Assembly (NCBI GenBank): GCA_947588955.1
Contig: CANPYX010000010.1
Coordinates: 1 to 58,727 of the forward strand
Length of the DNA stretch: 58,727 bases
Origin: an uncultured Oscillospiraceae bacterium
GTDB taxonomy: Bacteria > Bacillota > Clostridia > Oscillospirales > Oscillospiraceae
Reading direction: 5' to 3'
Positions 1 through 58,727 of the stretch are shown here, piece after piece (the first letter of the stretch is position 1; the number at the start of each line of letters is the position of its first letter). A program made the position numbers and the translations under genes. The notes under the pieces are model-generated. The model saw nothing but the letters and a program-made list of their open reading frames with translations. It had not been told where the DNA came from and ran no database searches.

Positions 1-74
1 AAAAAAAGAAGAGAGTTACCAGGGGGTTCCTTGGTAACTCTCTTCCCTTTTTATGGGGCTTTTTTCACAGCCCC
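1..74. repeat. 74-bp inverted end repeat, left copy (family P5)
   Basis: These 74 bases equal the reverse complement of 58651-58724 with no mismatch. The unit contains two hairpins: one with arms gagagttacca and tggtaactctc (about 11-43) and one with GGGGC/GCCCC arms (55-74). The second also serves as hairpin 0 of the adjacent P2 copy. Probably a dispersed repeat at which assembly stopped. Confidence 0.85.
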
Positions 75-231
75 AAATGGGAACTTGCGAAAAGGAATTC
101 GGAAATGTCTGCGGACATTTCCGAATTCCTTTTCTGCTGTTTTGCTTCGCGCACGCCCCGAAGGGGCGCACACTCGCAAAACAAAAGGAGATTTTTCCGA
201 CGTACATGCCGCCGGAAAAATATTAAATTTG
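54..231 (+). repeat. P2 multi-hairpin element, copy A
   Basis: In + order: hairpin 0 (55-74), the gggaacttgcg link, hairpin 3 (perfect 21-bp stem 89-109/114-134, loop TGCG, which is CGCA on the other strand), hairpin 2 (about 136-183, basal arms GTTTTGC/GCAAAAC, inner arm GCCCC/GGGGC), then hairpin 1 (about 191-219, TTTTTCCG/CGGAAAAA, loop containing GTACATGC). Same order and orientation as copy B at 8706; copies C, D and E are inverted. The hairpin 1 end lies against the 3' end of the hydrolase gene, whose last codons run into the element. Confidence 0.85.
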
Positions 232-1029
232 GGTTTTTCCTTTACTGGCGCAAAAGCTTGCCGCGTATGTCAGTTTATCAGATATCGCCTTCCTTCCCTT
301 TTCGCTGAAATCATTTTCTGTTTTTTCAAAATCATAGATCAGAAGCTCAGGTTTATTTCTGGCGCACTCCTTTACGCACTGTCCCGATTTTCCAAAAACC
401 GCTGTCGGAGCCGTTTGAAACGGCGAAACGGCGTTTACAGAAATTGTGGTAGTAACGTTCTCCGCCGCCCTGGTCTGTAAGTGGCTTTTGATCAGGTCAT
501 ATCTTTCCTTATCATCCGTATCCGATACATCATAAAACAGGACCAGATTTATGTCCGTATTTCCTTTGTACAGCTCTCGAAAGAATTCGGGAAATCTTAC
601 TTCATAGCAAATCCTTATTCCAAACCGGATATCTTCCGTTTCAAATATTCCGTCATTACCGCCCTTTGAGAAATTATCCTCATCCCATCCCCACAGGGCC
701 CGCTTGTCATAGAACTCGATTTGACTGTCAGGCCGAAACAGAATCGCTCGATTGTATATCTCTTTTTCTTTGAATACAGTCCCAACAATAAAGGAAATAT
801 CATTTTCGTCAGCCATCGCCTGAAGCCTTTCGCACATTATCTGAACAAGCCCAAAATCAACGCACGACGAATCAGCCATATCTCTCGGAGGATACCCCGT
901 CAAAGAGCATTCAGGAAATATGATCAACTGAACCCCCTCATTTTTTGCAAGATATATCGCCTTTTCTATCTCCCTGTAATTCTCCCGGATATCTCCGCCA
1001 ACCCCAAATTGATAAGCCCCGATTCTCAT
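223..1029 (-). CDS. carbon-nitrogen hydrolase (nitrilase superfamily)
   Basis: A 268-residue protein of the nitrilase/amidase fold, which hydrolyses amides or nitriles through a Glu-Lys-Cys triad. The Glu is in FPECSLTGYP (near residue 39), the Lys in FYDKRALWG (near 108) and the Cys in GIRICYEVRFPE (near 142), so the active site looks complete. It resembles the glutaminase-like domain of glutamine-dependent NAD synthetases and free-standing amidases, but no synthetase domain follows. The start at 1029 is chosen because AGGGAG lies 6-7 bases upstream; the frame stays open a further 12 codons. The C-terminal residues overlap the P2-A repeat. The substrate cannot be told from sequence. Confidence 0.8.
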   Translation of the reverse strand: MRIGAYQFGVGGDIRENYREIEKAIYLAKNEGVQLIIFPECSLTGYPPRDMADSSCVDFGLVQIMCERLQAMADENDISFIVGTVFKEKEIYNRAILFRPDSQIEFYDKRALWGWDEDNFSKGGNDGIFETEDIRFGIRICYEVRFPEFFRELYKGNTDINLVLFYDVSDTDDKERYDLIKSHLQTRAAENVTTTISVNAVSPFQTAPTAVFGKSGQCVKECARNKPELLIYDFEKTENDFSEKGRKAISDKLTYAASFCASKGKTQI

Positions 1030-1140
1030 ATCCCGCTCCCTTTCGCAAACAGACAAATGATCCACACCTCTACAGCCAACAAAAAACGTTAAAATTTGTA
1101 GGCCGCTTGATGGGTCAGGTCGTCACTTTTGAGGCTTGAA

Positions 1141-1542
1141 TCAGTCAAACCTCATGTTATCAAATTCGCTGTTGAATTCCTTGGTGACCTGGAGGATCAC
1201 CTTGCCGCCGTCGGAGGTGATTTTGTAGTCCTTGAGTACGGGAAATTTCTCGCCCTTGAATCTCAGCACCATCTCCTCCGCCTCCTCGCGGGACGCCGGC
1301 TCAAACGTCTCTACGGTTCTGATAAGCTTTGCCATAACGGTCTTCCTTTCCAAGCCCAGCAAAAAGTCTGTGGTCACATTAAAATATACGGCGAGCTCCG
1401 GGAGCATTGACAAATCGGGGAAATTGACGCCGTTTTCCCACCGGGAGACCGTCTGCGCGGAAACCCCCAGCGCGCCCGCCAATCCCTCCTGCGTAACGCC
1501 CCTTTTTAGCCTCAACTCCCTGATCGCCCCGCCAATATCCAT
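1141..1542 (-). CDS. XRE-family transcriptional regulator
   Basis: A 133-residue protein. Residues 1-60 form a Cro/CI-type helix-turn-helix (TQEGLAGALGVSAQTVSRWENG) followed by the usual DFLLGLE closure. The C-terminal half is a short alpha/beta segment (VLKDYKITSDGGKVILQV) that I do not recognise. It has a GGAGG ribosome site 7-8 bases before ATG and an extended -10 (TGGTATTAT on the minus strand, 1569-1577) about 25-30 bases upstream. It stands alone between the hydrolase and a second small XRE gene, and probably regulates itself or a neighbour (inference). Confidence 0.85.
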   Translation of the reverse strand: MDIGGAIRELRLKRGVTQEGLAGALGVSAQTVSRWENGVNFPDLSMLPELAVYFNVTTDFLLGLERKTVMAKLIRTVETFEPASREEAEEMVLRFKGEKFPVLKDYKITSDGGKVILQVTKEFNSEFDNMRFD

Positions 1543-1651
1543 ACATGACCTCCTGAGCTATGCAAACTATAATACCATCCCCCGCCCCCAAAAACCAGCA
1601 CGCAAAGCGGTATCTAACCCAACAACTTTGTTAAGCCTTTGACGCTGTTTC

Positions 1652-1843
1652 TCACTCCCAGAAAAGCTCGTCCAGCGTCTTGCCCAGGACCTTGCAGATG
1701 GCTATGCACAGGTTTATCGTGGGGTTGTAGTCGCCCTTTTCTATGGCGTTTATGGTCTGGCGGGAGACGCCCACCCTGTACGCCAGCTCCGACTGGGACA
1801 GGTCCAGGGCGGCTCTCGCGGCCTTTAAACGAAGATTCTTCAT
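1652..1843 (-). CDS. small XRE-family regulator paired with membrane protein
   Basis: A 63-residue protein that is almost only a helix-turn-helix: LDLSQSELAYRVGVSRQTI, then a short closing helix TLDELFWE. The family (YdeM/YgzD-like short XRE proteins) is commonly found beside small membrane proteins. The ATG overlaps the stop of the upstream membrane protein gene by four bases (ATGA), indicating translational coupling. The frame is open further upstream, but that extension lies inside the neighbour and has no ribosome site. Probably a repressor acting on the shared promoter at 2380-2408. Confidence 0.85.
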   Translation of the reverse strand: MKNLRLKAARAALDLSQSELAYRVGVSRQTINAIEKGDYNPTINLCIAICKVLGKTLDELFWE

Positions 1844-2358
1844 TCGTTCCCCCTCACCCTGGTGATGTCCCTCACCGCCTCGCTCACCAAAATGGCGAGG
1901 CACATCGCTATGGCGGCGGCGTGGGGCGTCAGGTGCCACAGCGACGGGTCGTAGAGCAGGTGCCTGTACTTGATGTACTCCACCGCCCTGGAGATCTCAA
2001 GACAGCCGAAGACGATGGGAAAGATGTAGACGAAAAAGCTCCCGCCCCGGTTCAGCGGGATATACGCGTCCTTCAAAATGTCATACACCGCCATGACGCC
2101 GGCGCCCAGGCACATTATGGAAAAAATCAGCTCCGTGGGCGTGAGGATCGGCGTCTGCATAAAGGAATCTGCTATCGCGTACACCGTTCCGCCCAGCAGC
2201 ATGGAGAGGAACCCCCACTTGTACCCCCGCCCCTGGGCGATGAGCTGCCGCTCGTCATATTGCGCCCGGATCTCCTTCCTGGCGCCAAAGCCTATGAGCG
2301 CCGCAAAGCCGCCCACAAGCGCGATGATAATTACATAAAACAACCATTCATGTCCCAT
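1840..2358 (-). CDS. multi-pass membrane protein (DUF2178-like)
   Basis: A 172-residue integral membrane protein with about five hydrophobic segments: residues 6-24, 48-65, 75-95, 105-125 and 145-160. A cytoplasmic loop after the first segment reads YDERQLIAQGRGYKWG. The YDER(Q)...ARG/K motif followed by three or more helices is typical of small membrane proteins co-transcribed with short XRE repressors. First gene of a two-gene leftward operon with the regulator at 1652, with GGAGG just before ATG. Biological role unknown; a membrane stress or signal-responsive pair is the usual guess. Confidence 0.7.
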   Translation of the reverse strand: MGHEWLFYVIIIALVGGFAALIGFGARKEIRAQYDERQLIAQGRGYKWGFLSMLLGGTVYAIADSFMQTPILTPTELIFSIMCLGAGVMAVYDILKDAYIPLNRGGSFFVYIFPIVFGCLEISRAVEYIKYRHLLYDPSLWHLTPHAAAIAMCLAILVSEAVRDITRVRGNE

Positions 2359-2379
2359 ACGGACACCTCCTTTATGAAA

Positions 2380-2425
2380 ATTGTAATATATCTTCGATTA
2401 ATTGTCAAGTATATTTTACAATCTT
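2380..2425 (-). promoter_or_regulatory. sigma-A promoter and inverted repeat upstream of membrane protein/XRE pair
   Basis: On the minus strand TTGACA (2403-2408), a 17-bp spacer and TACAAT (2380-2385). ATTGTAATATA (2380-2390) and TATATTTTACAAT (2413-2425) form an imperfect inverted repeat flanking the promoter, a plausible operator for the small XRE protein. The promoter match is seen directly; its binding partner is inference. Confidence 0.7.
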
Positions 2426-2463
2426 CCAAAGAAAAATCCGCACATGGATATTTGCCGAAAAAA

Positions 2464-3108
2464 TCATATCAGCCTTAAAAGCTCCGAGGGCTTTGAAATT
2501 ATGGTCTTCGCGCCCACGTCCTCCAAAAGCTCCCTGGAGCGGAAGCCCCACGCCACGGATATACAGTCCACCCCAGCGGCGGCCGCGGTCTTCAAATCCA
2601 CCTCGGAGTCGCCCACATAGACGGTCTCAAAGGGGAAGCTTTGGAGCTCCCTCATGGCGGCCTTCACCGAATCCGGCGAGGGCTTGCGGTTTATCCCCGG
2701 CCTCTCCCCGAAGGCGACGGAGACGTAGGAGCCGAAAAATTTCCGCACCAGCGCCTTAGCGTTGGCGTCGGGCTTGTTGGACACCACCGCCGTCTTGTGC
2801 TCGCTTGCCGTGACCGCCCGGAGCATCTCCACGATCCCCTCATACGGGGCGGTTTTTATGGCGTTGTGGCGCTCGTACCAGTCCACATATTCCTCCAAAA
2901 GCGCCTCAAAATCCGGCGTCTCCCGCCCCTTGGGGAGGGATTTTTCCAAAAGCACGCCGGAGCCGTTGCCCACGGACAGGCGTATCTCCTCCAGCGTCCT
3001 TGCGGGGTAGCCGTATTTCGTGAGGATGTGGTTGACGCTGTCGCGTATGTCCTCCAGGGTGTTGAGGAGCGTCCCGTCCAGGTCAAAAATAACTGTCGTG
3101 TATCTCAT
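2464..3108 (-). CDS. HAD-superfamily hydrolase, phosphoglycolate phosphatase-like
   Basis: A 214-residue HAD phosphatase. Motif I is FDLDGTLLNT (residues 8-17, nucleophile Asp), motif II VVSNKP (near 109), motif III the Lys of NRKPSPDS, motif IV GDSEVD (near 166). A helical cap lies between motifs I and II, as in the Gph/PGMB group, which dephosphorylates small phospho-sugars such as 2-phosphoglycolate. Its ATG overlaps the stop of the 81-residue gene upstream (ATGA). Substrate is not determined by sequence. Confidence 0.85.
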   Translation of the reverse strand: MRYTTVIFDLDGTLLNTLEDIRDSVNHILTKYGYPARTLEEIRLSVGNGSGVLLEKSLPKGRETPDFEALLEEYVDWYERHNAIKTAPYEGIVEMLRAVTASEHKTAVVSNKPDANAKALVRKFFGSYVSVAFGERPGINRKPSPDSVKAAMRELQSFPFETVYVGDSEVDLKTAAAAGVDCISVAWGFRSRELLEDVGAKTIISKPSELLRLI

Positions 3109-3350
3109 TCGGAAATGTCTATCCCCCAGTCGGAGACTATCTTGTTGAGGAGCCGCGCCAGCGCCACCACGCCGTCACGGGTGATGAGCACGCTCGCCAC
3201 CTCGTCCGCCACCTGCGCGGATACGTCGGTGAGGGCGCCCTGCTTCATGGAGTAGTTGTGCTCGGTGTAGATGTGGGCGAAGGACAGCGCCACCTCGGAC
3301 TTGCCCTTGGAGTGGGTGACGTTGAAGGTGTTGGAGAATACGGGCTTCAT
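3105..3350 (-). CDS. hypothetical 81-residue protein
   Basis: A compact 81-residue protein (FSNTFNVTHSKGKSEVAL... ending LNKIVSDWGIDISE), not recognised by me. It has no signal or membrane segment and looks mixed alpha/beta. It overlaps the genes on both sides by four bases, so it is translationally coupled in the order TSCPD protein, this gene, HAD phosphatase. The start at 3350 is fixed by that coupling; the longer open frame upstream runs through the TSCPD gene in another frame and is not coding. Confidence 0.75.
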   Translation of the reverse strand: MKPVFSNTFNVTHSKGKSEVALSFAHIYTEHNYSMKQGALTDVSAQVADEVASVLITRDGVVALARLLNKIVSDWGIDISE

Positions 3351-3607
3351 GCTCCCGCCTCCTCGTCCAGCGCCTCCTGCAACGCAATGGCTATCTGGTC
3401 GGGGCAGGAGGTGCCGCGCATACCGCACTGAGTGCCGCGCAGGCGGGGTATCACGTCCTCGGCGCGCTGTCCCCGGATAAGGGCGCAGATGCCCTTCAAA
3501 TTCCCGTTGCAGCCGCCCTCCACGGTGATATTCTGAATGACCCCGTCCTCCAGCACGATGTCGTACCTGCGGGAGCAGACGCCGTGGGGATAAAATATCT
3601 TTTCCAT
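3347..3607 (-). CDS. TSCPD domain-containing protein (TIGR03905-like)
   Basis: An 86-residue protein ending in the motif RGTSCPDQIAIAL that gives the TSCPD domain its name; this domain also closes B12-dependent ribonucleotide reductases. Cysteines at VCSRRYD, GGCNGN, TQCGM and TSCPD suggest a metal or redox site. The stand-alone form is common in Clostridia; its function is unknown to me. First gene of the three-gene operon, with a promoter at 3654-3682 on the minus strand. Confidence 0.85.
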   Translation of the reverse strand: MEKIFYPHGVCSRRYDIVLEDGVIQNITVEGGCNGNLKGICALIRGQRAEDVIPRLRGTQCGMRGTSCPDQIAIALQEALDEEAGA

Positions 3608-3653
3608 AGCTCATTTTCCTTTCTTTCGCGAAGTTTTCTGAGAAGTTACCTGA

Positions 3654-3682
3654 ATTATACCGCTAAAATGTCTTTTGCGCAA
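3654..3682 (-). promoter_or_regulatory. sigma-A promoter of the TSCPD operon
   Basis: On the minus strand TTGCGC (3677-3682), 17-bp spacer, TATAAT (3654-3659), about 45 bases before the TSCPD start codon. It lies back to back with the sigma-E-like spoIIP promoter. Confidence 0.7.
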
Positions 3683-3686
3683 TATC

Positions 3687-3713
3687 ATAAATCAAAAAAC
3701 TCCCGCATAGACT
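3687..3713 (+). promoter_or_regulatory. sigma-E-type promoter of spoIIP
   Basis: ATA (3687-3689), 16 bases, then CATAGACT (3706-3713), against the sigma-E pattern ATA-N16-CATACANT; one mismatch in the -10 box. The start of transcription would fall near 3720, just before the GGAGG ribosome site at 3732. This fits mother-cell expression of spoIIP. Confidence 0.6.
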
Positions 3714-3744
3714 GGTCCAAATGGACTAAACGGAGGATAATGCC

Positions 3745-5031
3745 TTGAAAAGAGCGGCGGCAAAACGGAACGTAAGCGTGCTGAGCGTGGCGCGGAACCT
3801 GGCGCTGGTGCTGGCGCTGTGTCTGGCGCTCAGGCTCACCCTGGACGCGGCGGAGGGCGCCGCCGCTCTCCCGGACTCCCTGGGCGCCGGCATCCTTGCC
3901 GCCACCCTGCCGGGCGCGGAGGGCGAAAAGCGGGACCTTGGAGTTCTCGCCCTCGCCGCCGCGCTGCCGGGGGGCTTTTCAATGCTCACCGCCTCCGCAG
4001 AGGCTCCCGACGTCTCACGACGGGAAGCCTCCGGGAGCACGAAAAGAGCGTCTGGGGACGGGTCAAAAACCGCGGTCGGGACCGCCCCGGAGGGGGACGG
4101 AGGGGGAGCTTCGGAGGGGGAGTTTTTGCCGGATACGTCAAATTTACCCCCCGATGAGACCCCCGTCACACCCCCTTCCGACCCCCATTCGGACCCCGTT
4201 TCACCCCCATCCGACACCCCTTCTGACCCCATTTCAACCCCATCCGAGACGCCTCTCAACGACGCCATCGGGACGACCATCACCGGCCGTGGCAGCGGGT
4301 ACTCCTCCTGGGGAGATATTTACTACAAGAACAGGACGAAGTACGACATCGACGTAGAAAAGTATCTGAACGAGCCGCTAAAGCTCTCCGCAAGCGACGG
4401 GGCGGCGGTGCTCATCATCCACACCCACGGCTCGGAGGCGTACAATCCGGCGGGGGAGGACATCTACGTTCCCTCGGACCCCTCAAGGACGGAGGACAAG
4501 AGCTTCAACGTGGTGCGTGTGGGCGACGAGCTGGAAAAGGTGCTGACGGAGCGGGGGATAAGGGTGGTACACGACAGGGAGCTCTACGACTACCCCAGCT
4601 ACACCGGCTCCTACAACAGGTCGCTGGAATCCATTGAGCGGCACCTAAAGGAGGACCCGGATATAAAGGTGGTCATCGACCTGCACCGTGACGCGCTGGA
4701 GGGCGACGGGAAGCTCTACAAGACCGTGGCGGACGTGGGCGACACCCCGTCGGCGCAGGTGATGCTCATCTGCGGCTCAAATTCCTCCGGGCTCAACCAC
4801 CCGAATTGGGAGGAGAATCTCTCCTTCGCCCTGAGGATACAAAGCGCCATGGTGGAAAAATACCCCACCCTCGCCCGCCCGTTGAAAATCTCCGAGTACC
4901 GCTACAACCAGCACGCCACCACGGGCTCCCTGATCGCCGAGATCGGCACCAACGGCAACACCCTGAAGGAGGCGCTCACCGCCGTCAGATATTTCGGCGA
5001 CTGCCTCGCCGACGTGCTGGAGGGTGAATGA
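3745..5031 (+). CDS. spoIIP: stage II sporulation protein P (SpoIIP)
   Basis: A 428-residue amidase/endopeptidase that, with SpoIID and SpoIIM, thins peptidoglycan so the mother-cell membrane can engulf the forespore. One N-terminal membrane anchor (residues 15-30), then a low-complexity Ser/Pro/Asp linker (about 90-170, with repeated PPSDTPSDP), then the catalytic domain: VLIIHTHGSEAYNP (near 230), a second block VVIDLHRDAL (near 310) and a terminal EIGTNGN block. Start is TTG at 3745, eight bases after GGAGG at 3732-3736; the nearby ATG at 3740 is out of frame. Single-gene unit with a sigma-E-like promoter. Confidence 0.93.
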   Translation: MKRAAAKRNVSVLSVARNLALVLALCLALRLTLDAAEGAAALPDSLGAGILAATLPGAEGEKRDLGVLALAAALPGGFSMLTASAEAPDVSRREASGSTKRASGDGSKTAVGTAPEGDGGGASEGEFLPDTSNLPPDETPVTPPSDPHSDPVSPPSDTPSDPISTPSETPLNDAIGTTITGRGSGYSSWGDIYYKNRTKYDIDVEKYLNEPLKLSASDGAAVLIIHTHGSEAYNPAGEDIYVPSDPSRTEDKSFNVVRVGDELEKVLTERGIRVVHDRELYDYPSYTGSYNRSLESIERHLKEDPDIKVVIDLHRDALEGDGKLYKTVADVGDTPSAQVMLICGSNSSGLNHPNWEENLSFALRIQSAMVEKYPTLARPLKISEYRYNQHATTGSLIAEIGTNGNTLKEALTAVRYFGDCLADVLEGE

Positions 5032-5052
5032 AAAAATTTTTTAAAAAACCTC

Positions 5053-5081
5053 TTGACAAAGCTGATTTAACGTATTAAAAT
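5053..5081 (+). promoter_or_regulatory. sigma-A promoter of the trpB2 leader
   Basis: TTGACA (5053-5058), 17-bp spacer, TAAAAT (5076-5081). The leader would start near 5088, giving an untranslated region of about 300 bases that contains the T-box. Confidence 0.8.
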
Positions 5082-5087
5082 ACGCTC

Positions 5088-5357
5088 ATAAACCGATGAG
5101 TCAGAGTAGTAACCGGAAAAGACCTGCTCACAGAGAGCCGCCGGAGGTGGAATGGCGGCAGTAAGGGACCCGGCGAATGGACTGATGAGGGCGAAGCGAA
5201 ACCCGCGGGAGAGTAGCTTAGACGGATGCCTCCGTTACAGGGCGTTGCCGGTGGAAGCCGGCAGTGAGCGGGCGCGTCAGCGTCAATTTGGGTGGCACCG
5301 CAGAGACTTCACGTCTTTGTCCCGAGTAAATTCTCAGGGACAAAGGCGTTTTCTTTT
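5088..5357 (+). promoter_or_regulatory. T-box riboswitch, probable tryptophan specifier (UGG)
   Basis: The T-box core GGGTGGCACCGC is at 5290-5301. It precedes a terminator hairpin CTTTGTCCC/GGGACAAAG (5315-5345) and a T-rich run. The 5' part holds the stem I signatures: GAGTAGTAA near 5105, then AGAGAGCCGCC (5134-5144) and its partner GGCGGC. On the returning strand GGCGAA-TGG-ACTGATGAG places TGG (5178-5180) in the specifier position, which reads tryptophan. Known mechanism: uncharged tRNA-Trp stabilises the antiterminator and lets trpB2 be transcribed. The specifier assignment is by eye. Confidence 0.85.
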
Positions 5358-5387
5358 GTCCCGAAAAACCGAAAGGAGTAAAAAATC

Positions 5388-6767
5388 ATGAGCGAACAGA
5401 AAATCCCCTACAAAATCTACCTCAACGAGGATGAGATGCCGAAAAATTGGTACAACGTCCGGGCGGACATGAAGGTAAAGCCCGCGCCGCTGGTGAACCC
5501 CGGCACTCTCCAGCCCATGACCGCCGCCGACCTGGCGCCGGTCTTCTGCGACGAGCTCATCGCCCAAGAGCTGGACAACGACACCCGCGAGGTCCCCATC
5601 CCCGACGAGATCCGCGGCTTTTACAAAATGTACCGTCCCTCTCCGCTGGTGAGGGCGTACTGCCTGGAGGAGAAGCTGGGCACTCCCGCGCACATCTATT
5701 ACAAGTTCGAGGGCAACAACACCTCCGGCTCCCACAAGCTCAACTCCGCCATAGCCCAGGCGTATTACGCCAAGAAGCAGGGCTTGAAGGGCGTAACCAC
5801 CGAGACCGGCGCCGGACAGTGGGGCACCGCGCTCTCCATGGCCTGCGCCTACCTGGGGCTTGACTGCAAGGTCTACATGGTGAAGGTGAGCTACGAGCAG
5901 AAGCCCTTCCGCCGCGAGGTCATGCGCACCTACGGCGCCTCCGTCACCCCCAGCCCCTCCATGGAGACTGCTGTGGGCCGCAAGATACTTGCCGAGCACC
6001 CCAACACCACCGGTTCCCTGGGCTGCGCCATATCCGAGGCCGTGGAGGTCGCCACCTCCAATCCCGGCTACCGCTACGTCCTGGGCTCCGTTTTGAACCA
6101 GGTGCTCCTGCACCAGTCCGTCATCGGTCTTGAGACAAAGATCGCCCTGGACAAATACGGCGTCGTCCCCGACATAATCATCGGCTGCGCCGGCGGCGGC
6201 TCGAACCTGGGCGGACTTATAGCCCCCTTCATGGGCGAAAAGCTCAGGGGAGAGAAGGACTACCGCATCATCGCCGTTGAGCCCGCCAGCTGCCCCAGCT
6301 TCACCCGCGGCAAGTTTGCCTATGACTTCTGCGACACCGGCATGATCTGCCCGCTGGCAAAGATGTACACCCTGGGCGCCGGCTTCATCCCCTCCCCCAA
6401 CCACGCCGGAGGCCTCCGTTTCCACGGCATGAGCCCCGTGCTGAGCCAGCTCTACCACGACGGCTACATGGAGGCGACCTCCGTGGAGCAGACGGCTGTA
6501 TTTGAGGCCGCCGAGTTCTTCGCCCGCACCGAAGGCATACTCCCCGCCCCCGAATCCAGTCACGCCATCAAGGTCGCCATCGACGAGGCAAAGAAGTGCA
6601 AGGAGACGGGCGAGGCAAAAAACATCGTCTTCGGACTCACCGGCACCGGCTACTTCGACCTGGTTGCATACGAGCAGTACAATAACGGGACTATGACGGA
6701 TCATATTCCCACGGATGAGGAGCTCGCGGTGGGGCTTGCGGCACTGCCGCCTCAGCCCACGTTCTGA
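5388..6767 (+). CDS. trpB2: tryptophan synthase beta-like protein TrpB2
   Basis: A 459-residue PLP enzyme, longer than ordinary TrpB (about 400) and matching the TrpB2 group (TIGR01415). The PLP lysine is in NTSGSHKLNSA (near residue 113); the phosphate-binding glycine loop is CAGGGSNLGG; ETGAGQWG corresponds to the substrate loop. TrpB2 makes tryptophan from indole and serine, sometimes without TrpA. No trpA, trpC or other trp gene is present here. AAAGGAG lies 10 bases before ATG. Regulation by the tryptophan T-box supports a role in tryptophan supply, perhaps indole salvage (inference). Confidence 0.93.
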   Translation: MSEQKIPYKIYLNEDEMPKNWYNVRADMKVKPAPLVNPGTLQPMTAADLAPVFCDELIAQELDNDTREVPIPDEIRGFYKMYRPSPLVRAYCLEEKLGTPAHIYYKFEGNNTSGSHKLNSAIAQAYYAKKQGLKGVTTETGAGQWGTALSMACAYLGLDCKVYMVKVSYEQKPFRREVMRTYGASVTPSPSMETAVGRKILAEHPNTTGSLGCAISEAVEVATSNPGYRYVLGSVLNQVLLHQSVIGLETKIALDKYGVVPDIIIGCAGGGSNLGGLIAPFMGEKLRGEKDYRIIAVEPASCPSFTRGKFAYDFCDTGMICPLAKMYTLGAGFIPSPNHAGGLRFHGMSPVLSQLYHDGYMEATSVEQTAVFEAAEFFARTEGILPAPESSHAIKVAIDEAKKCKETGEAKNIVFGLTGTGYFDLVAYEQYNNGTMTDHIPTDEELAVGLAALPPQPTF

Positions 6768-6770
6768 TTT

Positions 6771-6803
6771 AAAAAACCCGCCCCCGCCGGGGGCGGGTTT
6801 TTT
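6771..6803. terminator. bidirectional intrinsic terminator after trpB2
   Basis: A15-bp-class hairpin with arms AAAAAACCCGCCCCC and GGGGCGGGTTTTTT around a gccg loop, with A and T tracts on both sides. It can stop trpB2 transcripts, and on the other strand would stop the short transcript from the outward promoter at 6832-6859. Confidence 0.9.
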
Positions 6804-6831
6804 AAGCAAGGTTGCTTCGGTTCATAAGTGC

Positions 6832-6859
6832 ATTATACCACAAATTTTTAAAAAGTCAA
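6832..6859 (-). promoter_or_regulatory. outward-facing sigma-A promoter beside P1 copy 1
   Basis: On the minus strand TTGACT (6854-6859), 16-bp spacer, TATAAT (6832-6837), inside an AT-rich flank. It points away from the P1 element and towards the trpB2 terminator. The matching flank of P1 copy 2 holds an equivalent promoter at 26750-26778; the two share GTATAATGC and a similar distance (46-48 bases) from the element end. A transcript would be about 50 nt with only a 7-codon frame. Confidence 0.7.
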
Positions 6860-6905
6860 GTAAAAATAATTAAAAATGCTTCGTCAATTTCAACAAAAAT
6901 TTAGC

Positions 6906-7738
6906 GCTCCTGAGCCGCTGGGCTCTTTATAAGGTGTCCGCCCTTATGGGGCGGGGGATTTTCTTTCCTCTCTTTTTGAGTTCGTCAAAAAGAGAGGAAA
7001 GAAACAAAGGAGAGAAAAAACGAGTCAAGGGGGATTTCGATTTTCCCCCTTGACAATCCCCTTTTAAAAACGACCACACAGGGGGCTGCGGCCCCCTATG
7101 TGGAGAACCCCCAGTGGGGAGCAACGACGGTAGTGGTTGCGACGTTGGGACGGGAACGGAAGTTTTCCGCTTGCGGAAAACTTCCTGAGCCTCTGCCGCT
7201 GGCGCGGCTGTCCCCGTGGGGACCTTTTGAATGGTGGCGGCTGCGCCGCGATTGAACGCTTCGCTTACAGCTCCGCAGCGCCCAATGGCGAAGCCGAGGG
7301 CGCGGATGTAGAAGTAGGGCGTCAGATTACAGACGCGGCAGCTTACGGAGTGTAGGAGCTGCTCTGAAACATTTTGCCCGATTATAGAGCCAAAGCGCGG
7401 CGTTATTAAAGGGCAGGGCGTACTGACACCCGACCACGTTAAGCGGCTAAGCGAGTTCGGAGACTGTGCAATTCGGTTTTGGGAACCCGCGCGCCGTTTC
7501 TTCTGCCCGTGCGCAAAACATTCAGACCGCGGGAGCCGACCCGCCGACTATACGGTAGGGCGCAAAAGCTTCTGCCGACCCCAACGAGGGTCCAGGGAGG
7601 GATATCATTATCCCTCCCTGGTCGTTTTTCTCTCCTTTGTTACTTTCCTCTCTTTTGGCGAAACCAAAAGAGAGGAAAGTAAATCCCCCGCGCCCATTAA
7701 GGGCGCGGCCCTTTAACGAGCCCCGCGGCTCAGGAGCA
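6906..7738 (+). mobile_element. P1 element, copy 1 (833 bp, terminal inverted repeats, hairpin-rich)
   Basis: The stretch between trpB2 and spoIIQ is filled by an 833-bp non-coding unit. It begins GCTCCTGAGCC and ends GGCTCAGGAGC; the outer 75-100 bases at each end are imperfect inverted repeats. Each end has a hairpin built on CTTTCCTCTCTTTT and its complement. Inside are many more hairpins: AAGGGGGAT/TTCCCCCTT near 7041, CCACACAGGGGG/CCCCCTATGTGG (7072-7101), GGAAGTTTTCCGC/GCGGAAAACTTCC (7161-7188) and ACCAGGGAGGGAT/ATCCCTCCCTGGT (7589-7622). No frame exceeds about 85 codons. An inverted copy lies at 25872-26701. Either a non-autonomous mobile element or a large structured RNA. Confidence 0.8.
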
Positions 7739-7780
7739 TAGTGCTTTTTACAGTTCCGCGGTAAAAAACCGCCCAAGCGT

Positions 7781-7810
7781 GTATATTTTTCCCCGACCGC
7801 GGAAATAATA
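7781..7810 (+). promoter_or_regulatory. sigma-F/sigma-G-type promoter of the spoIIQ-like gene
   Basis: GTATA (7781-7785), exactly 15 bases, then GGAAATAATA (7801-7810), a full match to the forespore pattern GNATA-N15-GGNNANANTW. It lies about 45 bases before the start codon, and GGAGG precedes ATG. SpoIIQ is a classical sigma-F gene, so promoter and gene agree. Confidence 0.8.
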
Positions 7811-7855
7811 CCTGCGTAATCAAGCGGGTAATGACCCGTATACGGAGGTATTTTA

Positions 7856-8704
7856 ATGCACGAAAAGAAGAGCTTTTCCGGGTACGCGGATGAGTTCCTC
7901 AGCGGAAAGGGCTTTTACATAGTCCTTTTCGCGTGCGTCGCCGTTATCGGCGTGTCGGCGTGGCTGCTGCTTTTTTCGCGGTGGTCGCCGCTGCGCTCCG
8001 GCGATGAGGAGGGCTATCTTGACGTTATGGGGGAGGTAACCTCCCCGGTACAGGGAAATACGGAGGACGGCGCCGAAAAGGATGTCGCCGCCGGAAAGGA
8101 CGCCGGCGGGAAGGATACGGACGTCGGCGGGTCGAAGGGAGACACGGCGGTAACGCCGACGCCTCCGTCCACGACGCAAAAGCCCAACGATCCCGCCTCC
8201 AGCGGCGCTCTGACGGTCACCGACGGGTCCGGAAACGAGGCGCCCGATGAGCCGGAGGGTGACGAGGGGAAGGTCACGAGCGTCAAGGACCTGAGCTTTG
8301 TCTGGCCCGTCAGCGGCGAGATCATAAAGGGGCACTCCTCCACAGAGCTTGTGTACAGCGAGACCATGGGCGACTGGCGCGTTCACCGCGGGGTGGACAT
8401 CTCCGCCAAGGCGGGGACCAGGGTCCAGAGCTGCGCCAACGGGACGGTGACTAAGGTCATCGAGACGGAGGAGGGCGACGGCACCACCGTGGAGATAGAC
8501 CACGGCGCGGGAGTTGTCAGCATTTACTCCAACCTTGCTGGCAAGCCGGCGGTGAGCGAGGGCGACAGCGTCACGCTGGGGTCCGTCATAGGCTCCGTGG
8601 GCGCCACATCGATGAACGAGTCCGCCGACCCCCCGCACCTGCACTTCTCCCTCACCGTAGACGGCACCCAGGTGAACCCTGAAGATTACTTGCCAAGAAA
8701 ATAA
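7856..8704 (+). CDS. spoIIQ: M23 peptidase, SpoIIQ-like forespore protein
   Basis: A 282-residue protein: one N-terminal membrane segment (residues 22-42), an acidic Gly/Asp/Thr-rich linker (50-140) and a LytM/M23 domain (about 145-280). The zinc motifs are complete: HRGVDI (H-x3-D) and HLHF. In Bacillus SpoIIQ the first motif is degenerate, whereas clostridial SpoIIQ often keeps it. SpoIIQ pairs with SpoIIIAH across the intermembrane space during engulfment. The call rests on domain layout, the sigma-F-type promoter and presence of spoIIP nearby; a vegetative M23 endopeptidase is the alternative. The stop codon is one base before hairpin 0 of P2-B. Confidence 0.82.
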   Translation: MHEKKSFSGYADEFLSGKGFYIVLFACVAVIGVSAWLLLFSRWSPLRSGDEEGYLDVMGEVTSPVQGNTEDGAEKDVAAGKDAGGKDTDVGGSKGDTAVTPTPPSTTQKPNDPASSGALTVTDGSGNEAPDEPEGDEGKVTSVKDLSFVWPVSGEIIKGHSSTELVYSETMGDWRVHRGVDISAKAGTRVQSCANGTVTKVIETEEGDGTTVEIDHGAGVVSIYSNLAGKPAVSEGDSVTLGSVIGSVGATSMNESADPPHLHFSLTVDGTQVNPEDYLPRK

Positions 8705-8705
8705 A

Positions 8706-8891
8706 TTATTCAAAAAGGGCTTTGCCCTTTTTGAATAAAGGGGAACGTGCGAAAAAGGTTTTGGAAATGTCTGCGGACATTTCCAAAACCTTTTTCTGCT
8801 GTCGCGCTGCGCGCGCCGCCGTAGGCGGCACACTTGCGCGACAAAAGGTGATTTTTTCGACGTACATGCCGTCGAAAAAATGTTTGATTTG
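8706..8891 (+). repeat. P2 multi-hairpin element, copy B
   Basis: Hairpin 0: 15-bp stem TTATTCAAAAAGGGC and complement (8706-8738). Hairpin 3: perfect 21-bp stem (8751-8771/8776-8796), loop TGCG. Hairpin 2: GTCGCGC/GCGCGAC with an inner GCCGCC/GGCGGC arm (about 8799-8842). Hairpin 1: TTTTTTCGACG/CGTCGAAAAAA with loop TACATGC (about 8852-8880), then the link TGTTTGATTT. It fills the gap between the convergent spoIIQ-like and CPBP genes and may terminate both. Confidence 0.85.
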
Positions 8892-8927
8892 AGTTTTCAA
8901 CCGGTCGCGGGAGCTGGCAGCTGATTT

Positions 8928-9653
8928 TTAACCTATTTGTACTGTCATGACCACGTAGTTTATCATCATGTGGAGAAAGACGGGGGCCCAGAGGGTTTTG
9001 GAGTAATCGTAGGCCCAGCCCAGGACGAGGCCGGCGGGGAGGTACTGGAGGAGGTAGAGGAGCAGGGAGGGCTGGAAGTCGTGGACAAGGTAGCTCCACA
9101 GGTGGTATATGGCGAACAGCACCGTGGAGACGGCGTAGGCGAGGATGGCGTTTTTGCGCCGCAGGGAGCCGAAGACCACGCCGCGGAAAAGCGTCTCCTC
9201 CACCACCGGAGCCAGGAGCACGCCTATGACCAGCATTTTGTTGGGGTTGAGCTTTGTGGTGGTGTTGACGGCGGCGGAGTTGGGATTTGTCAGGTTGTCC
9301 AGGAAGAACCGGAGCCCGAAGGCGACGATGTTTGAAAGCAGAACATACGCCACGAAGCCCAGTATCACCGCCACCACCGTGGCGGCGAAGTTGGAGCACA
9401 TGTCCGCGAAGGTTTCCCGCAGGTAGTGGAACAAAAAGCCCAGCAGGAACACAAAGCCGAAGGCGTAATACACCAAATTGAGCCAAGTCTCGCTCAGGCG
9501 GAAGCCCAGCAGGGGGAAGACCCAGGCGTTCAGCGCCGCCAGGATATAGGACATGGCGAACATATGGACAAAAACATACATCCAGCCGACGATGAGCTCC
9601 ACCCGGTTCATGGGGTAGGGAAAGCCGCCGCCGGTCCTTTTTTTACCGCTCAC
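8928..9653 (-). CDS. CPBP-family intramembrane glutamic endopeptidase
   Basis: A 241-residue membrane protein with about six to seven helices. The family motifs are present: EETLFRG (near residue 153, tandem catalytic Glu), FAIYHLWSY (His) and FLHMMIN near the C terminus (His and Asn). These are the residues of the CAAX protease/bacteriocin-processing (Abi) family, which cleaves within membranes or processes small peptides; substrate unknown. Its start overlaps the stop of mutS by four bases, so it is the last gene of a miaB-mutS-CPBP leftward operon. Confidence 0.88.
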   Translation of the reverse strand: MSGKKRTGGGFPYPMNRVELIVGWMYVFVHMFAMSYILAALNAWVFPLLGFRLSETWLNLVYYAFGFVFLLGFLFHYLRETFADMCSNFAATVVAVILGFVAYVLLSNIVAFGLRFFLDNLTNPNSAAVNTTTKLNPNKMLVIGVLLAPVVEETLFRGVVFGSLRRKNAILAYAVSTVLFAIYHLWSYLVHDFQPSLLLYLLQYLPAGLVLGWAYDYSKTLWAPVFLHMMINYVVMTVQIG

Positions 9654-12250
9654 GCTGTCACCTTCTTTTTGAGAGTGTTGAGGAGGTTCAGGGCCTCAAG
9701 ACCTGTTATTGTGTTGAGGTCCAGCCCGCGAAGTATCTCCGAGACCTCGTCGGATGCCATAGAGCCCAAGGAGATCTGTCCAGAGTCCGGAGCCTCGGAG
9801 CGGCGGGCCCGGACCTCCGGGGTTTTGCCCTCGGTAAGGTCCCTGAGCACGGACTTGGCGCGTTTTATCACGCTCTCCGGGACGCCCGCCAGGTGCGCAA
9901 CCTCCACGCCGTAGCTGTCGTCGGCGCCGCCGGGGACTATCTTGCGCAGGAATATTATGTCCTCGCCCCGCTTTTTGGCGGAGATGTTGTAGTTCTTCAC
10001 GCCGGGCACCTGCCCCTCCAGGGCGGTGAGCTCGTGGTAGTGGGTGGCGAACATGGTCTTAGCGCCCAGACGCCTTCTGTCGGCGCAGTATTCCAGCACG
10101 GCGCGGGCGATTGCCATGCCGTCATAGGTGGAGGTGCCGCGGCCTATCTCGTCCAGGAGTATGAGGGAGCGGGAAGTGGCGTTTTTCAGGATGGACGCCA
10201 CCTCGCTCATCTCCACCATGAAGGTGGACATTCCGCCGGACAGGTCGTCGGAGGCACCTATGCGGGTGAAGACCCGGTCCAGGAGCCCCACGGACGCAGC
10301 CCGTGCGGGGACGAAGGAGCCTATCTGCGCCATGAGGCAGATGAGGGCGGTCTGGCGCATATATGTGGATTTGCCTGCCATGTTGGGGCCCGTGATTATG
10401 GCGGTGCAGGCGTCGCGGGAGTTGAGGTGGGCGTCGTTGGGGACAAAGAGGGTGTCCTTTTGCGTGAGCTCCACAACGGGGTGACGTCCGTCCACTATGT
10501 CTATGCCGCCGTCGGCGGTGACCTCGGGACGGCACCAGTTGTACTCCGCGGCGCACTGGGCAAAGGAGCAAAGCACGTCCAGGGAGGCTATCTCCTGGGC
10601 CGTGGACTGGACGCGCAAGACCTGTTCGGCGATGTCGCGGCGGAGCTTGGAGAATATGCGGTATTCAAGGTCCGTCACCCGCTCGCCGGCGGTGAGAAGC
10701 TCCTCCTCCAGGTTTTTCAGCTCCTCGGTTATGAACCTCTCACAGTTCACAAGCGTCTGCTTGCGTATGTAGTCCTCCGGCACGTCCTCGGATTGGGCGC
10801 GGGGGATCTCGATGTAGTAGCCGAAGACCTTGTTGTAGCTCACGCGCAGCTTTTTGCCGGTGCGGGCCTTCTCCCGCGCCTCGATTTCCGCCAGCGCCTT
10901 TTTGCTGCCGCCCAAAAGGGAGTTGAGCCTGTCCACCTCCGGGTCGAAGCCCGCACGGATCATGCCGCCGTCGCGGACGGAGACGGGGGGATCGTCGCAT
11001 ATAGTGTCGTCTATCAGCTTTTTTATGTCCGAGAGGGTGTCCATGGACTTTATCTCCTGGATAAGCGGGGAGGACATGGGGGCAAGGAGCTCCAAAAGCT
11101 CCGGTATCTTTTCAATCGAGGAGGCAAGCGCCTTGAGATCACGGCAGTTCACCGTCCCGTAGACGGTCTTGCCGATTATGCGCTCGATGTCGCCCACGCC
11201 GCGAAGGACCGATATGAGCTCGCCACGGGCGACGCTGTCGGAGTAAAGCTCGTTCACCGCCGCGAGCCTGCGGTGAATGGGCGCCAGGGACAAAAGCGGC
11301 CTTGCAACCCAGGAGCGTATGAGGCGGGAGCCCATGGGCGTTTTTGTCTTGTCCATGACCCACAGGAGACTTCCGCGCTTTTCGCGGGTGCGCATGTTGT
11401 AAAGGAGCTCCATGTTCCGAAGGGTCTGGAGGTCCAGCTCCATGTACCGCCCGTCGGTGTAAAAGTCCAGCTTGCTTATGTACGAAAGGTCGGTTTTCTG
11501 CGTCTCCTCAAGGTAAGAGAGGAGCGCGCCTATCGCCCGTACCGCCTGAGTCTCCCTGCCCAGCCCCAGCTCGTCAAGGCTGTCGGTTTTGAACTGGCGG
11601 CACACGGCGGCTTCGGCGGCGGAGTACTCGAACCGCTCATCCGCCGTCTGGGTCAGGGTGTGGAAGTAGGACTTCAATATCGCCGTCAGGTCCACGCTTT
11701 CCGCCGCGCCGGAATTGAGCACCAGCTCTGAGGGGGAGAACCTGCCCAGCTCGTTTATTATCCGCACGGAGGAGCCGGCGTCAAAGGAGCGGGCGCATAT
11801 CTCGCCGGTGGAGACGTCGGCAAAGCACACCGCGGCGCCCGCGTCGTCGATGTATATGGAGCCTATGTAGTTGGCGGCGCCCTCACGGAGCATGGAGGCG
11901 TCGGTGGCGGTGCCGGGGGTTATTATGCGTATCACGTCCCGGTCCACCAGCCCCTTTGCCAGCGCCGGGTCCTCCATCTGCTCGCAGATGGCGACCTTGT
12001 AGCCCTTGGCTATGAGCCGCCCTATGTACGCCTCGGAGGAGTGGTAGGGTACCCCACACATGGGAACCTGGTCCTCCTTCTCCTTGGACCTGTCCCTGGT
12101 GGTGAGCATCAGGTCCAGCTCCCTTGAGGCGAGCTTCGCGTCCTCGTCGAACATCTCGTAAAAATCGCCCAGGCGGAAAAAGAGAATGCAGTCTCCGTGC
12201 TGAGCCTTTATGGCGTTGTATTGCTTCATCATGGGGGTCATCTCCGCCAT
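9650..12250 (-). CDS. mutS: DNA mismatch repair protein MutS
   Basis: An 866-residue MutS, the usual length. The N-terminal mismatch-reading motif is GDFYEMF, carrying the Phe-x-Glu wedge (near residue 29). The C-terminal ATPase has Walker A TGPNMAGKST (near 620) and the Walker B and signature blocks DEIGRGTSTYDG (near 695) and ATHYHELT. MutS binds mismatches and recruits MutL, encoded divergently at 14905. It follows miaB by 36 bases and is coupled to the CPBP gene. Confidence 0.97.
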   Translation of the reverse strand: MAEMTPMMKQYNAIKAQHGDCILFFRLGDFYEMFDEDAKLASRELDLMLTTRDRSKEKEDQVPMCGVPYHSSEAYIGRLIAKGYKVAICEQMEDPALAKGLVDRDVIRIITPGTATDASMLREGAANYIGSIYIDDAGAAVCFADVSTGEICARSFDAGSSVRIINELGRFSPSELVLNSGAAESVDLTAILKSYFHTLTQTADERFEYSAAEAAVCRQFKTDSLDELGLGRETQAVRAIGALLSYLEETQKTDLSYISKLDFYTDGRYMELDLQTLRNMELLYNMRTREKRGSLLWVMDKTKTPMGSRLIRSWVARPLLSLAPIHRRLAAVNELYSDSVARGELISVLRGVGDIERIIGKTVYGTVNCRDLKALASSIEKIPELLELLAPMSSPLIQEIKSMDTLSDIKKLIDDTICDDPPVSVRDGGMIRAGFDPEVDRLNSLLGGSKKALAEIEAREKARTGKKLRVSYNKVFGYYIEIPRAQSEDVPEDYIRKQTLVNCERFITEELKNLEEELLTAGERVTDLEYRIFSKLRRDIAEQVLRVQSTAQEIASLDVLCSFAQCAAEYNWCRPEVTADGGIDIVDGRHPVVELTQKDTLFVPNDAHLNSRDACTAIITGPNMAGKSTYMRQTALICLMAQIGSFVPARAASVGLLDRVFTRIGASDDLSGGMSTFMVEMSEVASILKNATSRSLILLDEIGRGTSTYDGMAIARAVLEYCADRRRLGAKTMFATHYHELTALEGQVPGVKNYNISAKKRGEDIIFLRKIVPGGADDSYGVEVAHLAGVPESVIKRAKSVLRDLTEGKTPEVRARRSEAPDSGQISLGSMASDEVSEILRGLDLNTITGLEALNLLNTLKKKVTA

Positions 12251-12286
12251 AATTCCGCCCTCCTTCTGTGCGCGGTGGTCTGCCGC

Positions 12287-13690
12287 TTAAATTATCTCCC
12301 CGTACAGCGCCCAGGTGTTGCTGCCGGTTATCCTGACGTTTTGGAAGGAGCCTATTTTCTCCCCGTCAGCCTTGAGCCTTACGAGCCTTCCGCCGGAGGT
12401 GCGGGAGGTCAGGTATTCCCCCTCGGCCCCGTCGATGAGCACCCGCTGTACCGAGCCCACATAGGACCTGTGCTTCTCCTCGGAGACGGAGTTTTGAAGC
12501 TCGATGAGCCTGTCAAAGCGGCGCTGCTTCTCCTCGCGGGTGAAGGGGTCCGGCATGGAGGCGGCGGGAGTGCCCCGGCGGGGGGAGAAGATGAAGGTGA
12601 AAAGCGCGTCGAAGCGCACCTCCTCCACCAGCGAAAGCGTCTCCTCAAACTCCTCCTCCGTCTCGCCGGGAAAGCCCACGATCACGTCGGAGGTTATTAC
12701 CACGTCCGGCATGAGCCGGCGCGCCGTGCGGATAAGCTCCAGGTAGTCCTCCCTGGTGTACCGCCGGTTCATGGCGGAGAGCACCCTGTTCGAGCCGGAC
12801 TGGAAGGGAAGGTGTATGTGCCGCGCGCACTTTTCGCATTTTGCCATGGTGGAAAAGAGCTTTTCACACGCGTCCTTGGGGTGGCTTGTCATGAAGCGAA
12901 TTACAAAGTCGCCGGGTATGTCGTTGATTTCGGCGATAAGGTCCGAAAAATCCACGCCCTCGTCCAAATCCTTGCCGTAGGAGTTCACATTCTGCCCCAA
13001 AAGGGTTATGTCCCTGTACCCCGCGGCGGCAAGCTCCTTTGCCTCGCGCAAAACGTCCCCGGCGCGCCTCGACCTCTCTCTCCCGCGGACATAGGGGACT
13101 ATGCAGTAGGAGCAGAAGTTGTTGCACCCGTACATGACGGGCAGCCACGCCTTGACGGAGCTGTCCCGCGCCGAGGGGAGCCCCTCGGTGACGCAGCCGT
13201 CGGAGGGGGAGGTCTCAAAAATCCTTTTTCCGCCGTTAAGCTGGCTCAAAAGGAACTCCGGGAACCGCCACAGCTCGTGGGGACCGAAGACAACACGCAC
13301 GTGGGAGTAGGAGCTTTTTATCCTCTCCGCCATGCCGGGCTCCTGCATCATGCACCCGCAAAGGCATATTATCTGCGAGGGCTTCGCCCTTTTCGTGTGA
13401 GTGAGGGCGCCCACGTTGCCCAGGACGCGCTGCTCTGCGTGCTCCCGCACCGCGCAGGTGTTTATGACGATGACGTCGGCGGCGTACTCGTCAGCCGTCA
13501 GCTCATAGCCCATGGTCCTCAGCATACCCCGGAGCTTTTCGCTGTCCGCCTCGTTCTGCTGGCAGCCGTAGGTGTCCACCAGCGCCAGGGGAGGGGCGGC
13601 GAGAGACGCGTTCATCTCAGCCACGCGCTCCATTATCTCCCTCTGGCGGGCAAGGTCTTTTTCGGAGGTTTCAATTCTCTTTACGCTCAC
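12287..13690 (-). CDS. miaB: tRNA-2-methylthio-N6-dimethylallyladenosine synthase MiaB
   Basis: A radical-SAM methylthiotransferase that adds the 2-methylthio group to i6A37 of tRNAs. Order: UPF0004 domain (first Cys in DTYGCQQNE, then NTCAVRE and CLCGCMMQ, binding the auxiliary cluster), radical-SAM domain with CNNFCSYC (CxxxCxxC), then TRAM (C terminus). The GTG at 13690 is preferred (467 residues): GGAG lies about 10 bases upstream, and the promoter at 13722-13750 puts the transcript start near 13715, too close to the alternative ATG codons at 13711 and 13705. miaA, which makes its substrate, lies at 16857. Confidence 0.93.
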   Translation of the reverse strand: MSVKRIETSEKDLARQREIMERVAEMNASLAAPPLALVDTYGCQQNEADSEKLRGMLRTMGYELTADEYAADVIVINTCAVREHAEQRVLGNVGALTHTKRAKPSQIICLCGCMMQEPGMAERIKSSYSHVRVVFGPHELWRFPEFLLSQLNGGKRIFETSPSDGCVTEGLPSARDSSVKAWLPVMYGCNNFCSYCIVPYVRGRERSRRAGDVLREAKELAAAGYRDITLLGQNVNSYGKDLDEGVDFSDLIAEINDIPGDFVIRFMTSHPKDACEKLFSTMAKCEKCARHIHLPFQSGSNRVLSAMNRRYTREDYLELIRTARRLMPDVVITSDVIVGFPGETEEEFEETLSLVEEVRFDALFTFIFSPRRGTPAASMPDPFTREEKQRRFDRLIELQNSVSEEKHRSYVGSVQRVLIDGAEGEYLTSRTSGGRLVRLKADGEKIGSFQNVRITGSNTWALYGEII

Positions 13691-13721
13691 GGCAATAATC
13701 TCCATAAACAATAGTGCGTAT

Positions 13722-13750
13722 ATTTTAACAAATTTCTGTGGATTTTACAA
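13722..13750 (-). promoter_or_regulatory. sigma-A promoter of miaB-mutS
   Basis: On the minus strand TTGTAA (13745-13750), 17-bp spacer, TAAAAT (13722-13727). It implies a short leader and supports GTG at 13690 as the miaB start. A TATAAT on the plus strand at 13762-13767 may serve the divergent gene at 13818, but its -35 is poor. Confidence 0.6.
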
Positions 13751-13817
13751 GCCATATGATGTATAATAATTTTAAGATGGCAAATATGTGCTTTTCCGAG
13801 CGCCAGGGGGGATAAGT

Positions 13818-14873
13818 ATGAAGAATCTCATCATAGACAGAAAGGCGATAAAGGCGAATTTGGAGGCGGTCAAGGCCCGCGCCAGGGGCGCGCAGATTTG
13901 GGCGGACCTCACCGGCGACGCCTTCGGGCTGGGTATCCTCGCCACCGCGAAGATACTGCGCGAGGAGGGGATACGTACCTTTGCGGTCTCCGACCCCAGG
14001 GACGCCAAGACCCTGCGCTCCGGCGGCTTTACCGAGGAGACGCTGATGATGCTCCGCTCCACAGCCGACGAGCAGGAGCTTGAGGAGCTTATGGACCTTA
14101 ACGTCATATGCACAGTGGGCTCCTACGAGGCGGCGGTCGTCCTCAACGGCCTCGCCCAGCGCAGGAAGACGGTCTGCGAGGTGCAGATAAAGATAGACAC
14201 GGGCCTCGGACGTTACGGCTTCACCCCCAAGGAGATGGACAAGATAACGTCTGTCTACCAATACATGGCAAATCTCGCCGTGGTGGGCGTATTCTCCACC
14301 TACTCCCAGTCCTGGAAGAGCCGGAAATCCACCCTCCAGCAGCTCGACGCGCTGAAAAAGGTTCTTGACGAGCTCCACGCCCAGAAGTACGAGACGGGCC
14401 TTGCCAGCATTTGCGACTCCGCCGCCCTGTTTGCCTATGACTTTGACCTTTTAGACGCCGTTCGGGTGGGCACCGCCTTCTCCGGGCGCGTCGCCGGAAA
14501 CGCCGCCCCGGGGCTCACCAGGGTGGGGTACATAGAGGCGAGCATAGAGGAGGTGGGCTGGTTCCAGAAGGGCCACCGTGTGGGCTCGGCGGTGCTGAAA
14601 AAGCCGGCGAAGCTCGCCGTCGTCTCCGTGGGCTACTATCACGGCTTCGGTATGGTCCGCCAGGAGCCGGGGCAGAGCCTCCTGGACCTGATACGCTCCC
14701 GCCGCCGCCATCCCGCCGTGAGGCTGGGGAACGACAGGCTGCGGGTGGTTGGAGAGGTCGGAATGATGTACACGATACTCGATGTCACCAACGTCCAGTG
14801 CCGCGTGGGGGACACGGTGACCATGGACGTGGACCCGGTGAACGTCAAGGGACTTGCCAGGATATACAGATGA
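13818..14873 (+). CDS. alanine racemase-like protein lacking catalytic residues
   Basis: A 351-residue protein with the alanine racemase fold: an N-terminal PLP barrel and C-terminal beta domain. IKIDTGLGRYGF (near residue 125) matches the conserved MKxDTGMxRxG block and VGYYHGFG the GYADGY block. By eye, the segment that normally reads VVKANAYGHG reads DLTGDAFGLG, so the PLP-binding lysine is a threonine; the block holding the second catalytic base (normally VSYG) reads RVGSAV, without the tyrosine. It is probably not a racemase. AGGGGG precedes ATG at 13818. mutL begins 31 bases downstream, so they are likely co-transcribed. It could bind an amino acid or PLP, or be a decaying paralogue. 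Confidence 0.8.
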   Translation: MKNLIIDRKAIKANLEAVKARARGAQIWADLTGDAFGLGILATAKILREEGIRTFAVSDPRDAKTLRSGGFTEETLMMLRSTADEQELEELMDLNVICTVGSYEAAVVLNGLAQRRKTVCEVQIKIDTGLGRYGFTPKEMDKITSVYQYMANLAVVGVFSTYSQSWKSRKSTLQQLDALKKVLDELHAQKYETGLASICDSAALFAYDFDLLDAVRVGTAFSGRVAGNAAPGLTRVGYIEASIEEVGWFQKGHRVGSAVLKKPAKLAVVSVGYYHGFGMVRQEPGQSLLDLIRSRRRHPAVRLGNDRLRVVGEVGMMYTILDVTNVQCRVGDTVTMDVDPVNVKGLARIYR

Positions 14874-14904
14874 CCCGAAAAAAGCCGGAAGGTTGGTTTT
14901 GAAT

Positions 14905-16860
14905 ATGCCTAAGATATATGAAATGCCCCCTCACCTTGCCGACCTAATCGCGGCGGGGGAGGTTGTGGAGAGACCGGCGTCCGTGGTCAAGGAGCTGGTG
15001 GAAAACTCAATAGACGCGGGAGCGAAGTCCGTCACCGTGGAGATAAAATCCGGCGGAATGGCTGAGATACGCGTCACCGACGACGGCTGCGGCATAGCGG
15101 AGGCGGACGCGGAGACGGCGTTTTTGCGCCACGCCACCTCAAAGCTGCGCACGGAGCGGGATTTGGAGGCAATCGGCACTCTGGGCTTTCGCGGAGAGGC
15201 GCTTGCCGCCATCGCCAGCGTCTCCCACGTGGAGCTCGTCACCTGCGAAAGGGGCGCCGCCGAGGGCACGCGCCTTGTGCTGGACGGCGGCGTGAAGCGA
15301 TCCAAATCGCCCGTGGGCTGTCCCGCGGGGACCACGATATACGTTCGCGACCTTTTTTACAACACCCCGGCAAGACAGAAATTCATGAAAAACGACAGGG
15401 CGGAGGGCTCCGCCGTCACCACCGCCGTGGTACGCCTCGCCCTATCCCACCCAGAGATCTCCATAAAATACATACGCGAGGGCAAGGAGGAGTACCACAC
15501 CCCCGGCGACGGCAGGCTTCAGTCCGCCGCCTACTGCACCCTTGGCAGGGAATTTGCCAAGGGGCTTTTGACTGCGGAAAACAAGGTGGACGGCATGACC
15601 GTCACAGGCTTTGTCTCCACTCCCGCCGCGGCGAGGGGCAACAGGGCGTGGCAATTTTTCTTCATCAACGGCAGGTTCATAAAGTCCAAGCTCCTCCAGG
15701 CGGCTGTGGAGCAGGCGTACAAAAATTCCCTATTTACCGGTCGCTTCCCCGTGTGCGTCATAGACATTGAGATGCCCCCCTCCGCCGTGGATGTGAACGT
15801 GCACCCCACCAAGATGGAGGTGCGCTTCGCCGACGAGCGGGCGATCTTCGACGCCGTCTACTGGGCGGTACGCGGGGCGCTGGAAAGGGAGGAGGCGCCC
15901 AGGGAGCTGGAGATATCCAAGGGCACCGAGGCGGTCACAAAAAACATCACCATGCGCGACATACCGGGAAGCCGCGTGTTCGCGCCGGAGGATGGGAGAA
16001 GGGAGCCCGTCTCCGGCGGCTTTATGATGGGCAGGGCAAACGTGAAAAACGCCGACGAGTTTTATAAGCGCGTCACCGCCGACACCTACCGCACAAGCTA
16101 CGGGCAGGACAACGCCTTCAAAACCGCCGTCCGCCCCGCCGAAATAGGGACCACCTCCCCGCAAAAAAACCACGTTGAGCTGGAGGATACACTGACATTC
16201 CGGGACAGCCTGAGCGAGGCGCAGACCTTTATCCCCATGCCGGAGCCGGAAAAGCCCCTTGAGCCGGAGACTTCCTCGCGGGAACTCCCCGCGGGGCGCG
16301 ACTGGCGCTATGTGGGTGAGGCGCTGGCCACGTATATAATCGTGGAGCGGGGCGACAGCATTTTCCTCATTGACAAGCACGCCGCCCACGAGCGGATCAT
16401 CTTCGACAGGCTGAAAAACAAAAAATACGACGTGACCTCCCAACTCCTGCTGACCCCCGTCGTCTGCGGACTTGACCCCCAGACGGCAGGCACGCTCATG
16501 GACAACGAGGCGGTTTTGGAGGAGCTGGGCTTTGAGCTCTCGGACTTCGGCGGCGGCAGCGTGGCGCTGCGGCAGGTGCCCATCGATATGGACCTTTCAG
16601 ACCCGGAGGGTATGCTGGAGGAGATAGCCGAAAAGCTGAAAACCGGCGGCAGGCGGGACATAGAGGCGATGCGCGACGGGGTGCTCCACACCGTGGCGTG
16701 CAAGGCGGCGATAAAGGCCGGCAGGCGCTCAGAGCCGTCGGAGCTTACGGAGCTCATAGAAAAGGTCCTCTCCGGCGCCGTCCGCTACTGCCCCCACGGG
16801 AGGCCCGTGTCCCTGGAGCTGACAAAGTACCACCTGGACAGGAGCTTTAAGAGAGCATGA
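14905..16860 (+). CDS. mutL: DNA mismatch repair protein MutL
   Basis: A 651-residue MutL. The N-terminal GHKL ATPase carries KELVENSIDAG (E-x3-N), DDGCGI and GTLGFRGEAL, with NxHPTKMEVRF following (residues 1-330). The C-terminal dimerisation/endonuclease part has DKHAAHERIIFD (family DQHAxxExxxxE), ACKAAIKAG and CPHGRP. The metal motif therefore has Lys for Gln and Asp for the last Glu. MutL couples MutS to strand nicking. ATG at 14905 gives the expected MPKIYEMPP start. It overlaps miaA by four bases. Confidence 0.96.
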   Translation: MPKIYEMPPHLADLIAAGEVVERPASVVKELVENSIDAGAKSVTVEIKSGGMAEIRVTDDGCGIAEADAETAFLRHATSKLRTERDLEAIGTLGFRGEALAAIASVSHVELVTCERGAAEGTRLVLDGGVKRSKSPVGCPAGTTIYVRDLFYNTPARQKFMKNDRAEGSAVTTAVVRLALSHPEISIKYIREGKEEYHTPGDGRLQSAAYCTLGREFAKGLLTAENKVDGMTVTGFVSTPAAARGNRAWQFFFINGRFIKSKLLQAAVEQAYKNSLFTGRFPVCVIDIEMPPSAVDVNVHPTKMEVRFADERAIFDAVYWAVRGALEREEAPRELEISKGTEAVTKNITMRDIPGSRVFAPEDGRREPVSGGFMMGRANVKNADEFYKRVTADTYRTSYGQDNAFKTAVRPAEIGTTSPQKNHVELEDTLTFRDSLSEAQTFIPMPEPEKPLEPETSSRELPAGRDWRYVGEALATYIIVERGDSIFLIDKHAAHERIIFDRLKNKKYDVTSQLLLTPVVCGLDPQTAGTLMDNEAVLEELGFELSDFGGGSVALRQVPIDMDLSDPEGMLEEIAEKLKTGGRRDIEAMRDGVLHTVACKAAIKAGRRSEPSELTELIEKVLSGAVRYCPHGRPVSLELTKYHLDRSFKRA

Positions 16861-17780
16861 GACGTGTCGCGGTCATAACAGGTCCCACCGCTACCGGCAA
16901 GACGGCGTTGGGGGTGAGGCTCGCCAAGCTCCTGGGTGGCGAGGTGGTATCCGCCGACTCCATGCAGGTGTACAAATACATGGACATCGGCACCGCCAAG
17001 CCCACGCCGGAGGAGACTCAGGGCGTTCCCCACCACATGATAGACGTGGCGAGCCCCTTTGAGGCTTACTCCGTCTCCCTCTACGTGCTTAACGCCGCAA
17101 GGGTGTGCGAGGACATTTTGGAAAGAGGCAAACTCCCCATAATCGTGGGCGGCACGGGGCTTTACATCGAATCGCTCATCTCCGGCAGGGACTTCGCCGC
17201 CCGCCCGGAGGATTCGGCGCTGAGGGAGGAGCTTTCTGAAAAGTACGACCGCCTGGGCGGAGAGGCGATGCTGTCGGAGCTTTCAAAGCTCGACCCCGCC
17301 AGGGCATCGAAGCTCCACCCCAACGACAAAAAGCGCATAGTCCGCGCGCTGGAGATCGCCCGTTGCGGCGGCTCCATCTCGGACCACGACGAGGAGACGA
17401 AAAGACTCCCGCCCCGGTTCGACGCCCGCTATATCATAACGGATTTTGAAAGCCGCGCCGACCTCTACGAGCGCATCGACCGGCGGGTTGATTTGATGCT
17501 GGAGCGCGGGCTCGTCTCCGAGGTGGAGGGGCTTTTGCGAATGGGCCTCACCCCCGCCCACACCGCAATGCAGGCGATAGGCTACAAGGAGATCTGCGCC
17601 GCCCTGCGGGGGGAGTGCGGAATGGAGGAGGCGGTGGAAAGCGTCAAGCGCGAGTCCCGCCGCTACGCCAAACGCCAGATAAGCTGGTGCAAGCGTTACC
17701 CGGACCCTCTCAAAATATGTTTTAATAAAACGCCGGATTTTGAGAAGGCGGTCGCCCTTTCGACAGAATTTTTGATCTGA
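16857..17780 (+). CDS. miaA: tRNA dimethylallyltransferase MiaA
   Basis: A 307-residue enzyme that adds a dimethylallyl group to A37 of tRNAs reading UNN codons, the substrate for MiaB. P-loop GPTATGKTAL (residues 9-18), DSMQVYK block (near 36), GGTGLYIES (near 98), and the C-terminal RRYAKRQISWCKR block. It overlaps mutL by four bases and precedes hfq, the common bacterial order mutL-miaA-hfq. Confidence 0.97.
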   Translation: MRRVAVITGPTATGKTALGVRLAKLLGGEVVSADSMQVYKYMDIGTAKPTPEETQGVPHHMIDVASPFEAYSVSLYVLNAARVCEDILERGKLPIIVGGTGLYIESLISGRDFAARPEDSALREELSEKYDRLGGEAMLSELSKLDPARASKLHPNDKKRIVRALEIARCGGSISDHDEETKRLPPRFDARYIITDFESRADLYERIDRRVDLMLERGLVSEVEGLLRMGLTPAHTAMQAIGYKEICAALRGECGMEEAVESVKRESRRYAKRQISWCKRYPDPLKICFNKTPDFEKAVALSTEFLI

Positions 17781-17781
17781 T

Positions 17782-17790
17782 TGGTATAAT
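17782..17790 (+). promoter_or_regulatory. extended -10 promoter of hfq
   Basis: TGGTATAAT, an extended -10 element (TGn plus a perfect TATAAT), 56 bases before hfq and directly after the miaA stop codon. The -35 region is weak (CGACAG at 18 bp). It suggests hfq can be transcribed apart from mutL-miaA. Confidence 0.55.
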
Positions 17791-17846
17791 ATGTAAGACG
17801 CAAAATATAAAAGCGCGGTGAAAACGCGCGGAAAGGCGGCTTACAT

Positions 17847-18116
17847 ATGATAAAAACGTTGAATATCCAGGACTCTTTTTTGAATGAGGCGAGAAAGCGC
17901 CGCGCGCAGCTGACGGTGTTTCTCGTCAACGGCTTCCAAATGCGCGGGACGGTCCTGGGCTTTGACAGCTTCACCGTGATGCTGGAGAGCGAGGGCAAGC
18001 AGCAGATGGTATACAAGCACGCAATCTCCACCATCGCCCCCATGCGCGCCCTTGCCATCCCTGAGCTGGAGGAGGACCAGATCAACCTTGAGGAGAGGGA
18101 GCTGGCAATAAGATAA
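17847..18116 (+). CDS. hfq: RNA chaperone Hfq
   Basis: An 89-residue Sm-like protein that forms hexameric rings and helps small RNAs pair with mRNAs. Sm1 covers [19 protein letters not shown] to GFDSFTVML; the Sm2 motif is [10 protein letters not shown] (near residue 55), matching the bacterial YKHAI signature. The acidic tail ([12 protein letters not shown]) is short. It has its own extended -10 promoter and a terminator directly after. Confidence 0.97.
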
Positions 18117-18133
18117 GGAAAAATCTATAACCC

Positions 18134-18166
18134 AAAAACCGCAGTCCGTTGGATTGCGGTTTTTTT
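18134..18166 (+). terminator. intrinsic terminator after hfq
   Basis: Hairpin AAAAACCGCAGTCC/GGATTGCGGTTTTTTT (one G-T pair), gttg loop and a run of seven T. Confidence 0.9.
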
Positions 18167-18211
18167 GTCCGCGGATTTATACGAAAATTTATATTTGATA
18201 AATTATTTAAA

Positions 18212-18240
18212 TGGACAAACGGGGATAGGTGTGATATAAT
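18212..18240 (+). promoter_or_regulatory. sigma-A promoter of the hlyD-yggS-sepF-divIVA cluster
   Basis: TGGACA (18212-18217), 17-bp spacer, perfect TATAAT (18235-18240). The next gene begins at 18279, with AGGAGGGG in between. Confidence 0.8.
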
Positions 18241-18278
18241 TCATAGGTTAAGACCGTTTATGAAAAGGAGGGGCGGAG

Positions 18279-19460
18279 TTGGAGCGGAGCGACGCGCTTA
18301 TAAAATTTGTTGCCGTGCTTGTGTTCGTCGCGGTGATGGCGTACCTGGGCATATCCTTCGTCTCAAGCTACCGGGACCCTCTGCGCACGGTCATGGCGTC
18401 GGGCATGGAGCTGCGCGACGGGCTTGAGACCTCCGGTTACATCGTCCGGGACGAGGAGCTGATCACCGCCTCCGGAAGCAACCCGGCGGTTACGGTGACT
18501 GAGGGGGCAAAGGTCTCCAAGGGTGAGACGCTCGCCGTCCGCTATTCCGGCTCCACCGCCATGGAGCGCGCCCAGAAGATAAGCGAAATACAGCTGAGAA
18601 TTCGCCAGCTCACAGCCCTCAAAAACGGCAAGAGCGAGGACCGACTGTCCTCGGAGACCGTCATGAGCCTTGCCAAGGCCATCGCCTCCGGCGATCTTTC
18701 GGGGCTTTACGACATACAGCAGGACGTGGACGCCTATATAATCTCCGGCTCCGCCCTGGCGACGGGAAACGAGGCGCAGGAGATAGAGGCCCTGGAGGGG
18801 GAGCTGCGCAGTCTCAGCCAAAGCTCCTCGGCGGACACCGTCCGCGTCACGGCGCCCTTCTCCGGCACATTTTCCTTCACCACCGACGGGTTTGAGAGCG
18901 TGACCCCCGCCGATGTGGAGAACCTGTCCGACGCCCAGTTCCACAACCTTTTCTCCTCCCCCAAGACCGTGCCGGAAACGGCGGTGGGGAAGCTTGTGCG
19001 GGGCATAAAATGGTACTACGCCACGGAGATGGACGAAAAGAGCGCCCAGAAGCTCCACGCCGGCGGCTCCGCCCACCTAATCTTTTCACGCACCTACTCC
19101 GCCGACCTCACCATGACGGTTGAGAGCGTCAGCCTGCCGGAAAACGGCAGGTGCGCCGTGGTATTCTCCTCAACAAAATACATGCAGGATGTGGCGGCGC
19201 TTCGCGGCGCCACCGCCCAGGTGGTGTTTGACACCCTCTCCGGCGTCAGCGTGCCCAGGGAGGCGGTACACCTTAACGACGAGGGCGAGACTGTCGTCTA
19301 TATCCTTGAGGGCATAAGCGCACACGAGACGCCGATCAACATCATCGCCGAGAGCGGGGATTTCTACATGGCGGAAAATGACAGGGACGGCCTGCGCGTG
19401 GGCGACACCATAATCGTCCGCGCCAACAACCTTTACGACAACGCCGTGGTGGAGGGGTGA
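18279..19460 (+). CDS. HlyD-like membrane adaptor protein
   Basis: A 393-residue single-pass protein: N-terminal membrane segment (residues 8-28), a biotinyl-lipoyl-like beta segment (GAKVSKGETLAVRYSG), a helical hairpin (about 85-180) and a beta-barrel C-terminal half with a second lipoyl-like strand set (VRVTAPFSGTFSFTTDG). This is the layout of HlyD-type efflux adaptors, but no transporter gene is near. In clostridial genomes such a gene is often found before yggS-sepF, suggesting a cell-envelope or division role (inference). Start is TTG at 18279, about 8 bases after AGGAGG; no ATG in frame is near. Its stop overlaps the ribosome site of yggS. Confidence 0.75.
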   Translation: MERSDALIKFVAVLVFVAVMAYLGISFVSSYRDPLRTVMASGMELRDGLETSGYIVRDEELITASGSNPAVTVTEGAKVSKGETLAVRYSGSTAMERAQKISEIQLRIRQLTALKNGKSEDRLSSETVMSLAKAIASGDLSGLYDIQQDVDAYIISGSALATGNEAQEIEALEGELRSLSQSSSADTVRVTAPFSGTFSFTTDGFESVTPADVENLSDAQFHNLFSSPKTVPETAVGKLVRGIKWYYATEMDEKSAQKLHAGGSAHLIFSRTYSADLTMTVESVSLPENGRCAVVFSSTKYMQDVAALRGATAQVVFDTLSGVSVPREAVHLNDEGETVVYILEGISAHETPINIIAESGDFYMAENDRDGLRVGDTIIVRANNLYDNAVVEG

Positions 19461-19462
19461 GC

Positions 19463-20167
19463 ATGGGAGAGCTGAGCGTTTCCGAGATTCGCGAGCGGGC
19501 AAAGCGCGTCATCGAGCGCGTAAACGAGGCGTCAGCCGGGGCGGGCGTCCCCGTCACGCTTGTCGCCGCCTCAAAGATGAACGACGCCCCCCGCGTGCGC
19601 GCCGCCTTTGAGGGCGGGATACGCTTTTTCGGCGAGAACCGGGTACAGGAGCTTGAGGAAAAGCTGGCGGAAAACGCCTATGACGGCGCCGCCGTACACC
19701 TCATAGGCCACCTTCAAAAAAACAAGGTGAAAAACGTGGTGGGCAGGGTGGACCTGATTGAATCCGCCGACTCGCCGGAGCTTTTGCGCCTCATAGGAAA
19801 GCGCGCTGCGGACATGGGGATAACCCAGAACGTCCTTCTGGAGGTAAATATCGGCGGCGAGGAGTCAAAATCCGGCGTCTCCCCCGAGGCGCTGCCGGAG
19901 CTTGTGGAGCAGGCGGCGGAAATACCCGGTATTTTCGTGCGGGGACTCATGACGATACCCCCAAATGACATAAATAAGCAAATTACCTGCCGATATTTTG
20001 AGCAAATGCGCAAGCTTTTTATTGACATGGGCGCAAAAAAATACGATAATGTTACCATGAGCATTTTGTCCATGGGAATGAGCGCCGACTTTGAGCTTGC
20101 CATCGCCCACGGCGCTAACATGGTCCGAGTGGGCTCCGCCATATTTGGGGAGCGCCATTATACCTAA
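19463..20167 (+). CDS. yggS: YggS-family PLP homeostasis protein
   Basis: A 234-residue single-domain PLP-binding barrel protein (PLPBP/YggS). The PLP lysine is in VAASKM (near residue 36), followed by FGENRVQEL and HLIGHLQKNK, the family hallmarks, and by GLMTIPP and SMGMSADFELAI. It controls free PLP and amino acid balance rather than catalysing a known reaction. ATG at 19463 is preferred over GTG at 19457, since GGAGGGG at 19451-19457 is then the ribosome site. It precedes sepF as in many Gram-positives. Confidence 0.95.
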   Translation: MGELSVSEIRERAKRVIERVNEASAGAGVPVTLVAASKMNDAPRVRAAFEGGIRFFGENRVQELEEKLAENAYDGAAVHLIGHLQKNKVKNVVGRVDLIESADSPELLRLIGKRAADMGITQNVLLEVNIGGEESKSGVSPEALPELVEQAAEIPGIFVRGLMTIPPNDINKQITCRYFEQMRKLFIDMGAKKYDNVTMSILSMGMSADFELAIAHGANMVRVGSAIFGERHYT

Positions 20168-20191
20168 AATTTTACATTGGAGGCTGTACAA

Positions 20192-20662
20192 ATGGGACTT
20201 TGGAACGAGATCAAGAAGCTTACCCGCCCCTATGACGACGAGGACGATGAATTTGAGGACTTTACACCACGGGCCCCGGAGAAGATCCCCGTGACGCCCC
20301 GCACCGCCGCGCCCACCCGTGTCCCCACGGGCAATTCCGCGGAGGACCGGAGGGACGCCAACCGCGTGGTGAATATCCACGCCACCACCCAGCTCCAGGT
20401 TGTCCTGGTAAAGCCCGACAAATTCGAGGACGCCGCCGCGATAGCGGAGCACCTGCGGGACAAGCACACGGTGGTGCTCAACCTTGAGGACACCAACAAG
20501 GACATCTCCCGCCGCCTTCTTGACTTCCTCTCCGGCGTCGCCTTTGCCCAGGACGGCAAGATAAAGAAGGTCGCCCAGGGCACATATCTCATAACGCCCT
20601 ACAACGTCAACCTCATGGGAGACCTCATCGACGAGCTTGAGAACAACGGCCTCTATTTTTGA
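20192..20662 (+). CDS. sepF: cell division protein SepF
   Basis: A 156-residue protein that bundles FtsZ filaments and tethers them to the membrane. The N-terminal amphipathic helix is MGLWNEIKKLTR, then an acidic linker (DDEDDEFEDF), then the C-terminal alpha/beta core (about 75-156: LQVVLVKPDKFEDA, HTVVLNLEDT, DFLSGVAFAQDG). ATG at 20192 has GGAGG about nine bases upstream; it gives the correct membrane-binding N terminus. Lies between yggS and divIVA as in the conserved ylm cluster; ylmG and ylmH are absent. Confidence 0.95.
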   Translation: MGLWNEIKKLTRPYDDEDDEFEDFTPRAPEKIPVTPRTAAPTRVPTGNSAEDRRDANRVVNIHATTQLQVVLVKPDKFEDAAAIAEHLRDKHTVVLNLEDTNKDISRRLLDFLSGVAFAQDGKIKKVAQGTYLITPYNVNLMGDLIDELENNGLYF

Positions 20663-20725
20663 GCCGGCAGATAAAATACAAAAAAGATTAAAGCGCCTTC
20701 CGGCGTAGTTGTGGAGGATAAAGGC

Positions 20726-21595
20726 ATGTTGACACCTCAGGATATTGAAAGCAAGGAATTTGCCAAGGCCGTATTCGGCGGCTACGACATGGCTGCGGTG
20801 GATGAGTTCCTCGAACAGCTTGTGGCTGACTACTCCGCCCTTTACAAGGACAACATGGTTTTGAAGGGCAAGCTGAAGGTTCTGGTGGAGAAGGTGGAGG
20901 AATACCGCTCCACCGAGGACGCCATGCGCATGGCTCTGCTCACCGCCCAGAAGATGAGCGACGACATGATGGCGGAGACAAAGGCGAAGTGCGACGAGAT
21001 GCTTGCCGCCGCCGCTAAGGACTCCGACGAGTCCAGGGCGAAGATAGCCGATGACATCTCCAGGGAGGACATGAAGCTTGAGGCGGCAAAGGTCAAGACC
21101 TCCGCCTTCGTCAAGGCCTCCCGACAGATACTCGACCAGTACCGCACCTTCCTTGACAAGCTGGACACCGTGACAGCGGAGTACGGCGCTCCCGCCGAGC
21201 CCGAACAAACCGCCGAGGCCGTCATTTCCCCCGAGCCCGAGCGCGTCCGTATGCCAGAGCCCCGCGCCGAAGCCGAGCCCGCGCCGGAGCCGGAGCCCGA
21301 ACCCGAACCGGAGCCTGAGGCCGTCCCCGCGCCCCCGGAGGGCGTGGACCTGGGCGACGACCCTGAGCCTGAGCCCGCTCACACGGACCCCGATTTGAGC
21401 TCCGCCACCCGCCGCATAGACGTTGACGCCGTGCGCCGCTTCTATTCCGGCGACGGCGAGACAAAACGCATGGCATGGGACGAGGAGGACGAGATGACCA
21501 CGCCCCGCCCCAAGTTCGATTTTTCCGACCTGCGTTTCGGCGCCAACTACAACGACGATGACGTGAAGGTCAAAAAAGACAAACACGACAAGTAA
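20726..21595 (+). CDS. divIVA: DivIVA-like polar/septal protein
   Basis: A 289-residue protein. N-terminal DivIVA block: MLTPQDIESKEFAKAVFGGYD (membrane-curvature binding tip), then a coiled coil from about residue 25 to 150, then a low-complexity Pro/Glu tract (about 160-220, many PEP repeats) and an acidic tail. DivIVA marks negatively curved membrane at septa and poles. The PE tract is longer than in Bacillus. ATG at 20726 follows GGAGG at 20712. The ileS gene begins 15 bases after the stop. Confidence 0.92.
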   Translation: MLTPQDIESKEFAKAVFGGYDMAAVDEFLEQLVADYSALYKDNMVLKGKLKVLVEKVEEYRSTEDAMRMALLTAQKMSDDMMAETKAKCDEMLAAAAKDSDESRAKIADDISREDMKLEAAKVKTSAFVKASRQILDQYRTFLDKLDTVTAEYGAPAEPEQTAEAVISPEPERVRMPEPRAEAEPAPEPEPEPEPEPEAVPAPPEGVDLGDDPEPEPAHTDPDLSSATRRIDVDAVRRFYSGDGETKRMAWDEEDEMTTPRPKFDFSDLRFGANYNDDDVKVKKDKHDK

Positions 21596-21610
21596 GTGAG
21601 GAAACCCCAA

Positions 21611-24421
21611 ATGCCACAGGATTACAATTCCACAGTAAACCTCCCCAAAACCGACTTCCCCATGCGCGCCTCCCTGCCCGCCCGCGAGCCGGGAATGCTC
21701 CAGCGATGGAACGATTCGGACCTCTACAATAAAATGTTGGAGCGCAACGACGGCAAGCCCCTCTTTGTCCTCCACGACGGCCCCCCGTTCTCCAACGGCC
21801 ACCTGCACATGGGACACGCCCTCAACAAGGCGATAAAGGACTTCATCGTCCGCTACAAGTCCATGACCGGGTACAAGACACCCTTCACCCCCGGCTGGGA
21901 CAACCACGGAATGCCCATCGAGTCCGCCATCATCAAGCAGCAGAAGCTAAACCGCAAGGCCATGTCCGTTCCGGAATTCCGCTCCGCCTGCCACGAGTTT
22001 GCCCAGAATTTCGTGAACATCCAGCGCGACGAGTTCAAACGCCTGGGATATCTGGGCGACTGGGACCACCCATACCTCACCATGGACCCCAAGTTCGAGG
22101 CGGAGGAGGTAAAGGTCTTCGGCGAGATGTACCGCAAGGGCTACATCTACAAGGGCAAGAAGCCCGTCTACTGGTGCCCCCACGACGAGACTGCCCTCGC
22201 CGAGGCTGAGATAGAGTATTCCGAGGACCCGGTAACCACCATCTTCGTGAAATTCCGGGTGGAGGACGACCTGGGCAAGCTCACCGGGATAGAGCCCGTT
22301 GACAACGTCTACTTCGTCATATGGACCACCACCACCTGGACCCTTCCTGGCAACCTGGCCATATGCCTGAACCCCTCCTACGACTACACCCTCACCCGCG
22401 CCTCCAACGGCGAGGTGTATATAATGGCAAAGGAGCTGGCGGAGCCCGTCCTCAAAAAGGCGGGGCTTGAGCCCGTGGAGGTCCTTGCCACCTTCAAGGG
22501 CGCGGAGCTTGAGCTGATGACCGCCCGCCACCTCCTCTTTGACCGGACGAGCCTGGTTATCCTGGGCGACCACGTGACCCTTGACGCCGGCACCGGCTGC
22601 GTCCACACCGCCCCGGCCTACGGCGCGGACGACTTCTTTGTCTGCCAGAAGTACCCCCAGATCCCCTCCGGGCGCGACTTAGTCGTGAACGTGGACGACT
22701 CCGGGCGCTTCACCGCGGACGCCGGGAAGTACGAGGGCCTCAACGTCCTCAAGGCCCATGAGCCCATCTACAACGACCTTGTTGCCTGCGGCGCGCTTTT
22801 GGCGAGCGAGGACATAACCCACTCCTACCCCCACTGCTGGCGCTGCAAGAACCCCATAATCTTCCGCGCCACCGACCAGTGGTTCTGCTCCGTGGACGCC
22901 TTCAAGGACGAGGCAGTCGCCGCCGCCGAGGGCGTCACCTGGATACCCGACTGGGGACGCGACCGTATAAGCTCCATGGTCCGGGAGCGCGCCGACTGGT
23001 GCATCTCCCGCCAGCGCCACTGGGGCCTGCCCATACCCGTTTTCTACTGCTCCGATTGCGGCAAGCCCGTCTGCACCCCGGAGACTATCGAAAAAATCTC
23101 CCGGATCTTCCGGGAGCGCGGCTCCAACGCCTGGTTCGAGCTGGACGCCGCCGACCTTCTGCCGGAGGACTTCGCCTGCCCCCACTGCGGCGGAAAGCAC
23201 TTCGAGAAGGAGACGGACACCCTTGACGGCTGGTTCGACTCCGGCTCCACCCACATAGCCAGCATGGAGCTGGACGCCCCCAAGTCCTGGCCCGCCGACC
23301 TCTACATGGAGGGCGGGGACCAGTACCGCGGCTGGTTCCAGTCCAGCCTCCTCACCGCCGTCGCCGTAAAGGGCGGCGCGCCCTACAGGACCGTTCTGAC
23401 CCACGGCTGGACCGTGGACGGCGAGGGCCGCCAAATGCACAAATCCCTGGGCAACGGCATCTCCCCGGAGGACATCGTCAAGAAGTACGGCGCCGACCTC
23501 GTCCGCCTCTGGGCGGCGTCCGCCGACTACCGCAACGACATGCGCTGCTCCGAGAACATCTTCAAGCAGCTGAGCGACAAATACCTGAAAATACGCAACA
23601 CCGCCCGATATATCCTGGGCAACTTAAACGGCTTCGACCCCGAAAAACGGGTGGAGTTTGCCGATATGCTCCCCCTGGACAGGTGGGCGCTGGTGCGGCT
23701 CAATTCCCTTGTGGCAAAGTGCCTTGACGCCTACGAGCGTTATGAATTCTACAACGTGACCTACGCCGTCCACAACTTCTGCGTGGTGGAGATGTCCAGC
23801 TTCTACCTTGACATAATCAAGGACCGGCTCTACTGCGACGCGCCGGAGAGCCTCTCCCGCCGCAGCGCGCAAAGCGCCATTTACGCCGTCCTTGACGCCA
23901 TGGTCCGCCTTCTCGCCCCGATCCTCGCCTTCACCTCCGACGAGATATGGCAGGCGATGCCCCACGACAGCTCCGCGAACTCGGAGAACGTGATGCTCAA
24001 CGACATGCCCTCCGTCCACCCGGACTACAAATTCGACCCGGAGACCGAGGAACGCTGGGCAAAGCTCATCGCCCTTCGCGCCGACGTGCTGAAGGCGCTG
24101 GAGCTGAAGCGCGCCGACAAGTCCATCGGCAAGCCCCTGGACGCCGCCGTCACCCTCTACGTCTCCGACTCAGCTGTGGCGGACTTCGCCAAGGTCGCCG
24201 ATATGGACCTTGCCCAGATGTTCATCGTCTCCCGCGTAAACGTGGTTTACGGCGCGGGCGAGGGGCTTGAGGGCGAGAGCTTCCCCGGCGTCGCCGTCTC
24301 CGTCGCCCCCTGCGAGGCTCCCCGCTGTGAGCGCTGCTGGACCAGAGCGGAGACCGTGGGACACGACCACGACCACCCGGACCTGTGCAAGCGCTGCGCC
24401 GACGTGGTAAAGTCCCTGTAA
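21611..24421 (+). CDS. ileS: isoleucyl-tRNA synthetase
   Basis: A 936-residue class I synthetase. The HIGH motif reads HMGH in NGHLHMGHALNKA (near residue 60). The KMSKS region reads GRQMHKSLGNG (near 610), a variant in which the loop is QMHKS. WCISRQRHWGLPIP precedes it, and DWGRDRISSM is in the core. Editing CP1 lies between. The C-terminal zinc finger is CERCWTRAE plus CKRCADVV. ATG at 21611 is preferred over GTG at 21596, because GAGG then has normal spacing. Confidence 0.96.
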   Translation: MPQDYNSTVNLPKTDFPMRASLPAREPGMLQRWNDSDLYNKMLERNDGKPLFVLHDGPPFSNGHLHMGHALNKAIKDFIVRYKSMTGYKTPFTPGWDNHGMPIESAIIKQQKLNRKAMSVPEFRSACHEFAQNFVNIQRDEFKRLGYLGDWDHPYLTMDPKFEAEEVKVFGEMYRKGYIYKGKKPVYWCPHDETALAEAEIEYSEDPVTTIFVKFRVEDDLGKLTGIEPVDNVYFVIWTTTTWTLPGNLAICLNPSYDYTLTRASNGEVYIMAKELAEPVLKKAGLEPVEVLATFKGAELELMTARHLLFDRTSLVILGDHVTLDAGTGCVHTAPAYGADDFFVCQKYPQIPSGRDLVVNVDDSGRFTADAGKYEGLNVLKAHEPIYNDLVACGALLASEDITHSYPHCWRCKNPIIFRATDQWFCSVDAFKDEAVAAAEGVTWIPDWGRDRISSMVRERADWCISRQRHWGLPIPVFYCSDCGKPVCTPETIEKISRIFRERGSNAWFELDAADLLPEDFACPHCGGKHFEKETDTLDGWFDSGSTHIASMELDAPKSWPADLYMEGGDQYRGWFQSSLLTAVAVKGGAPYRTVLTHGWTVDGEGRQMHKSLGNGISPEDIVKKYGADLVRLWAASADYRNDMRCSENIFKQLSDKYLKIRNTARYILGNLNGFDPEKRVEFADMLPLDRWALVRLNSLVAKCLDAYERYEFYNVTYAVHNFCVVEMSSFYLDIIKDRLYCDAPESLSRRSAQSAIYAVLDAMVRLLAPILAFTSDEIWQAMPHDSSANSENVMLNDMPSVHPDYKFDPETEERWAKLIALRADVLKALELKRADKSIGKPLDAAVTLYVSDSAVADFAKVADMDLAQMFIVSRVNVVYGAGEGLEGESFPGVAVSVAPCEAPRCERCWTRAETVGHDHDHPDLCKRCADVVKSL

Positions 24422-24438
24422 AACCGTTTACAATCAGC

Positions 24439-24462
24439 GAGGTCAGCGCAAGCTGACCTCGT
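24439..24462. other. perfect 10-bp hairpin between ileS and lspA
   Basis: CGAGGTCAGC, gcaa loop, GCTGACCTCG, followed by only a weak T stretch. It may be a partial terminator or processing site between ileS and lspA. Confidence 0.5.
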
Positions 24463-24486
24463 ATTGATAATATAAGGTGTGTGTTT

Positions 24487-24996
24487 ATGCTCTACTTCCT
24501 CATAGCCGCGCTTATATGCGGAGCGGACCGGCTCTCCAAGCTCTGGGCGGTCCGCAATATCCCCCTCTCCGGCTCCCGTGTGCTCATCCCCGGCGTTCTG
24601 GAGCTGACCCACGTGCGCAACACCGGCATGGCGTTCTCCATGCTCTCGGAGCACACCTGGCTTTTGGCGCTCGTCTCCGCGGTGGTGGCGGCGGGAATCG
24701 CCGTCATACTGGTGAAGGGCAAATTTACAAGGTGGGAGAAGGTCTTCCTCGCCTTTATCCTGGGCGGCGCCCTTGGAAACTTCATCGACAGGGCGTTTCT
24801 GGGCTACGTGGTGGACATGATAAACCCGGTGTTCATGAATTTCGCCGTCTTCAACCTGGCGGACTCCTTCATTGACGTGGGCGCGGTGATGTTCTGCGTC
24901 CTGTATATCGTTCGCTCCGTCCGCGAGGAGCGGGAGGCAAAGGCGAAGAAAAAGACCCCGGAGGTGCCCCATGACGGCGACGCTGACGGTAACTGA
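24487..24996 (+). CDS. lspA: lipoprotein signal peptidase (signal peptidase II)
   Basis: A 169-residue membrane aspartyl protease that cleaves prolipoprotein signal peptides after lipidation. Four helices; family blocks ADRLSKLW (near residue 13), VRNTGMAFS (near 45), and the two catalytic Asp regions GNFIDRAFLGYVVDMI and FNLADSFI. The charged tail (REEREAKAKKKT) is cytoplasmic. ATG at 24487 is preferred over GTG at 24481. Overlaps rluD by 26 bases. A lipoprotein with a lipobox is encoded at 49973. Confidence 0.96.
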   Translation: MLYFLIAALICGADRLSKLWAVRNIPLSGSRVLIPGVLELTHVRNTGMAFSMLSEHTWLLALVSAVVAAGIAVILVKGKFTRWEKVFLAFILGGALGNFIDRAFLGYVVDMINPVFMNFAVFNLADSFIDVGAVMFCVLYIVRSVREEREAKAKKKTPEVPHDGDADGN

Positions 24997-25879
24997 CGCC
25001 GGCGAGCGGGTGGACGCCCTCATCGCCGCCAAAATGCCGGAGCTGAGCCGCTCCTTCGTCCAGAGGCTCCTGGAGGAGGGCCGCGTCACCTGCCGCGGCA
25101 GGGCGGTGAAAAAAAGCTTCCGCCCGGAGACGGGCGACGAGCTGACGCTGGAGATCCCCAAGCCCGAAAGACTTGAGGTCGCGGCGGAGGAGATACCCCT
25201 GGACATAGCCTACGAGGACGCGGACGTGATAGTGGTGAACAAGCCCAAGGGCATGGTGGTCCACCCCGCGCCGGGTCACGCGGACGGCACCCTGGTGAAC
25301 GCGCTCATGGCCCACTGCGGCAGCGAGCTCTCAGGTATAAACGGCGTCCTCCGCCCCGGAATCGTCCACCGCATCGACAAGGACACCTCCGGGCTCATCA
25401 TCGCCGCCAAAAACGACGCCGCCCACAGGCTCCTCGCCGCCCAGCTCAAGGACCACACCCTCTCCCGGACATACGAGGCGGTGGTCATAGGTAACCTTCG
25501 TGAGGACTCCGGCACCGTGGACGCCCCCATAGGCCGCCACCCCACGGACAGGAAAAAGCAGTGCGTCACCGACAAAAACTCCCGCCCCGCCGTTACCCAC
25601 TGGCGCGTGCTGGAACGCTTCAACGGCTTCACCCATGTGGAGTGCAGCCTGGAGACGGGCAGGACCCACCAGATCCGCGTCCACATGGCCCACATAGGTC
25701 ACCCAATTCTGGGGGACGCCGTATACGGACCCAAAAAGCCCTACCCCGGCACAGACGGTCAATGCCTCCACGCACGTACCCTTCGCTTTATTCACCCATC
25801 AACCGGTGAGCAGGTGACGGTCACATCTGAGCTTCCTGAGTATTTTATTGAACTTCTAAATAAACTCAGCCGCTCCTAA
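24971..25879 (+). CDS. rluD: 23S rRNA pseudouridine synthase RluD family
   Basis: A 302-residue RluA/RluD-type enzyme: N-terminal S4 RNA-binding domain (residues 8-60), then the catalytic domain with VNKPKGMVVHPAPGH and the signature HRIDKDTSGL (catalytic Asp near residue 137), and GRTHQIRVHM. GGAGGTG precedes ATG. The last codons and TAA (25877-25879) fall in the first bases of P1 copy 2, so the mobile element supplies the stop codon. lspA-rluD adjacency is widespread in Firmicutes. Confidence 0.94.
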   Translation: MTATLTVTDAGERVDALIAAKMPELSRSFVQRLLEEGRVTCRGRAVKKSFRPETGDELTLEIPKPERLEVAAEEIPLDIAYEDADVIVVNKPKGMVVHPAPGHADGTLVNALMAHCGSELSGINGVLRPGIVHRIDKDTSGLIIAAKNDAAHRLLAAQLKDHTLSRTYEAVVIGNLREDSGTVDAPIGRHPTDRKKQCVTDKNSRPAVTHWRVLERFNGFTHVECSLETGRTHQIRVHMAHIGHPILGDAVYGPKKPYPGTDGQCLHARTLRFIHPSTGEQVTVTSELPEYFIELLNKLSRS

Positions 25880-26701
25880 GCCGCTGGGCTTTTTATAAGG
25901 TATCCGCCCCTATGGGGCGGGGGAATCTGCTTTCTCCTCTTTTGGATTCGCCAAAAGAGGAGAAAGCAGCAAAGAGGAGAAAAGCGACCAGGGAGGGATA
26001 ATGATATCCCTCCCTGGACCCTGTTTGGGGTCGGCAGAAGCTTGTTGCGCCCTACCGTATAGTCGGCACGACGGCTCCCGCGGTCTGAATGTTTTACGCA
26101 CGGGCAGAAGAATCGACGCGCGGGTTCCCAAAACTGAATTGCACAGTCTCCGAAATCGCTTAGCCGCTTAACGTGGTCGGGTAATCAGAACGCCCTGCCT
26201 TCCAACATCGCCGCGCTTTGGCTCTATAATCGGGCAGAATGTTTCAGCACAGCTCCTACACATCGTGTGCTGCCGCGGCGGTAATCTGACGCCCTACTTC
26301 TATATCCGCGCCCTCGGCTACGCCGTAGGGCGCTGCGGAGCTGTAAGCGAAGCGTTTAATCGCGGCGCAGCCGCCACCATTTAAAAGGTCCCCACGGGGA
26401 CAGCCGCTTTAGCGGCAGAGGCTCAGGAAGTTTTCCGCAAGCGGAAAACTTCCGTTCCCGTCCCCCGTCGCAACCACTACCGTCGTTGCTCCCCACCGGG
26501 GGTTCTCCACATAGGGGGCCGCAGCCCCCTGTGTGGTCGTTTTTAAAAGGGGATTGTCAAGGGGGAAAATCGAAATCCCCCTTGACTCGCTTTTCTCCTC
26601 TTTGTTACTTTCTCCTCTTTTGGCGAAACCAAAAGAGGAGAAAGTAAATCCCCCGCCCCATAAGGGCGGACACCCTATAAAAAGCCCGGCGGCTTAGGAG
26701 C
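25872..26701 (-). mobile_element. P1 element, copy 2 (830 bp, inverted relative to copy 1)
   Basis: An inverted copy of the 6906-7738 unit, three bases shorter, alignable throughout by eye. Ends are GCTCCTAAGCC and GGCTTAGGAGC: the G-to-A change relative to copy 1 is matched by C-to-T at the other end, so the ends still pair. The end hairpins are CTTTCTCCTCTTTT-based instead of CTTTCCTCTCTTTT, changed on all arms. Internal hairpins are kept (CCACATAGGGGG/CCCCCTGTGTGG, GGAAGTTTTCCGC/GCGGAAAACTTCC, CAGGGAGGGAT/ATCCCTCCCTG). No coding frame of note. It starts inside the last codons of rluD. Confidence 0.8.
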
Positions 26702-26749
26702 AATTACTTTGCAAATCTTGCTATATTTCAATTTAATTAAAAATTTTTC

Positions 26750-26778
26750 TTGACATTTAATTAACTTTGCAGTATAAT
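26750..26778 (+). promoter_or_regulatory. perfect sigma-A promoter facing into the 3' end of ribF
   Basis: TTGACA (26750-26755), 17 bases, TATAAT (26773-26778): a full consensus. It lies 48 bases outside the P1 copy 2 end and points away from it, so the transcript would run antisense into ribF. No credible gene follows on this strand. The equivalent flank of copy 1 has the same arrangement. Confidence 0.75.
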
Positions 26779-26819
26779 GCGATTGTAATAAAAATCAAAC
26801 CGAAATATTGCTCCCGTTT

Positions 26820-27755
26820 TCAGTGCCACTGAGGGTAATCGAACGGGTCTATTTCGTTGCGGTCAAAAAATGCCAGCGTCGCCTTGGCGTCGGCGCGGAT
26901 TTGGTCGCGGAGGGACTCTATGCGGGAAAATTTTATCTCGTCCCGCAGGAATTTGTAAAATTCCACCCTGATCCTGTGGCCGTACAGGTTGCCCTCGAAG
27001 CCCAGAAGGTGGCTCTCCACGCTGACGGCGTCCTCGCCGCCCACGGTGGGGCGCACGCCGATGTTGGTCACCGCGGGGAAGCATTTGCCCGAATCCAGTA
27101 TGTGCGCTTCGGCTATGTAGACCCCGTGGCGAGGGACAAGCACGCCCTCCTCAAAGCGCATATTCACCGTGGGCGTGCCCAGGGTGCGCCCGAAGCGGTA
27201 GCCGTGGCGCACGGTGTCGGTGAGCAGGTGCCTGTGCCCCAAAAGACCGTTGGCGCGGGAGCACTCGCCCTCCAAAAGGAGCTTTCTTATCCTTGTGGAG
27301 CTCACCGGCTCCCCCTCTGACATCACCGGGTCCACTATGTGGCACCCTATGCCCAGCTCGCCGCATTTTTCCCGCAGGAGCCCGGCGTTTCCGGCGCCGC
27401 GGTAGCCGAAGCGGAAGTCGTATCCCGCCACCAGGCACACCGCGCCGAAGTCGGTTTTCAGCCACTCCACGAAGCTGTCCCACGCCATGTGCCGAAGCTC
27501 CGTGTCGAAGTGGAGAAAGATCAGGTCCTCGATGCCGAAAAGCCGGCGCATTATGTCCGCCCTGTCCAGGGGCGAGCTTATCATGGGCACCGGCGCGCCC
27601 TCCAGGGTCTTCACCGGGGGCGTGTCGAAGGATATGACGGCGGGCTCAACGCCGTATTTTTCCGCCAGCTCCCGCGTGGCGCGAAGCAGCGCCGCGTGGC
27701 CCAGGTGTACCCCGTCAAAAAATCCCAGGGCTATGACACGATTGCCTTTTTCCAT
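26820..27755 (-). CDS. ribF: bifunctional riboflavin kinase/FMN adenylyltransferase RibF
   Basis: A 311-residue RibF that makes FMN and then FAD. N-terminal nucleotidyltransferase domain: GFFDGVHLGHAALL (HxGH, near residue 11), with the later block SSTRIRKLL. C-terminal flavokinase: GTPTVNMRF (near 190; the Thr and Asn bind metal and ATP) and VESHLLGFEGNLYG with its catalytic Glu. Last gene of the rimP-nusA operon, 12 bases after truB. No FMN riboswitch is visible. Confidence 0.96.
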   Translation of the reverse strand: MEKGNRVIALGFFDGVHLGHAALLRATRELAEKYGVEPAVISFDTPPVKTLEGAPVPMISSPLDRADIMRRLFGIEDLIFLHFDTELRHMAWDSFVEWLKTDFGAVCLVAGYDFRFGYRGAGNAGLLREKCGELGIGCHIVDPVMSEGEPVSSTRIRKLLLEGECSRANGLLGHRHLLTDTVRHGYRFGRTLGTPTVNMRFEEGVLVPRHGVYIAEAHILDSGKCFPAVTNIGVRPTVGGEDAVSVESHLLGFEGNLYGHRIRVEFYKFLRDEIKFSRIESLRDQIRADAKATLAFFDRNEIDPFDYPQWH

Positions 27756-27767
27756 GTTTTTTCTCCC

Positions 27768-28637
27768 CTATACGGCGAAAAAGCTCTTGATCGTCTTCAT
27801 TTTCCCGCCGGCGGCGCTTCCCAGCATGAGAAATTCACCGCTTTTTGAATATACCCTGTAAACCCCGTCGGATACGTCCACGGGAAAATCGTTCCCGCAC
27901 CGGCATTTTTTCTCGCTCTTTTCGTCGATGACCACCGGCGGGCGGTCCGAAAAGAGGCTGTCCACGGGGAGAAGTATGCCCTCAAGGGCTCCTCTCTCGC
28001 CGGCGGAAACTATCTCCGAAAGGGGCGCGGCGTCGGATATGTCAAACGCCCCCGCCCTGACCCGCCGGAGGTACGACATACACCCCCCGCAGCCCAGACG
28101 CGCGCCGATGTCGTGGCACAGCGTCCTAATATACGTGCCCTTGGAGCAGGTGACGTCCAGGACGAAATCCCCGTCCTCCGCGCCCAGAAGCTCCAGGGAA
28201 TAAACAGTCACGCTCCTCGCCGGACGTTCCACGTCGCCGCCCTTTCGCGCGATCTCGTAGAGCCTCCTGCCGCCTATTTTTACGGCGGAATACATGGGCG
28301 GGACCTGCCGTATTTCCCCGGTGAATTCGGGGAGCACAGCCAGAACGTCCTCCGGCGTCAAATCGACGCTTTTACTTTCCAAAACCGAGCCGGTCACGTC
28401 CTGGGTGTCGGTGACGAGCCCTAAGCGGAGCCTTGCTATGTACCTTTTCCTGTCGCTTTCCGCGAACTCCACCGCCCGCGTCGCCCTGCCCACGAATACG
28501 GGCAGGACCCCGGTCGCCATCGGGTCCAGCGTCCCGGAGTGTCCCACGCGCTTTTCCCGCAGGACACCCCGCAGCTTGGCGCATACGTCCTGGCTGGTCC
28601 ACCCCTCCGGCTTGTCAACTATGATTATCCCGTTCAT
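27768..28637 (-). CDS. truB: tRNA pseudouridine(55) synthase TruB
   Basis: A 289-residue enzyme that converts U55 of tRNA to pseudouridine. Motifs: [13 protein letters not shown] at the N terminus, [14 protein letters not shown] (catalytic Asp near residue 39), RYIARLRLG and [14 protein letters not shown]. Length is normal. ATG at 28637 begins the expected [12 protein letters not shown]; seven upstream codons in frame have no support. The end of the broken upstream gene overlaps its 5' end by 23 bases. Confidence 0.95.
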
Positions 28638-28742
28638 GCGGCGAAACTTCCCCCTCAAGCCTCTCTGCCAGATCCCCCAGCGTCATGCCGGACGCGCTCT
28701 CCGCAAGCTCCGGCAGAAGCGCCGCGAGCCTGCTGTCCGTAA

Positions 28743-28901
28743 TACTAATATCAATTTAAAAGGAGACACCGAGCGGCGAGTATTTTTCGCGTCAGGCAAG
28801 GAAGGCGCCGCAGGGAATACTGTATGTATTTCCAAGGCGGCTGACGCGGCATGGCGCGAAAAAGACCGACGCGAATGGCTTATTTTAATTAGATATTAGT
28901 A
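28743..28901. mobile_element. 159-bp MITE with 3-bp target duplication
   Basis: Ends TACTAATATC and GATATTAGTA are a perfect 10-bp terminal inverted repeat, extended imperfectly by AATTTAAAA/TTTTAATTA. TAA lies on both sides (28740-28742 and 28902-28904). The interior has a GCCGC/GCGGC-bounded hairpin with GGGAATAC/GTATTTCC inside (about 28811-28846). No coding capacity, so it needs a transposase in trans. It interrupts the 150-codon gene. Confidence 0.88.
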
Positions 28902-29172
28902 TAAGACCGTCGGCAAGGGACTGACCCAGTGTATAGGCAAAAATCGTCATGCAGTCGATGTAACGAAAGCTGTCCAGCGCCCACAGCGCGGGATCACACC
29001 CAGCGCCCAAAGGCCCGAACCGACGCCCGTACAGCCCCTCCGGGTCCGACCTGTCATGCCACAGATCCAGCTCAAAAAGCCCGCTGAGGCATGTGCGGGT
29101 GTACTCCATGTGCCGTACTTCCAAGGCGGCGGCGCGAAGCTGTCCACCGGGCATCAGACGTATGGCGGCGTT

Positions 29173-29462
29173 TTCAAAAATCACCGCGGCGGCGTCGTCG
29201 CTCAAGCCGCTTTACCTCGCCCTCTCGTCCTCGCTGGCGTCACTTAACCTCGGGCTCCCGTTGGTCGCCCTCAGGCGTTGACGCCGCTCGTCCTCTCCCC
29301 AACGGGCTTTTGCCCGTCGGGGACCCCTTTGGTCGGTCTCAGGCGCAGGCTTGGCTCCTCCTCTCCCCAACGGGCTTTCGCCCGTCGGGGACCCCGGTCA
29401 CGTCAGCCGGCTTGGAAATACACAAAATATTCCCTGCGCCGGCGCAAGGTCGTGGGAGGCGC
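29173..29462 (-). mobile_element. 290-bp insertion containing a P3 module, with a 7-bp direct repeat
   Basis: The sequence CGGCGTT flanks it (29166-29172 and 29463-29469). On the minus strand it starts with a GC-rich piece and a GCCGGC/GCCGGC hairpin around GGGAATATT...GTATTTCC (about 29403-29440), which matches the core of the MITE at 28743. The P3 module follows (29193-29395): two tandem GGGGTCCCC-hairpin-GGGGAGAGG units with stems ACGGGC/GCCCGT, and the tail ending GCGACGACG. Removing it restores the reading frame. Confidence 0.75.
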
Positions 29463-29522
29463 CGGCGTTGTTCTCGATTTGCAGGCGGTTCAGAGTGAGT
29501 GCCGCCCGCGCAAGGTCGCTGT

Positions 29523-30470
29523 TCATGTGCTCTCCCCGTCCAGCGCGGCCTCAATCGGGGTGAGGAGGGCGGAGAGGGCGGCTTCGGGGGAGGCGTCTAT
29601 GGTACAGCCGGAGGCCATGGCGTGACCGCCGCCGCCGAAAAGCTTGGCTATTTCTGAGACGTTTACCTGTCCCGTGGAGCGAAGGGAGACGCGGCAGCCG
29701 CCGTCCTCCTGCTCGCGTATGGTGACGCTTACCCGGTGCCCGGAGAGCTTCCCCGCCAGGGACGCCACGTCGTCCATGTCGTCCTCGGTGACGCCGCAGG
29801 TCCTTATCATGTCCAGCGTCACGATGTTTGCCACGATCTCTCCGCTGTGGAAGGTGCGGAGGTTTGAATATATCGCCCCCTCAAGAGCGAGACGCGGGCG
29901 GGTGAAGGTGCGGAAAAAGAGCCGGGAGAGCCCGGCGGTGTCCGCCCCCGCGCGGGCGAGGACCGCGGCGGCAAGGAAGGTCCTTTCCGTCACGTTGGCG
30001 TACTGGAAACAGCCCGTGTCGGTGGACACGGCGATGTACAGAAGGTCCGCCTCCTCCTTGGTCGGTCCGTCGTGGAGGAGGCCGATGAGGGACAAAATTA
30101 TCTCCCCGCAGGAGGCGCGGGAGTCGTCAAGGACTGTCTCGCGGGCAAAGCCGGAGTTGGAGGGGTGGTGGTCGAAGGCCAGCGCCACCTCCCCCTTGAA
30201 ACCCTCAGGGAAGAGCCCGGACGAGGCGATGTCCACGCTCACAACCCGGTCATAGGTATACCCCTCCGGGGCGATGAATTTGTCCGTGAAGGGGCGGAAT
30301 TTTTCGGTTATTCCGGGGTTTTGGCACATATACGCCGTCTTGCCGCAGCGCCGAAGGGCGCTTGTCAGCGCGGCGGCGGAGCCCAGAGTGTCCCCGTCCG
30401 GGCGGGTGTGGGTGAGAATGAGGTAATTGTCGTGGCAGGTGAGCCACAGAGCGGCGTCAATCAGCGTCAT
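29523..30470 (-). CDS. nrnA: DHH-family phosphoesterase NrnA (oligoribonuclease/pAp phosphatase)
   Basis: A 315-residue DHH/DHHA1 enzyme that degrades short RNA to mononucleotides and dephosphorylates pAp. Metal-binding motifs: THTRPDGDTLGS (near residue 20), VSVDIASSG (near 78), FDHHPSN (the DHH motif, near 98). The C-terminal DHHA1 substrate domain has LFGGGGHAMASG. It overlaps rbfA by 14 bases and the broken gene by four. Its place between rbfA and truB is conserved in Firmicutes. Confidence 0.94.
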   Translation of the reverse strand: MTLIDAALWLTCHDNYLILTHTRPDGDTLGSAAALTSALRRCGKTAYMCQNPGITEKFRPFTDKFIAPEGYTYDRVVSVDIASSGLFPEGFKGEVALAFDHHPSNSGFARETVLDDSRASCGEIILSLIGLLHDGPTKEEADLLYIAVSTDTGCFQYANVTERTFLAAAVLARAGADTAGLSRLFFRTFTRPRLALEGAIYSNLRTFHSGEIVANIVTLDMIRTCGVTEDDMDDVASLAGKLSGHRVSVTIREQEDGGCRVSLRSTGQVNVSEIAKLFGGGGHAMASGCTIDASPEAALSALLTPIEAALDGEST

Positions 30471-30828
30471 TTTCCGTTTCCTCCGGCTTGATGTCCAGGG
30501 AGGCGAGAATGGAGTTGATGTGCGCGCCCTCCTCGATGGAGTGGTCGATGATGAAGGTGAGCTCCGGCGTGTTGCGAAGTCTGAGCCTCTGCCCCAGCTC
30601 TCGTCTGAGCCAGCCGGAGGCGGATTTGAGCCCCTGCTTCATGGTCTTTTCGTCCTCCAGCCCCAGGACGCTCAGGTATATTTTGGAATATTTCAGATCC
30701 CCCGTGGTCTCCACGGCGGTGACGGACACAAGCCCCTGGTGCACCCGCGGGTCCTTAACCTCCCTGAGCAGCTTGTCCACGCACAGCCGTATATCCTCGT
30801 TGATACGGTTCAAATGATTGGATGGCAT
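30457..30828 (-). CDS. rbfA: ribosome-binding factor A
   Basis: A 123-residue KH-fold protein that binds the 30S subunit during late maturation of 16S rRNA. Typical blocks: HLNRINEDIRLCVDKLL, VKDPRVHQGLVSVTAVETTGDL (DPR motif) and YSKIYLSVLG. ATG at 30828 has GGAAAGGAAAG upstream. It is separated from infB by P2-E rather than the usual few bases, so the element may lower readthrough to the downstream genes. Confidence 0.95.
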   Translation of the reverse strand: MPSNHLNRINEDIRLCVDKLLREVKDPRVHQGLVSVTAVETTGDLKYSKIYLSVLGLEDEKTMKQGLKSASGWLRRELGQRLRLRNTPELTFIIDHSIEEGAHINSILASLDIKPEETENDAD

Positions 30829-30843
30829 GATATTCTTTCCTTT

Positions 30844-31031
30844 CCCCAATAAAATATTTTTTCCAAGGACATGCGCCTTGGAAAAAACACCTTTTGTCAA
30901 ATCGAGTGTGCGAGCGCAGCGAGTGCGCGAGATTTGACAGCAGGAACAAATAGAATGAATTTCGCAAAATTCATTCTATTTGTTCCGCACGCCTCCCCTT
31001 GGCATTTGAAGCCCGCAAAGCGGGCTTCAAA
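30844..31031 (-). repeat. P2 multi-hairpin element, copy E
   Basis: In + order: link AATAAAATAT; hairpin 1 TTTTTTCCAAGG/CCTTGGAAAAAA with loop ACATGCG (30857-30887); hairpin 2 GTCAAATC/GATTTGAC basal stem (30897-30938); hairpin 3, perfect 20-bp stem (30943-30962/30967-30986) with loop CGCA; link GCACGCCTCCCC; hairpin 0, TTTGAAGCCCGC/GCGGGCTTCAAA (31005-31031). The most diverged copy: nearly all stems differ from A-D, yet pairing and loops are kept. Between infB and rbfA; hairpin 0 lies five bases from the infB stop. Confidence 0.85.
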
Positions 31032-31036
31032 GCCAG

Positions 31037-33364
31037 TTAAATCTGCTCCATAACAAAACATTCGATTATGTCGCCGATCTTGATGTCGTTGAATTTGTCA
31101 ACCTGCATACCGCACTCGTAGCCGGAGGCGACCTCGCGGACGTCGTCCTTGAAGCGGCGCAGGGAGGCAAGCTCCCCGTCGAAGATGATCACGTTGTCCC
31201 GAATGACCCGGACCTTGCAGCCGCGCTGGATCTTGCCGTCCTGGACGTAGCAGCCGCAGACGGTGCCGACCTTGGATACCTTGTAGGTCTCCCGCACCTC
31301 GGCGTGGCCCAGCTGGACCTCCCGGAACTTGGGGGCGAGCATACCCTTCATTGCCGCCTCGATCTCGTTTATGCAGTCGTAGATTATGCTGTAAAGCCTG
31401 ATGTCCACGTGGCTCCTGGCGGCGTTTTCCCTGGCGGCGCTGTCGGGACGGACGTTGAAGCCAACGACTATAGCGCCGGAGGTGGCGGCGAGCATCACGT
31501 CGGACTCGGAGATGGCGCCAACTGCGGAGTGGATGACGCGCACCCGGACCTCCTCGTTGGTGAGCTTCTCTAAGCTCGCCTTTATCGCCTCGGCGGAGCC
31601 CTGGACGTCCGCCTTTACGATGATGGGCAGCTCCTTCAGCTCGCCCTCCCTGATCTGGGCGAAAAGGTCCTCCAGGGATACCTTTTTCGCGCCGGCGTCG
31701 GGGGCGTTCCTGCCGGCCCTGCGCTCCTCGGCAAGCTCCCTTGCCATTCTCTCGTCAGCCACGGCGTTGAAGATGTCGCCGGCGTCGGGGACCTCGCTCA
31801 TGCCCGCGATCTCCACGGGGACGGAGGGGCCCGCCTCGGTTACGCGCTCGCCCTTGTCGTTCATCATTGTGCGCACGCGCCCCACGGCGGTGCCGGCGAT
31901 GATGATGTCGCCCTGGTGAAGGGTGCCGTTCTGGACGAGGACGGTCATAATGGGGCCTCTCCCTTTGTCAAGCCGCGCCTCGATGACCACGCCCTTTGCC
32001 GCCCTGTTGGGGTTGGCGCGGAGCTCCTGGACCTCGGAGAGAACCACCAGGTTCTCCAAAAGCTCCTGTATGCCCTCGCCGGTTTTGGCGGATATGGGGC
32101 ATACTATGGTGTCGCCGCCCCACTCCTCAGGGACTATGTCGTACTCGGTGAGCTGCTGCTTTATCCGTTCGGGGTTGGCGCCGTGGACGTCCATTTTGTT
32201 TATCGCCACGACTATAGGTATTTTTGCCGCTTTCGCGTGATTTATTGATTCCACAGTCTGGGGCATTATTCCGTCGTCGGCCGCCACCACAAGAATGGCG
32301 ATGTCCGTCGCCATTGCGCCGCGGGCGCGCATGGAGGTGAAGGCCTCGTGTCCCGGGGTGTCCAGGAAGGTTACGGGGGAGCCGTTCACCATGACCCGGT
32401 AGGCGCCGATGTGCTGGGTTATGCCGCCCGCCTCGCCGGACGCCACGTTGGTGGAGCGTATCTTGTCAAGAAGCGAGGTCTTGCCGTGGTCCACGTGGCC
32501 CATGACCACAACGACGGGGGCGCGGGGGACAAGCTCCTCCTCGGTGTCCTGCCGGTCGTCGATGAGGCGCTCCTCGATGGTGACGACGACCTCTTTTTCC
32601 ACCTTACAGCCCAGCTCCATCGCCACGAGCGCGGCGGTGTCGTAATCTATCGTGTCGGAGACGGACGCCATTACGCCCATCCTTATGAGGGACTTGACCA
32701 CCTCGGCGCCGGTCTTCTTCATTCGGGAGGCCAGCTCCCCGACGCTTATTTCGTCGGGTATCTGGACCCTGACGGGCGCCTTTTTCGCCACCTCGAACTG
32801 GAGGCGGCGGAGACGGTCGCGCTCCTCCTGGCGGCGCTTGGCGGATTTGTCCGCGGCGGGGCTCTGGCGCTGCTGTCCGCCCTTCTTCTTTATCTGCTCC
32901 TTGCCGCGCCTCATGCTGTTGGCGCGCTCGCCCGCCATGTTGTCGAACCGCTCGTCGTATTTTTCGATGTTCAGCGTGACGCCGGAGGTGTCAATGACCC
33001 GCTTCTCCTTCTCGGGGCGGGGCTTGAAGGGCTTGTCGGCCTGCTTCGCGGCGGGCTTTTGGGCCTGCGGCTGGCGGGGCTGGTCCTGCGGCTTCTCCTC
33101 CCCGGCGGGCGCGGCTGCCGCCTCCTGCGTGGCGGCGGGGGCGGGCTCGGCCTTGGGAGTGTCGGCAAATACCTCCGCGATGGACTCCATCTGGTGGTGC
33201 TGTGTCAGATACTCAAAGATACAGTCAAGCTCCCGCTCCTCAAGCACCTGCATAGGACTTTTGGGCGTGGAGGAGTACTTCGTCAGGATCTCGCTTATCG
33301 CCTGTGTCTTGACGCCGAAATCCTTCGCTACCTCGCGCACCCTGTATTTTACCATTACTGCCAT
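31037..33364 (-). CDS. infB: translation initiation factor IF-2
   Basis: A 775-residue GTPase that brings initiator tRNA to the 30S subunit. The N-terminal part has an IF2 N domain ([19 protein letters not shown]), a Glu/Ala/Lys/Gln-rich linker (about 70-190) and a second N domain ([21 protein letters not shown]). The G domain has [12 protein letters not shown] (G1), DTPGHEAF (G3) and NKMD (G4). Domains II-IV follow with the [15 protein letters not shown] block. Fully typical. Part of the rimP-nusA operon. Confidence 0.97.
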
Positions 33365-33427
33365 ACCGAAAAATCATCCTTTCAAGTGCTCAATTCACCG
33401 GCGCTTTGCCGGCGCCCCGTTGGGCGG

Positions 33428-33847
33428 TTATTTTTTCTTTTTTCCCTTTTGGAGGTTCCTTCTGTGGCGCTTTTCTTCCTCCTGCCGCTCCATCGCCTTC
33501 TCGTCCCTTTCGGCGAGGGCGGCGCGTATATCCTCAAAGCCCGGTCGCTCTCCGGAGAGCTTCTCCGCGAAGGCGTGGGCAAAATGGATGTCCGTAATTG
33601 CCAGGGCGCTGACGGCGCCCTTCCCCAGGGCGGCGCCCAGCTCCTCGCCGGTGAAGGGGAGGGCGGCGATGGGACAGCGGGCGGCGGCCGCGGCGTTTTC
33701 GGCGCGGGTGAGGGTGTTTTTTCCGGCGTCGGAGGCGGTGGCGATGAGCTTCGCCTTGCCGGCGCGCGCCGCCATCGCGATATATTCCTCGCCGATCTCC
33801 ACCCTTCCCGCCTTGCGGGCGAGGCCCAAAAACGAAAGCGCGCTCAT
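33428..33847 (-). CDS. ylxQ: L7Ae-family RNA-binding protein YlxQ
   Basis: A 139-residue protein of the L7Ae/L30e family (kink-turn binders). N-terminal MSALSFLGLARKAGRVEIGEE and AKLIATASDAGKNTLTRAE match the family; a C-terminal Lys/Arg/Glu-rich tail (about 110-139, ending GKKKK) is added and is probably flexible and RNA-binding. Stop and start overlap with the upstream rnpM gene (ATGA). Between nusA/rnpM and infB as in most Firmicutes. Confidence 0.92.
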   Translation of the reverse strand: MSALSFLGLARKAGRVEIGEEYIAMAARAGKAKLIATASDAGKNTLTRAENAAAAARCPIAALPFTGEELGAALGKGAVSALAITDIHFAHAFAEKLSGERPGFEDIRAALAERDEKAMERQEEEKRHRRNLQKGKKKK

Positions 33848-34110
33848 TCTCCCGCCTCCATCTGGGCGCGGAGGGTGTCAAATATATCCTCCGGTATCTC
33901 AACGCCCAGGGCCCTTCCCAGGGCGCGGGACTTTATCGCCCTTTTGAGGCACTCCGGGTCCGGGCAGATGTAGGCTCCGCGCCCCGGCTTTTTGCCACGG
34001 GAGTCGATGCTGACCTCGCCCTCCGGGGAGCGGACGACGCGTATGAGCTCCCGCTTTGGCTTCTGCGCCCTGCACCCCACGCACTGGCGGACAGGTATTT
34101 TTTTCTGCAT
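33844..34110 (-). CDS. rnpM: RnpM/YlxR RNA-binding protein (DUF448)
   Basis: An 88-residue protein with the family signature RQCVGCRAQKPKRELIRVV and the GRGAYICPDPECLKRA block. YlxR proteins bind RNA, and in Bacillus the protein was renamed RnpM for its effect on RNase P. ATG at 34110 matches the family N terminus (MQKKIPVRQCVGC). The frame is open upstream through a P3 repeat, which is not coding. The distance from nusA (102 bases) is larger than usual because the P3 module sits between. Confidence 0.93.
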   Translation of the reverse strand: MQKKIPVRQCVGCRAQKPKRELIRVVRSPEGEVSIDSRGKKPGRGAYICPDPECLKRAIKSRALGRALGVEIPEDIFDTLRAQMEAGE

Positions 34111-34130
34111 AGAAAACAACCTCTTTTCAT

Positions 34131-34236
34131 GGGGTCCCCGCACGATTGAAAATCGTGTGGGGAGAGGAGGAGCAAACACGGCGCCTGAGCCCGACCGTCA
34201 GGGAGGGCGAGGTTAAGCGTGTTCCGCGACGACGAA
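34131..34236 (-). repeat. P3 module between nusA and rnpM, running into the nusA stop
   Basis: In + orientation: GGGGTCCCC (34131-34139), hairpin CACGATT/AATCGTG, GGGGAGAGGAGGAGC, the spacer, GCGCCTGAGCCCGACC, then the tail GGGCGAGGTTAAGCG...GCGACGACGA. The same tail is at 45426-45453 and, on the minus strand, near 29193-29215. The tail overlaps nusA codons: its GGTTAAGC holds the nusA stop on the minus strand. Confidence 0.8.
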
Positions 34237-35280
34237 GCTTTCTGGCTTTATGTCAATCTTGTAGCCGGTGAGCTTCACGGCGAGGCGGACGTTCTGGCCC
34301 TCCTTGCCGATGGCGAGGGAGAGCTGGTCGTCGGGGACTATGACCCGGCAGGACTTGGACTCGTCGGGGAACTCCACACGCACCACCTGGGAGGGGGCGA
34401 GGGCAGCCGCCACGTACTCGGCGGGGTCCTCGGAGTATTTGACGATGTCTATTTTCTCGTCCCGCAGCTCCTTCACCACGGCTCCCACGCGCCCGCCGCG
34501 AGGACCGACGCAGGCGCCGATGGGCTCCACCTCAGGGTCGGAGGACCAGACGGCGATCTTTGTGCGGCTGCCGGGCTCGCGGGCGATGGACTTTATCTCC
34601 ACGGTGCCGTTGAATATCTCAGGGACCTCCAGCTCAAAGAGCCTCTTGACAAGGCCGGGGTGGGTGCGGGAGACTGTGACCTGGGGGCCGGAGCCGATCT
34701 TGCGCACGTCGATGACGTAGACCTTTATCATGTCGCCCTCCCGCAGCTGCTCCGTGGCGACGCGCTCGGAGGCGGGCATGAGCGCCTCGGTGTAATCGCT
34801 CCCCGCCGCCATTGTGACGGTGACGGAGCCGCGCACGGGGTCGATGCGGCTGACGGTGCCGGTGAGTATCTCGTGTCCCTTGGAGCTGAACTCCTCATAG
34901 ACCTGGTGGCGCTCCGCCTCGCGGATGCCCTGGATTATCACCTGCTTCGCCGCCTGCGCCGCGATGCGCCCGAACTTTTTGGTGTCAACGGGGACGTTCA
35001 CGGTGTCGCCAACCTGGGCGTGCTTTGAGTAGCGGCGCGCCTCCTCGGGGAGTATCTGGACGGCGGGGTTCTCCACGTCCTCCACCACGTCCTTGCGGAT
35101 GTACATCTCTATCTTCTTTTTGGACTCGTCCACCTCGACAACCATGTTCTCCTCGGCCGCCGGGTTGTCCTTGCGCAGCGCCGCCAAAAGGGCCTGGCGG
35201 ATCTTCTCGATCATGTCCTCCTTGGGTATGCCCTTTTCCTTTTCGATGTCGGCGATGGCGTCAAAAAATTCTGCGTTCAT
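34213..35280 (-). CDS. nusA: transcription elongation/antitermination factor NusA
   Basis: A 355-residue NusA: N-terminal polymerase-binding domain (1-125, with MNAEFFDAIADIEKEKGI), S1 domain (about 130-200, KGHEILTGTVSRID), KH1 (GACVGPRGGRVGAVVKEL, near 270) and KH2 (SLAIGKEGQNVRLAVKLTGYKIDI, near 325). Typical for Firmicutes, which lack the acidic C-terminal repeats. The last residues after KIDIK (SFVVAEHA) are encoded by the tail of the P3 repeat, so the natural C terminus seems to have been replaced. Second gene of the operon, 24 bases after rimP. Confidence 0.96.
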   Translation of the reverse strand: MNAEFFDAIADIEKEKGIPKEDMIEKIRQALLAALRKDNPAAEENMVVEVDESKKKIEMYIRKDVVEDVENPAVQILPEEARRYSKHAQVGDTVNVPVDTKKFGRIAAQAAKQVIIQGIREAERHQVYEEFSSKGHEILTGTVSRIDPVRGSVTVTMAAGSDYTEALMPASERVATEQLREGDMIKVYVIDVRKIGSGPQVTVSRTHPGLVKRLFELEVPEIFNGTVEIKSIAREPGSRTKIAVWSSDPEVEPIGACVGPRGGRVGAVVKELRDEKIDIVKYSEDPAEYVAAALAPSQVVRVEFPDESKSCRVIVPDDQLSLAIGKEGQNVRLAVKLTGYKIDIKPESFVVAEHA

Positions 35281-35304
35281 AATGCTTTGATCCTTTCTGA
35301 CCGT

Positions 35305-35760
35305 TTATTCCAGCCTCAGGTGGACGCTTGCCACCCGGTCCTTTTCAAAGGTTCGCGACGCGCCGCCGGAAAGCTCCAGGGTGACGGCGCCGGAGTCATA
35401 GCCGGCGAGCTTGCCATTAAATTCCTTCTGCCCGTCCAGCGCCTTGTAGAGCTTCACCGTGACGGGGGAGCCCATGAAGCGCGCAAAGTCGCTCTCCCGC
35501 TTCAGCGCCCGTTCGAGCCCCGCGGAGGAGACCTCAAAATTGTAGCTCTGCTCGATGGGGTCGGCCTCGTCCAGCATGGGGTCCAGGGCGCGGGAGACGG
35601 CCTCGCAGTCGTTGATGGAGACGCCGCCCTCCTTATCGATGTAGACCCGCAGGAACCACTCGCCAGCCTCGCGGACAAATTCCACGTCCCACAGCTCGCA
35701 GCCCAGCGACTCCGCAACGGGCTTCGCCATTTGGGAAACAATGTCGGTTATTTTGCTCAT
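35305..35760 (-). CDS. rimP: ribosome maturation factor RimP
   Basis: A 151-residue protein needed for 30S maturation. N-terminal domain: VAESLGCELWDVEFVREAGEWFLRVYID, with the family block GGVSINDCEAVSRALDPMLDE; the C-terminal Sm-like domain has YNFEVSSAGLERALKRESDFARFMG. ATG at 35760 is chosen from family alignment; the frame is open 22 codons upstream. It opens the operon, with promoter at 35848-35876 and an 80-base leader with hairpin GAGTGGG/CCCACTC (35801-35820). Confidence 0.95.
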   Translation of the reverse strand: MSKITDIVSQMAKPVAESLGCELWDVEFVREAGEWFLRVYIDKEGGVSINDCEAVSRALDPMLDEADPIEQSYNFEVSSAGLERALKRESDFARFMGSPVTVKLYKALDGQKEFNGKLAGYDSGAVTLELSGGASRTFEKDRVASVHLRLE

Positions 35761-35800
35761 TTTCAGTAAATCCGGCCTTCCGTAAAAATCGCGTAAAAAA

Positions 35801-35820
35801 GAGTGGGAACATACCCACTC
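35801..35820. other. hairpin in the rimP leader
   Basis: GAGTGGG, six-base loop, CCCACTC, about 20 bases after the expected transcript start and 40 before rimP. No T run follows, so it is not a clear terminator; it may stabilise the transcript or bind a protein. Confidence 0.45.
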
Positions 35821-35847
35821 AAGCAAATCCTCATACCAACATAGGAG

Positions 35848-35876
35848 ATTATATCATATGTATCTGGGATTTGCAA
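35848..35876 (-). promoter_or_regulatory. sigma-A promoter of the rimP-nusA-infB-ribF operon
   Basis: On the minus strand TTGCAA (35871-35876), 17-bp spacer, perfect TATAAT (35848-35853). Only strong promoter seen for the nine-gene operon. Confidence 0.8.
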
Positions 35877-35904
35877 GAGTTTTTTGAAAATACGTACCTT
35901 TTCA

Positions 35905-35933
35905 TTGACAAAAAGGAGAGCTTGTCCTAAACT
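35905..35933 (+). promoter_or_regulatory. sigma-A promoter of the MATE gene
   Basis: TTGACA (35905-35910), 17-bp spacer, TAAACT (35928-35933). Divergent from the rimP promoter, with 28 bases between the two -35 boxes. Confidence 0.65.
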
Positions 35934-35961
35934 TGAGCCAATCGGGAAAGGGGTGCCCAAT

Positions 35962-37341
35962 ATGTCAAGGCTCATAGGGGACCGGAAATTCTACCGTTCG
36001 ACAATGGCGGTGGCGGTGCCCATAATGGTACAGAACTTCATAACAAACTTTGTCTCCATGCTGGACAACATCATGGTTGGCAGGGTGGGGACGGCGCAGA
36101 TGAGCGGCGTCGCCATTGTGAACCAGGTGCTTTTCGTCATCAACCTATGCATTTTCGGGGCGGTGTCCGGCGCGGGGATCTTCACCGCCCAGTACGCGGG
36201 GAGCGGGGACAGCGAGGGCGTGCGCGCCACCTTCAGGTTCAAGCTCATGGCGGTGCTCGCCATATCCCTGGCGGGGATCGGGGCGATGGGCACCTTTGGG
36301 GAGGAGCTCATATCCCTGTGGCTCCGGGGCGAGGGGAGCCCGGAGGAGGCGGCGCAATACTTAAAATACGGGCTGGAGTACATGAGGGTGATGCTCTGGG
36401 GGATCGTGCCCTTCGCGGTGTCCAACGTATACTGCTCCACCCTCAGGGAGAACGGCGAGACCGTGGCGCCCATGGCGGCGGGGATAATCGCGGTGCTGGC
36501 GAATCTGGGGCTCAACTACGCGCTTATCTTCGGGCACCTGGGGGCGCCCGCCATGGGCGTCCGGGGCGCGGCGTGGGCGACGGTCATATCCAGGTTTGTG
36601 GAGCTGGGCGCGGCGGCGCTGTGGACGCACAGGCACACGGCCCGGTTCCCCTTCGCCAGGGGGCTTTACAGGACCATGCGGGTGCCGGCGGCGCTGACGG
36701 GACAGATACTCAAAAAGGGCACGCCGCTGATTTTAAACGAGACGCTTTGGGCGGCGGGGATGGCGGTGCTCAACCAGTGCTACTCCGTCAGGAGTTTGGC
36801 GGTGGTGTCGGCGATAAATATCGAGTCCACCGTGTGGAACGCCATGAGCGTGGCGTATATGGCCACGGGCAACGCGGTGGGGATAATCATAGGGCAAAGG
36901 CTGGGGCGCGGCACGGATAAGGACGCGGTGATGGACGAGCTTGTGAAGCTCACCGCCTTTTCCGTGGCCATGAACGTTGTGACGGCGGCGGTTTTGGCGG
37001 CGGTGTCGCCCTTCTTCCCGCTTCTCTACGCCACAACCGATGAGGTGAGGGCGCTCGCCACAAAATTCATACTCGTCCAGGCGGCGATCATGCCGCTTTA
37101 CGCCTTTACAAACTGCTGTTATTTCGCCCTGCGCTCCGGCGGCAGGACCATGATAACGGTGCTGTTTGACTCGGTGTTCGTCTGGGGCGTCAACGTGCCG
37201 CTGGCGTTTATTTTGAGCCGGTATACCTCCGTTCCGGTGGTGCCCATGTTTGCCGCCGTGCAGCTCACGGAGGCGGTGAAGTGCTTGATCGGGTACGCCT
37301 TCATCAAAAAGCGAACCTGGATGCAGACCATAACCGTGTGA
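35962..37341 (+). CDS. MATE-family multidrug efflux transporter
   Basis: A 459-residue integral membrane protein with about 12 hydrophobic helices, organised as two halves typical of MATE (NorM/DinF) cation antiporters: first half from FYRSTMAVAVPIMVQNFITNFVSMLDNIMVG, second from ILKKGTPLILNETLWAAGMAVLNQ. The VGTAQMSGVAIVNQVLF segment fits the family. Such proteins export cationic drugs or metabolites using Na+ or H+; the substrate is unknown. ATG at 35962, with AAAGGGG upstream; the frame is open 26 codons further but that part overlaps the promoter. Single gene. Confidence 0.92.
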   Translation: MSRLIGDRKFYRSTMAVAVPIMVQNFITNFVSMLDNIMVGRVGTAQMSGVAIVNQVLFVINLCIFGAVSGAGIFTAQYAGSGDSEGVRATFRFKLMAVLAISLAGIGAMGTFGEELISLWLRGEGSPEEAAQYLKYGLEYMRVMLWGIVPFAVSNVYCSTLRENGETVAPMAAGIIAVLANLGLNYALIFGHLGAPAMGVRGAAWATVISRFVELGAAALWTHRHTARFPFARGLYRTMRVPAALTGQILKKGTPLILNETLWAAGMAVLNQCYSVRSLAVVSAINIESTVWNAMSVAYMATGNAVGIIIGQRLGRGTDKDAVMDELVKLTAFSVAMNVVTAAVLAAVSPFFPLLYATTDEVRALATKFILVQAAIMPLYAFTNCCYFALRSGGRTMITVLFDSVFVWGVNVPLAFILSRYTSVPVVPMFAAVQLTEAVKCLIGYAFIKKRTWMQTITV

Positions 37342-37383
37342 GGGTTTCGGGGCGAAAGTGGCATTAAAATCTCAAGAATTGTG

Positions 37384-37411
37384 TTGAGAAATTTTTTGAT
37401 TCTGCTATAAT
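37384..37411 (+). promoter_or_regulatory. sigma-A promoter of galK-galE-galT
   Basis: TTGAGA (37384-37389), 16-bp spacer, perfect TATAAT (37406-37411), 36 bases before galK. CGGAGGGAG precedes the start codon. No clear operator palindrome seen. Confidence 0.75.
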
Positions 37412-37446
37412 GTACATAGGTAAAAATCATCGGAGGGAGTGACGGC

Positions 37447-38727
37447 ATGGATACGCGGGAGCTTTTGAAAGGGCTTGGAGACGGGTCACTTGACGCGCGT
37501 CTGGGGCGGATATACGGCTCCGGGGAGGAGCTTGCCAGGGCGCGGGACAGGGCCGGGCGGACGGCGCGGAGGCTGGAGGAGCTTTACGGGCCCCACGGCG
37601 AGTGCGGGCTGTTCTCGGGCCCCGGCAGGACGGAGATAGGCGGCAACCACACCGACCACCAGCACGGAAGGGTGCTGTGCGGCAGTGTGAACCTGGACAT
37701 TCTCGCCGCCGCCGCGCCCAACGGGACATGGACGGCGCGGGTGGCGAGCGAGGGGTACGAGCCCATCGAGGTGGACCTGTCGGACCTGGAGCCACGCGAG
37801 GAGGAGTTCGGCACCACGGCGGGGCTCGTCCGGGGCGTGGCGGCGGGAGCCGTCAGGCGGGGATACAAGGTGGGCGGCTTTGACGCCGCGGCGGTGTCCA
37901 GCGTGCTCTCCGGTTCGGGGCTTTCCTCCTCGGCGGCATTTGAGGTGCTGGTGGGGAACATCGTGAACGCCTTTTTCTGCGGCGGGAGCATGGACCCGGT
38001 GGAGATAGCGAAGATAGGGCAGTTCGCGGAGAACGTTTATTTCGGCAAGCCCTGCGGGCTCATGGACCAGATGGGCTCCTCTGTGGGCGGCGCCGTGGGG
38101 ATAGATTTCTCAGACCTGGAAAATCCCGTGATAACCCCGGTGGACTTCGACTTTTCCGGTTCAGGTCACGCCCTTTGCATAATCGACACCCGCTCGGACC
38201 ACGCGGACCTCACCGGCGATTACGCCGCCATAACACAGGAGATGAGGGCGGTTGCGGGGCACTTCGGAAAGGGCTTTCTGCGGGAGGTGCCGGAGGCGGA
38301 GTTTAGGGCGGCGGTCCCGGAGCTTAGGAGGGAGTGCGGAGACAGGGCGGTTATACGCGCCATGCACTTCTACGCCGACGACGCCCGCGCCGCGATGGAG
38401 GCGGAGGCGCTGAAAAACCGGGACTTTGAGGGCTTTTTGAGGCTGGTCAATGAATCGGGGCTCTCCTCGGAGACGCTTTTGCAGAATATCTGGTCGCCCT
38501 CGGACCCCCAGAGGCAGGCGGTGACCCTGGCGCTGGCGGCGGGCAAGGCGCTCCTTGGGGGGCGCGGGGCAATACGTGTCCACGGCGGCGGGTTCGCCGG
38601 AACGGTCCAGGCGTTTGTGCCGGAGGAGCTGGTGAGCTCCTTCAGGGCGGGGATCGACGGCATCTTCGGCGCGGGGGCGTGTCACATACTGCGCATCCGT
38701 CCAACGGGCGGCGCGGCGATTATATAA
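37447..38727 (+). CDS. galK: galactokinase
   Basis: A 426-residue GHMP kinase that phosphorylates galactose for the Leloir pathway. The galactokinase signature reads GRTEIGGNHTDHQHG (near residue 60; usual form GRVNLIGEHTDYNDG, so Glu is Asn and YND is HQH). The P-loop is VLSGSGLSSSAAFE (near 157) and the third motif IRVHGGGFAGTVQAF (near 378). The altered signature is a lineage-specific form. First of galK-galE-galT, 12 bases before galE. Confidence 0.93.
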   Translation: MDTRELLKGLGDGSLDARLGRIYGSGEELARARDRAGRTARRLEELYGPHGECGLFSGPGRTEIGGNHTDHQHGRVLCGSVNLDILAAAAPNGTWTARVASEGYEPIEVDLSDLEPREEEFGTTAGLVRGVAAGAVRRGYKVGGFDAAAVSSVLSGSGLSSSAAFEVLVGNIVNAFFCGGSMDPVEIAKIGQFAENVYFGKPCGLMDQMGSSVGGAVGIDFSDLENPVITPVDFDFSGSGHALCIIDTRSDHADLTGDYAAITQEMRAVAGHFGKGFLREVPEAEFRAAVPELRRECGDRAVIRAMHFYADDARAAMEAEALKNRDFEGFLRLVNESGLSSETLLQNIWSPSDPQRQAVTLALAAGKALLGGRGAIRVHGGGFAGTVQAFVPEELVSSFRAGIDGIFGAGACHILRIRPTGGAAII

Positions 38728-38739
38728 GGAGGTCAAATC

Positions 38740-39729
38740 ATGGCTATACTTGTTCTTGGCGGAGCCGGGTATATCGGCTCGCATACGGTTTGGGAGCTCT
38801 GTGAGGCGGGGCGCGACGTGGTGGTGGCGGACAACCTCCAGACGGGCTTCCGGGAGGCCGTCCACCCCAACGCGCGCTTTTACAAGCTGGACATCCGTGA
38901 CCGGGAGGCGCTGGACGTGCTCTTCCAGGCGGAGAAGATCGACGGCGTCATTCACTTTGCCGCCTGCTCACAGGTGGCGGAGTCCATGCGCGACCCGCTG
39001 AAATATTACGACAACAACCTCCACGGCACCATGGTCCTGCTCTCGGCGATGGCCGCCCACGGGGTGAACAGGATAGTTTTCTCCTCCACCGCCGCCACAT
39101 ACGGCGAGCCGGAGCGGGTACCCATTTTGGAGACGGACCGCACACAGCCCACCAACACCTACGGCGAGACGAAGCTCTCCATGGAGCACATGATGAGCTG
39201 GTGCTCCAAGGCATACGGGCTCCGGTACGTGGCGCTTCGGTACTTCAACGCCTGCGGCGCGCACCCCTCCGGGAAGATAGGCGAGGCCCACGACCCGGAG
39301 ACGCACCTCATACCCATCATACTCCAGGTGCCCAACGGTCAGAGGGATAAGCTCACCGTCTTTGGCGACGACTACCCCACCCCCGACGGGACCTGCATAA
39401 GGGACTACATACACGTCACGGACCTGGCCCAGGCGCACATTCTGGCTCTGGACTACCTGATGAACGGCGGGGAGAACAACGTCTTTAACCTGGGCAACGG
39501 CGTGGGATTTTCAAATAAAGAGGTGGTGGAGACGGCGCGCGCCGTGACGGGGCACCCCATCCCCATGGAGATCGGACCCCGGCGGCCCGGCGACCCGGCG
39601 AGGCTTGTGGCCTCCTCCGAGAAGGCGAAGAGGGTGCTGGGCTGGACGCCGCAGTATAACGACCTAAACACCATAATATCCACCGCCTGGGAGTGGCACA
39701 GGAACCACCCCAACGGGTATAAGGAGTGA
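38740..39729 (+). CDS. galE: UDP-glucose 4-epimerase
   Basis: A 329-residue extended short-chain dehydrogenase that interconverts UDP-galactose and UDP-glucose. NAD-binding GGAGYIGSHT at the N terminus, DIRDREAL, catalytic YGETKLS (Tyr-x3-Lys, near residue 145) with FSSTAATYGEPE before it, and RYFNACGAHPSG. The C-terminal EIGPRRPGDPARLVASSEKA block is typical. GGAGG precedes ATG. The UDP-galactose link may also serve surface polysaccharide synthesis. Confidence 0.96.
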   Translation: MAILVLGGAGYIGSHTVWELCEAGRDVVVADNLQTGFREAVHPNARFYKLDIRDREALDVLFQAEKIDGVIHFAACSQVAESMRDPLKYYDNNLHGTMVLLSAMAAHGVNRIVFSSTAATYGEPERVPILETDRTQPTNTYGETKLSMEHMMSWCSKAYGLRYVALRYFNACGAHPSGKIGEAHDPETHLIPIILQVPNGQRDKLTVFGDDYPTPDGTCIRDYIHVTDLAQAHILALDYLMNGGENNVFNLGNGVGFSNKEVVETARAVTGHPIPMEIGPRRPGDPARLVASSEKAKRVLGWTPQYNDLNTIISTAWEWHRNHPNGYKE

Positions 39730-39738
39730 GGCGGGAAG

Positions 39739-41232
39739 ATGATAGACGAGGCCGTATCCAAGCTCATAACCTACGCCGCGCGCACGGGGCTCATTGAGGA
39801 GTCAGAGAAGATATGGGCGGTCAACGCCGTGCTGGAGACGCTGAAAATTGACTCCTACGCAGACCCCGGCGTAAGCTGGGGGGACATTGACCTGGCGGCG
39901 GTGCTGGACGAGCTCACCCACGACGCTTTTGAGCGCGGCGTCATACCCGGCGACTCCACGGACTACCGGGACCTTCTGGACACCTCCCTCATGGGCAGGC
40001 TTACGCCGAGACCGGCGCAGGTCATTGAAAAATTCAAATTTCTCTATGCCCAAAGCCCCAAGGCGGCGACGGACTGGTATTACCGCTTTTCACAGGACAC
40101 CAACTACATCCGGCGGGACAGGATAGCCCGTGACATGAAGTGGACGGTGGACACCGACTACGGGACACTGGACATAACCGTGAACCTGTCTAAGCCTGAG
40201 AAGGACCCCAAGGCCATCGCGGCGGCGAGGAACCTGCCGGCGGCGGCGTACCCCAGGTGCCAGCTGTGCGCCGAAAACGAGGGCTACGCCGGAAGGCTCA
40301 ACCACCCGGCGAGGCAGAACCACCGGACCGTACCCATAACCATAAACGGCTCCCCCTGGTTCTTGCAGTATTCGCCCTATGTCTACTACAACGAGCACTG
40401 CATTTGCTTCAACCGGGAGCACACGCCCATGAAAATAGACAGGGCTTGCTTTGAAAAGCTCCTGGACTTTGTGGGGCAGTTCCCCCACTACTTTGTGGGC
40501 TCAAACGCGGACCTGCCCATCGTGGGCGGCTCCATCCTTGCCCACGACCACTTCCAGGGCGGGCATTACACCTTCCCCATGGAGCGGGCGCCCATTGAGA
40601 CGCCGCTGGTGTTCCGGGGCTTTGAGGACGTGACAGCCGGGATAGTCCGCTGGCCGCTTTCGGTGATACGCATAAGGAGCCCCAAGCCCCAGAGACTTGT
40701 GGACCTGGCGGACAGGATACTCACCGCCTGGCGGGGATACACCGACGAGGGCGCGTTCATATTTGCCGAAACCGACGGGACGCCCCACAACACAATTACC
40801 CCCATCGCCCGCAGGCGCGGGGAGGACTACGAGCTGGACCTGGCGCTTCGGAACAACATAACCACCGAGGAATACCCCATGGGCGTCTATCACCCCCACC
40901 CGGAGATACACCACATCAAGCAGGAGAACATCGGCCTCATCGAGGTCATGGGCCTCGCGGTGCTGCCCTCCAGGTTGAAGGCGGAGCTCAATGCCGTGGC
41001 GGAGGGGCTCGTCTCCGGCGCGGACCTCACATCGTCGCCCCTCACGGCAAAGCACGCGCAGTGGGCGGAGGAGTTGAAGAGCAGGTATGCCTTCACCGAC
41101 AGCGAAAGCGCCCTTGAGGTCGTAAAGCACGAGGCGGGGCTGGTGTTCGCCAAGGGGCTTGAGCACTGCGGAGTCTTCGGCAGGGACGAAAAGGGCAAGA
41201 ATGAGTTTTTGAGGTTCATCGCAAGTGTGTGA
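39739..41232 (+). CDS. galT: UDP-glucose--hexose-1-phosphate uridylyltransferase, Firmicute type
   Basis: A 497-residue GalT of the long Gram-positive type (about 490-500 residues; the E. coli type is about 350). Transfers UMP between glucose-1-phosphate and galactose-1-phosphate. The key block is ILAHDHFQGGHYTFPME, with the His-rich HDHFQGG core; CQLCAENEGYAGR lies upstream, and YPMGVYHPHPEIHHIKQENIG fits the family. Last gene of the gal operon, followed by a terminator. Confidence 0.95.
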   Translation: MIDEAVSKLITYAARTGLIEESEKIWAVNAVLETLKIDSYADPGVSWGDIDLAAVLDELTHDAFERGVIPGDSTDYRDLLDTSLMGRLTPRPAQVIEKFKFLYAQSPKAATDWYYRFSQDTNYIRRDRIARDMKWTVDTDYGTLDITVNLSKPEKDPKAIAAARNLPAAAYPRCQLCAENEGYAGRLNHPARQNHRTVPITINGSPWFLQYSPYVYYNEHCICFNREHTPMKIDRACFEKLLDFVGQFPHYFVGSNADLPIVGGSILAHDHFQGGHYTFPMERAPIETPLVFRGFEDVTAGIVRWPLSVIRIRSPKPQRLVDLADRILTAWRGYTDEGAFIFAETDGTPHNTITPIARRRGEDYELDLALRNNITTEEYPMGVYHPHPEIHHIKQENIGLIEVMGLAVLPSRLKAELNAVAEGLVSGADLTSSPLTAKHAQWAEELKSRYAFTDSESALEVVKHEAGLVFAKGLEHCGVFGRDEKGKNEFLRFIASV

Positions 41233-41274
41233 TTTGGCTCACTTTAAATCGTGAAAAATCCAATCAAATACATA

Positions 41275-41326
41275 GAAAAAAGCGCCGAAAAGGAAGACTT
41301 TTCCGGCACTTTTTTCTATAAAATAT
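41275..41326 (+). terminator. intrinsic terminator after galT
   Basis: Imperfect hairpin of GAAAAAAGCGCCGaAAAGg and CTTTTCCGGCaCTTTTTT with a T run. The rest of the gap to 41449 holds only the promoter at 41340-41368 and a ribosome site. Confidence 0.75.
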
Positions 41327-41339
41327 TAAAAATCCAATA

Positions 41340-41368
41340 TTGACATTTATTTAACGTCAGGATACAAT
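41340..41368 (+). promoter_or_regulatory. sigma-A promoter of the Cys-rich SLH protein
   Basis: TTGACA (41340-41345), 17-bp spacer, TACAAT (41363-41368). The leader is about 75 bases, with AAAGGAGG before the start. Confidence 0.8.
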
Positions 41369-41448
41369 ATGAGTACAATGGACAGTGGGGGAAAGTGCCG
41401 CTCCGCAGTACGGACGCGGTGCCTGTTGTCCGAAAGGAGGCAATAGCC

Positions 41449-44220
41449 ATGAAAAAAACATTCAAAAAGCTGTTTGCTGTGGCGCTTTGCGCGGCAGTAG
41501 TCGTGGCGCTGGCGGCGGTCCCCGCGGGAGCCGTCAATGTGCACAGCCACGAGGAAGCGGCCTTACCTGTGTCCGCTCCGTCGCGTCCGCTTATGGCGGC
41601 AGCCGGCGGAAGCTGCGACGGGAACCACAGCTTTGTGGCGGTGGGAAATTATAACGGAACCGACTGCGAATGGGGTCAGGTGAACTTTGTCATCTACAGA
41701 TGCACCAAGTGCGGCGCAGAGTACACCACCGGCACCCGCGTTGTAAGCAGCGAGGGTGGCGGCGGTGAACACAGTTATGCGGTGAGAACCTTCGGCGGCT
41801 GCCCCGGAAACCCGATCACACAGACATATTGTACCAATTGCAGCTACGAAGGTTATCCCACGGGCGGCGAACACAGATGGAGCTCACATATCACAGCTGA
41901 GCCCACCTGCACCACCCAGGGAACCGCCGTCAGGGAGTGCGAGGGCTGCGGCGCCACCGAAGAGGTGACAATTCCCACCGTCGCGCACGAATACGGCGAG
42001 GTTTTGGCAAAGGCCGCGACCTGCACGGAGAACGGCGGTACATATCGGGAGTGCGTAAAGTGCCAAAATCAGAAGATTCTGACGGTCACCCCCGCCCTCG
42101 GCCACAGGTGGGAGGCGGCGGACCCCGCCGACCCCTCTCAGGGCGAGATATGCGGCCGCTGCGGTGAGACGCGGGCGGCTCAGTGCGAGCACACCACATT
42201 GTCCGGCTGGAGGAGCGACGCCGACGGGCACTGGGTGGAGTGCGTGAGCTGCAAGCAGATAATCGGCGGGAAGAGCGCCCACGCCGACGCCGACGGCGAC
42301 GGCAAATGCGACGTCTGCGGCTACACCGTGAAGTCCCAGAAGCCCGCCTGCCAGCACCAGTGGCAGGTCACCAAGCCCTTTGGCGCGTTGAACCACTACG
42401 AGCAGTGCGAGCTGTGCGGTGAGACCCGTCAGGTCTCCTGCGCCACGGCCGAGCACAGACCCAGGCAGTACTGCACCGAGCCCACCTACTGCGTCTGCGG
42501 CAACAAGGTGGCGGATGGACGGCCGCGCCACAACTTCGGCACGTGGATTTGCCACGACGAGACACATGAGCACAAGTGCCTCAACATCGGCTGCCAGTAC
42601 GGTGAGGAAGGCAAACATGAATACAGTGTACAGGACGGGGTGAGCATCTGCTCCGTATGCAATATGAAGAGCCTCGCTTCCACCGTTCCCGCCGTGCATA
42701 CGCACGTCTACGGCGTTTGGACCTCCAACGGCGCCAACGGGCACTCAAGGCTGTGCACCGGCGTCGGCTGCACTGAGACCGAGACCGCGCCCCACACCCT
42801 GGGCGCCGCCGACTGCACGGGCAGGGCGACCTGCACCGTATGCGGCGCGGTGGTAAGCACCTCCAAGGGCTCCGTCCACACCGGAGGGACAAGGGTCGAT
42901 AACGCCAAGGCCGCCGAGATCGGCAAAGAGGGCTACACAGGCGACACCGTTTGCGTCGGCTGCGGAGAAGTGCTCGAAAAGGGCAAGACCATTGAGGCGC
43001 TGAAAGCCAACCACACCCACGACCACAGCATTATGTGCCACGACGCCGCCGGTCACTGGTGCGCCTGCGAATGCGGCGACACCACCGCCCCCGTGGGACA
43101 TACCGGCGGTGAGGCAACCTGCGCCACGCTCGCCGTCTGCTCCATCTGCGGCGAAAGCTACGGAACGCTTGCCAACGCCAACCACGTGGGCGGCACCGAG
43201 CTTCGTGACGCCAAGCCCGCCGAGGTGGGCGTACCGGGCTACACCGGCGACGTTCACTGCCTGGGCTGCGGCTCTGTCCTGACAAAGGGCACCGTCATCG
43301 AGGCGTTGAAGGAAAGCCACACCCATGATTATTCCATGCTCATATACGACTCCCACGGTCACTGGTATGAGTGCTCCTGCGGCGAAATGAAGGAGTCCGA
43401 GGCGCACACCTACAACAGCAAGGGAGTCTGCACCGTCTGCGGCGACGTGAAGGCGGTGGAAATCGCCCCTGGGGCTGCCCACGTTCACGCCTTCTCCGCT
43501 CAGTGGAAGTCCGACGGGACACAGCATTGGCACGTCTGCGAGACCTGCGGCGCCGAGGCGGACAGGGACGACCACGTATTTGACAACGGCAAGTGCGCGG
43601 ACTGCGGTCTTGCCAGCGAGAAGCACGCCATCATTCAGATGCATGAGGATGACAAGGCCGCTGCCGAAGCGCAGTTGAAGACCCGCAACAGCGTTCTCAC
43701 CAACTTCACTGACGTTAAGGACAGCTATTACACCGTGGCGCTCCAGCGTATGTACAATGCCGGAATAGTCAGCGGAACGTCCAAGACAAGCTACGGCGTG
43801 GGCGCCGAGTCCAAGAGGTTCACCCTTATGACCATCCTTGCGCGTATCGCGGGGGTTGAGGGCGCGTCTAAGCCAGAGACCTACAAGGAGGCAGGCGAGG
43901 CCTGGGCGAAGGAGAACGGGCTTTACGTGGGCGACAGAGAAGGAAGACTCACCCGTCAGGAGATGTTCTTCATGCTCTGGAAGGCCGCCGGCGGCGAGAG
44001 CGCCGACGAGACGGTGCTTAACCGCTTCTCCGACATCTCCGACATCAATGCGGAGTACCGTCAGGCAGTGGCGTGGTGCGTTGAGCGCGGTCTTGTGAAC
44101 GGCTCCAGCAACGCCGGTTACGTCACCATCAACGCCGAAGGCAACGCCTCCCGCGAGCAGATAGCCTACCTCATCGCCGAGTACATCGACGCTGCCGTAA
44201 TTGACATTTCCAAGCTGTAA
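41449..44220 (+). CDS. secreted Cys-rich repeat protein with C-terminal SLH domains
   Basis: A 923-residue exported protein. Signal peptide at 1-29 (KKLFAVALCAAVVVALA, cleavage near AGA). About residues 40-740 are filled by short repeats built around CxxC pairs, roughly sixteen, and His: units such as CTENGGTYRECVKC, HWYECSCG, GVCTVCGDV and paired GYTGDxxCxGCG blocks. These look like zinc-ribbon-like knuckles, or disulfides if oxidised. The last 170 residues are SLH-like (FTDVKDSYYTVALQRMYNAGIVSG, FSDISDINAEYRQAVAWCVERGLVNG), which bind secondary cell wall polymers. Probably a non-covalently anchored surface protein. Stand-alone gene with its own promoter and terminator. Confidence 0.85.
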   Translation: MKKTFKKLFAVALCAAVVVALAAVPAGAVNVHSHEEAALPVSAPSRPLMAAAGGSCDGNHSFVAVGNYNGTDCEWGQVNFVIYRCTKCGAEYTTGTRVVSSEGGGGEHSYAVRTFGGCPGNPITQTYCTNCSYEGYPTGGEHRWSSHITAEPTCTTQGTAVRECEGCGATEEVTIPTVAHEYGEVLAKAATCTENGGTYRECVKCQNQKILTVTPALGHRWEAADPADPSQGEICGRCGETRAAQCEHTTLSGWRSDADGHWVECVSCKQIIGGKSAHADADGDGKCDVCGYTVKSQKPACQHQWQVTKPFGALNHYEQCELCGETRQVSCATAEHRPRQYCTEPTYCVCGNKVADGRPRHNFGTWICHDETHEHKCLNIGCQYGEEGKHEYSVQDGVSICSVCNMKSLASTVPAVHTHVYGVWTSNGANGHSRLCTGVGCTETETAPHTLGAADCTGRATCTVCGAVVSTSKGSVHTGGTRVDNAKAAEIGKEGYTGDTVCVGCGEVLEKGKTIEALKANHTHDHSIMCHDAAGHWCACECGDTTAPVGHTGGEATCATLAVCSICGESYGTLANANHVGGTELRDAKPAEVGVPGYTGDVHCLGCGSVLTKGTVIEALKESHTHDYSMLIYDSHGHWYECSCGEMKESEAHTYNSKGVCTVCGDVKAVEIAPGAAHVHAFSAQWKSDGTQHWHVCETCGAEADRDDHVFDNGKCADCGLASEKHAIIQMHEDDKAAAEAQLKTRNSVLTNFTDVKDSYYTVALQRMYNAGIVSGTSKTSYGVGAESKRFTLMTILARIAGVEGASKPETYKEAGEAWAKENGLYVGDREGRLTRQEMFFMLWKAAGGESADETVLNRFSDISDINAEYRQAVAWCVERGLVNGSSNAGYVTINAEGNASREQIAYLIAEYIDAAVIDISKL

Positions 44221-44242
44221 ACGGACGAAAGATAAATATAAC

Positions 44243-44277
44243 GCGCAAAACCCTCCCCGGCGGGGAGGGTTTTGCGC
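44243..44277. terminator. intrinsic terminator after the SLH protein
   Basis: Perfect 16-bp stem GCGCAAAACCCTCCCC with a ggc loop. A second small hairpin AAAAGGG/CCCTTTT follows at 44284-44303 with a T run and resembles hairpin 0 of P2. Confidence 0.85.
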
Positions 44278-44329
44278 TTGTCGAAAAGGGCGAAACCCTT
44301 TTTTGAGGGTAAATTCTACCGTCTATCGG

Positions 44330-44358
44330 TTGAGGTTTTTATGGAAAGGGGGTATTAT
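44330..44358 (+). promoter_or_regulatory. sigma-A promoter of the XRE membrane regulator
   Basis: TTGAGG (44330-44335), 17-bp spacer, TATTAT (44353-44358); AAAGGAGG follows before the start at 44392. Confidence 0.6.
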
Positions 44359-44391
44359 CGGGGCAGGAATTTTCTAAAAGGAGGTACATAT

Positions 44392-45150
44392 ATGTTTCAA
44401 ATCGACAAGGCACAGTTCGGGGCGTTTGTGGCGGAGCTTCGGCGGGAGCGGGGGTTGACGCAAAAGGAGCTGGCGGAGAAGCTCTATATCTCCGACAAGG
44501 CGGTGAGCAAGTGGGAGACGGGTACGAGCCTGCCGGACATCTCGCTGTTGACGCCGCTGGCGGAGGAGCTGGGGGTGACGGCGGCGGAGCTCCTCAGCGC
44601 GCGGAGAATGGACAGCGGCGAGACTATGGACGTCTCCCAGGCGGACACGCTTCTCAGGCGCGCCCTGGAGCTGTCGCCCTCGGAGGGGCTGAGAAGGCCG
44701 GGAAAACGGCGGGTTTTGACGTTTATCGGGCTTGCCGCTCTGTCGGCGGCGGAGATAGCGGCGCTTGTGCTGCTCACGGAGTGGAGACCGGGGTTCTGCC
44801 TGTTGGTGCCGGAGAGCATCGGGCTCATGATCGGCGCGTACTTCTTCCTTGCGGTGAAGACGCGCCTGCCGGGATATTACGACGAGAACAAAATCGACGT
44901 ATATACAGACGGCTTTTTAAGGCTCCACATGTCGGGGCTGGCGATGAACAACGCCAATTGGAGCTACATACTTCGGGCGTTCCGCGGCTTCGCCGCCGCG
45001 ACGCTGGCATTGTGGCCGCCGGCGGCGTGGTGCCTGGAGCGATTCACCTCCCCGGACAGCAAGCTCAGGCTTTTCGCGACCCTCGCCTTCACCCTCGGCG
45101 GCCTGTTCATCCCCACCTACGCCGCAGGAATAAAGCACAGAAAGGGTTAA
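44392..45150 (+). CDS. XRE regulator with C-terminal membrane domain
   Basis: A 252-residue protein. An N-terminal XRE helix-turn-helix (residues 8-62: RGLTQKELAEKLYISDKAVSKWE) is followed by a linker and four hydrophobic segments (about 108-126, 134-152, 186-206, 220-240). A between-helix segment LPGYYDENKIDVYTDGFLRLHM is shared with other clostridial XRE-membrane proteins of the YgzD/DUF-type, as far as I recall. Probably a membrane-tethered sensor-regulator; target unknown. ATG at 44392 with AAAGGAGG 8 bases upstream; the longer open frame is rejected. Confidence 0.8.
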   Translation: MFQIDKAQFGAFVAELRRERGLTQKELAEKLYISDKAVSKWETGTSLPDISLLTPLAEELGVTAAELLSARRMDSGETMDVSQADTLLRRALELSPSEGLRRPGKRRVLTFIGLAALSAAEIAALVLLTEWRPGFCLLVPESIGLMIGAYFFLAVKTRLPGYYDENKIDVYTDGFLRLHMSGLAMNNANWSYILRAFRGFAAATLALWPPAAWCLERFTSPDSKLRLFATLAFTLGGLFIPTYAAGIKHRKG

Positions 45151-45175
45151 AATTCGGAGATACATATTAAAAACC

Positions 45176-45558
45176 CCAAAATTAAACATTTTTCCGGCGG
45201 CATGTACGTCGGAAAAATCACCTTATGTCGCGCAAGTGTGTGACATATGGGGTCCCCACGCAATCGTGATTGCGTGGGGAGAGGAGGAGCGAAGTCCGCG
45301 CCTGAGCCCTGCCATCGGGGGACCCCGACAGGCAAAAGCCTGTTGGGGAGAGGACGAGCCGAGCCTGCGCCTGAGGGCGACCATAGGGAGCCCGAAGTAA
45401 AGCGGCTCGATCGAGGACGAGGGGGCGAGGTTAAGCGACTTCAGCGACGACGAGTGCGCGCAGCGCGACAGCAGAAAAAATTTCTGGAAATGTCCGCAGA
45501 CATTTCCAGAAATTTTTTCGCACGTTCCCCCTCAAAAAAGGGCATCGCCCTTTTTTGA
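45176..45558 (-). repeat. P2 multi-hairpin element, copy D, with a P3 module inserted
   Basis: Link AAATTAAACAT, hairpin 1 TTTTTCCG/CGGAAAAA with the GGCATGTACG loop (45189-45219), then hairpin 2 whose basal arms TGTCGCGC (45227-45234) and GCGCGACA (45463-45470) are now about 230 bases apart because a P3 module occupies the tip. Hairpin 3: perfect 21-bp stem (45474-45494/45499-45519), loop CGCA. Hairpin 0: TCAAAAAAGGGC/GCCCTTTTTTGA (45532-45558), which contains the stop codon of the acetyltransferase gene. It fills the gap between two convergent genes. Confidence 0.85.
45249..45453 (+). repeat. P3 module nested in P2 copy D
   Basis: Two tandem units. The first is GGGGTCCCC, stem ACGCAAT/ATTGCGT, GGGGAGAGGAGGAGC. 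The second is GGGGGACCCC, stem ACAGGC/GCCTGT, GGGGAGAGGACGAGC. Each is followed by GCGCCTGAGsssssACC-type text, then the tail GGGCGAGGTTAAGCG...GCGACGACGA (45424-45453). Same architecture as the module in the broken gene at 29193-29395. Confidence 0.8.
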
Positions 45559-46095
45559 AAAGGGTATAAATGGCTCCGGTTCCGTGTCGGCGTCGCGGAG
45601 GATCTTTTGCATCCATATCACGTCCACCCAGCGGCCCATTTTCCAGGCGCATTTGGAGAAGCGGGCGACGCGCTCGAAATCCAGGGAGGAGTGGAACTTT
45701 ATGCTGTCCTTGTTGGGGTGGGAGATGCAGGCGTCGATGCTGGCTATATTCTGGAGGCGGAGTATCCGCTCAAGCTCCTGGTAAAGGAGCCGGCCTATGC
45801 CCAGGCGGTGCATGTCCCGGCGCACGTAGACGCTTGCCTCACAGCACCAGTCGTAGGCGGCGCGCTCCCGGAACCTGCCGGCATAGGCGTAGCCCACGAT
45901 CTCCCCGTCGCGCAGAGCGACCAGATACGGGTAACTCTGGAGGGTGTGGGTTATGCGCCGGGCGAATTCCTCTACGGAGGGGACCTCATACTCGAAGGTG
46001 ACGGTGGTGTTCTCCACGTACCAGGAATATATGTCCAGAAGCGCGCGGGCGTCCTCCGGACGGGCAAGGCGGAGGGTTATCTGTGAATCTGCCAT
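45532..46095 (-). CDS. GNAT acetyltransferase, phosphinothricin N-acetyltransferase-like
   Basis: A 187-residue GNAT enzyme. N-terminal ITLRLARPEDARALLDIYSWYVENTTVTFEYEVPS and the acetyl-CoA loop HRLGIGRLLYQEL (near residue 100, R-x2-G-x-G/A) followed by HPNKDSIKFHSSLDFERVARF match the Pat/YncA (L-amino acid N-acetyltransferase) group, which acylates methionine sulfone-like compounds. ATG at 46095. The final residues (about PFIPFSKKGDALF) are encoded by hairpin 0 of P2-D, so the C terminus has been remodelled by the repeat. Confidence 0.88.
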   Translation of the reverse strand: MADSQITLRLARPEDARALLDIYSWYVENTTVTFEYEVPSVEEFARRITHTLQSYPYLVALRDGEIVGYAYAGRFRERAAYDWCCEASVYVRRDMHRLGIGRLLYQELERILRLQNIASIDACISHPNKDSIKFHSSLDFERVARFSKCAWKMGRWVDVIWMQKILRDADTEPEPFIPFSKKGDALF

Positions 46096-46198
46096 TTTAA
46101 TACCCCTTTTTTGTCTTTGAGGACAGTATACAGCTAAAACGCGGCAAATGGAAGAGCGAAAAGGCAAAAAGGGCGCAGTTAGACAAAAGAAATATTTG

Positions 46199-46227
46199 TT
46201 GACTTGCCAACTTTAAAGCTTTATAAT
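46199..46227 (+). promoter_or_regulatory. sigma-A promoter of the zinc-ribbon membrane protein and HIT gene
   Basis: TTGACT (46199-46204), 17-bp spacer, perfect TATAAT (46222-46227). Confidence 0.7.
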
Positions 46228-46273
46228 TTATGCAGCGGACACTATACATGAAAAAATGGGGAGGGTCGGCATA

Positions 46274-46570
46274 GTGCGCGTGGTGAAGCTTCTTGACATC
46301 ATAATCGAATACGTGCTCATGCTGGCCTTTGCGGTGATGCTGGTGGCGGGAGTTTTCCGCCCCTGGTGCTTCGTCGCCGCGGCAATAGCTCTTGCGGGGT
46401 ATTTTATTTGGGGCGCGCTGCGTCTCAGGTGTCCCAAGTGCGGCGGACAGGTGGAGCCGGGGGCGCTCCTTCGGGGCATCCGGCACGGGTGCCACTGCCC
46501 GGAGTGCGGGCATGAGATAATCGTCGTCACGCGCGTGAACCGGAGCATACCGGAAAAGCGCGGAAAATAA
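46274..46570 (+). CDS. small membrane protein with zinc ribbon
   Basis: A 98-residue protein: two hydrophobic segments (about residues 8-28 and 30-48), then a cytoplasmic zinc-ribbon pattern CPKCGG...CHCPECGH (two CxxC pairs 18 residues apart). Not recognised as a named family. GTG at 46274 is preferred since GGAGGG lies 8 bases upstream; an in-frame ATG at 46256 lacks a ribosome site. The HIT gene follows after 30 bases. Confidence 0.65.
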   Translation: MRVVKLLDIIIEYVLMLAFAVMLVAGVFRPWCFVAAAIALAGYFIWGALRLRCPKCGGQVEPGALLRGIRHGCHCPECGHEIIVVTRVNRSIPEKRGK

Positions 46571-46600
46571 GTTGAAATACACAGGAAGGGAGCAATTATA

Positions 46601-47020
46601 ATGAAGGACCAAAACTGCGGCTACTGCGTCGGGGGCGCGCCATTGGCGGCCTTCGGAATCAAGATCTGCGACCTCACCGTATCCCAGCTCATACTTTTCA
46701 AGGAGCAGTCCCACCCCGGCAGGTGCATTGTGGCGTACAAGGACCACGTGAGCGAGATCGTCAACTTATCCGACGAGGAGCGCAACGCCTTTTTCGCCGA
46801 CGTGGACCGGGCCGCCAAAGCCATTCACGCCGCCTTCCACCCCGACAAGCTCAACTACGGCGCTTACGGCGACACCGGCTGTCACCTGCATATGCACCTG
46901 GTGCCGAAATATAAGGACGGCTACGAGTGGGGCGGCGTCTTCGCCATGAACCCCGGCGAAAAATTCCTGACGGACGGGGAATACGCGGAGATGATCGAGA
47001 AAATCAAGAAAAACCTGTAA
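46601..47020 (+). CDS. HIT-family nucleotide-binding protein
   Basis: A 139-residue histidine-triad protein. The catalytic motif is GCHLHMHLVPK (H-x-H-x-H, near residue 96), with the fold block SHPGRCIVAYKDHVSEIVNLSDEE before it. HIT proteins of this branch hydrolyse AMP-linked substrates or dinucleoside polyphosphates. The N-terminal CGYC and later WGGVFAMNP segments define a bacterial sub-branch. GGAAGGGAG precedes ATG. Confidence 0.9.
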   Translation: MKDQNCGYCVGGAPLAAFGIKICDLTVSQLILFKEQSHPGRCIVAYKDHVSEIVNLSDEERNAFFADVDRAAKAIHAAFHPDKLNYGAYGDTGCHLHMHLVPKYKDGYEWGGVFAMNPGEKFLTDGEYAEMIEKIKKNL

Positions 47021-47042
47021 TATATGTAAAATATGGAAGTCC

Positions 47043-47077
47043 AAAGCCGGAGAAGCGTCAGCTTCTCCGGCTTTTTT
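47043..47077 (+). terminator. intrinsic terminator after the HIT gene
   Basis: Perfect 14-bp stem AAAGCCGGAGAAGC/GCTTCTCCGGCTTT, gtca loop, followed by T residues. Confidence 0.9.
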
Positions 47078-47120
47078 CGTTCTGATACGGTCGAACTCAA
47101 TGGAATACGGTAAAAAACTG

Positions 47121-47149
47121 TTGCATTTTTCCGTAAAATGAGCGATAAT
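47121..47149 (+). promoter_or_regulatory. probable sigma-A promoter of the surface operon
   Basis: TTGCAT (47121-47126), 17-bp spacer, GATAAT (47144-47149), 67 bases before the GTG start of the MBOAT gene. Confidence 0.55.
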
Positions 47150-47215
47150 TACCGTGTATGACTTTGCCAGGGCAAAGCCATACGGCAGACAGAAAGAGAA
47201 ACGGAGGCGGCGGGC

Positions 47216-48637
47216 GTGAATATTGATTCGGCGTTTTTCCTCTTTTGCTTTTTCCCGCTGATATTCATACTCTACGCCGCCGTGCCGAAGCGCGGCTTCA
47301 GAAACGGGCTCCTCACCGCCGCGGGACTGGTGTTTTGCGCCTTCGGGAGGATATTTGACCTGCTGGTGCTCCTCGCCGTCGCCGGCGTTACCTTCCTTTT
47401 CGGGCTCGCCCTGGGGGAGGGGAAGCGCCGCCGCCGGGTGGCTCTCACGGCGGGCGTTGTTTTCAACGTGCTGACCCTGGCGCTTTTCAAGACGCTGGAG
47501 AGGGTGGCTGTGACCGTCACGGGCGGGGAGAGCGCCATGCTGTTCCTCTTTGCCCAAGGCTCGCCGGTGAGACTGGCAGCGCCCCTGGGCGTGTCGTTTT
47601 TCGTGTTCAAGTGCGTCTCGTATCTGGCGGACTCCTACAAGGACCCCAAGGCGGGGACGAAAAGCTTTTGGCGGTTCCTCCTTTACGTCTCCTTCTTCCC
47701 GCAGCTTGCCAGCGGACCGATAACAAGGTTTTCCGATTTCGCGCCCCAGATAGACAGCCGCGAGATTGACGCGTCAAGCGCCGCCAATGGCATGAAGCGC
47801 CTTATTCGCGGCCTTGCCAAAAAGCTCATCATCGCCGGAGCCGCCGGTGGCGCGGCGGACGCGGTCTTCGCCCTCTCAAGGGGCGACCTGGACATACGCC
47901 TTGCCTGGCTCGGGGCGGTCGCCTACGCCATACAGCTCTTTTTCGACTTCGCCGGATACAGCGACATGGCCATCGGCCTTGGCGAGATGTTCGGCTTCGC
48001 CACGCCGGAAAACTTCGACTACCCCTACATATCCGCCTCGGTCACGGAATTTTGGCGGCGGTGGCACATATCCCTCTCAAGCTGGCTCAGGGACTACGTG
48101 TACATCCCCCTGGGCGGCAGCAGGTGTAGCAAATGGCGGACGGCGGCAAACAAGCTGGCGGTATTCCTCCTGTGCGGCGTTTGGCACGGCTTCGGGCTTA
48201 CCTTCCTCATCTGGGGGCTGTGGCACGGCGTACTGTCGGCGCTGGAGGGGCTTTGCGATCTCCGCTCCCGTCAGAAAAAAGCGGGCTGGAGGGCCTTCGG
48301 GCACGTCTACACCCTCCTCGCGGTGGTTATCGGCTTTGTGATGTTCAGGGCGGAGACTCCGGCGCAGGGCTTTGCTGTGATGGCTGCCATGTTCGCGGGC
48401 TTCCGCTTCACCACCGCGGGAACCGCGGCGCTTTTCAGTATCCTCAACGCCAGGAGTGTCACGCTCCTGCTCCTGGGCGCCGCGCTGTCCACTCCGATCT
48501 GCCGGCGCGTCTCCCAAAGACTGCGGGGCAAATGGGCTCAGGCTGCGTCATACTTAGGTTACGCGGCGCTTTTTGTCCTGTGCGTCATGGAGCTTGCCCA
48601 GGGCGGCTTCTCGCCCTTCATCTACGCGCGGTTTTGA
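47216..48637 (+). CDS. MBOAT-family O-acyltransferase (AlgI/PatA-like)
   Basis: A 473-residue integral membrane protein with about ten helices that moves acetyl groups across the membrane to surface polymers. Family blocks: FFDFAGYSDMAIGLGEMFGF, FWRRWHISLSSWLRDYVYIPLGG and the active-site region LCGVWHGFGLTFLIWGLWHG, holding the conserved MBOAT His. Start GTG at 47216 follows GGAGG. Nine bases later begins its DHHW partner, the usual AlgI/AlgJ pairing. Head of a five-gene operon; the acylated polymer is unknown, with secondary cell wall polymer, peptidoglycan or polysaccharide all possible. Confidence 0.93.
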   Translation: MNIDSAFFLFCFFPLIFILYAAVPKRGFRNGLLTAAGLVFCAFGRIFDLLVLLAVAGVTFLFGLALGEGKRRRRVALTAGVVFNVLTLALFKTLERVAVTVTGGESAMLFLFAQGSPVRLAAPLGVSFFVFKCVSYLADSYKDPKAGTKSFWRFLLYVSFFPQLASGPITRFSDFAPQIDSREIDASSAANGMKRLIRGLAKKLIIAGAAGGAADAVFALSRGDLDIRLAWLGAVAYAIQLFFDFAGYSDMAIGLGEMFGFATPENFDYPYISASVTEFWRRWHISLSSWLRDYVYIPLGGSRCSKWRTAANKLAVFLLCGVWHGFGLTFLIWGLWHGVLSALEGLCDLRSRQKKAGWRAFGHVYTLLAVVIGFVMFRAETPAQGFAVMAAMFAGFRFTTAGTAALFSILNARSVTLLLLGAALSTPICRRVSQRLRGKWAQAASYLGYAALFVLCVMELAQGGFSPFIYARF

Positions 48638-48646
48638 GGTGACGGT

Positions 48647-49957
48647 ATGAAAAACATAGTTTTTATGGTCGCCGTATTTATCATGTGCCTTATACCAACG
48701 GTGGGACTTATCATATTCGGCCCCGGCGAGGCGGGGGCGAACGAGGTCCTGGCGGACCGCCCGGAGCTCACCACCCCGGAGGGAACGCCAAACACGGCAA
48801 TTCTCTCCGACATTAAAAATTACGTTGACGACAGGTTCTACCTCCGGCAGGAGCTCATCACCGCCGGACGCAAAATATCCGCCGGGCTCTTTCGCGCGAC
48901 GGGCGAGGACGATGTGATAATCGGCAAAAACGGCTGGCTTTTTTACGGCTCCACCCTGGACAACTTCACCGGCGCCGGAGGGCTCACCGAGAGGGAATAT
49001 TTCGCGGCGGCGAAAAATCTGTCGCTGATGAACGAATACTGCGAATCCCGCGGCATACGCTTCCTTTTCACCTGCGCCCCCAACAAAAACTCAGTCTACG
49101 GCGAGTTCATGCCCAACACCGGTGTGAGAGCCGAAAGGTACGCGGCGGCGGAGCTTTACAGCCTCCTGGACGCCTCCGGCACCCCCTACGCCAACCTCCA
49201 CACCGCCTTCAACGCGCTGGACGAGACGCTTTACTTCGCCCACGACTCCCACTGGACGAGCCGAGGCGCGGCGCTGGCGGCGGACGTTATCGGCGGTGCC
49301 CTGGGCAGGCCCAGCAGGTACTTTGAGGGCAACTTCACCCCCGCGCCCCACACCGGCGACCTCTACGAGATGGTCTACCCCGCCTGGGAGGACAGCGAGA
49401 CCGACCTGGTGTACACCCCCGCCATTGAGCTGACCTACGGCGCCGGAGGCACAAGGCCCGACAGCATAACCATCACCGCCGAGGGCTCCGGCGAGGGCAG
49501 GCTCTTCATGTACCGGGACTCCTTCGGCAACAACCTTTACCCCTACATGGCGGACTCCTTCGCCTGGGCGCGCTTTTCCCGCAGCGCCCAATACGACCTC
49601 ACCGGCGTGGACGCGGATTTCCTTGTTGTGGAGCTGGTGGAGCGGAACCTGGTAAATCTCTCCCAGTACCCTCCGGTCCTCCCCGCTCCGGAGAGGGATT
49701 TGGAGCTGCCCGCGCAGACCTCCGGCACGATACGCCTCGCCACGGGCGAGACCGGGCTGGAGGGCTATATCGGCATAACGGGCACGCTCCCCGCGGGCGC
49801 GGACGTTGACAGCCCCGTGTACATACAAAACAGCGCCGGGACCTTTGAGGCGGCGCTGACACCCGACGGCTTTTCAGCTCTGGTGCCCCTGGCAAACGGA
49901 CCGTGGACGGCGGCGCTTTACGTGGGCGGCAAGCTCACTTCATTTGAGGGCATATAA
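48647..49957 (+). CDS. DHHW/AlgJ-like SGNH O-acetylation partner
   Basis: A 436-residue protein with one N-terminal membrane anchor (residues 3-25) and an extracellular domain. Motifs: NGWLFYGS (typical of AlgJ/AlgX), HDSHWTSRGAALAAD (the DxHW block of the DHHW family, near residue 200) and FMYRDSFGNNLYPYM (serine nucleophile region, near 285). Known relatives take acetyl from the MBOAT partner and place it on a surface glycan. A C-terminal beta-rich tail (about 360-436) is an addition. It lies 9 bases after the MBOAT gene. Confidence 0.9.
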   Translation: MKNIVFMVAVFIMCLIPTVGLIIFGPGEAGANEVLADRPELTTPEGTPNTAILSDIKNYVDDRFYLRQELITAGRKISAGLFRATGEDDVIIGKNGWLFYGSTLDNFTGAGGLTEREYFAAAKNLSLMNEYCESRGIRFLFTCAPNKNSVYGEFMPNTGVRAERYAAAELYSLLDASGTPYANLHTAFNALDETLYFAHDSHWTSRGAALAADVIGGALGRPSRYFEGNFTPAPHTGDLYEMVYPAWEDSETDLVYTPAIELTYGAGGTRPDSITITAEGSGEGRLFMYRDSFGNNLYPYMADSFAWARFSRSAQYDLTGVDADFLVVELVERNLVNLSQYPPVLPAPERDLELPAQTSGTIRLATGETGLEGYIGITGTLPAGADVDSPVYIQNSAGTFEAALTPDGFSALVPLANGPWTAALYVGGKLTSFEGI

Positions 49958-49972
49958 GCGAGGTATAGAAAG

Positions 49973-50644
49973 ATGAAAAAACTGATTGCTCTTATCCTTA
50001 CCGGAATCTTGGCGCTGGGGCTCGTCTCCTGTGGCGATGTCAGCGTCTCCGTGGGCGACGGGGAGAAGGACGACGGACCTTCCGTCGGCGATTTGGCGCA
50101 GCTCCCGCCGGCAAACGGCGGCGCGGAGAATAACAACGTCCCCGACAGCGGCGAGGACCCTCAGCCCCCGGAGCAAAACGGAGAGGATGTCGCCGCCCCT
50201 CAGGACGGCGAGGAAACCGAGCCCGGTGAAAACGCCGAAAACGCCCCGGACGGTCAGGAGGGCGACACCGTTCCACCAGAGCAAAGCGGCGAGGGGAACG
50301 GCGAGACGCCCGAGCAGAATGAGAACACCGATCCCCCGAAAACCGAGGAGCCCCCGAAGCAGGAGGAGCCCCCCAAGACCGAGGAGCCCTCGAAAACCGA
50401 GGAGCCTCCAAAAACCGAGGAGCCGAAGCTCACCCCCGCCGAGGCGGTAGCTTTGGCGCTGACATATGTGGATCAGGACATAAGCAAGCTCATCGCCGTT
50501 CTCGGCGAGCCCGTGAGCTCCGACTACGCCCCCAGTTGCCTGGGCGCGGGGGAGGACGGAAACTTCTATTATGACGGCTTCATAGTCGCCACATACAGGG
50601 ACGAGAGCGGGAAAGAGGTGGTCTACGATGCTTATGAGGCGTAA
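49973..50644 (+). CDS. acidic repeat lipoprotein
   Basis: A 223-residue predicted lipoprotein: signal peptide ending in the lipobox LVSC (Cys near residue 20). A long disordered tract follows (about 25-155), rich in Glu, Pro, Asn and Gln, with a tandem PPKTEEPxKTEE block (residues about 120-150). A small C-terminal domain (160-223: AVALALTYVDQDISKLIAVLGEPVSS) looks structured; I do not recognise it. The tract is probably a wall-spanning spacer. Processing would need LspA, encoded at 24487. Overlaps the next gene by 17 bases. Confidence 0.8.
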   Translation: MKKLIALILTGILALGLVSCGDVSVSVGDGEKDDGPSVGDLAQLPPANGGAENNNVPDSGEDPQPPEQNGEDVAAPQDGEETEPGENAENAPDGQEGDTVPPEQSGEGNGETPEQNENTDPPKTEEPPKQEEPPKTEEPSKTEEPPKTEEPKLTPAEAVALALTYVDQDISKLIAVLGEPVSSDYAPSCLGAGEDGNFYYDGFIVATYRDESGKEVVYDAYEA

Positions 50645-51983
50645 GACCGCTTTTGCCCTGGCGCTTGCCATGTGCCTCACCGCCTTTCCGGTATCATCCC
50701 TGGCGGAGGTACAGACTGAGGACACCGGCGATGCCCAAACCTCTGAGGACACCCAAAGCGCCGGAAAGCCCATAGAGCTGAAGGTCAGGGACCTTGAAAG
50801 CGTCCACGAGCCCCTGGTTCGGGGCTATGAAAACGGGTCCTTCGGGCTGAACGAGAAGCTCACCCGCGCCCAGGCGGCGTATATGTACTGCGAGCTTTTG
50901 GAGACTCCTCCCGAATTGGATAACTCCCTTCCCGACGTACCTGAGGACGCCTGGTACTCCGGCGCCGCAAATCTCCTTACCGCCGCCGGAGCCATGGAGA
51001 CGGTGGACGGGGAATTTCGCGGGGCCGAGCCCATGACGCGGGCGGAGTTTGTCACTCTGGGCGTGCGGCTCTTGCCCAACACCCCCGTCGTGGCGGACGC
51101 CGTCAGCTTCGACGACGTGCCAACGGACTACAAATACTACAACGAGATAACTCTTGCCACTCGCCGCGGCTGGGTACAGGGAACTGAGGGGAGCTTCCGC
51201 CCGGAGGACCCCATCAGCCGCGCTGAGGCTGTGACCTTCATAAACCGCTTTTTGGGGAGGACAGTGGATAAAAATTATCTCGCTGGACATATCTTCTCCC
51301 TTTTTTCGGACGTTTCCGCGTCCAATTGGGCGTATTATGAGGTCATGGAGGCGTCCATACCCCACAGCCACGCCGAGGACGGCAGCTGGACCGAGGCGGA
51401 TATGTCCGCCATATTGAAGGAGCCGGGACCGTATTTTCAAAACGGGGAGCTCTATTACATAGGCGAGGACGGAAAGCCCATTGTAAACGGCAGCTTCGGC
51501 GGCCTCCAATTCGGACCCGACGGCAAATTCTCCAGCGGCAGCGCCGAGCTTGACGGCTACGTGAAGGACACCCTCGCCGCCATAACGGACGACACCATGA
51601 CGCGGGAGGAGAAGCTCCACGCGGCGTATAACTTCACCCGCGACAGCTTCAAATATCTGCGCCGCAATTACTATGAGGTCGGCGACACAAGCTGGGCAAA
51701 CAAGGAAGCCATCACCATGTTCACCACCAAGCGGGGCAACTGCTACTGCTACGCCGCCGTGTTTTACTCCCTGGCGCGTCAGCTGGGCTATGATGCCGTG
51801 CTTATCTCCGGAAAGGTCAACAACTCCAACCCCGTCCCCCACGGCTGGGTGGAGATTTGGGAGGGCGACGCCTGCTATATGTACGACGCCGAGCTTGAGA
51901 TGTCCTACCGGGTAAAGGGCAACTACTCGTATGATTTTTACCGCATGGCGAGCGACAAGACGCCGTGGAAATACTGGAGATGA
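50628..51983 (+). CDS. SLH-domain protein with transglutaminase-like domain
   Basis: A 451-residue secreted protein: signal peptide (about 1-26), three SLH-like repeats (about 60-210: EKLTRAQAAYMYCEL, EPMTRAEFVTLGV, DPISRAEAVTFINRF), a linker with YYIGEDGKPIVNGSFGGLQF, and a transglutaminase-like domain. Its triad is Cys in KRGNCYCYAAVFYSLA (near residue 370), His in VPHGWVEIW and Asp in MYDAELEMSYR. Such domains act as cysteine proteases or cross-linking enzymes at surfaces. ATG at 50628 has GAGGTG seven bases upstream. Overlaps both neighbours, so it is translationally coupled. Confidence 0.9.
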   Translation: MLMRRKTAFALALAMCLTAFPVSSLAEVQTEDTGDAQTSEDTQSAGKPIELKVRDLESVHEPLVRGYENGSFGLNEKLTRAQAAYMYCELLETPPELDNSLPDVPEDAWYSGAANLLTAAGAMETVDGEFRGAEPMTRAEFVTLGVRLLPNTPVVADAVSFDDVPTDYKYYNEITLATRRGWVQGTEGSFRPEDPISRAEAVTFINRFLGRTVDKNYLAGHIFSLFSDVSASNWAYYEVMEASIPHSHAEDGSWTEADMSAILKEPGPYFQNGELYYIGEDGKPIVNGSFGGLQFGPDGKFSSGSAELDGYVKDTLAAITDDTMTREEKLHAAYNFTRDSFKYLRRNYYEVGDTSWANKEAITMFTTKRGNCYCYAAVFYSLARQLGYDAVLISGKVNNSNPVPHGWVEIWEGDACYMYDAELEMSYRVKGNYSYDFYRMASDKTPWKYWR

Positions 51984-54517
51984 ATCCAACCTTGAAAAAA
52001 GCACTCATCGCGCTGGCGATAATCCTGCCCCTTCTGGCGGCGGCTGGCGTTGGGCTCTACTATTTTCAGTGCCAAAGGCCCTACGCTCTCGCCAAAAATG
52101 AGCTTCCCCAGGACGCCCCACGTCTCCACGAGGACGCCGACGGGACCCTGACCCTCTTCTGGGAGCCGGGTGAGAACGTTGACGACTACACCGTGGAGCT
52201 CCTTCGCGGAGGCGAAGTCACCTGGAGCGGCACGTATACCGGCGCCTCCTGTATTCTGCCGGAGGACGCCCCCGGCGCCACCGTCCGCGTGACCTCGCGG
52301 AAAAAGTACAAGACGCCCAAAAGGGAGGACTACCGCCCCTGCGAGCAGCCCCTTGAGGCGGCGCTTCCGGCGGCTCTGCCGGACCTGAGCACCCTCACCA
52401 CCACCGTCGACCCGGACGCCGACACCCTCCTTCTCTCCTGGCAGGGGGTGGAGGGGGAGACAGTCTCCGTTTACGACGAAAACGGCGCCCTCCTCAGGAC
52501 GGTTCGGGACAACTTCACCCTCATATCCTTTAAGACCGACGTTTCCATGCCCAGGAAGGACCAAAGCCGCTCCTTCACCCTCCGGGCGGGATTGGAAAAC
52601 ACCCAAGTGGAGTTTTCCACCGACAAATCCGTCTCCGCCTCGGTCAGCGGCGAGGACCTGCGCGGCACGCTGCTCATAATGGAGATCGCCGACCTGGGCA
52701 ACAACTACTACACCCTCTCCTGGAACGAGACACGCGGCGATTATTACGACCTCTGGGAGCTCGACCCCGACGGCTCCTGGCGCTCCCTGGGGCGTTACAC
52801 AGACGACATGCCCCTGAGCCTCACGGTGGGTCCCCTAAAGGCGTACACGGACCACACCTACCGCGTCACCGCCTCCGGCGAGCACAGCCTGCCGGGAAGC
52901 GAGTATTCCGCCACACCCGACGAGGTGAGCTTCACCACCGGTCCCACCGTAATTTACGCCACCGTCTGGCCCCTCACGGACCTGCCCATATACTCCGACC
53001 CCTCCGGAATGGAGGAGATCGGCACCGCCCCCGCCTCCAGAGCCTTCTGCGTGGCTGCGGAGGAGGACGGCATGTTTCTTGTTTACTTTGACGGCGGGCG
53101 CGGGTACATAGATTCCACCTACTGCCTCATAAATCTTCCCGACTACCTGGGCGACATCTGCTCCTACGACATAAAAAACAGCTACGACGCCATCTACATG
53201 GTCCACGGCTACGGCATCCCCACCGTCACCGGCACGGTCATAACCGGCTACGAGGAGGTTGCGTCAAGCTACGCCCCCGGCCTTGCCTGGAAATCCGCCG
53301 CGGTTGATACCGGCGACCCCGAGGGCGACACCGGCGGAGAGGACGCCGAGGACGCCGAGGACGCCGGTGACACCGAAGAAATCGAAAACACCGAGAACAC
53401 CGAGAACACTGACCAGGAGACCGGGCCGCAGCTCCCCGAAATACCCACCGTGGTGGACGGCAGATTCGTGGACGCCAACGGCGAGCCCCTCCCCACAGAG
53501 CCGCCCGCCATTCCCCGGACCTCCGCCGATACCGAGGAGCTTGACGAGGAGACAGCCGCCGCGCTGGCGGAGATTTACACCGAGGACTCCCCCTATACCC
53601 TGACCCAGGCTGAGGTGGAGACCCCCACAGAGTTCCTTGTGCCCCTCCTTTACCCCACTGCGAAAAAAATCGCCCAGTCCGCGGAAAAAGCCCGCGACCT
53701 TGGCTACCGGCTGAAGATTTACGACGCCTTCCGCCCCTACAACGCCACAAGAATGCTCTACGACACCGCCGAGAGCCTCCTTGAAAACGAGATCCCCCTC
53801 TACGAGTACGACCTCATGGACGGCGAGATGTGGACGGACTGGGTGGAGGAGCTGTTCCCGCCCGAACCAGAGGTTCCGGAGGGCGAAAACTCCGAGATGC
53901 CCGACTCCCCCGATTCCCACGAGGACGCCGCGCCCCCCGACGCCCCGGAGGAGACGGAAAAAACCGAAGCCCCACAGCCGGATGAGCCCGCGTCCCCCGA
54001 CGAGCCGGAAACGCCTCACGAGCCCCGCCCGACCTACTCCTCCGTCATGACCAACGGGCGATATAAGCTCAACTCGTTTTTGGCAAGGTCCGGCTCCACC
54101 CACAACCAGGGCGTGGCGGTGGATATAACGCTGGAGGACCCGGAGACCGGCGAGGAGCTGGTCATGCAGACCTCCATGCACGATCTGAGCTGGAATTCCA
54201 TCCTTGACTTCAACAACGACGAGGCAAAGCTCCTTGCGGAGATAATGACGGGCTCAGAGCTGGGCACCCTCGTCAGCGAGTGGTGGCACTTCCAGGACAA
54301 CGAGCTGCGCAATTCCGTAAAGCTCCCTTACCGTCCCGAGGGCGTCACCCGCGCCGGCTGGATCGCCGACACCACCGGCTGGCGCTACCGCCTCTCCACC
54401 GGCGATTACCTCACCTCCGGCACCTACTCCGTCAACGGCCACATTTACACCTTCGACGAAACCGGCTACTCCGACTACACCTCCTGGGAAATCCCAGAAA
54501 ACCCCCTCGGCGAATAA
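51980..54517 (+). CDS. multidomain M15 peptidase (VanX/VanY-like) at cell surface
   Basis: An 845-residue protein with one N-terminal membrane segment (residues 6-26). Order: two or three FN3-like beta domains (about 40-320), an SH3-like domain (about 325-385: YATVWPLTDLPIYSDP), an acidic linker, and an M15 zinc peptidase. Catalytic signs: YDAFRPYNATRMLYD (Arg), STHNQGVAVDITL (SxHxxGxAxD, zinc His and Asp) and SEWWHF (Glu and zinc His). These suit D-Ala-D-Ala dipeptidase (M15D) or carboxypeptidase. A Pro/Glu-rich insertion of about 65 residues splits the catalytic domain. A short C-terminal beta tail repeats YxF/Y motifs. Last gene of the operon. Confidence 0.87.
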   Translation: MNPTLKKALIALAIILPLLAAAGVGLYYFQCQRPYALAKNELPQDAPRLHEDADGTLTLFWEPGENVDDYTVELLRGGEVTWSGTYTGASCILPEDAPGATVRVTSRKKYKTPKREDYRPCEQPLEAALPAALPDLSTLTTTVDPDADTLLLSWQGVEGETVSVYDENGALLRTVRDNFTLISFKTDVSMPRKDQSRSFTLRAGLENTQVEFSTDKSVSASVSGEDLRGTLLIMEIADLGNNYYTLSWNETRGDYYDLWELDPDGSWRSLGRYTDDMPLSLTVGPLKAYTDHTYRVTASGEHSLPGSEYSATPDEVSFTTGPTVIYATVWPLTDLPIYSDPSGMEEIGTAPASRAFCVAAEEDGMFLVYFDGGRGYIDSTYCLINLPDYLGDICSYDIKNSYDAIYMVHGYGIPTVTGTVITGYEEVASSYAPGLAWKSAAVDTGDPEGDTGGEDAEDAEDAGDTEEIENTENTENTDQETGPQLPEIPTVVDGRFVDANGEPLPTEPPAIPRTSADTEELDEETAAALAEIYTEDSPYTLTQAEVETPTEFLVPLLYPTAKKIAQSAEKARDLGYRLKIYDAFRPYNATRMLYDTAESLLENEIPLYEYDLMDGEMWTDWVEELFPPEPEVPEGENSEMPDSPDSHEDAAPPDAPEETEKTEAPQPDEPASPDEPETPHEPRPTYSSVMTNGRYKLNSFLARSGSTHNQGVAVDITLEDPETGEELVMQTSMHDLSWNSILDFNNDEAKLLAEIMTGSELGTLVSEWWHFQDNELRNSVKLPYRPEGVTRAGWIADTTGWRYRLSTGDYLTSGTYSVNGHIYTFDETGYSDYTSWEIPENPLGE

Positions 54518-54520
54518 CCC

Positions 54521-54685
54521 CAAATCAAACATTTTTTCGGCGGCATGTACGTCGAAAAAATCACCTCTTGTTTTGCAAGCGTGCGCCCCTACGGGGCGTG
54601 CGCGCAGCAAAACAGCAGGAAAAAGTCCGTGAATTCCGCAGAATTCACGGACTTTTTCCGCACGTTCCCCCCGCCCTTTTCGGGC
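54521..54685 (-). repeat. P2 multi-hairpin element, copy C
   Basis: Link CAAATCAAACAT; hairpin 1 TTTTTTCG/CGAAAAAA around GGCATGTACG (54533-54561); hairpin 2 with basal arms GTTTTGC/GCAAAAC and inner GCCCC/GGGGC (about 54569-54613); hairpin 3, perfect 19-bp stem (54618-54636/54641-54659), loop CGCA; link GCACGTTCCCC; hairpin 0 GCCC/GGGC (54673-54685). Another hairpin ATTCCTC/GAGGAAT follows at 54691-54715. Starts four bases after the M15 peptidase gene. Confidence 0.85.
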
Positions 54686-54722
54686 AAAAAAATTCCTCCA
54701 CAAAGGGGAGGAATTTTATCTA

Positions 54723-54796
54723 TACGCCTGAAGGGACTCGAACCCCCGATCTCACGGTTCGTAGCCGCGCACTCTATCCAGCTGAGCTACAGGCGC
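54723..54796 (-). tRNA. tRNA-Arg (anticodon ACG)
   Basis: 74 nt on the minus strand. Acceptor arms GCGCCTG and CAGGCGT with discriminator A; D arm GCTC/GAGT; anticodon stem CGCGG/CCGTG with loop CTACGAA, giving anticodon ACG; T loop TTCGAGT. First acceptor pair is G-U. CCA is not encoded. Confidence 0.95.
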
Positions 54797-54937
54797 ATTT
54801 TTAAGTGCCCTACTATAATAGCATTACCCACGCCAAAATGCAAGCATTATTTTTACGATTTTGAAAAAATTTTTCCCCCGAACCCGGAAAAAAGTGTTGA
54901 CAACCGCCGCGGCATGGTTTAAAATAAACAAGCTGAC

Positions 54938-55011
54938 GGACGATTAGCTCAGCTGGTATGAGCATCCGCTTGACGTGCGGAGGGTCACAGGTTCAAGTCC
55001 TGTATCGTCCA
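54938..55011 (+). tRNA. tRNA-Val (anticodon GAC)
   Basis: 74 nt. Acceptor GGACGAT/ATCGTCC with discriminator A; D arm GCTC...GAGC; anticodon stem TCCGC/GCGGA with loop TTGACGT, anticodon GAC; T arm ACAGG/CCTGT with loop TTCAAGT. CCA is not encoded. Confidence 0.95.
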
Positions 55012-55016
55012 TCCCA

Positions 55017-55042
55017 CCCCCAAAGCCCCACGGCTTTGGGGG
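55017..55042 (+). terminator. hairpin after tRNA-Val
   Basis: Perfect 11-bp stem CCCCCAAAGCC/GGCTTTGGGGG with a four-base loop; only CTCTTT follows, so termination may be partial. Confidence 0.65.
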
Positions 55043-55128
55043 CTCTTTGCTGTCTGCGCCTGTCCGAAAAATGGACCTCATCTTGGGCTTGCCTTGCTGA
55101 CAAGTATAAAAATATTTGTTAAGACTCA

Positions 55129-55160
55129 TTGACAAATATAATAATATGTGTTATTATATT
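55129..55160 (+). promoter_or_regulatory. hicAB promoter with overlapping operator
   Basis: TTGACA (55129-55134), 17-bp spacer, TATTAT (55152-55157). A perfect inverted repeat AATATAATAA (55135-55144), TATGTG, TTATTATATT (55151-55160) covers spacer and -10. This is the expected place for autorepression by HicB or the HicAB complex. Confidence 0.8.
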
Positions 55161-55181
55161 ATCATCGGGAGGGAAAAGCTA

Positions 55182-55379
55182 ATGAAGAGCTACTCATCCA
55201 GAGAGGTCATTCAAGCGTTGGAAGCTGACGGGTGGTATTTGGTAAACATCACCGGAAGCCATTATCAGTTCAAGCACCCCACAAAAAAAGGACGTACCAC
55301 GGTGAAGCACCCCGACAAGGATATACCAAGGCCGACGCTTGACAGCATTGAACGGCAATCGGGGCTCAAATTCAGGTGA
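55182..55379 (+). CDS. hicA: HicA-type mRNA interferase toxin
   Basis: A 65-residue protein with the HicA double-stranded RNA-binding-like fold. The conserved GSHYQFKHP (catalytic His near residue 28 in this frame) follows ALEADGWYLVNI, and the end DIPRPTLDSIERQSGL is typical. HicA cleaves mRNA when free and is blocked by HicB. ATG at 55182 is selected from the family N terminus; the frame is open a further 22 codons across the promoter. Followed by hicB after 39 bases. Confidence 0.93.
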   Translation: MKSYSSREVIQALEADGWYLVNITGSHYQFKHPTKKGRTTVKHPDKDIPRPTLDSIERQSGLKFR

Positions 55380-55418
55380 GTCCCGCCTCTCCCGAAATTT
55401 TTTTTGGAGGTCATTAAT

Positions 55419-55823
55419 ATGAAGCCCGTAGAAAGATATTTTTATCCTGCCGTATTCACCTATGCCCCGGATCAGGAGATCGCCGTAGTGTTTCCGGACC
55501 TGGACGTGGCGACCAGTGGCGCTGACGATCAGGACGCGCTTATGTCAGCCCGAGAGCTGCTGGGTGTTGTCATGAACGGGCTTGAGGAGGACAGGGAGCC
55601 GATCCCTGCTCCCACGCCTCTGGCTGAAGTCCGGGTGAAGGAGAATGAGAGAGCTGTGCTTGTGGATGTCTTTATGCCCTCCGTGCGTATGGCGCAGGCC
55701 AACCGGTCCGTCAACCGCACCGTCACGCTCCCCGCGTGGCTCAATGCCGCCGCTCTGGAGTGCAACGTGAACTTTTCCCAGGTCCTTCAGGACGCCCTGA
55801 AAGCCCAGCTCCACCGCGCATGA
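55419..55823 (+). CDS. hicB: HicB-type antitoxin
   Basis: A 134-residue antitoxin. The N-terminal HicB partial RNase H-like domain (YPAVFTYAPDQEIAVVFPDLDVATSGADDQDALMSARELL) binds HicA; the C-terminal part (about 100-134: RTVTLPAWLNAAALECNVNFSQVLQDALKAQL) is a ribbon-helix-helix DNA-binding domain. It would bind the palindrome at 55135-55160. ATG at 55419 with GGAGG 8 bases upstream. Toxin-first order is standard for hicAB. Confidence 0.93.
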   Translation: MKPVERYFYPAVFTYAPDQEIAVVFPDLDVATSGADDQDALMSARELLGVVMNGLEEDREPIPAPTPLAEVRVKENERAVLVDVFMPSVRMAQANRSVNRTVTLPAWLNAAALECNVNFSQVLQDALKAQLHRA

Positions 55824-55854
55824 AACGCATTTCCCGATCCCCCCGCCCCCAACG

Positions 55855-55883
55855 TTGACAACCCGCCCCAAACGTTGTAAAAT
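55855..55883 (+). promoter_or_regulatory. sigma-A promoter of tldD-tldE
   Basis: TTGACA (55855-55860), 17-bp spacer, TAAAAT (55878-55883). The sequence AACGTTG is repeated at 55851-55857 and 55871-55877, one at each box; each is itself nearly palindromic. Confidence 0.75.
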
Positions 55884-55913
55884 AATTGGCATCAAACCCA
55901 AAGGAGGACAAAA

Positions 55914-57344
55914 ATGAAGCTTGGTGACAGCATTTTTATAGCCGAAGCGAAGCCCGCCTGCCGGGAGCTTTTGAAGGGGCTCCTGGATAAGTACCCCTTC
56001 GCCTCGATCCTGGTCCAGGACGCGTCTCAGAAGTCCTGCGCGGTGTCGCGCCGGCTCACAAGCGTCAGCATGGGCGGACGCTTCTCCGCCAGGGGCTTCG
56101 TGGTCAAGGTGTTTGACGGCGAGCACTGGTCGGAGCATTCCTTCAGCCACATCTCCCCGGAAACCGTTCCTGAGCTTTTGGAGCGGATCTCCGCCACAGC
56201 CGCCATGTCAAAGGCGGTCCTGCCCGACGGCATCCGGGAGCGCGTCTACTCCGCCCCCAAAACCGAAAAGCTCACCTTCCACGGCGGCACGGACTACGAG
56301 ATCGACCCCGACGAGGTGGGCGACGGCGAGATAATCTCCCGCCTCACCGCCCTGAGGGACCGTGGCCTTGCCGTCTCCGAAAAGATCCTTGACTGCCAGG
56401 CGAACCTTGTCTGGCAGAAAAACCGCAAGCTCTATCTCGCCCCCGACAGGGAGCTGGAGCAGAACGTCCTCTGGACCACCGGCACAGTCCTGGCGGTGGC
56501 GGCGAAGGGCCAGGAGATCAAAATGAGCCGCAAGGGATTTTCGACCCTCGGCGGCGCGGAGCTCATGGACAGCATGGACGCCGGCGTGGAGGACGTTTCC
56601 CGCGTCACCCTGGAGCTCCTGGACTCTGAGCCCCTCACCCCCGGCGAGTACGAGTGCGTCTGCACCCCAGAGGTCACGGGAATGATAGTCCACGAGGCGT
56701 TCGGTCACGGCGTTGAGATGGACATGTTCGTGAAAAAGCGCGCCCTCGCCGAAAAATACGTGGGCGAGTACGTGGCGAGCCCCCTGGTCACAATGCATGA
56801 CGGCGCGGCGGTGGTCCCCGAAACCGGCAGCTACTTCTTTGACGACGAGGGGACCATGGCCCAGGACACCGTGATAATCGAAAAGGGCGTCCTCCGCCGG
56901 GGCATATCCGACTACCTCTCCGCCATGACCCTTGGCGCCGCCCCCACCGGCAACGGGCGCCGGGAGAGCTACCGCCGCAAGGCGTACACCCGCATGACCA
57001 ACACATATTTCGAGGCGGGCACCGACAAGGTGGAGGACATGATCGCCTCCGTCAAGGACGGTCTTCTCCTCTGCGAGCCCTCCAGCGGCATGGAGGACCC
57101 CAAAAACTGGGGCATCCAGTGCATGGTCAGCTACGCACGGGAGATAAAGGACGGCAAGCTCACCGGACGCATATTCTCCCCCATCGTCCTCACGGGCTAC
57201 GTCCCGGACCTGCTCAAATCCATCACCATGATGAGCGACGGACTTGAGCTGGGCGGCGGCGGAATGTGCGGCAAGGGCTACAAGGAATGGGTCAAGGTCT
57301 CCGACGGCGGACCCTGGATAAAGGCCCGCATACGCCTGGGCTGA
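55914..57344 (+). CDS. tldD: metallopeptidase TldD
   Basis: A 476-residue U62-family peptidase subunit. The active site reads VHEAFGHGVEMD (HExxxH, near residue 260), with the third ligand region MCGKGYKEW near the C terminus. TldD and TldE form a heterodimer that degrades unfolded peptides through a narrow channel and, in some bacteria, matures RiPPs such as microcin B17. GGAGG precedes ATG. tldE follows after 14 bases. Confidence 0.94.
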   Translation: MKLGDSIFIAEAKPACRELLKGLLDKYPFASILVQDASQKSCAVSRRLTSVSMGGRFSARGFVVKVFDGEHWSEHSFSHISPETVPELLERISATAAMSKAVLPDGIRERVYSAPKTEKLTFHGGTDYEIDPDEVGDGEIISRLTALRDRGLAVSEKILDCQANLVWQKNRKLYLAPDRELEQNVLWTTGTVLAVAAKGQEIKMSRKGFSTLGGAELMDSMDAGVEDVSRVTLELLDSEPLTPGEYECVCTPEVTGMIVHEAFGHGVEMDMFVKKRALAEKYVGEYVASPLVTMHDGAAVVPETGSYFFDDEGTMAQDTVIIEKGVLRRGISDYLSAMTLGAAPTGNGRRESYRRKAYTRMTNTYFEAGTDKVEDMIASVKDGLLLCEPSSGMEDPKNWGIQCMVSYAREIKDGKLTGRIFSPIVLTGYVPDLLKSITMMSDGLELGGGGMCGKGYKEWVKVSDGGPWIKARIRLG

Positions 57345-57358
57345 GGGAGGTCAGAAAG

Positions 57359-58633
57359 ATGATCAACAAAATAATAAAAGCGCTTGAAGCCGAAAACATC
57401 ACCACCTGGGCGGTCAACGAGACCCGCTCCGAATCCGTCGAGGTGTTCTTCGTCAAAAAGAACATGGACCTGAAGCGCCGCACCGACCTAACCGACTGGT
57501 CCGTCAGCGTTTACAGGACCGTGGAGACCGAGGGCGGCAGGCTCCTGGGCTCCTCCTCCGTCCCCGTCTATCCCGGCATGGATGATGCGGAGCTGCGCCG
57601 GACACTGCGCGAGGCGTACTTCGCCGCCTCCTTCGCCGGGAACCGCTATTACGACCTCATAGAGGGCAAAAAAGAGCCCCATGAGCCCTCAAAAAGCGCC
57701 TTCTCCAAGATGACCTGTGAGGAGGCCGCCCGCGTCATGGGCGAGGCCCTCTTCGCCTCCGACACCGAGAGCGGCGTATTCGTCAACTCCGCCGAGATCT
57801 TCGCCATAAAGCGCTCCTGCCGCGTGCTCAACTCCCGCGGCGTGGACGTGAGCTGGGACGCCTGCGAGGTCCGCGGCGAGTACGTGGTCCAGTGCGTTGA
57901 GGGCCACGACGTGGAGACCTACCACTCCTTCGCCTACGGCGAGCCCAACACTGCCGAGCTCCGCCGGGATGTGGAAAAGTCCCTTCGCGAGACACGCGAC
58001 AGAGCGGCGGCGGCAAAGCCCCCCAAGGCCGGTACCTACCGGGTGATCCTCACCGGCGACCACGTGGAGGAGCTTTTGAGCTACTACGTCTCCCGCTCCG
58101 GCGCCGGCATGGTCTATCAGCACTACTCCGATTATAAGCCCGGCGACCCCGTCCAGGGCGCGGACATACGCGGCGACAAACTGACCATAGAGCTTGTGGG
58201 CGTGGAGCCCTTCGACTCCGAGGGCATACGCCTCACCGACAGGACATTAATGGAAAACGGAACCCTGAAGCTCCTCCACGGCGGCGCCAGGTTTGCCTCC
58301 TACCTGGGCATAGAGCCCACCGGCTCCTACCGCGCCATCCGCGTCCCCACGGGCTCCACGCCCTTTGAGGAGATGAAACGCGAGCCCTACCTCCGGGTGG
58401 TCACCTTCTCAGACTTCCAGATGGACCCCATGTCCGGCCACTTCGCCGGCGAGATACGCCTCGCCTACCTCTACGACGGCGAGACGGTGACCCCCGTCAC
58501 CGGCGGCTCCGTCAACGGCAGCCTCCTCGCCGCCCAGACCGACCTCACCTTCTCCCGCGAGCGCCACGTCACCCAAACCTACACCGGCCCCCTCGCCGTC
58601 TCCATCCCCAACGTCTCCGTGGCGGGCGCGTAA
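57359..58633 (+). CDS. tldE: TldE/PmbA-type subunit
   Basis: A 424-residue homologue of TldD without the HExxxH motif, as expected of the TldE/PmbA partner. Blocks: SRGVDVSWDACEVRGEYVVQ (near residue 160), LTGDHVEELLSYYVSRSGAGM (near 240), LTDRTLMENGTLKLLHGGARFASYLG (near 300) and the closing beta strands GGSVNGSLL. ATG at 57359 has GGGAGG 7 bases upstream. Together with tldD it should make one peptidase. A precursor peptide was not found nearby. Confidence 0.92.
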   Translation: MINKIIKALEAENITTWAVNETRSESVEVFFVKKNMDLKRRTDLTDWSVSVYRTVETEGGRLLGSSSVPVYPGMDDAELRRTLREAYFAASFAGNRYYDLIEGKKEPHEPSKSAFSKMTCEEAARVMGEALFASDTESGVFVNSAEIFAIKRSCRVLNSRGVDVSWDACEVRGEYVVQCVEGHDVETYHSFAYGEPNTAELRRDVEKSLRETRDRAAAAKPPKAGTYRVILTGDHVEELLSYYVSRSGAGMVYQHYSDYKPGDPVQGADIRGDKLTIELVGVEPFDSEGIRLTDRTLMENGTLKLLHGGARFASYLGIEPTGSYRAIRVPTGSTPFEEMKREPYLRVVTFSDFQMDPMSGHFAGEIRLAYLYDGETVTPVTGGSVNGSLLAAQTDLTFSRERHVTQTYTGPLAVSIPNVSVAGA

Positions 58634-58650
58634 AAAATTTATAGCTATAG

Positions 58651-58724
58651 GGGGCTGTGAAAAAAGCCCCATAAAAAGGGAAGAGAGTTACCAAGGAACC
58701 CCCTGGTAACTCTCTTCTTTTTTT
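58651..58724. repeat. 74-bp inverted end repeat, right copy (family P5)
   Basis: Exact inverted copy of bases 1-74. It follows the tldE stop by 17 bases, so this unit also lies at a gene 3' end. The two hairpins with T/A runs could act as terminators. No P2 element adjoins this copy, so the P5 unit is separable from P2. Confidence 0.85.
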
Positions 58725-58727
58725 GGT

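Follow-up and report, generated by a model that had tools for sequence, protein, structure and literature searches.

A high-copy hairpin repeat at gene 3′ ends in uncultured Oscillospiraceae, probably related to IS1182-family transposons, whose stems change by block replacement

REP and REPIN elements are repetitive sequences mobilised by Y1 (RAYT) transposases, and the double-hairpin elements of Allomyces are further comparable repetitive hairpin elements. Hairpins are also targets of transposons. IS1272, a member of the IS1182 family, is described as targeting inverted repeats and replacing the stem-loop, and the authors' model includes an alternative path that would duplicate the stem-loop instead (PMC5678879). 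IS1272 and TnSha1 are reported to insert into hairpins, several of which were confirmed as transcription terminators (PMC4923244). MITEPye1 of Paracoccus yeei is described as a non-autonomous, preferentially intergenic element with IS1182-type terminal repeats and predicted long stem-loops (PMC11578231). Template switching is reported to yield multi-base compensatory changes in RNA genes (PMC8794818), and sponge mitochondria are described as containing dispersed intergenic hairpin elements that are structurally and compositionally divergent (PMC2800124).

Here we describe P2, a short repeat of ∼150–250 bp present in ∼100 copies in the genome of a gut bacterium, an uncultured member of the Oscillospiraceae. 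The window analysed is a stretch of 58,727 nt (contig CANPYX010000010.1). The carriers among the matches listed are metagenome-assembled genomes (MAGs) of uncultured Oscillospiraceae with isolate names beginning Lapin, a prefix that points to the rabbit gut as their habitat. A preliminary description of the window had placed five P2 copies in it; each was present on reading the sequence, and in all five the third hairpin (H3) is, as described, a perfect stem of 19–21 bp with the loop CGCA on the element strand. On that strand the five copies are laid out as a short A/T-rich lead, hairpin 1 (H1), the link CACCTTT, hairpin 2 (H2), GCAG, H3, a second link and hairpin 0 (H0). The H3–H0 link is CGCACGTTCCCC, except in copy C, which has CGCACGCCTCCCC instead. 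The features of the window are as follows.

54–231, minus strand: P2 copy A, with H1, an H2 of base GTTTTGC, an H3 with a 20-bp stem and loop CGCA, and an H0 near the contig end.
6769–6805, no strand assigned: plain terminator-like hairpin with a 17-bp stem, where the sister species G019 has a P2 copy instead (L136:8350–8502).
8706–8891, minus strand: P2 copy B, flanked by the ends of two convergent ORFs, with H2 base GTCGCGC and an H3 of class GGAAATGTC.
30841–31035, plus strand: P2 copy C, a divergent copy (117.9 bits) between two minus-strand ORFs.
30857–30887, plus strand: hairpin 1 of copy C, with stem TTTTTTCCAAGG/CCTTGGAAAAAA and loop ACATGCG, read from the sequence.
30895–30939, plus strand: hairpin 2 of copy C, with base TGTCAAATC/GATTTGACA and a conserved internal GAGTGTG/GTGCGCG part.
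30943–30986, plus strand: hairpin 3 of copy C, a perfect 20-bp stem with the loop CGCA at 30963–30966.
31001–31034, plus strand: hairpin 0 of copy C, terminator-like; the next ORF, on the minus strand, ends at 31037, just beyond the hairpin.
45176–45558, plus strand: P2 copy D, in which a P1 insert splits H2 while the base arms GTCGCGC/GCGCGAC still match.
45245–45460, plus strand, approximate extent: the GC-rich P1 insert or inserts in copy D.
54521–54685, plus strand: P2 copy E, 3 nt past an ORF end and opposite a convergent tRNA-Arg gene, with an H3 of class GTGAATTC.

Two parts of this layout differ from the preliminary description. H0, which was said to behave like the other hairpins, is better described as terminator-like, placed between the core of the element and the gene that follows; in long-form copies it takes in the 3′ terminal repeat. 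In copy D, H2 also contains the extra GC-rich repeat P1. The core covariance model spans 157 positions, too short for a transposase gene.

P1 is itself a GC-rich structured repeat, seen at 45245–45460, 29193–29395 and 34132–34203 of the window and found inside H2 of P2; it gave 73 BLAST pieces across the loci searched, and by eye its stems GAAGTC/GACTTC and GATGCC/GGCATC seem to co-vary too. Other repeats lie in the same stretch. The two contig ends (1–74 and 58651–58724) carry a hairpin-rich repeat in two perfectly matching, inverted copies, where the assembly breaks, and an 840-bp repeat with GCTCCTGAGCCGC-type ends and many hairpins occurs in inverted orientation at 6897–7737 and 25872–26701 (90% identical), with partial copies elsewhere in the same genome and in G019. 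At L014 (∼5500–5721) an apparent open-frame end runs straight into the H3 stem of a P2 copy whose first hairpins are missing.

The link CGCACGTTCCCC has 34 exact occurrences in the genome that holds the window (G000; 2,563,483 bases in 58 contigs), compared with none for its reversed control. The preliminary description had proposed collecting copies with a covariance model, and a model seeded on 19 copies gave 148 matches in G000 at E≤0.001, 87 of them at 100 bits or more; the figure of 148 includes fragments and reverse-strand matches and is a lower bound, with 150 of 1317 candidates scored. Among 60 genomes (this one and its relatives, at most 50 candidates scored per genome), 33 had a P2 match. 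Within the genus, 22 of 34 genomes have full-strength P2 (best E below 1e-25), 8 have weaker matches only and 4 have none. With gene 3′ ends set by a simple open-frame criterion, such an end lies within 150 nt of 98 of 106 P2 copies, compared with 33.9% of 2000 random positions, and 52 of the 106 copies stand between two convergent gene ends, compared with 4.0% of 2000 random positions. In the window, copies B and D have convergent ORF ends on either side, and copy E lies between the end of an ORF and a tRNA gene convergent with it.

P2 has the appearance of an RNA that evolves under selection on its fold. Analysis of 19 aligned copies with RNAalifold gave 51 pairs, 25 of which change on both sides in one or more of the sequences, and standard pairing holds in 99.0% of 960 cells, compared with 84.5% in shuffled and 35–57% in slid controls. 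The covariation score (0.435, compared with 0.160 for shuffled alignments) was reached by 0 of 500 shuffles; covariation thus exceeds the shuffled level, by controls that are not phylogeny-aware. The number of further pair types (52) was not beyond shuffles, 76 of 500 reaching that count. The element strand folded more stably than its complement in 19 of 19 copies, and G042, a genome of another family, contains sequences that resemble H1 and part of H2. Such observations are what would be expected if P2 were a structured RNA whose stems co-vary by compensatory point mutation, an explanation that we nevertheless consider distinctly unlikely. A covariance-model scan of the window found no Rfam match at the gathering threshold over its P2 copies, and at E≤1 in four loci only microRNA and naRNA4 models, below gathering, touched P2 hairpins. 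(A T-box leader, Rfam RF00230, 93.3 bits, lies at 5087–5327 of the window.) Moreover, covariation is also produced by the exchange of blocks.

Mismatches in the stems allow a further comparison. If element-strand RNA were under selection, then G-U mismatches should exceed A-C mismatches. This was so in H2, both in its apical part (13 G-U, 0 A-C; p = 0.0002) and at its base (12 G-U, 3 A-C; p = 0.035), where the counts are small and the variants not independent. In contrast, G-U was not preferred in H3 (14 G-U, 25 A-C) or favoured in H0 (12 G-U, 17 A-C). The RNA-strand signature is therefore present in H2 and absent in H3 and H0. Selection on an RNA fold, one of two readings offered in the preliminary description, is unneeded for H3 and H0 and possible for H2, where the G-U bias suggests some strand-specific fold selection that a reading of P2 as a miniature inverted-repeat transposable element (MITE) with block exchange does not need.

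A set of 124 copies was drawn from G000 and G019, each with a CGCA[CA]G link close to its end and a length of 136 bases or more, duplicates having been removed; 120 of them were parsed for H3 and 4 were not. These 120 copies have 99 distinct H3 stems, in which 1959 of 2003 stem positions are Watson-Crick pairs, as read by a parser whose limits (a C[GA]CA loop and no fewer than 14 Watson-Crick pairs) favour well-paired stems. The loop is CGCA in 119 of the 120 and CACA in one, a tally that for the same reason is not free of bias. Counting from the loop, pair five is A-T in each of the 99 distinct stems. The preliminary description held that stems vary freely. Stems do differ among copies, but the inner part of H3 falls into about five recurring classes, which are also those of P2 copies in other species of the genus. 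The inner class of copy E, which was presented as sharing almost no stem sequence with the others, is GTGAATTC and has 10 exact members among the 120 copies.

How the stems change could be read directly at orthologous loci. G019 is a sister species in which long stretches are 92–97% identical to G000. Copies were paired by unique flanks in the fetched parts of G019, giving 22 orthologous pairs out of 64 G000 copies, the remainder being without both flanks in the fetched part; the pair L106/L122 falls outside the 22. The flanks of orthologous copies are 87–99% identical. In H3, two-sided changes numbered 0 in 9 pairs, exactly 1 in none and 2–16 in 13, and one-sided changes totalled 7 over all 22 pairs. 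H3 arm identity was ≤75% in 8 pairs and >75% in 9 others that still showed some difference; in 5 pairs H3 was identical throughout. At L092 and L121, for example, H1, H2 and H3 are all identical, while the G019 orthologue of copy E has a different H3. Because no pair shows exactly one two-sided change and 13 show between 2 and 16, we conclude that stems are replaced as blocks. The replacement blocks apparently come from other copies: for 17 of the 26 alleles in the block-changed pairs, a paralogue within one pair of the allele was present in the same genome (samples of 61 and 59 copies), compared with a mean H3 distance of 9.0 pairs between random copies across the two genomes. Syntenic long hairpins not associated with P2 numbered only 11 of 97, some perhaps P2-derived, and were too few for comparison.

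This pattern fits block replacement from other copies and is contrary both to sequential compensation, as a structured RNA would show it, and to copying of one arm onto the other. The latter, template switching within a hairpin during replication, would keep palindromes perfect and leave mismatches without strand preference, as in H3 and H0. In addition, for 36 of the 120 copies a single two-sided pair is the sole difference from the nearest sampled within-genome paralogue; given how common such differences are, slower processes may also act. However, arm copying cannot alter the class of a stem, and the orthologous changes in H3 were often a switch to another recurring class. Among the 22 pairs there was no single isolated two-sided change of the kind that would point to one arm being rewritten from the other, and we regard this process as very unlikely to be the source of the variation. 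Of the two readings offered at the outset, a copying process is supported, but it imports entire hairpins, for which other copies are the simplest source.

A different route to the same pattern would be independent re-insertion, in which terminator hairpins are hot spots: the old P2 goes missing or is displaced, and another copy enters at that place. A single terminator has been reported to receive an IS1272-flanked element repeatedly and independently (PMC4923244), and in 10 of the 22 pairs the left 30 nt had also changed (below 0.8 identity). On the other hand, 5 of the 13 block-changed pairs have a left 30 nt that is ∼90% or more identical, and 4 of the 13 have a 50-nt tail at least 95% identical. 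At L024 and L129 the left flank and a rare H1 type are retained while the apical part of H2, H3 and H0 all differ. We consider re-insertion unlikely.

The hairpins behave as modules. The left and right base arms of H2 agree in class in 81 of the 82 copies without P1 that could be classified (16 of 98 were left out as unclassified). The base of H2 is partly associated with its apical part (mutual information 0.889 of 1.356 bits), whereas no association was found between H2 base and H3 class (0.163, compared with a shuffled mean of 0.137 and maximum of 0.286), indicating that H2 and H3 reassort freely between copies. At 4 of the 22 loci the orthologues also differ in whether P1 is present. At the H2 base, 7–8 of 8 pairs are kept in 94 of 98 copies without P1 but in only 7 of 17 that bear it, and in some of the latter an end of P1 stands where the right H2 arm was. 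The broken H2 pairing in 10 of the 17 P1-bearing copies is a further point against maintenance of P2 as a structured RNA.

Could the swaps be short-read assembly chimeras? The named carriers are MAGs, and several G000 contigs end near repeats. However, an H3-only swap with both unique flanks intact needs two mis-joins through another copy's stem, and mis-joins within H2 should leave its arms mismatched, which is at odds with the agreement of base arms given above. The parsed copies also have 99 distinct H3 stems among 120. We hold chimeras to be a most improbable explanation.

Several observations link P2 to transposons of the IS1182 family. Direct repeats of at least 16 nt flank 10 of 63 P2 copies, compared with 0.15% of 2000 mismatched pairings; they were found at 4 of 47 copies in the own genome and 6 of 16 in other genomes. 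By eye these repeats are hairpins or parts of hairpins, and they were not seen in the majority form. A search with the left end of the long form found the ends of a multi-copy element in G000, where only the ends of the insertion sequence (IS) are assembled, many of them near contig ends, and no strong IS1182 match is present. In G019, two inverted ends of the long-form type stand 1.6 kb apart, and between them starts a 537-aa open frame that runs slightly past the right end. This frame matches the IS1182 model NF033551 (E = 1.2e-131; 440 bits, cut-off 270) and contains Pfam DDE_Tnp_1_6 and DUF772. The ends of this intact IS, CAGTCTGTCGACAAACCCG and TTTGTCTACAGTCTG, match the P2 long form, and a 23-nt palindrome (arms of 11 bp) is duplicated on either side of the IS.

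Ten IS loci were examined by script. Palindromic duplications of 25–33 nt were found at four, five gave no end pair and one gave only a non-matching pair. L304, among the five without scripted ends, is the same element as L299, whose ends were read by eye; altogether, a palindromic duplication accompanies 5 IS. The four loci with scripted duplications have ends of two types, CAGACTGTAGACAAAC and CAGTTTGTCAAAAAA or CAGTCTGTCAAAAAA, each of which occurs in P2 long forms. Among the 124 P2 copies, 16 have both ends matching the IS repeats at 11 or more of 15 positions (shuffled, 0.44%), the outer repeats being unrecognisable in most; the match in terminal repeats and palindromic duplication was thus observed directly in a subset of copies. 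The contrast drawn in the preliminary description with ordinary MITEs is misleading, since this subset shares with resident IS1182-family elements both the terminal repeats and the duplicated palindromic target. At L069, one P2 lies within the H0 hairpin of a second copy, and 17 bp are duplicated. Separately, L300:895–949 (G000:C1) holds a solo hairpin that resembles two facing IS1182-type right ends with no gene between them.

Sites at which P2 is absent were less clear. At 6769–6805, the ends of the P2 copy in G019 are incomplete, with the outer terminal repeat missing and microhomology-like junctions. L094:2272–2430 was compared with L135 as a candidate empty site and rejected: G019 keeps AGACTGCC and H0 there, which makes a deletion product more likely. 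None of three further sites of P2 absence was a clean insertion.

We also compared the distribution of transposases across the genus, where the genomes are MAGs and absences may reflect incompleteness. IS1182 matches at E<1e-30, a threshold chosen afterwards, were present in 14 of 22 P2-positive and 1 of 12 P2-negative genomes (p = 0.003), and matches over the curated cut-off in 8 of 22 and 0 of 12 (p = 0.03); between P2-rich genomes (at least 38 matches) and the rest, the figures were 11 of 19 and 4 of 15 (p = 0.09). Eight of the 22 P2-positive genomes, including G024 (rated 100% complete) and G000, had no strong IS1182 match, and G042 has a related multi-hairpin repeat (68 matches) yet no IS1182 match. 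The loci fetched from G042 (L335–L359) show that this sister repeat shares its type of H1 loop with P2 and has perfect stems of great length and a CTCGCAGAGTT lead. The co-occurrence of IS1182 with P2 lacks specificity and may reflect genome size, P2-negative genomes being mostly smaller. Matches to the Y1 transposase (PF01797) were found in 16 of 22 P2-positive and 2 of 12 P2-negative genomes (p = 0.003). Because the association of Y1 with P2 is as strong as that of IS1182, co-occurrence cannot decide between them, and we favour IS1182 because the ends and the palindromic duplication match. Mobilisation by a RAYT/IS200 system was rejected on the grounds that no PF01797 match was found in G000, G005, G010, G014 or G016, all of which are P2-rich. 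Mobilisation by a reverse transcriptase (retron, diversity-generating retroelement or group II intron) was likewise rejected, as no PF00078 match was found in G019, G010, G016, G024 or G033, which are likewise rich in P2; some PF00078 match was present in 11 of 22 P2-positive and 4 of 12 P2-negative genomes.

High copy number, block replacement at orthologous loci, reassortment of H2 and H3 and location at gene 3′ ends were observed directly. The explanation that we think somewhat more probable than its negation is that P2 is an IS1182-related MITE, high in copy number and located at terminator hairpins, and that the hairpins within it are exchanged module by module. By this explanation, P2 would be a non-autonomous, MITE-like relative of the IS1182-family transposons of the same bacteria, presumably transposed in trans by their transposase, and would occupy what are, from their form and position, putative transcription-terminator hairpins at gene 3′ ends. 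Insertion of the long form would duplicate the target hairpin, as resident IS1182 elements appear to do. The hairpin at a locus would then be swapped as a block for a version carried by other copies, probably by ectopic recombination or gene conversion between copies, with the conserved links and loops a likely source of homology for the exchange. When a whole hairpin is replaced, both arms change together and pairing survives. We consider it unlikely that IS1182-type machinery or a host process acting at cruciforms instead replaces one hairpin after another with no need of terminal repeats, so that any terminator-like stem-loop, those within P2 included, could be swapped for a different one; hairpin swapping would then act throughout the genome and generate covariation without selection on RNA.

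Covariation is commonly taken as strong evidence of functional RNA structure. In P2 it is strong across many dispersed copies, but the orthologues indicate that stems are exchanged in blocks, so that relying on covariation by itself would be misleading here: matched base changes that resemble RNA evolution can arise by copying. P2 is also a very abundant, probably IS1182-related element at many gene 3′ ends of one bacterial genus, and its modular hairpins make the mode of exchange testable.

The element class to which we assign P2 is already known, while its modular turnover and scale were not found described in the literature searched. That search gave no description of P2 itself, which is not proof that none exists. 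REP and REPIN elements are, like P2, intergenic palindromic repeats in high copy, but differ in that a Y1 match, although found in most P2-positive genomes, is absent from the five P2-rich genomes named above. The template switch reported for RNA genes copies within a hairpin region (PMC8794818), whereas in P2 whole hairpins of another class appear. The sponge elements are, unlike P2, mitochondrial, and the sections of that paper drawn on here describe neither a transposase family nor a test at orthologous loci (PMC2800124). For IS1272 the targeted stem-loop is removed or, in one model of the authors, may be duplicated, and a duplicated palindrome stands at the ends of the resident IS of this genus and of the P2 long form; P2 differs from IS1272 and TnSha1 in its size of ∼150–250 bp, its high copy number and the lack of full terminal repeats in most copies. 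With MITEPye1, an IS1182-type MITE predicted to fold into stem-loops had already been published, and the preliminary contrast between P2 and ordinary MITEs is misleading on that count too (PMC11578231). MITEPye1 is reported in 1–3 copies in chromosomes, compared with dozens of P2 per genome, and where the sections of the MITEPye1 paper used here describe no stem variation, P2 has three to four internal hairpins that turn over hairpin by hairpin (PMC11578231).
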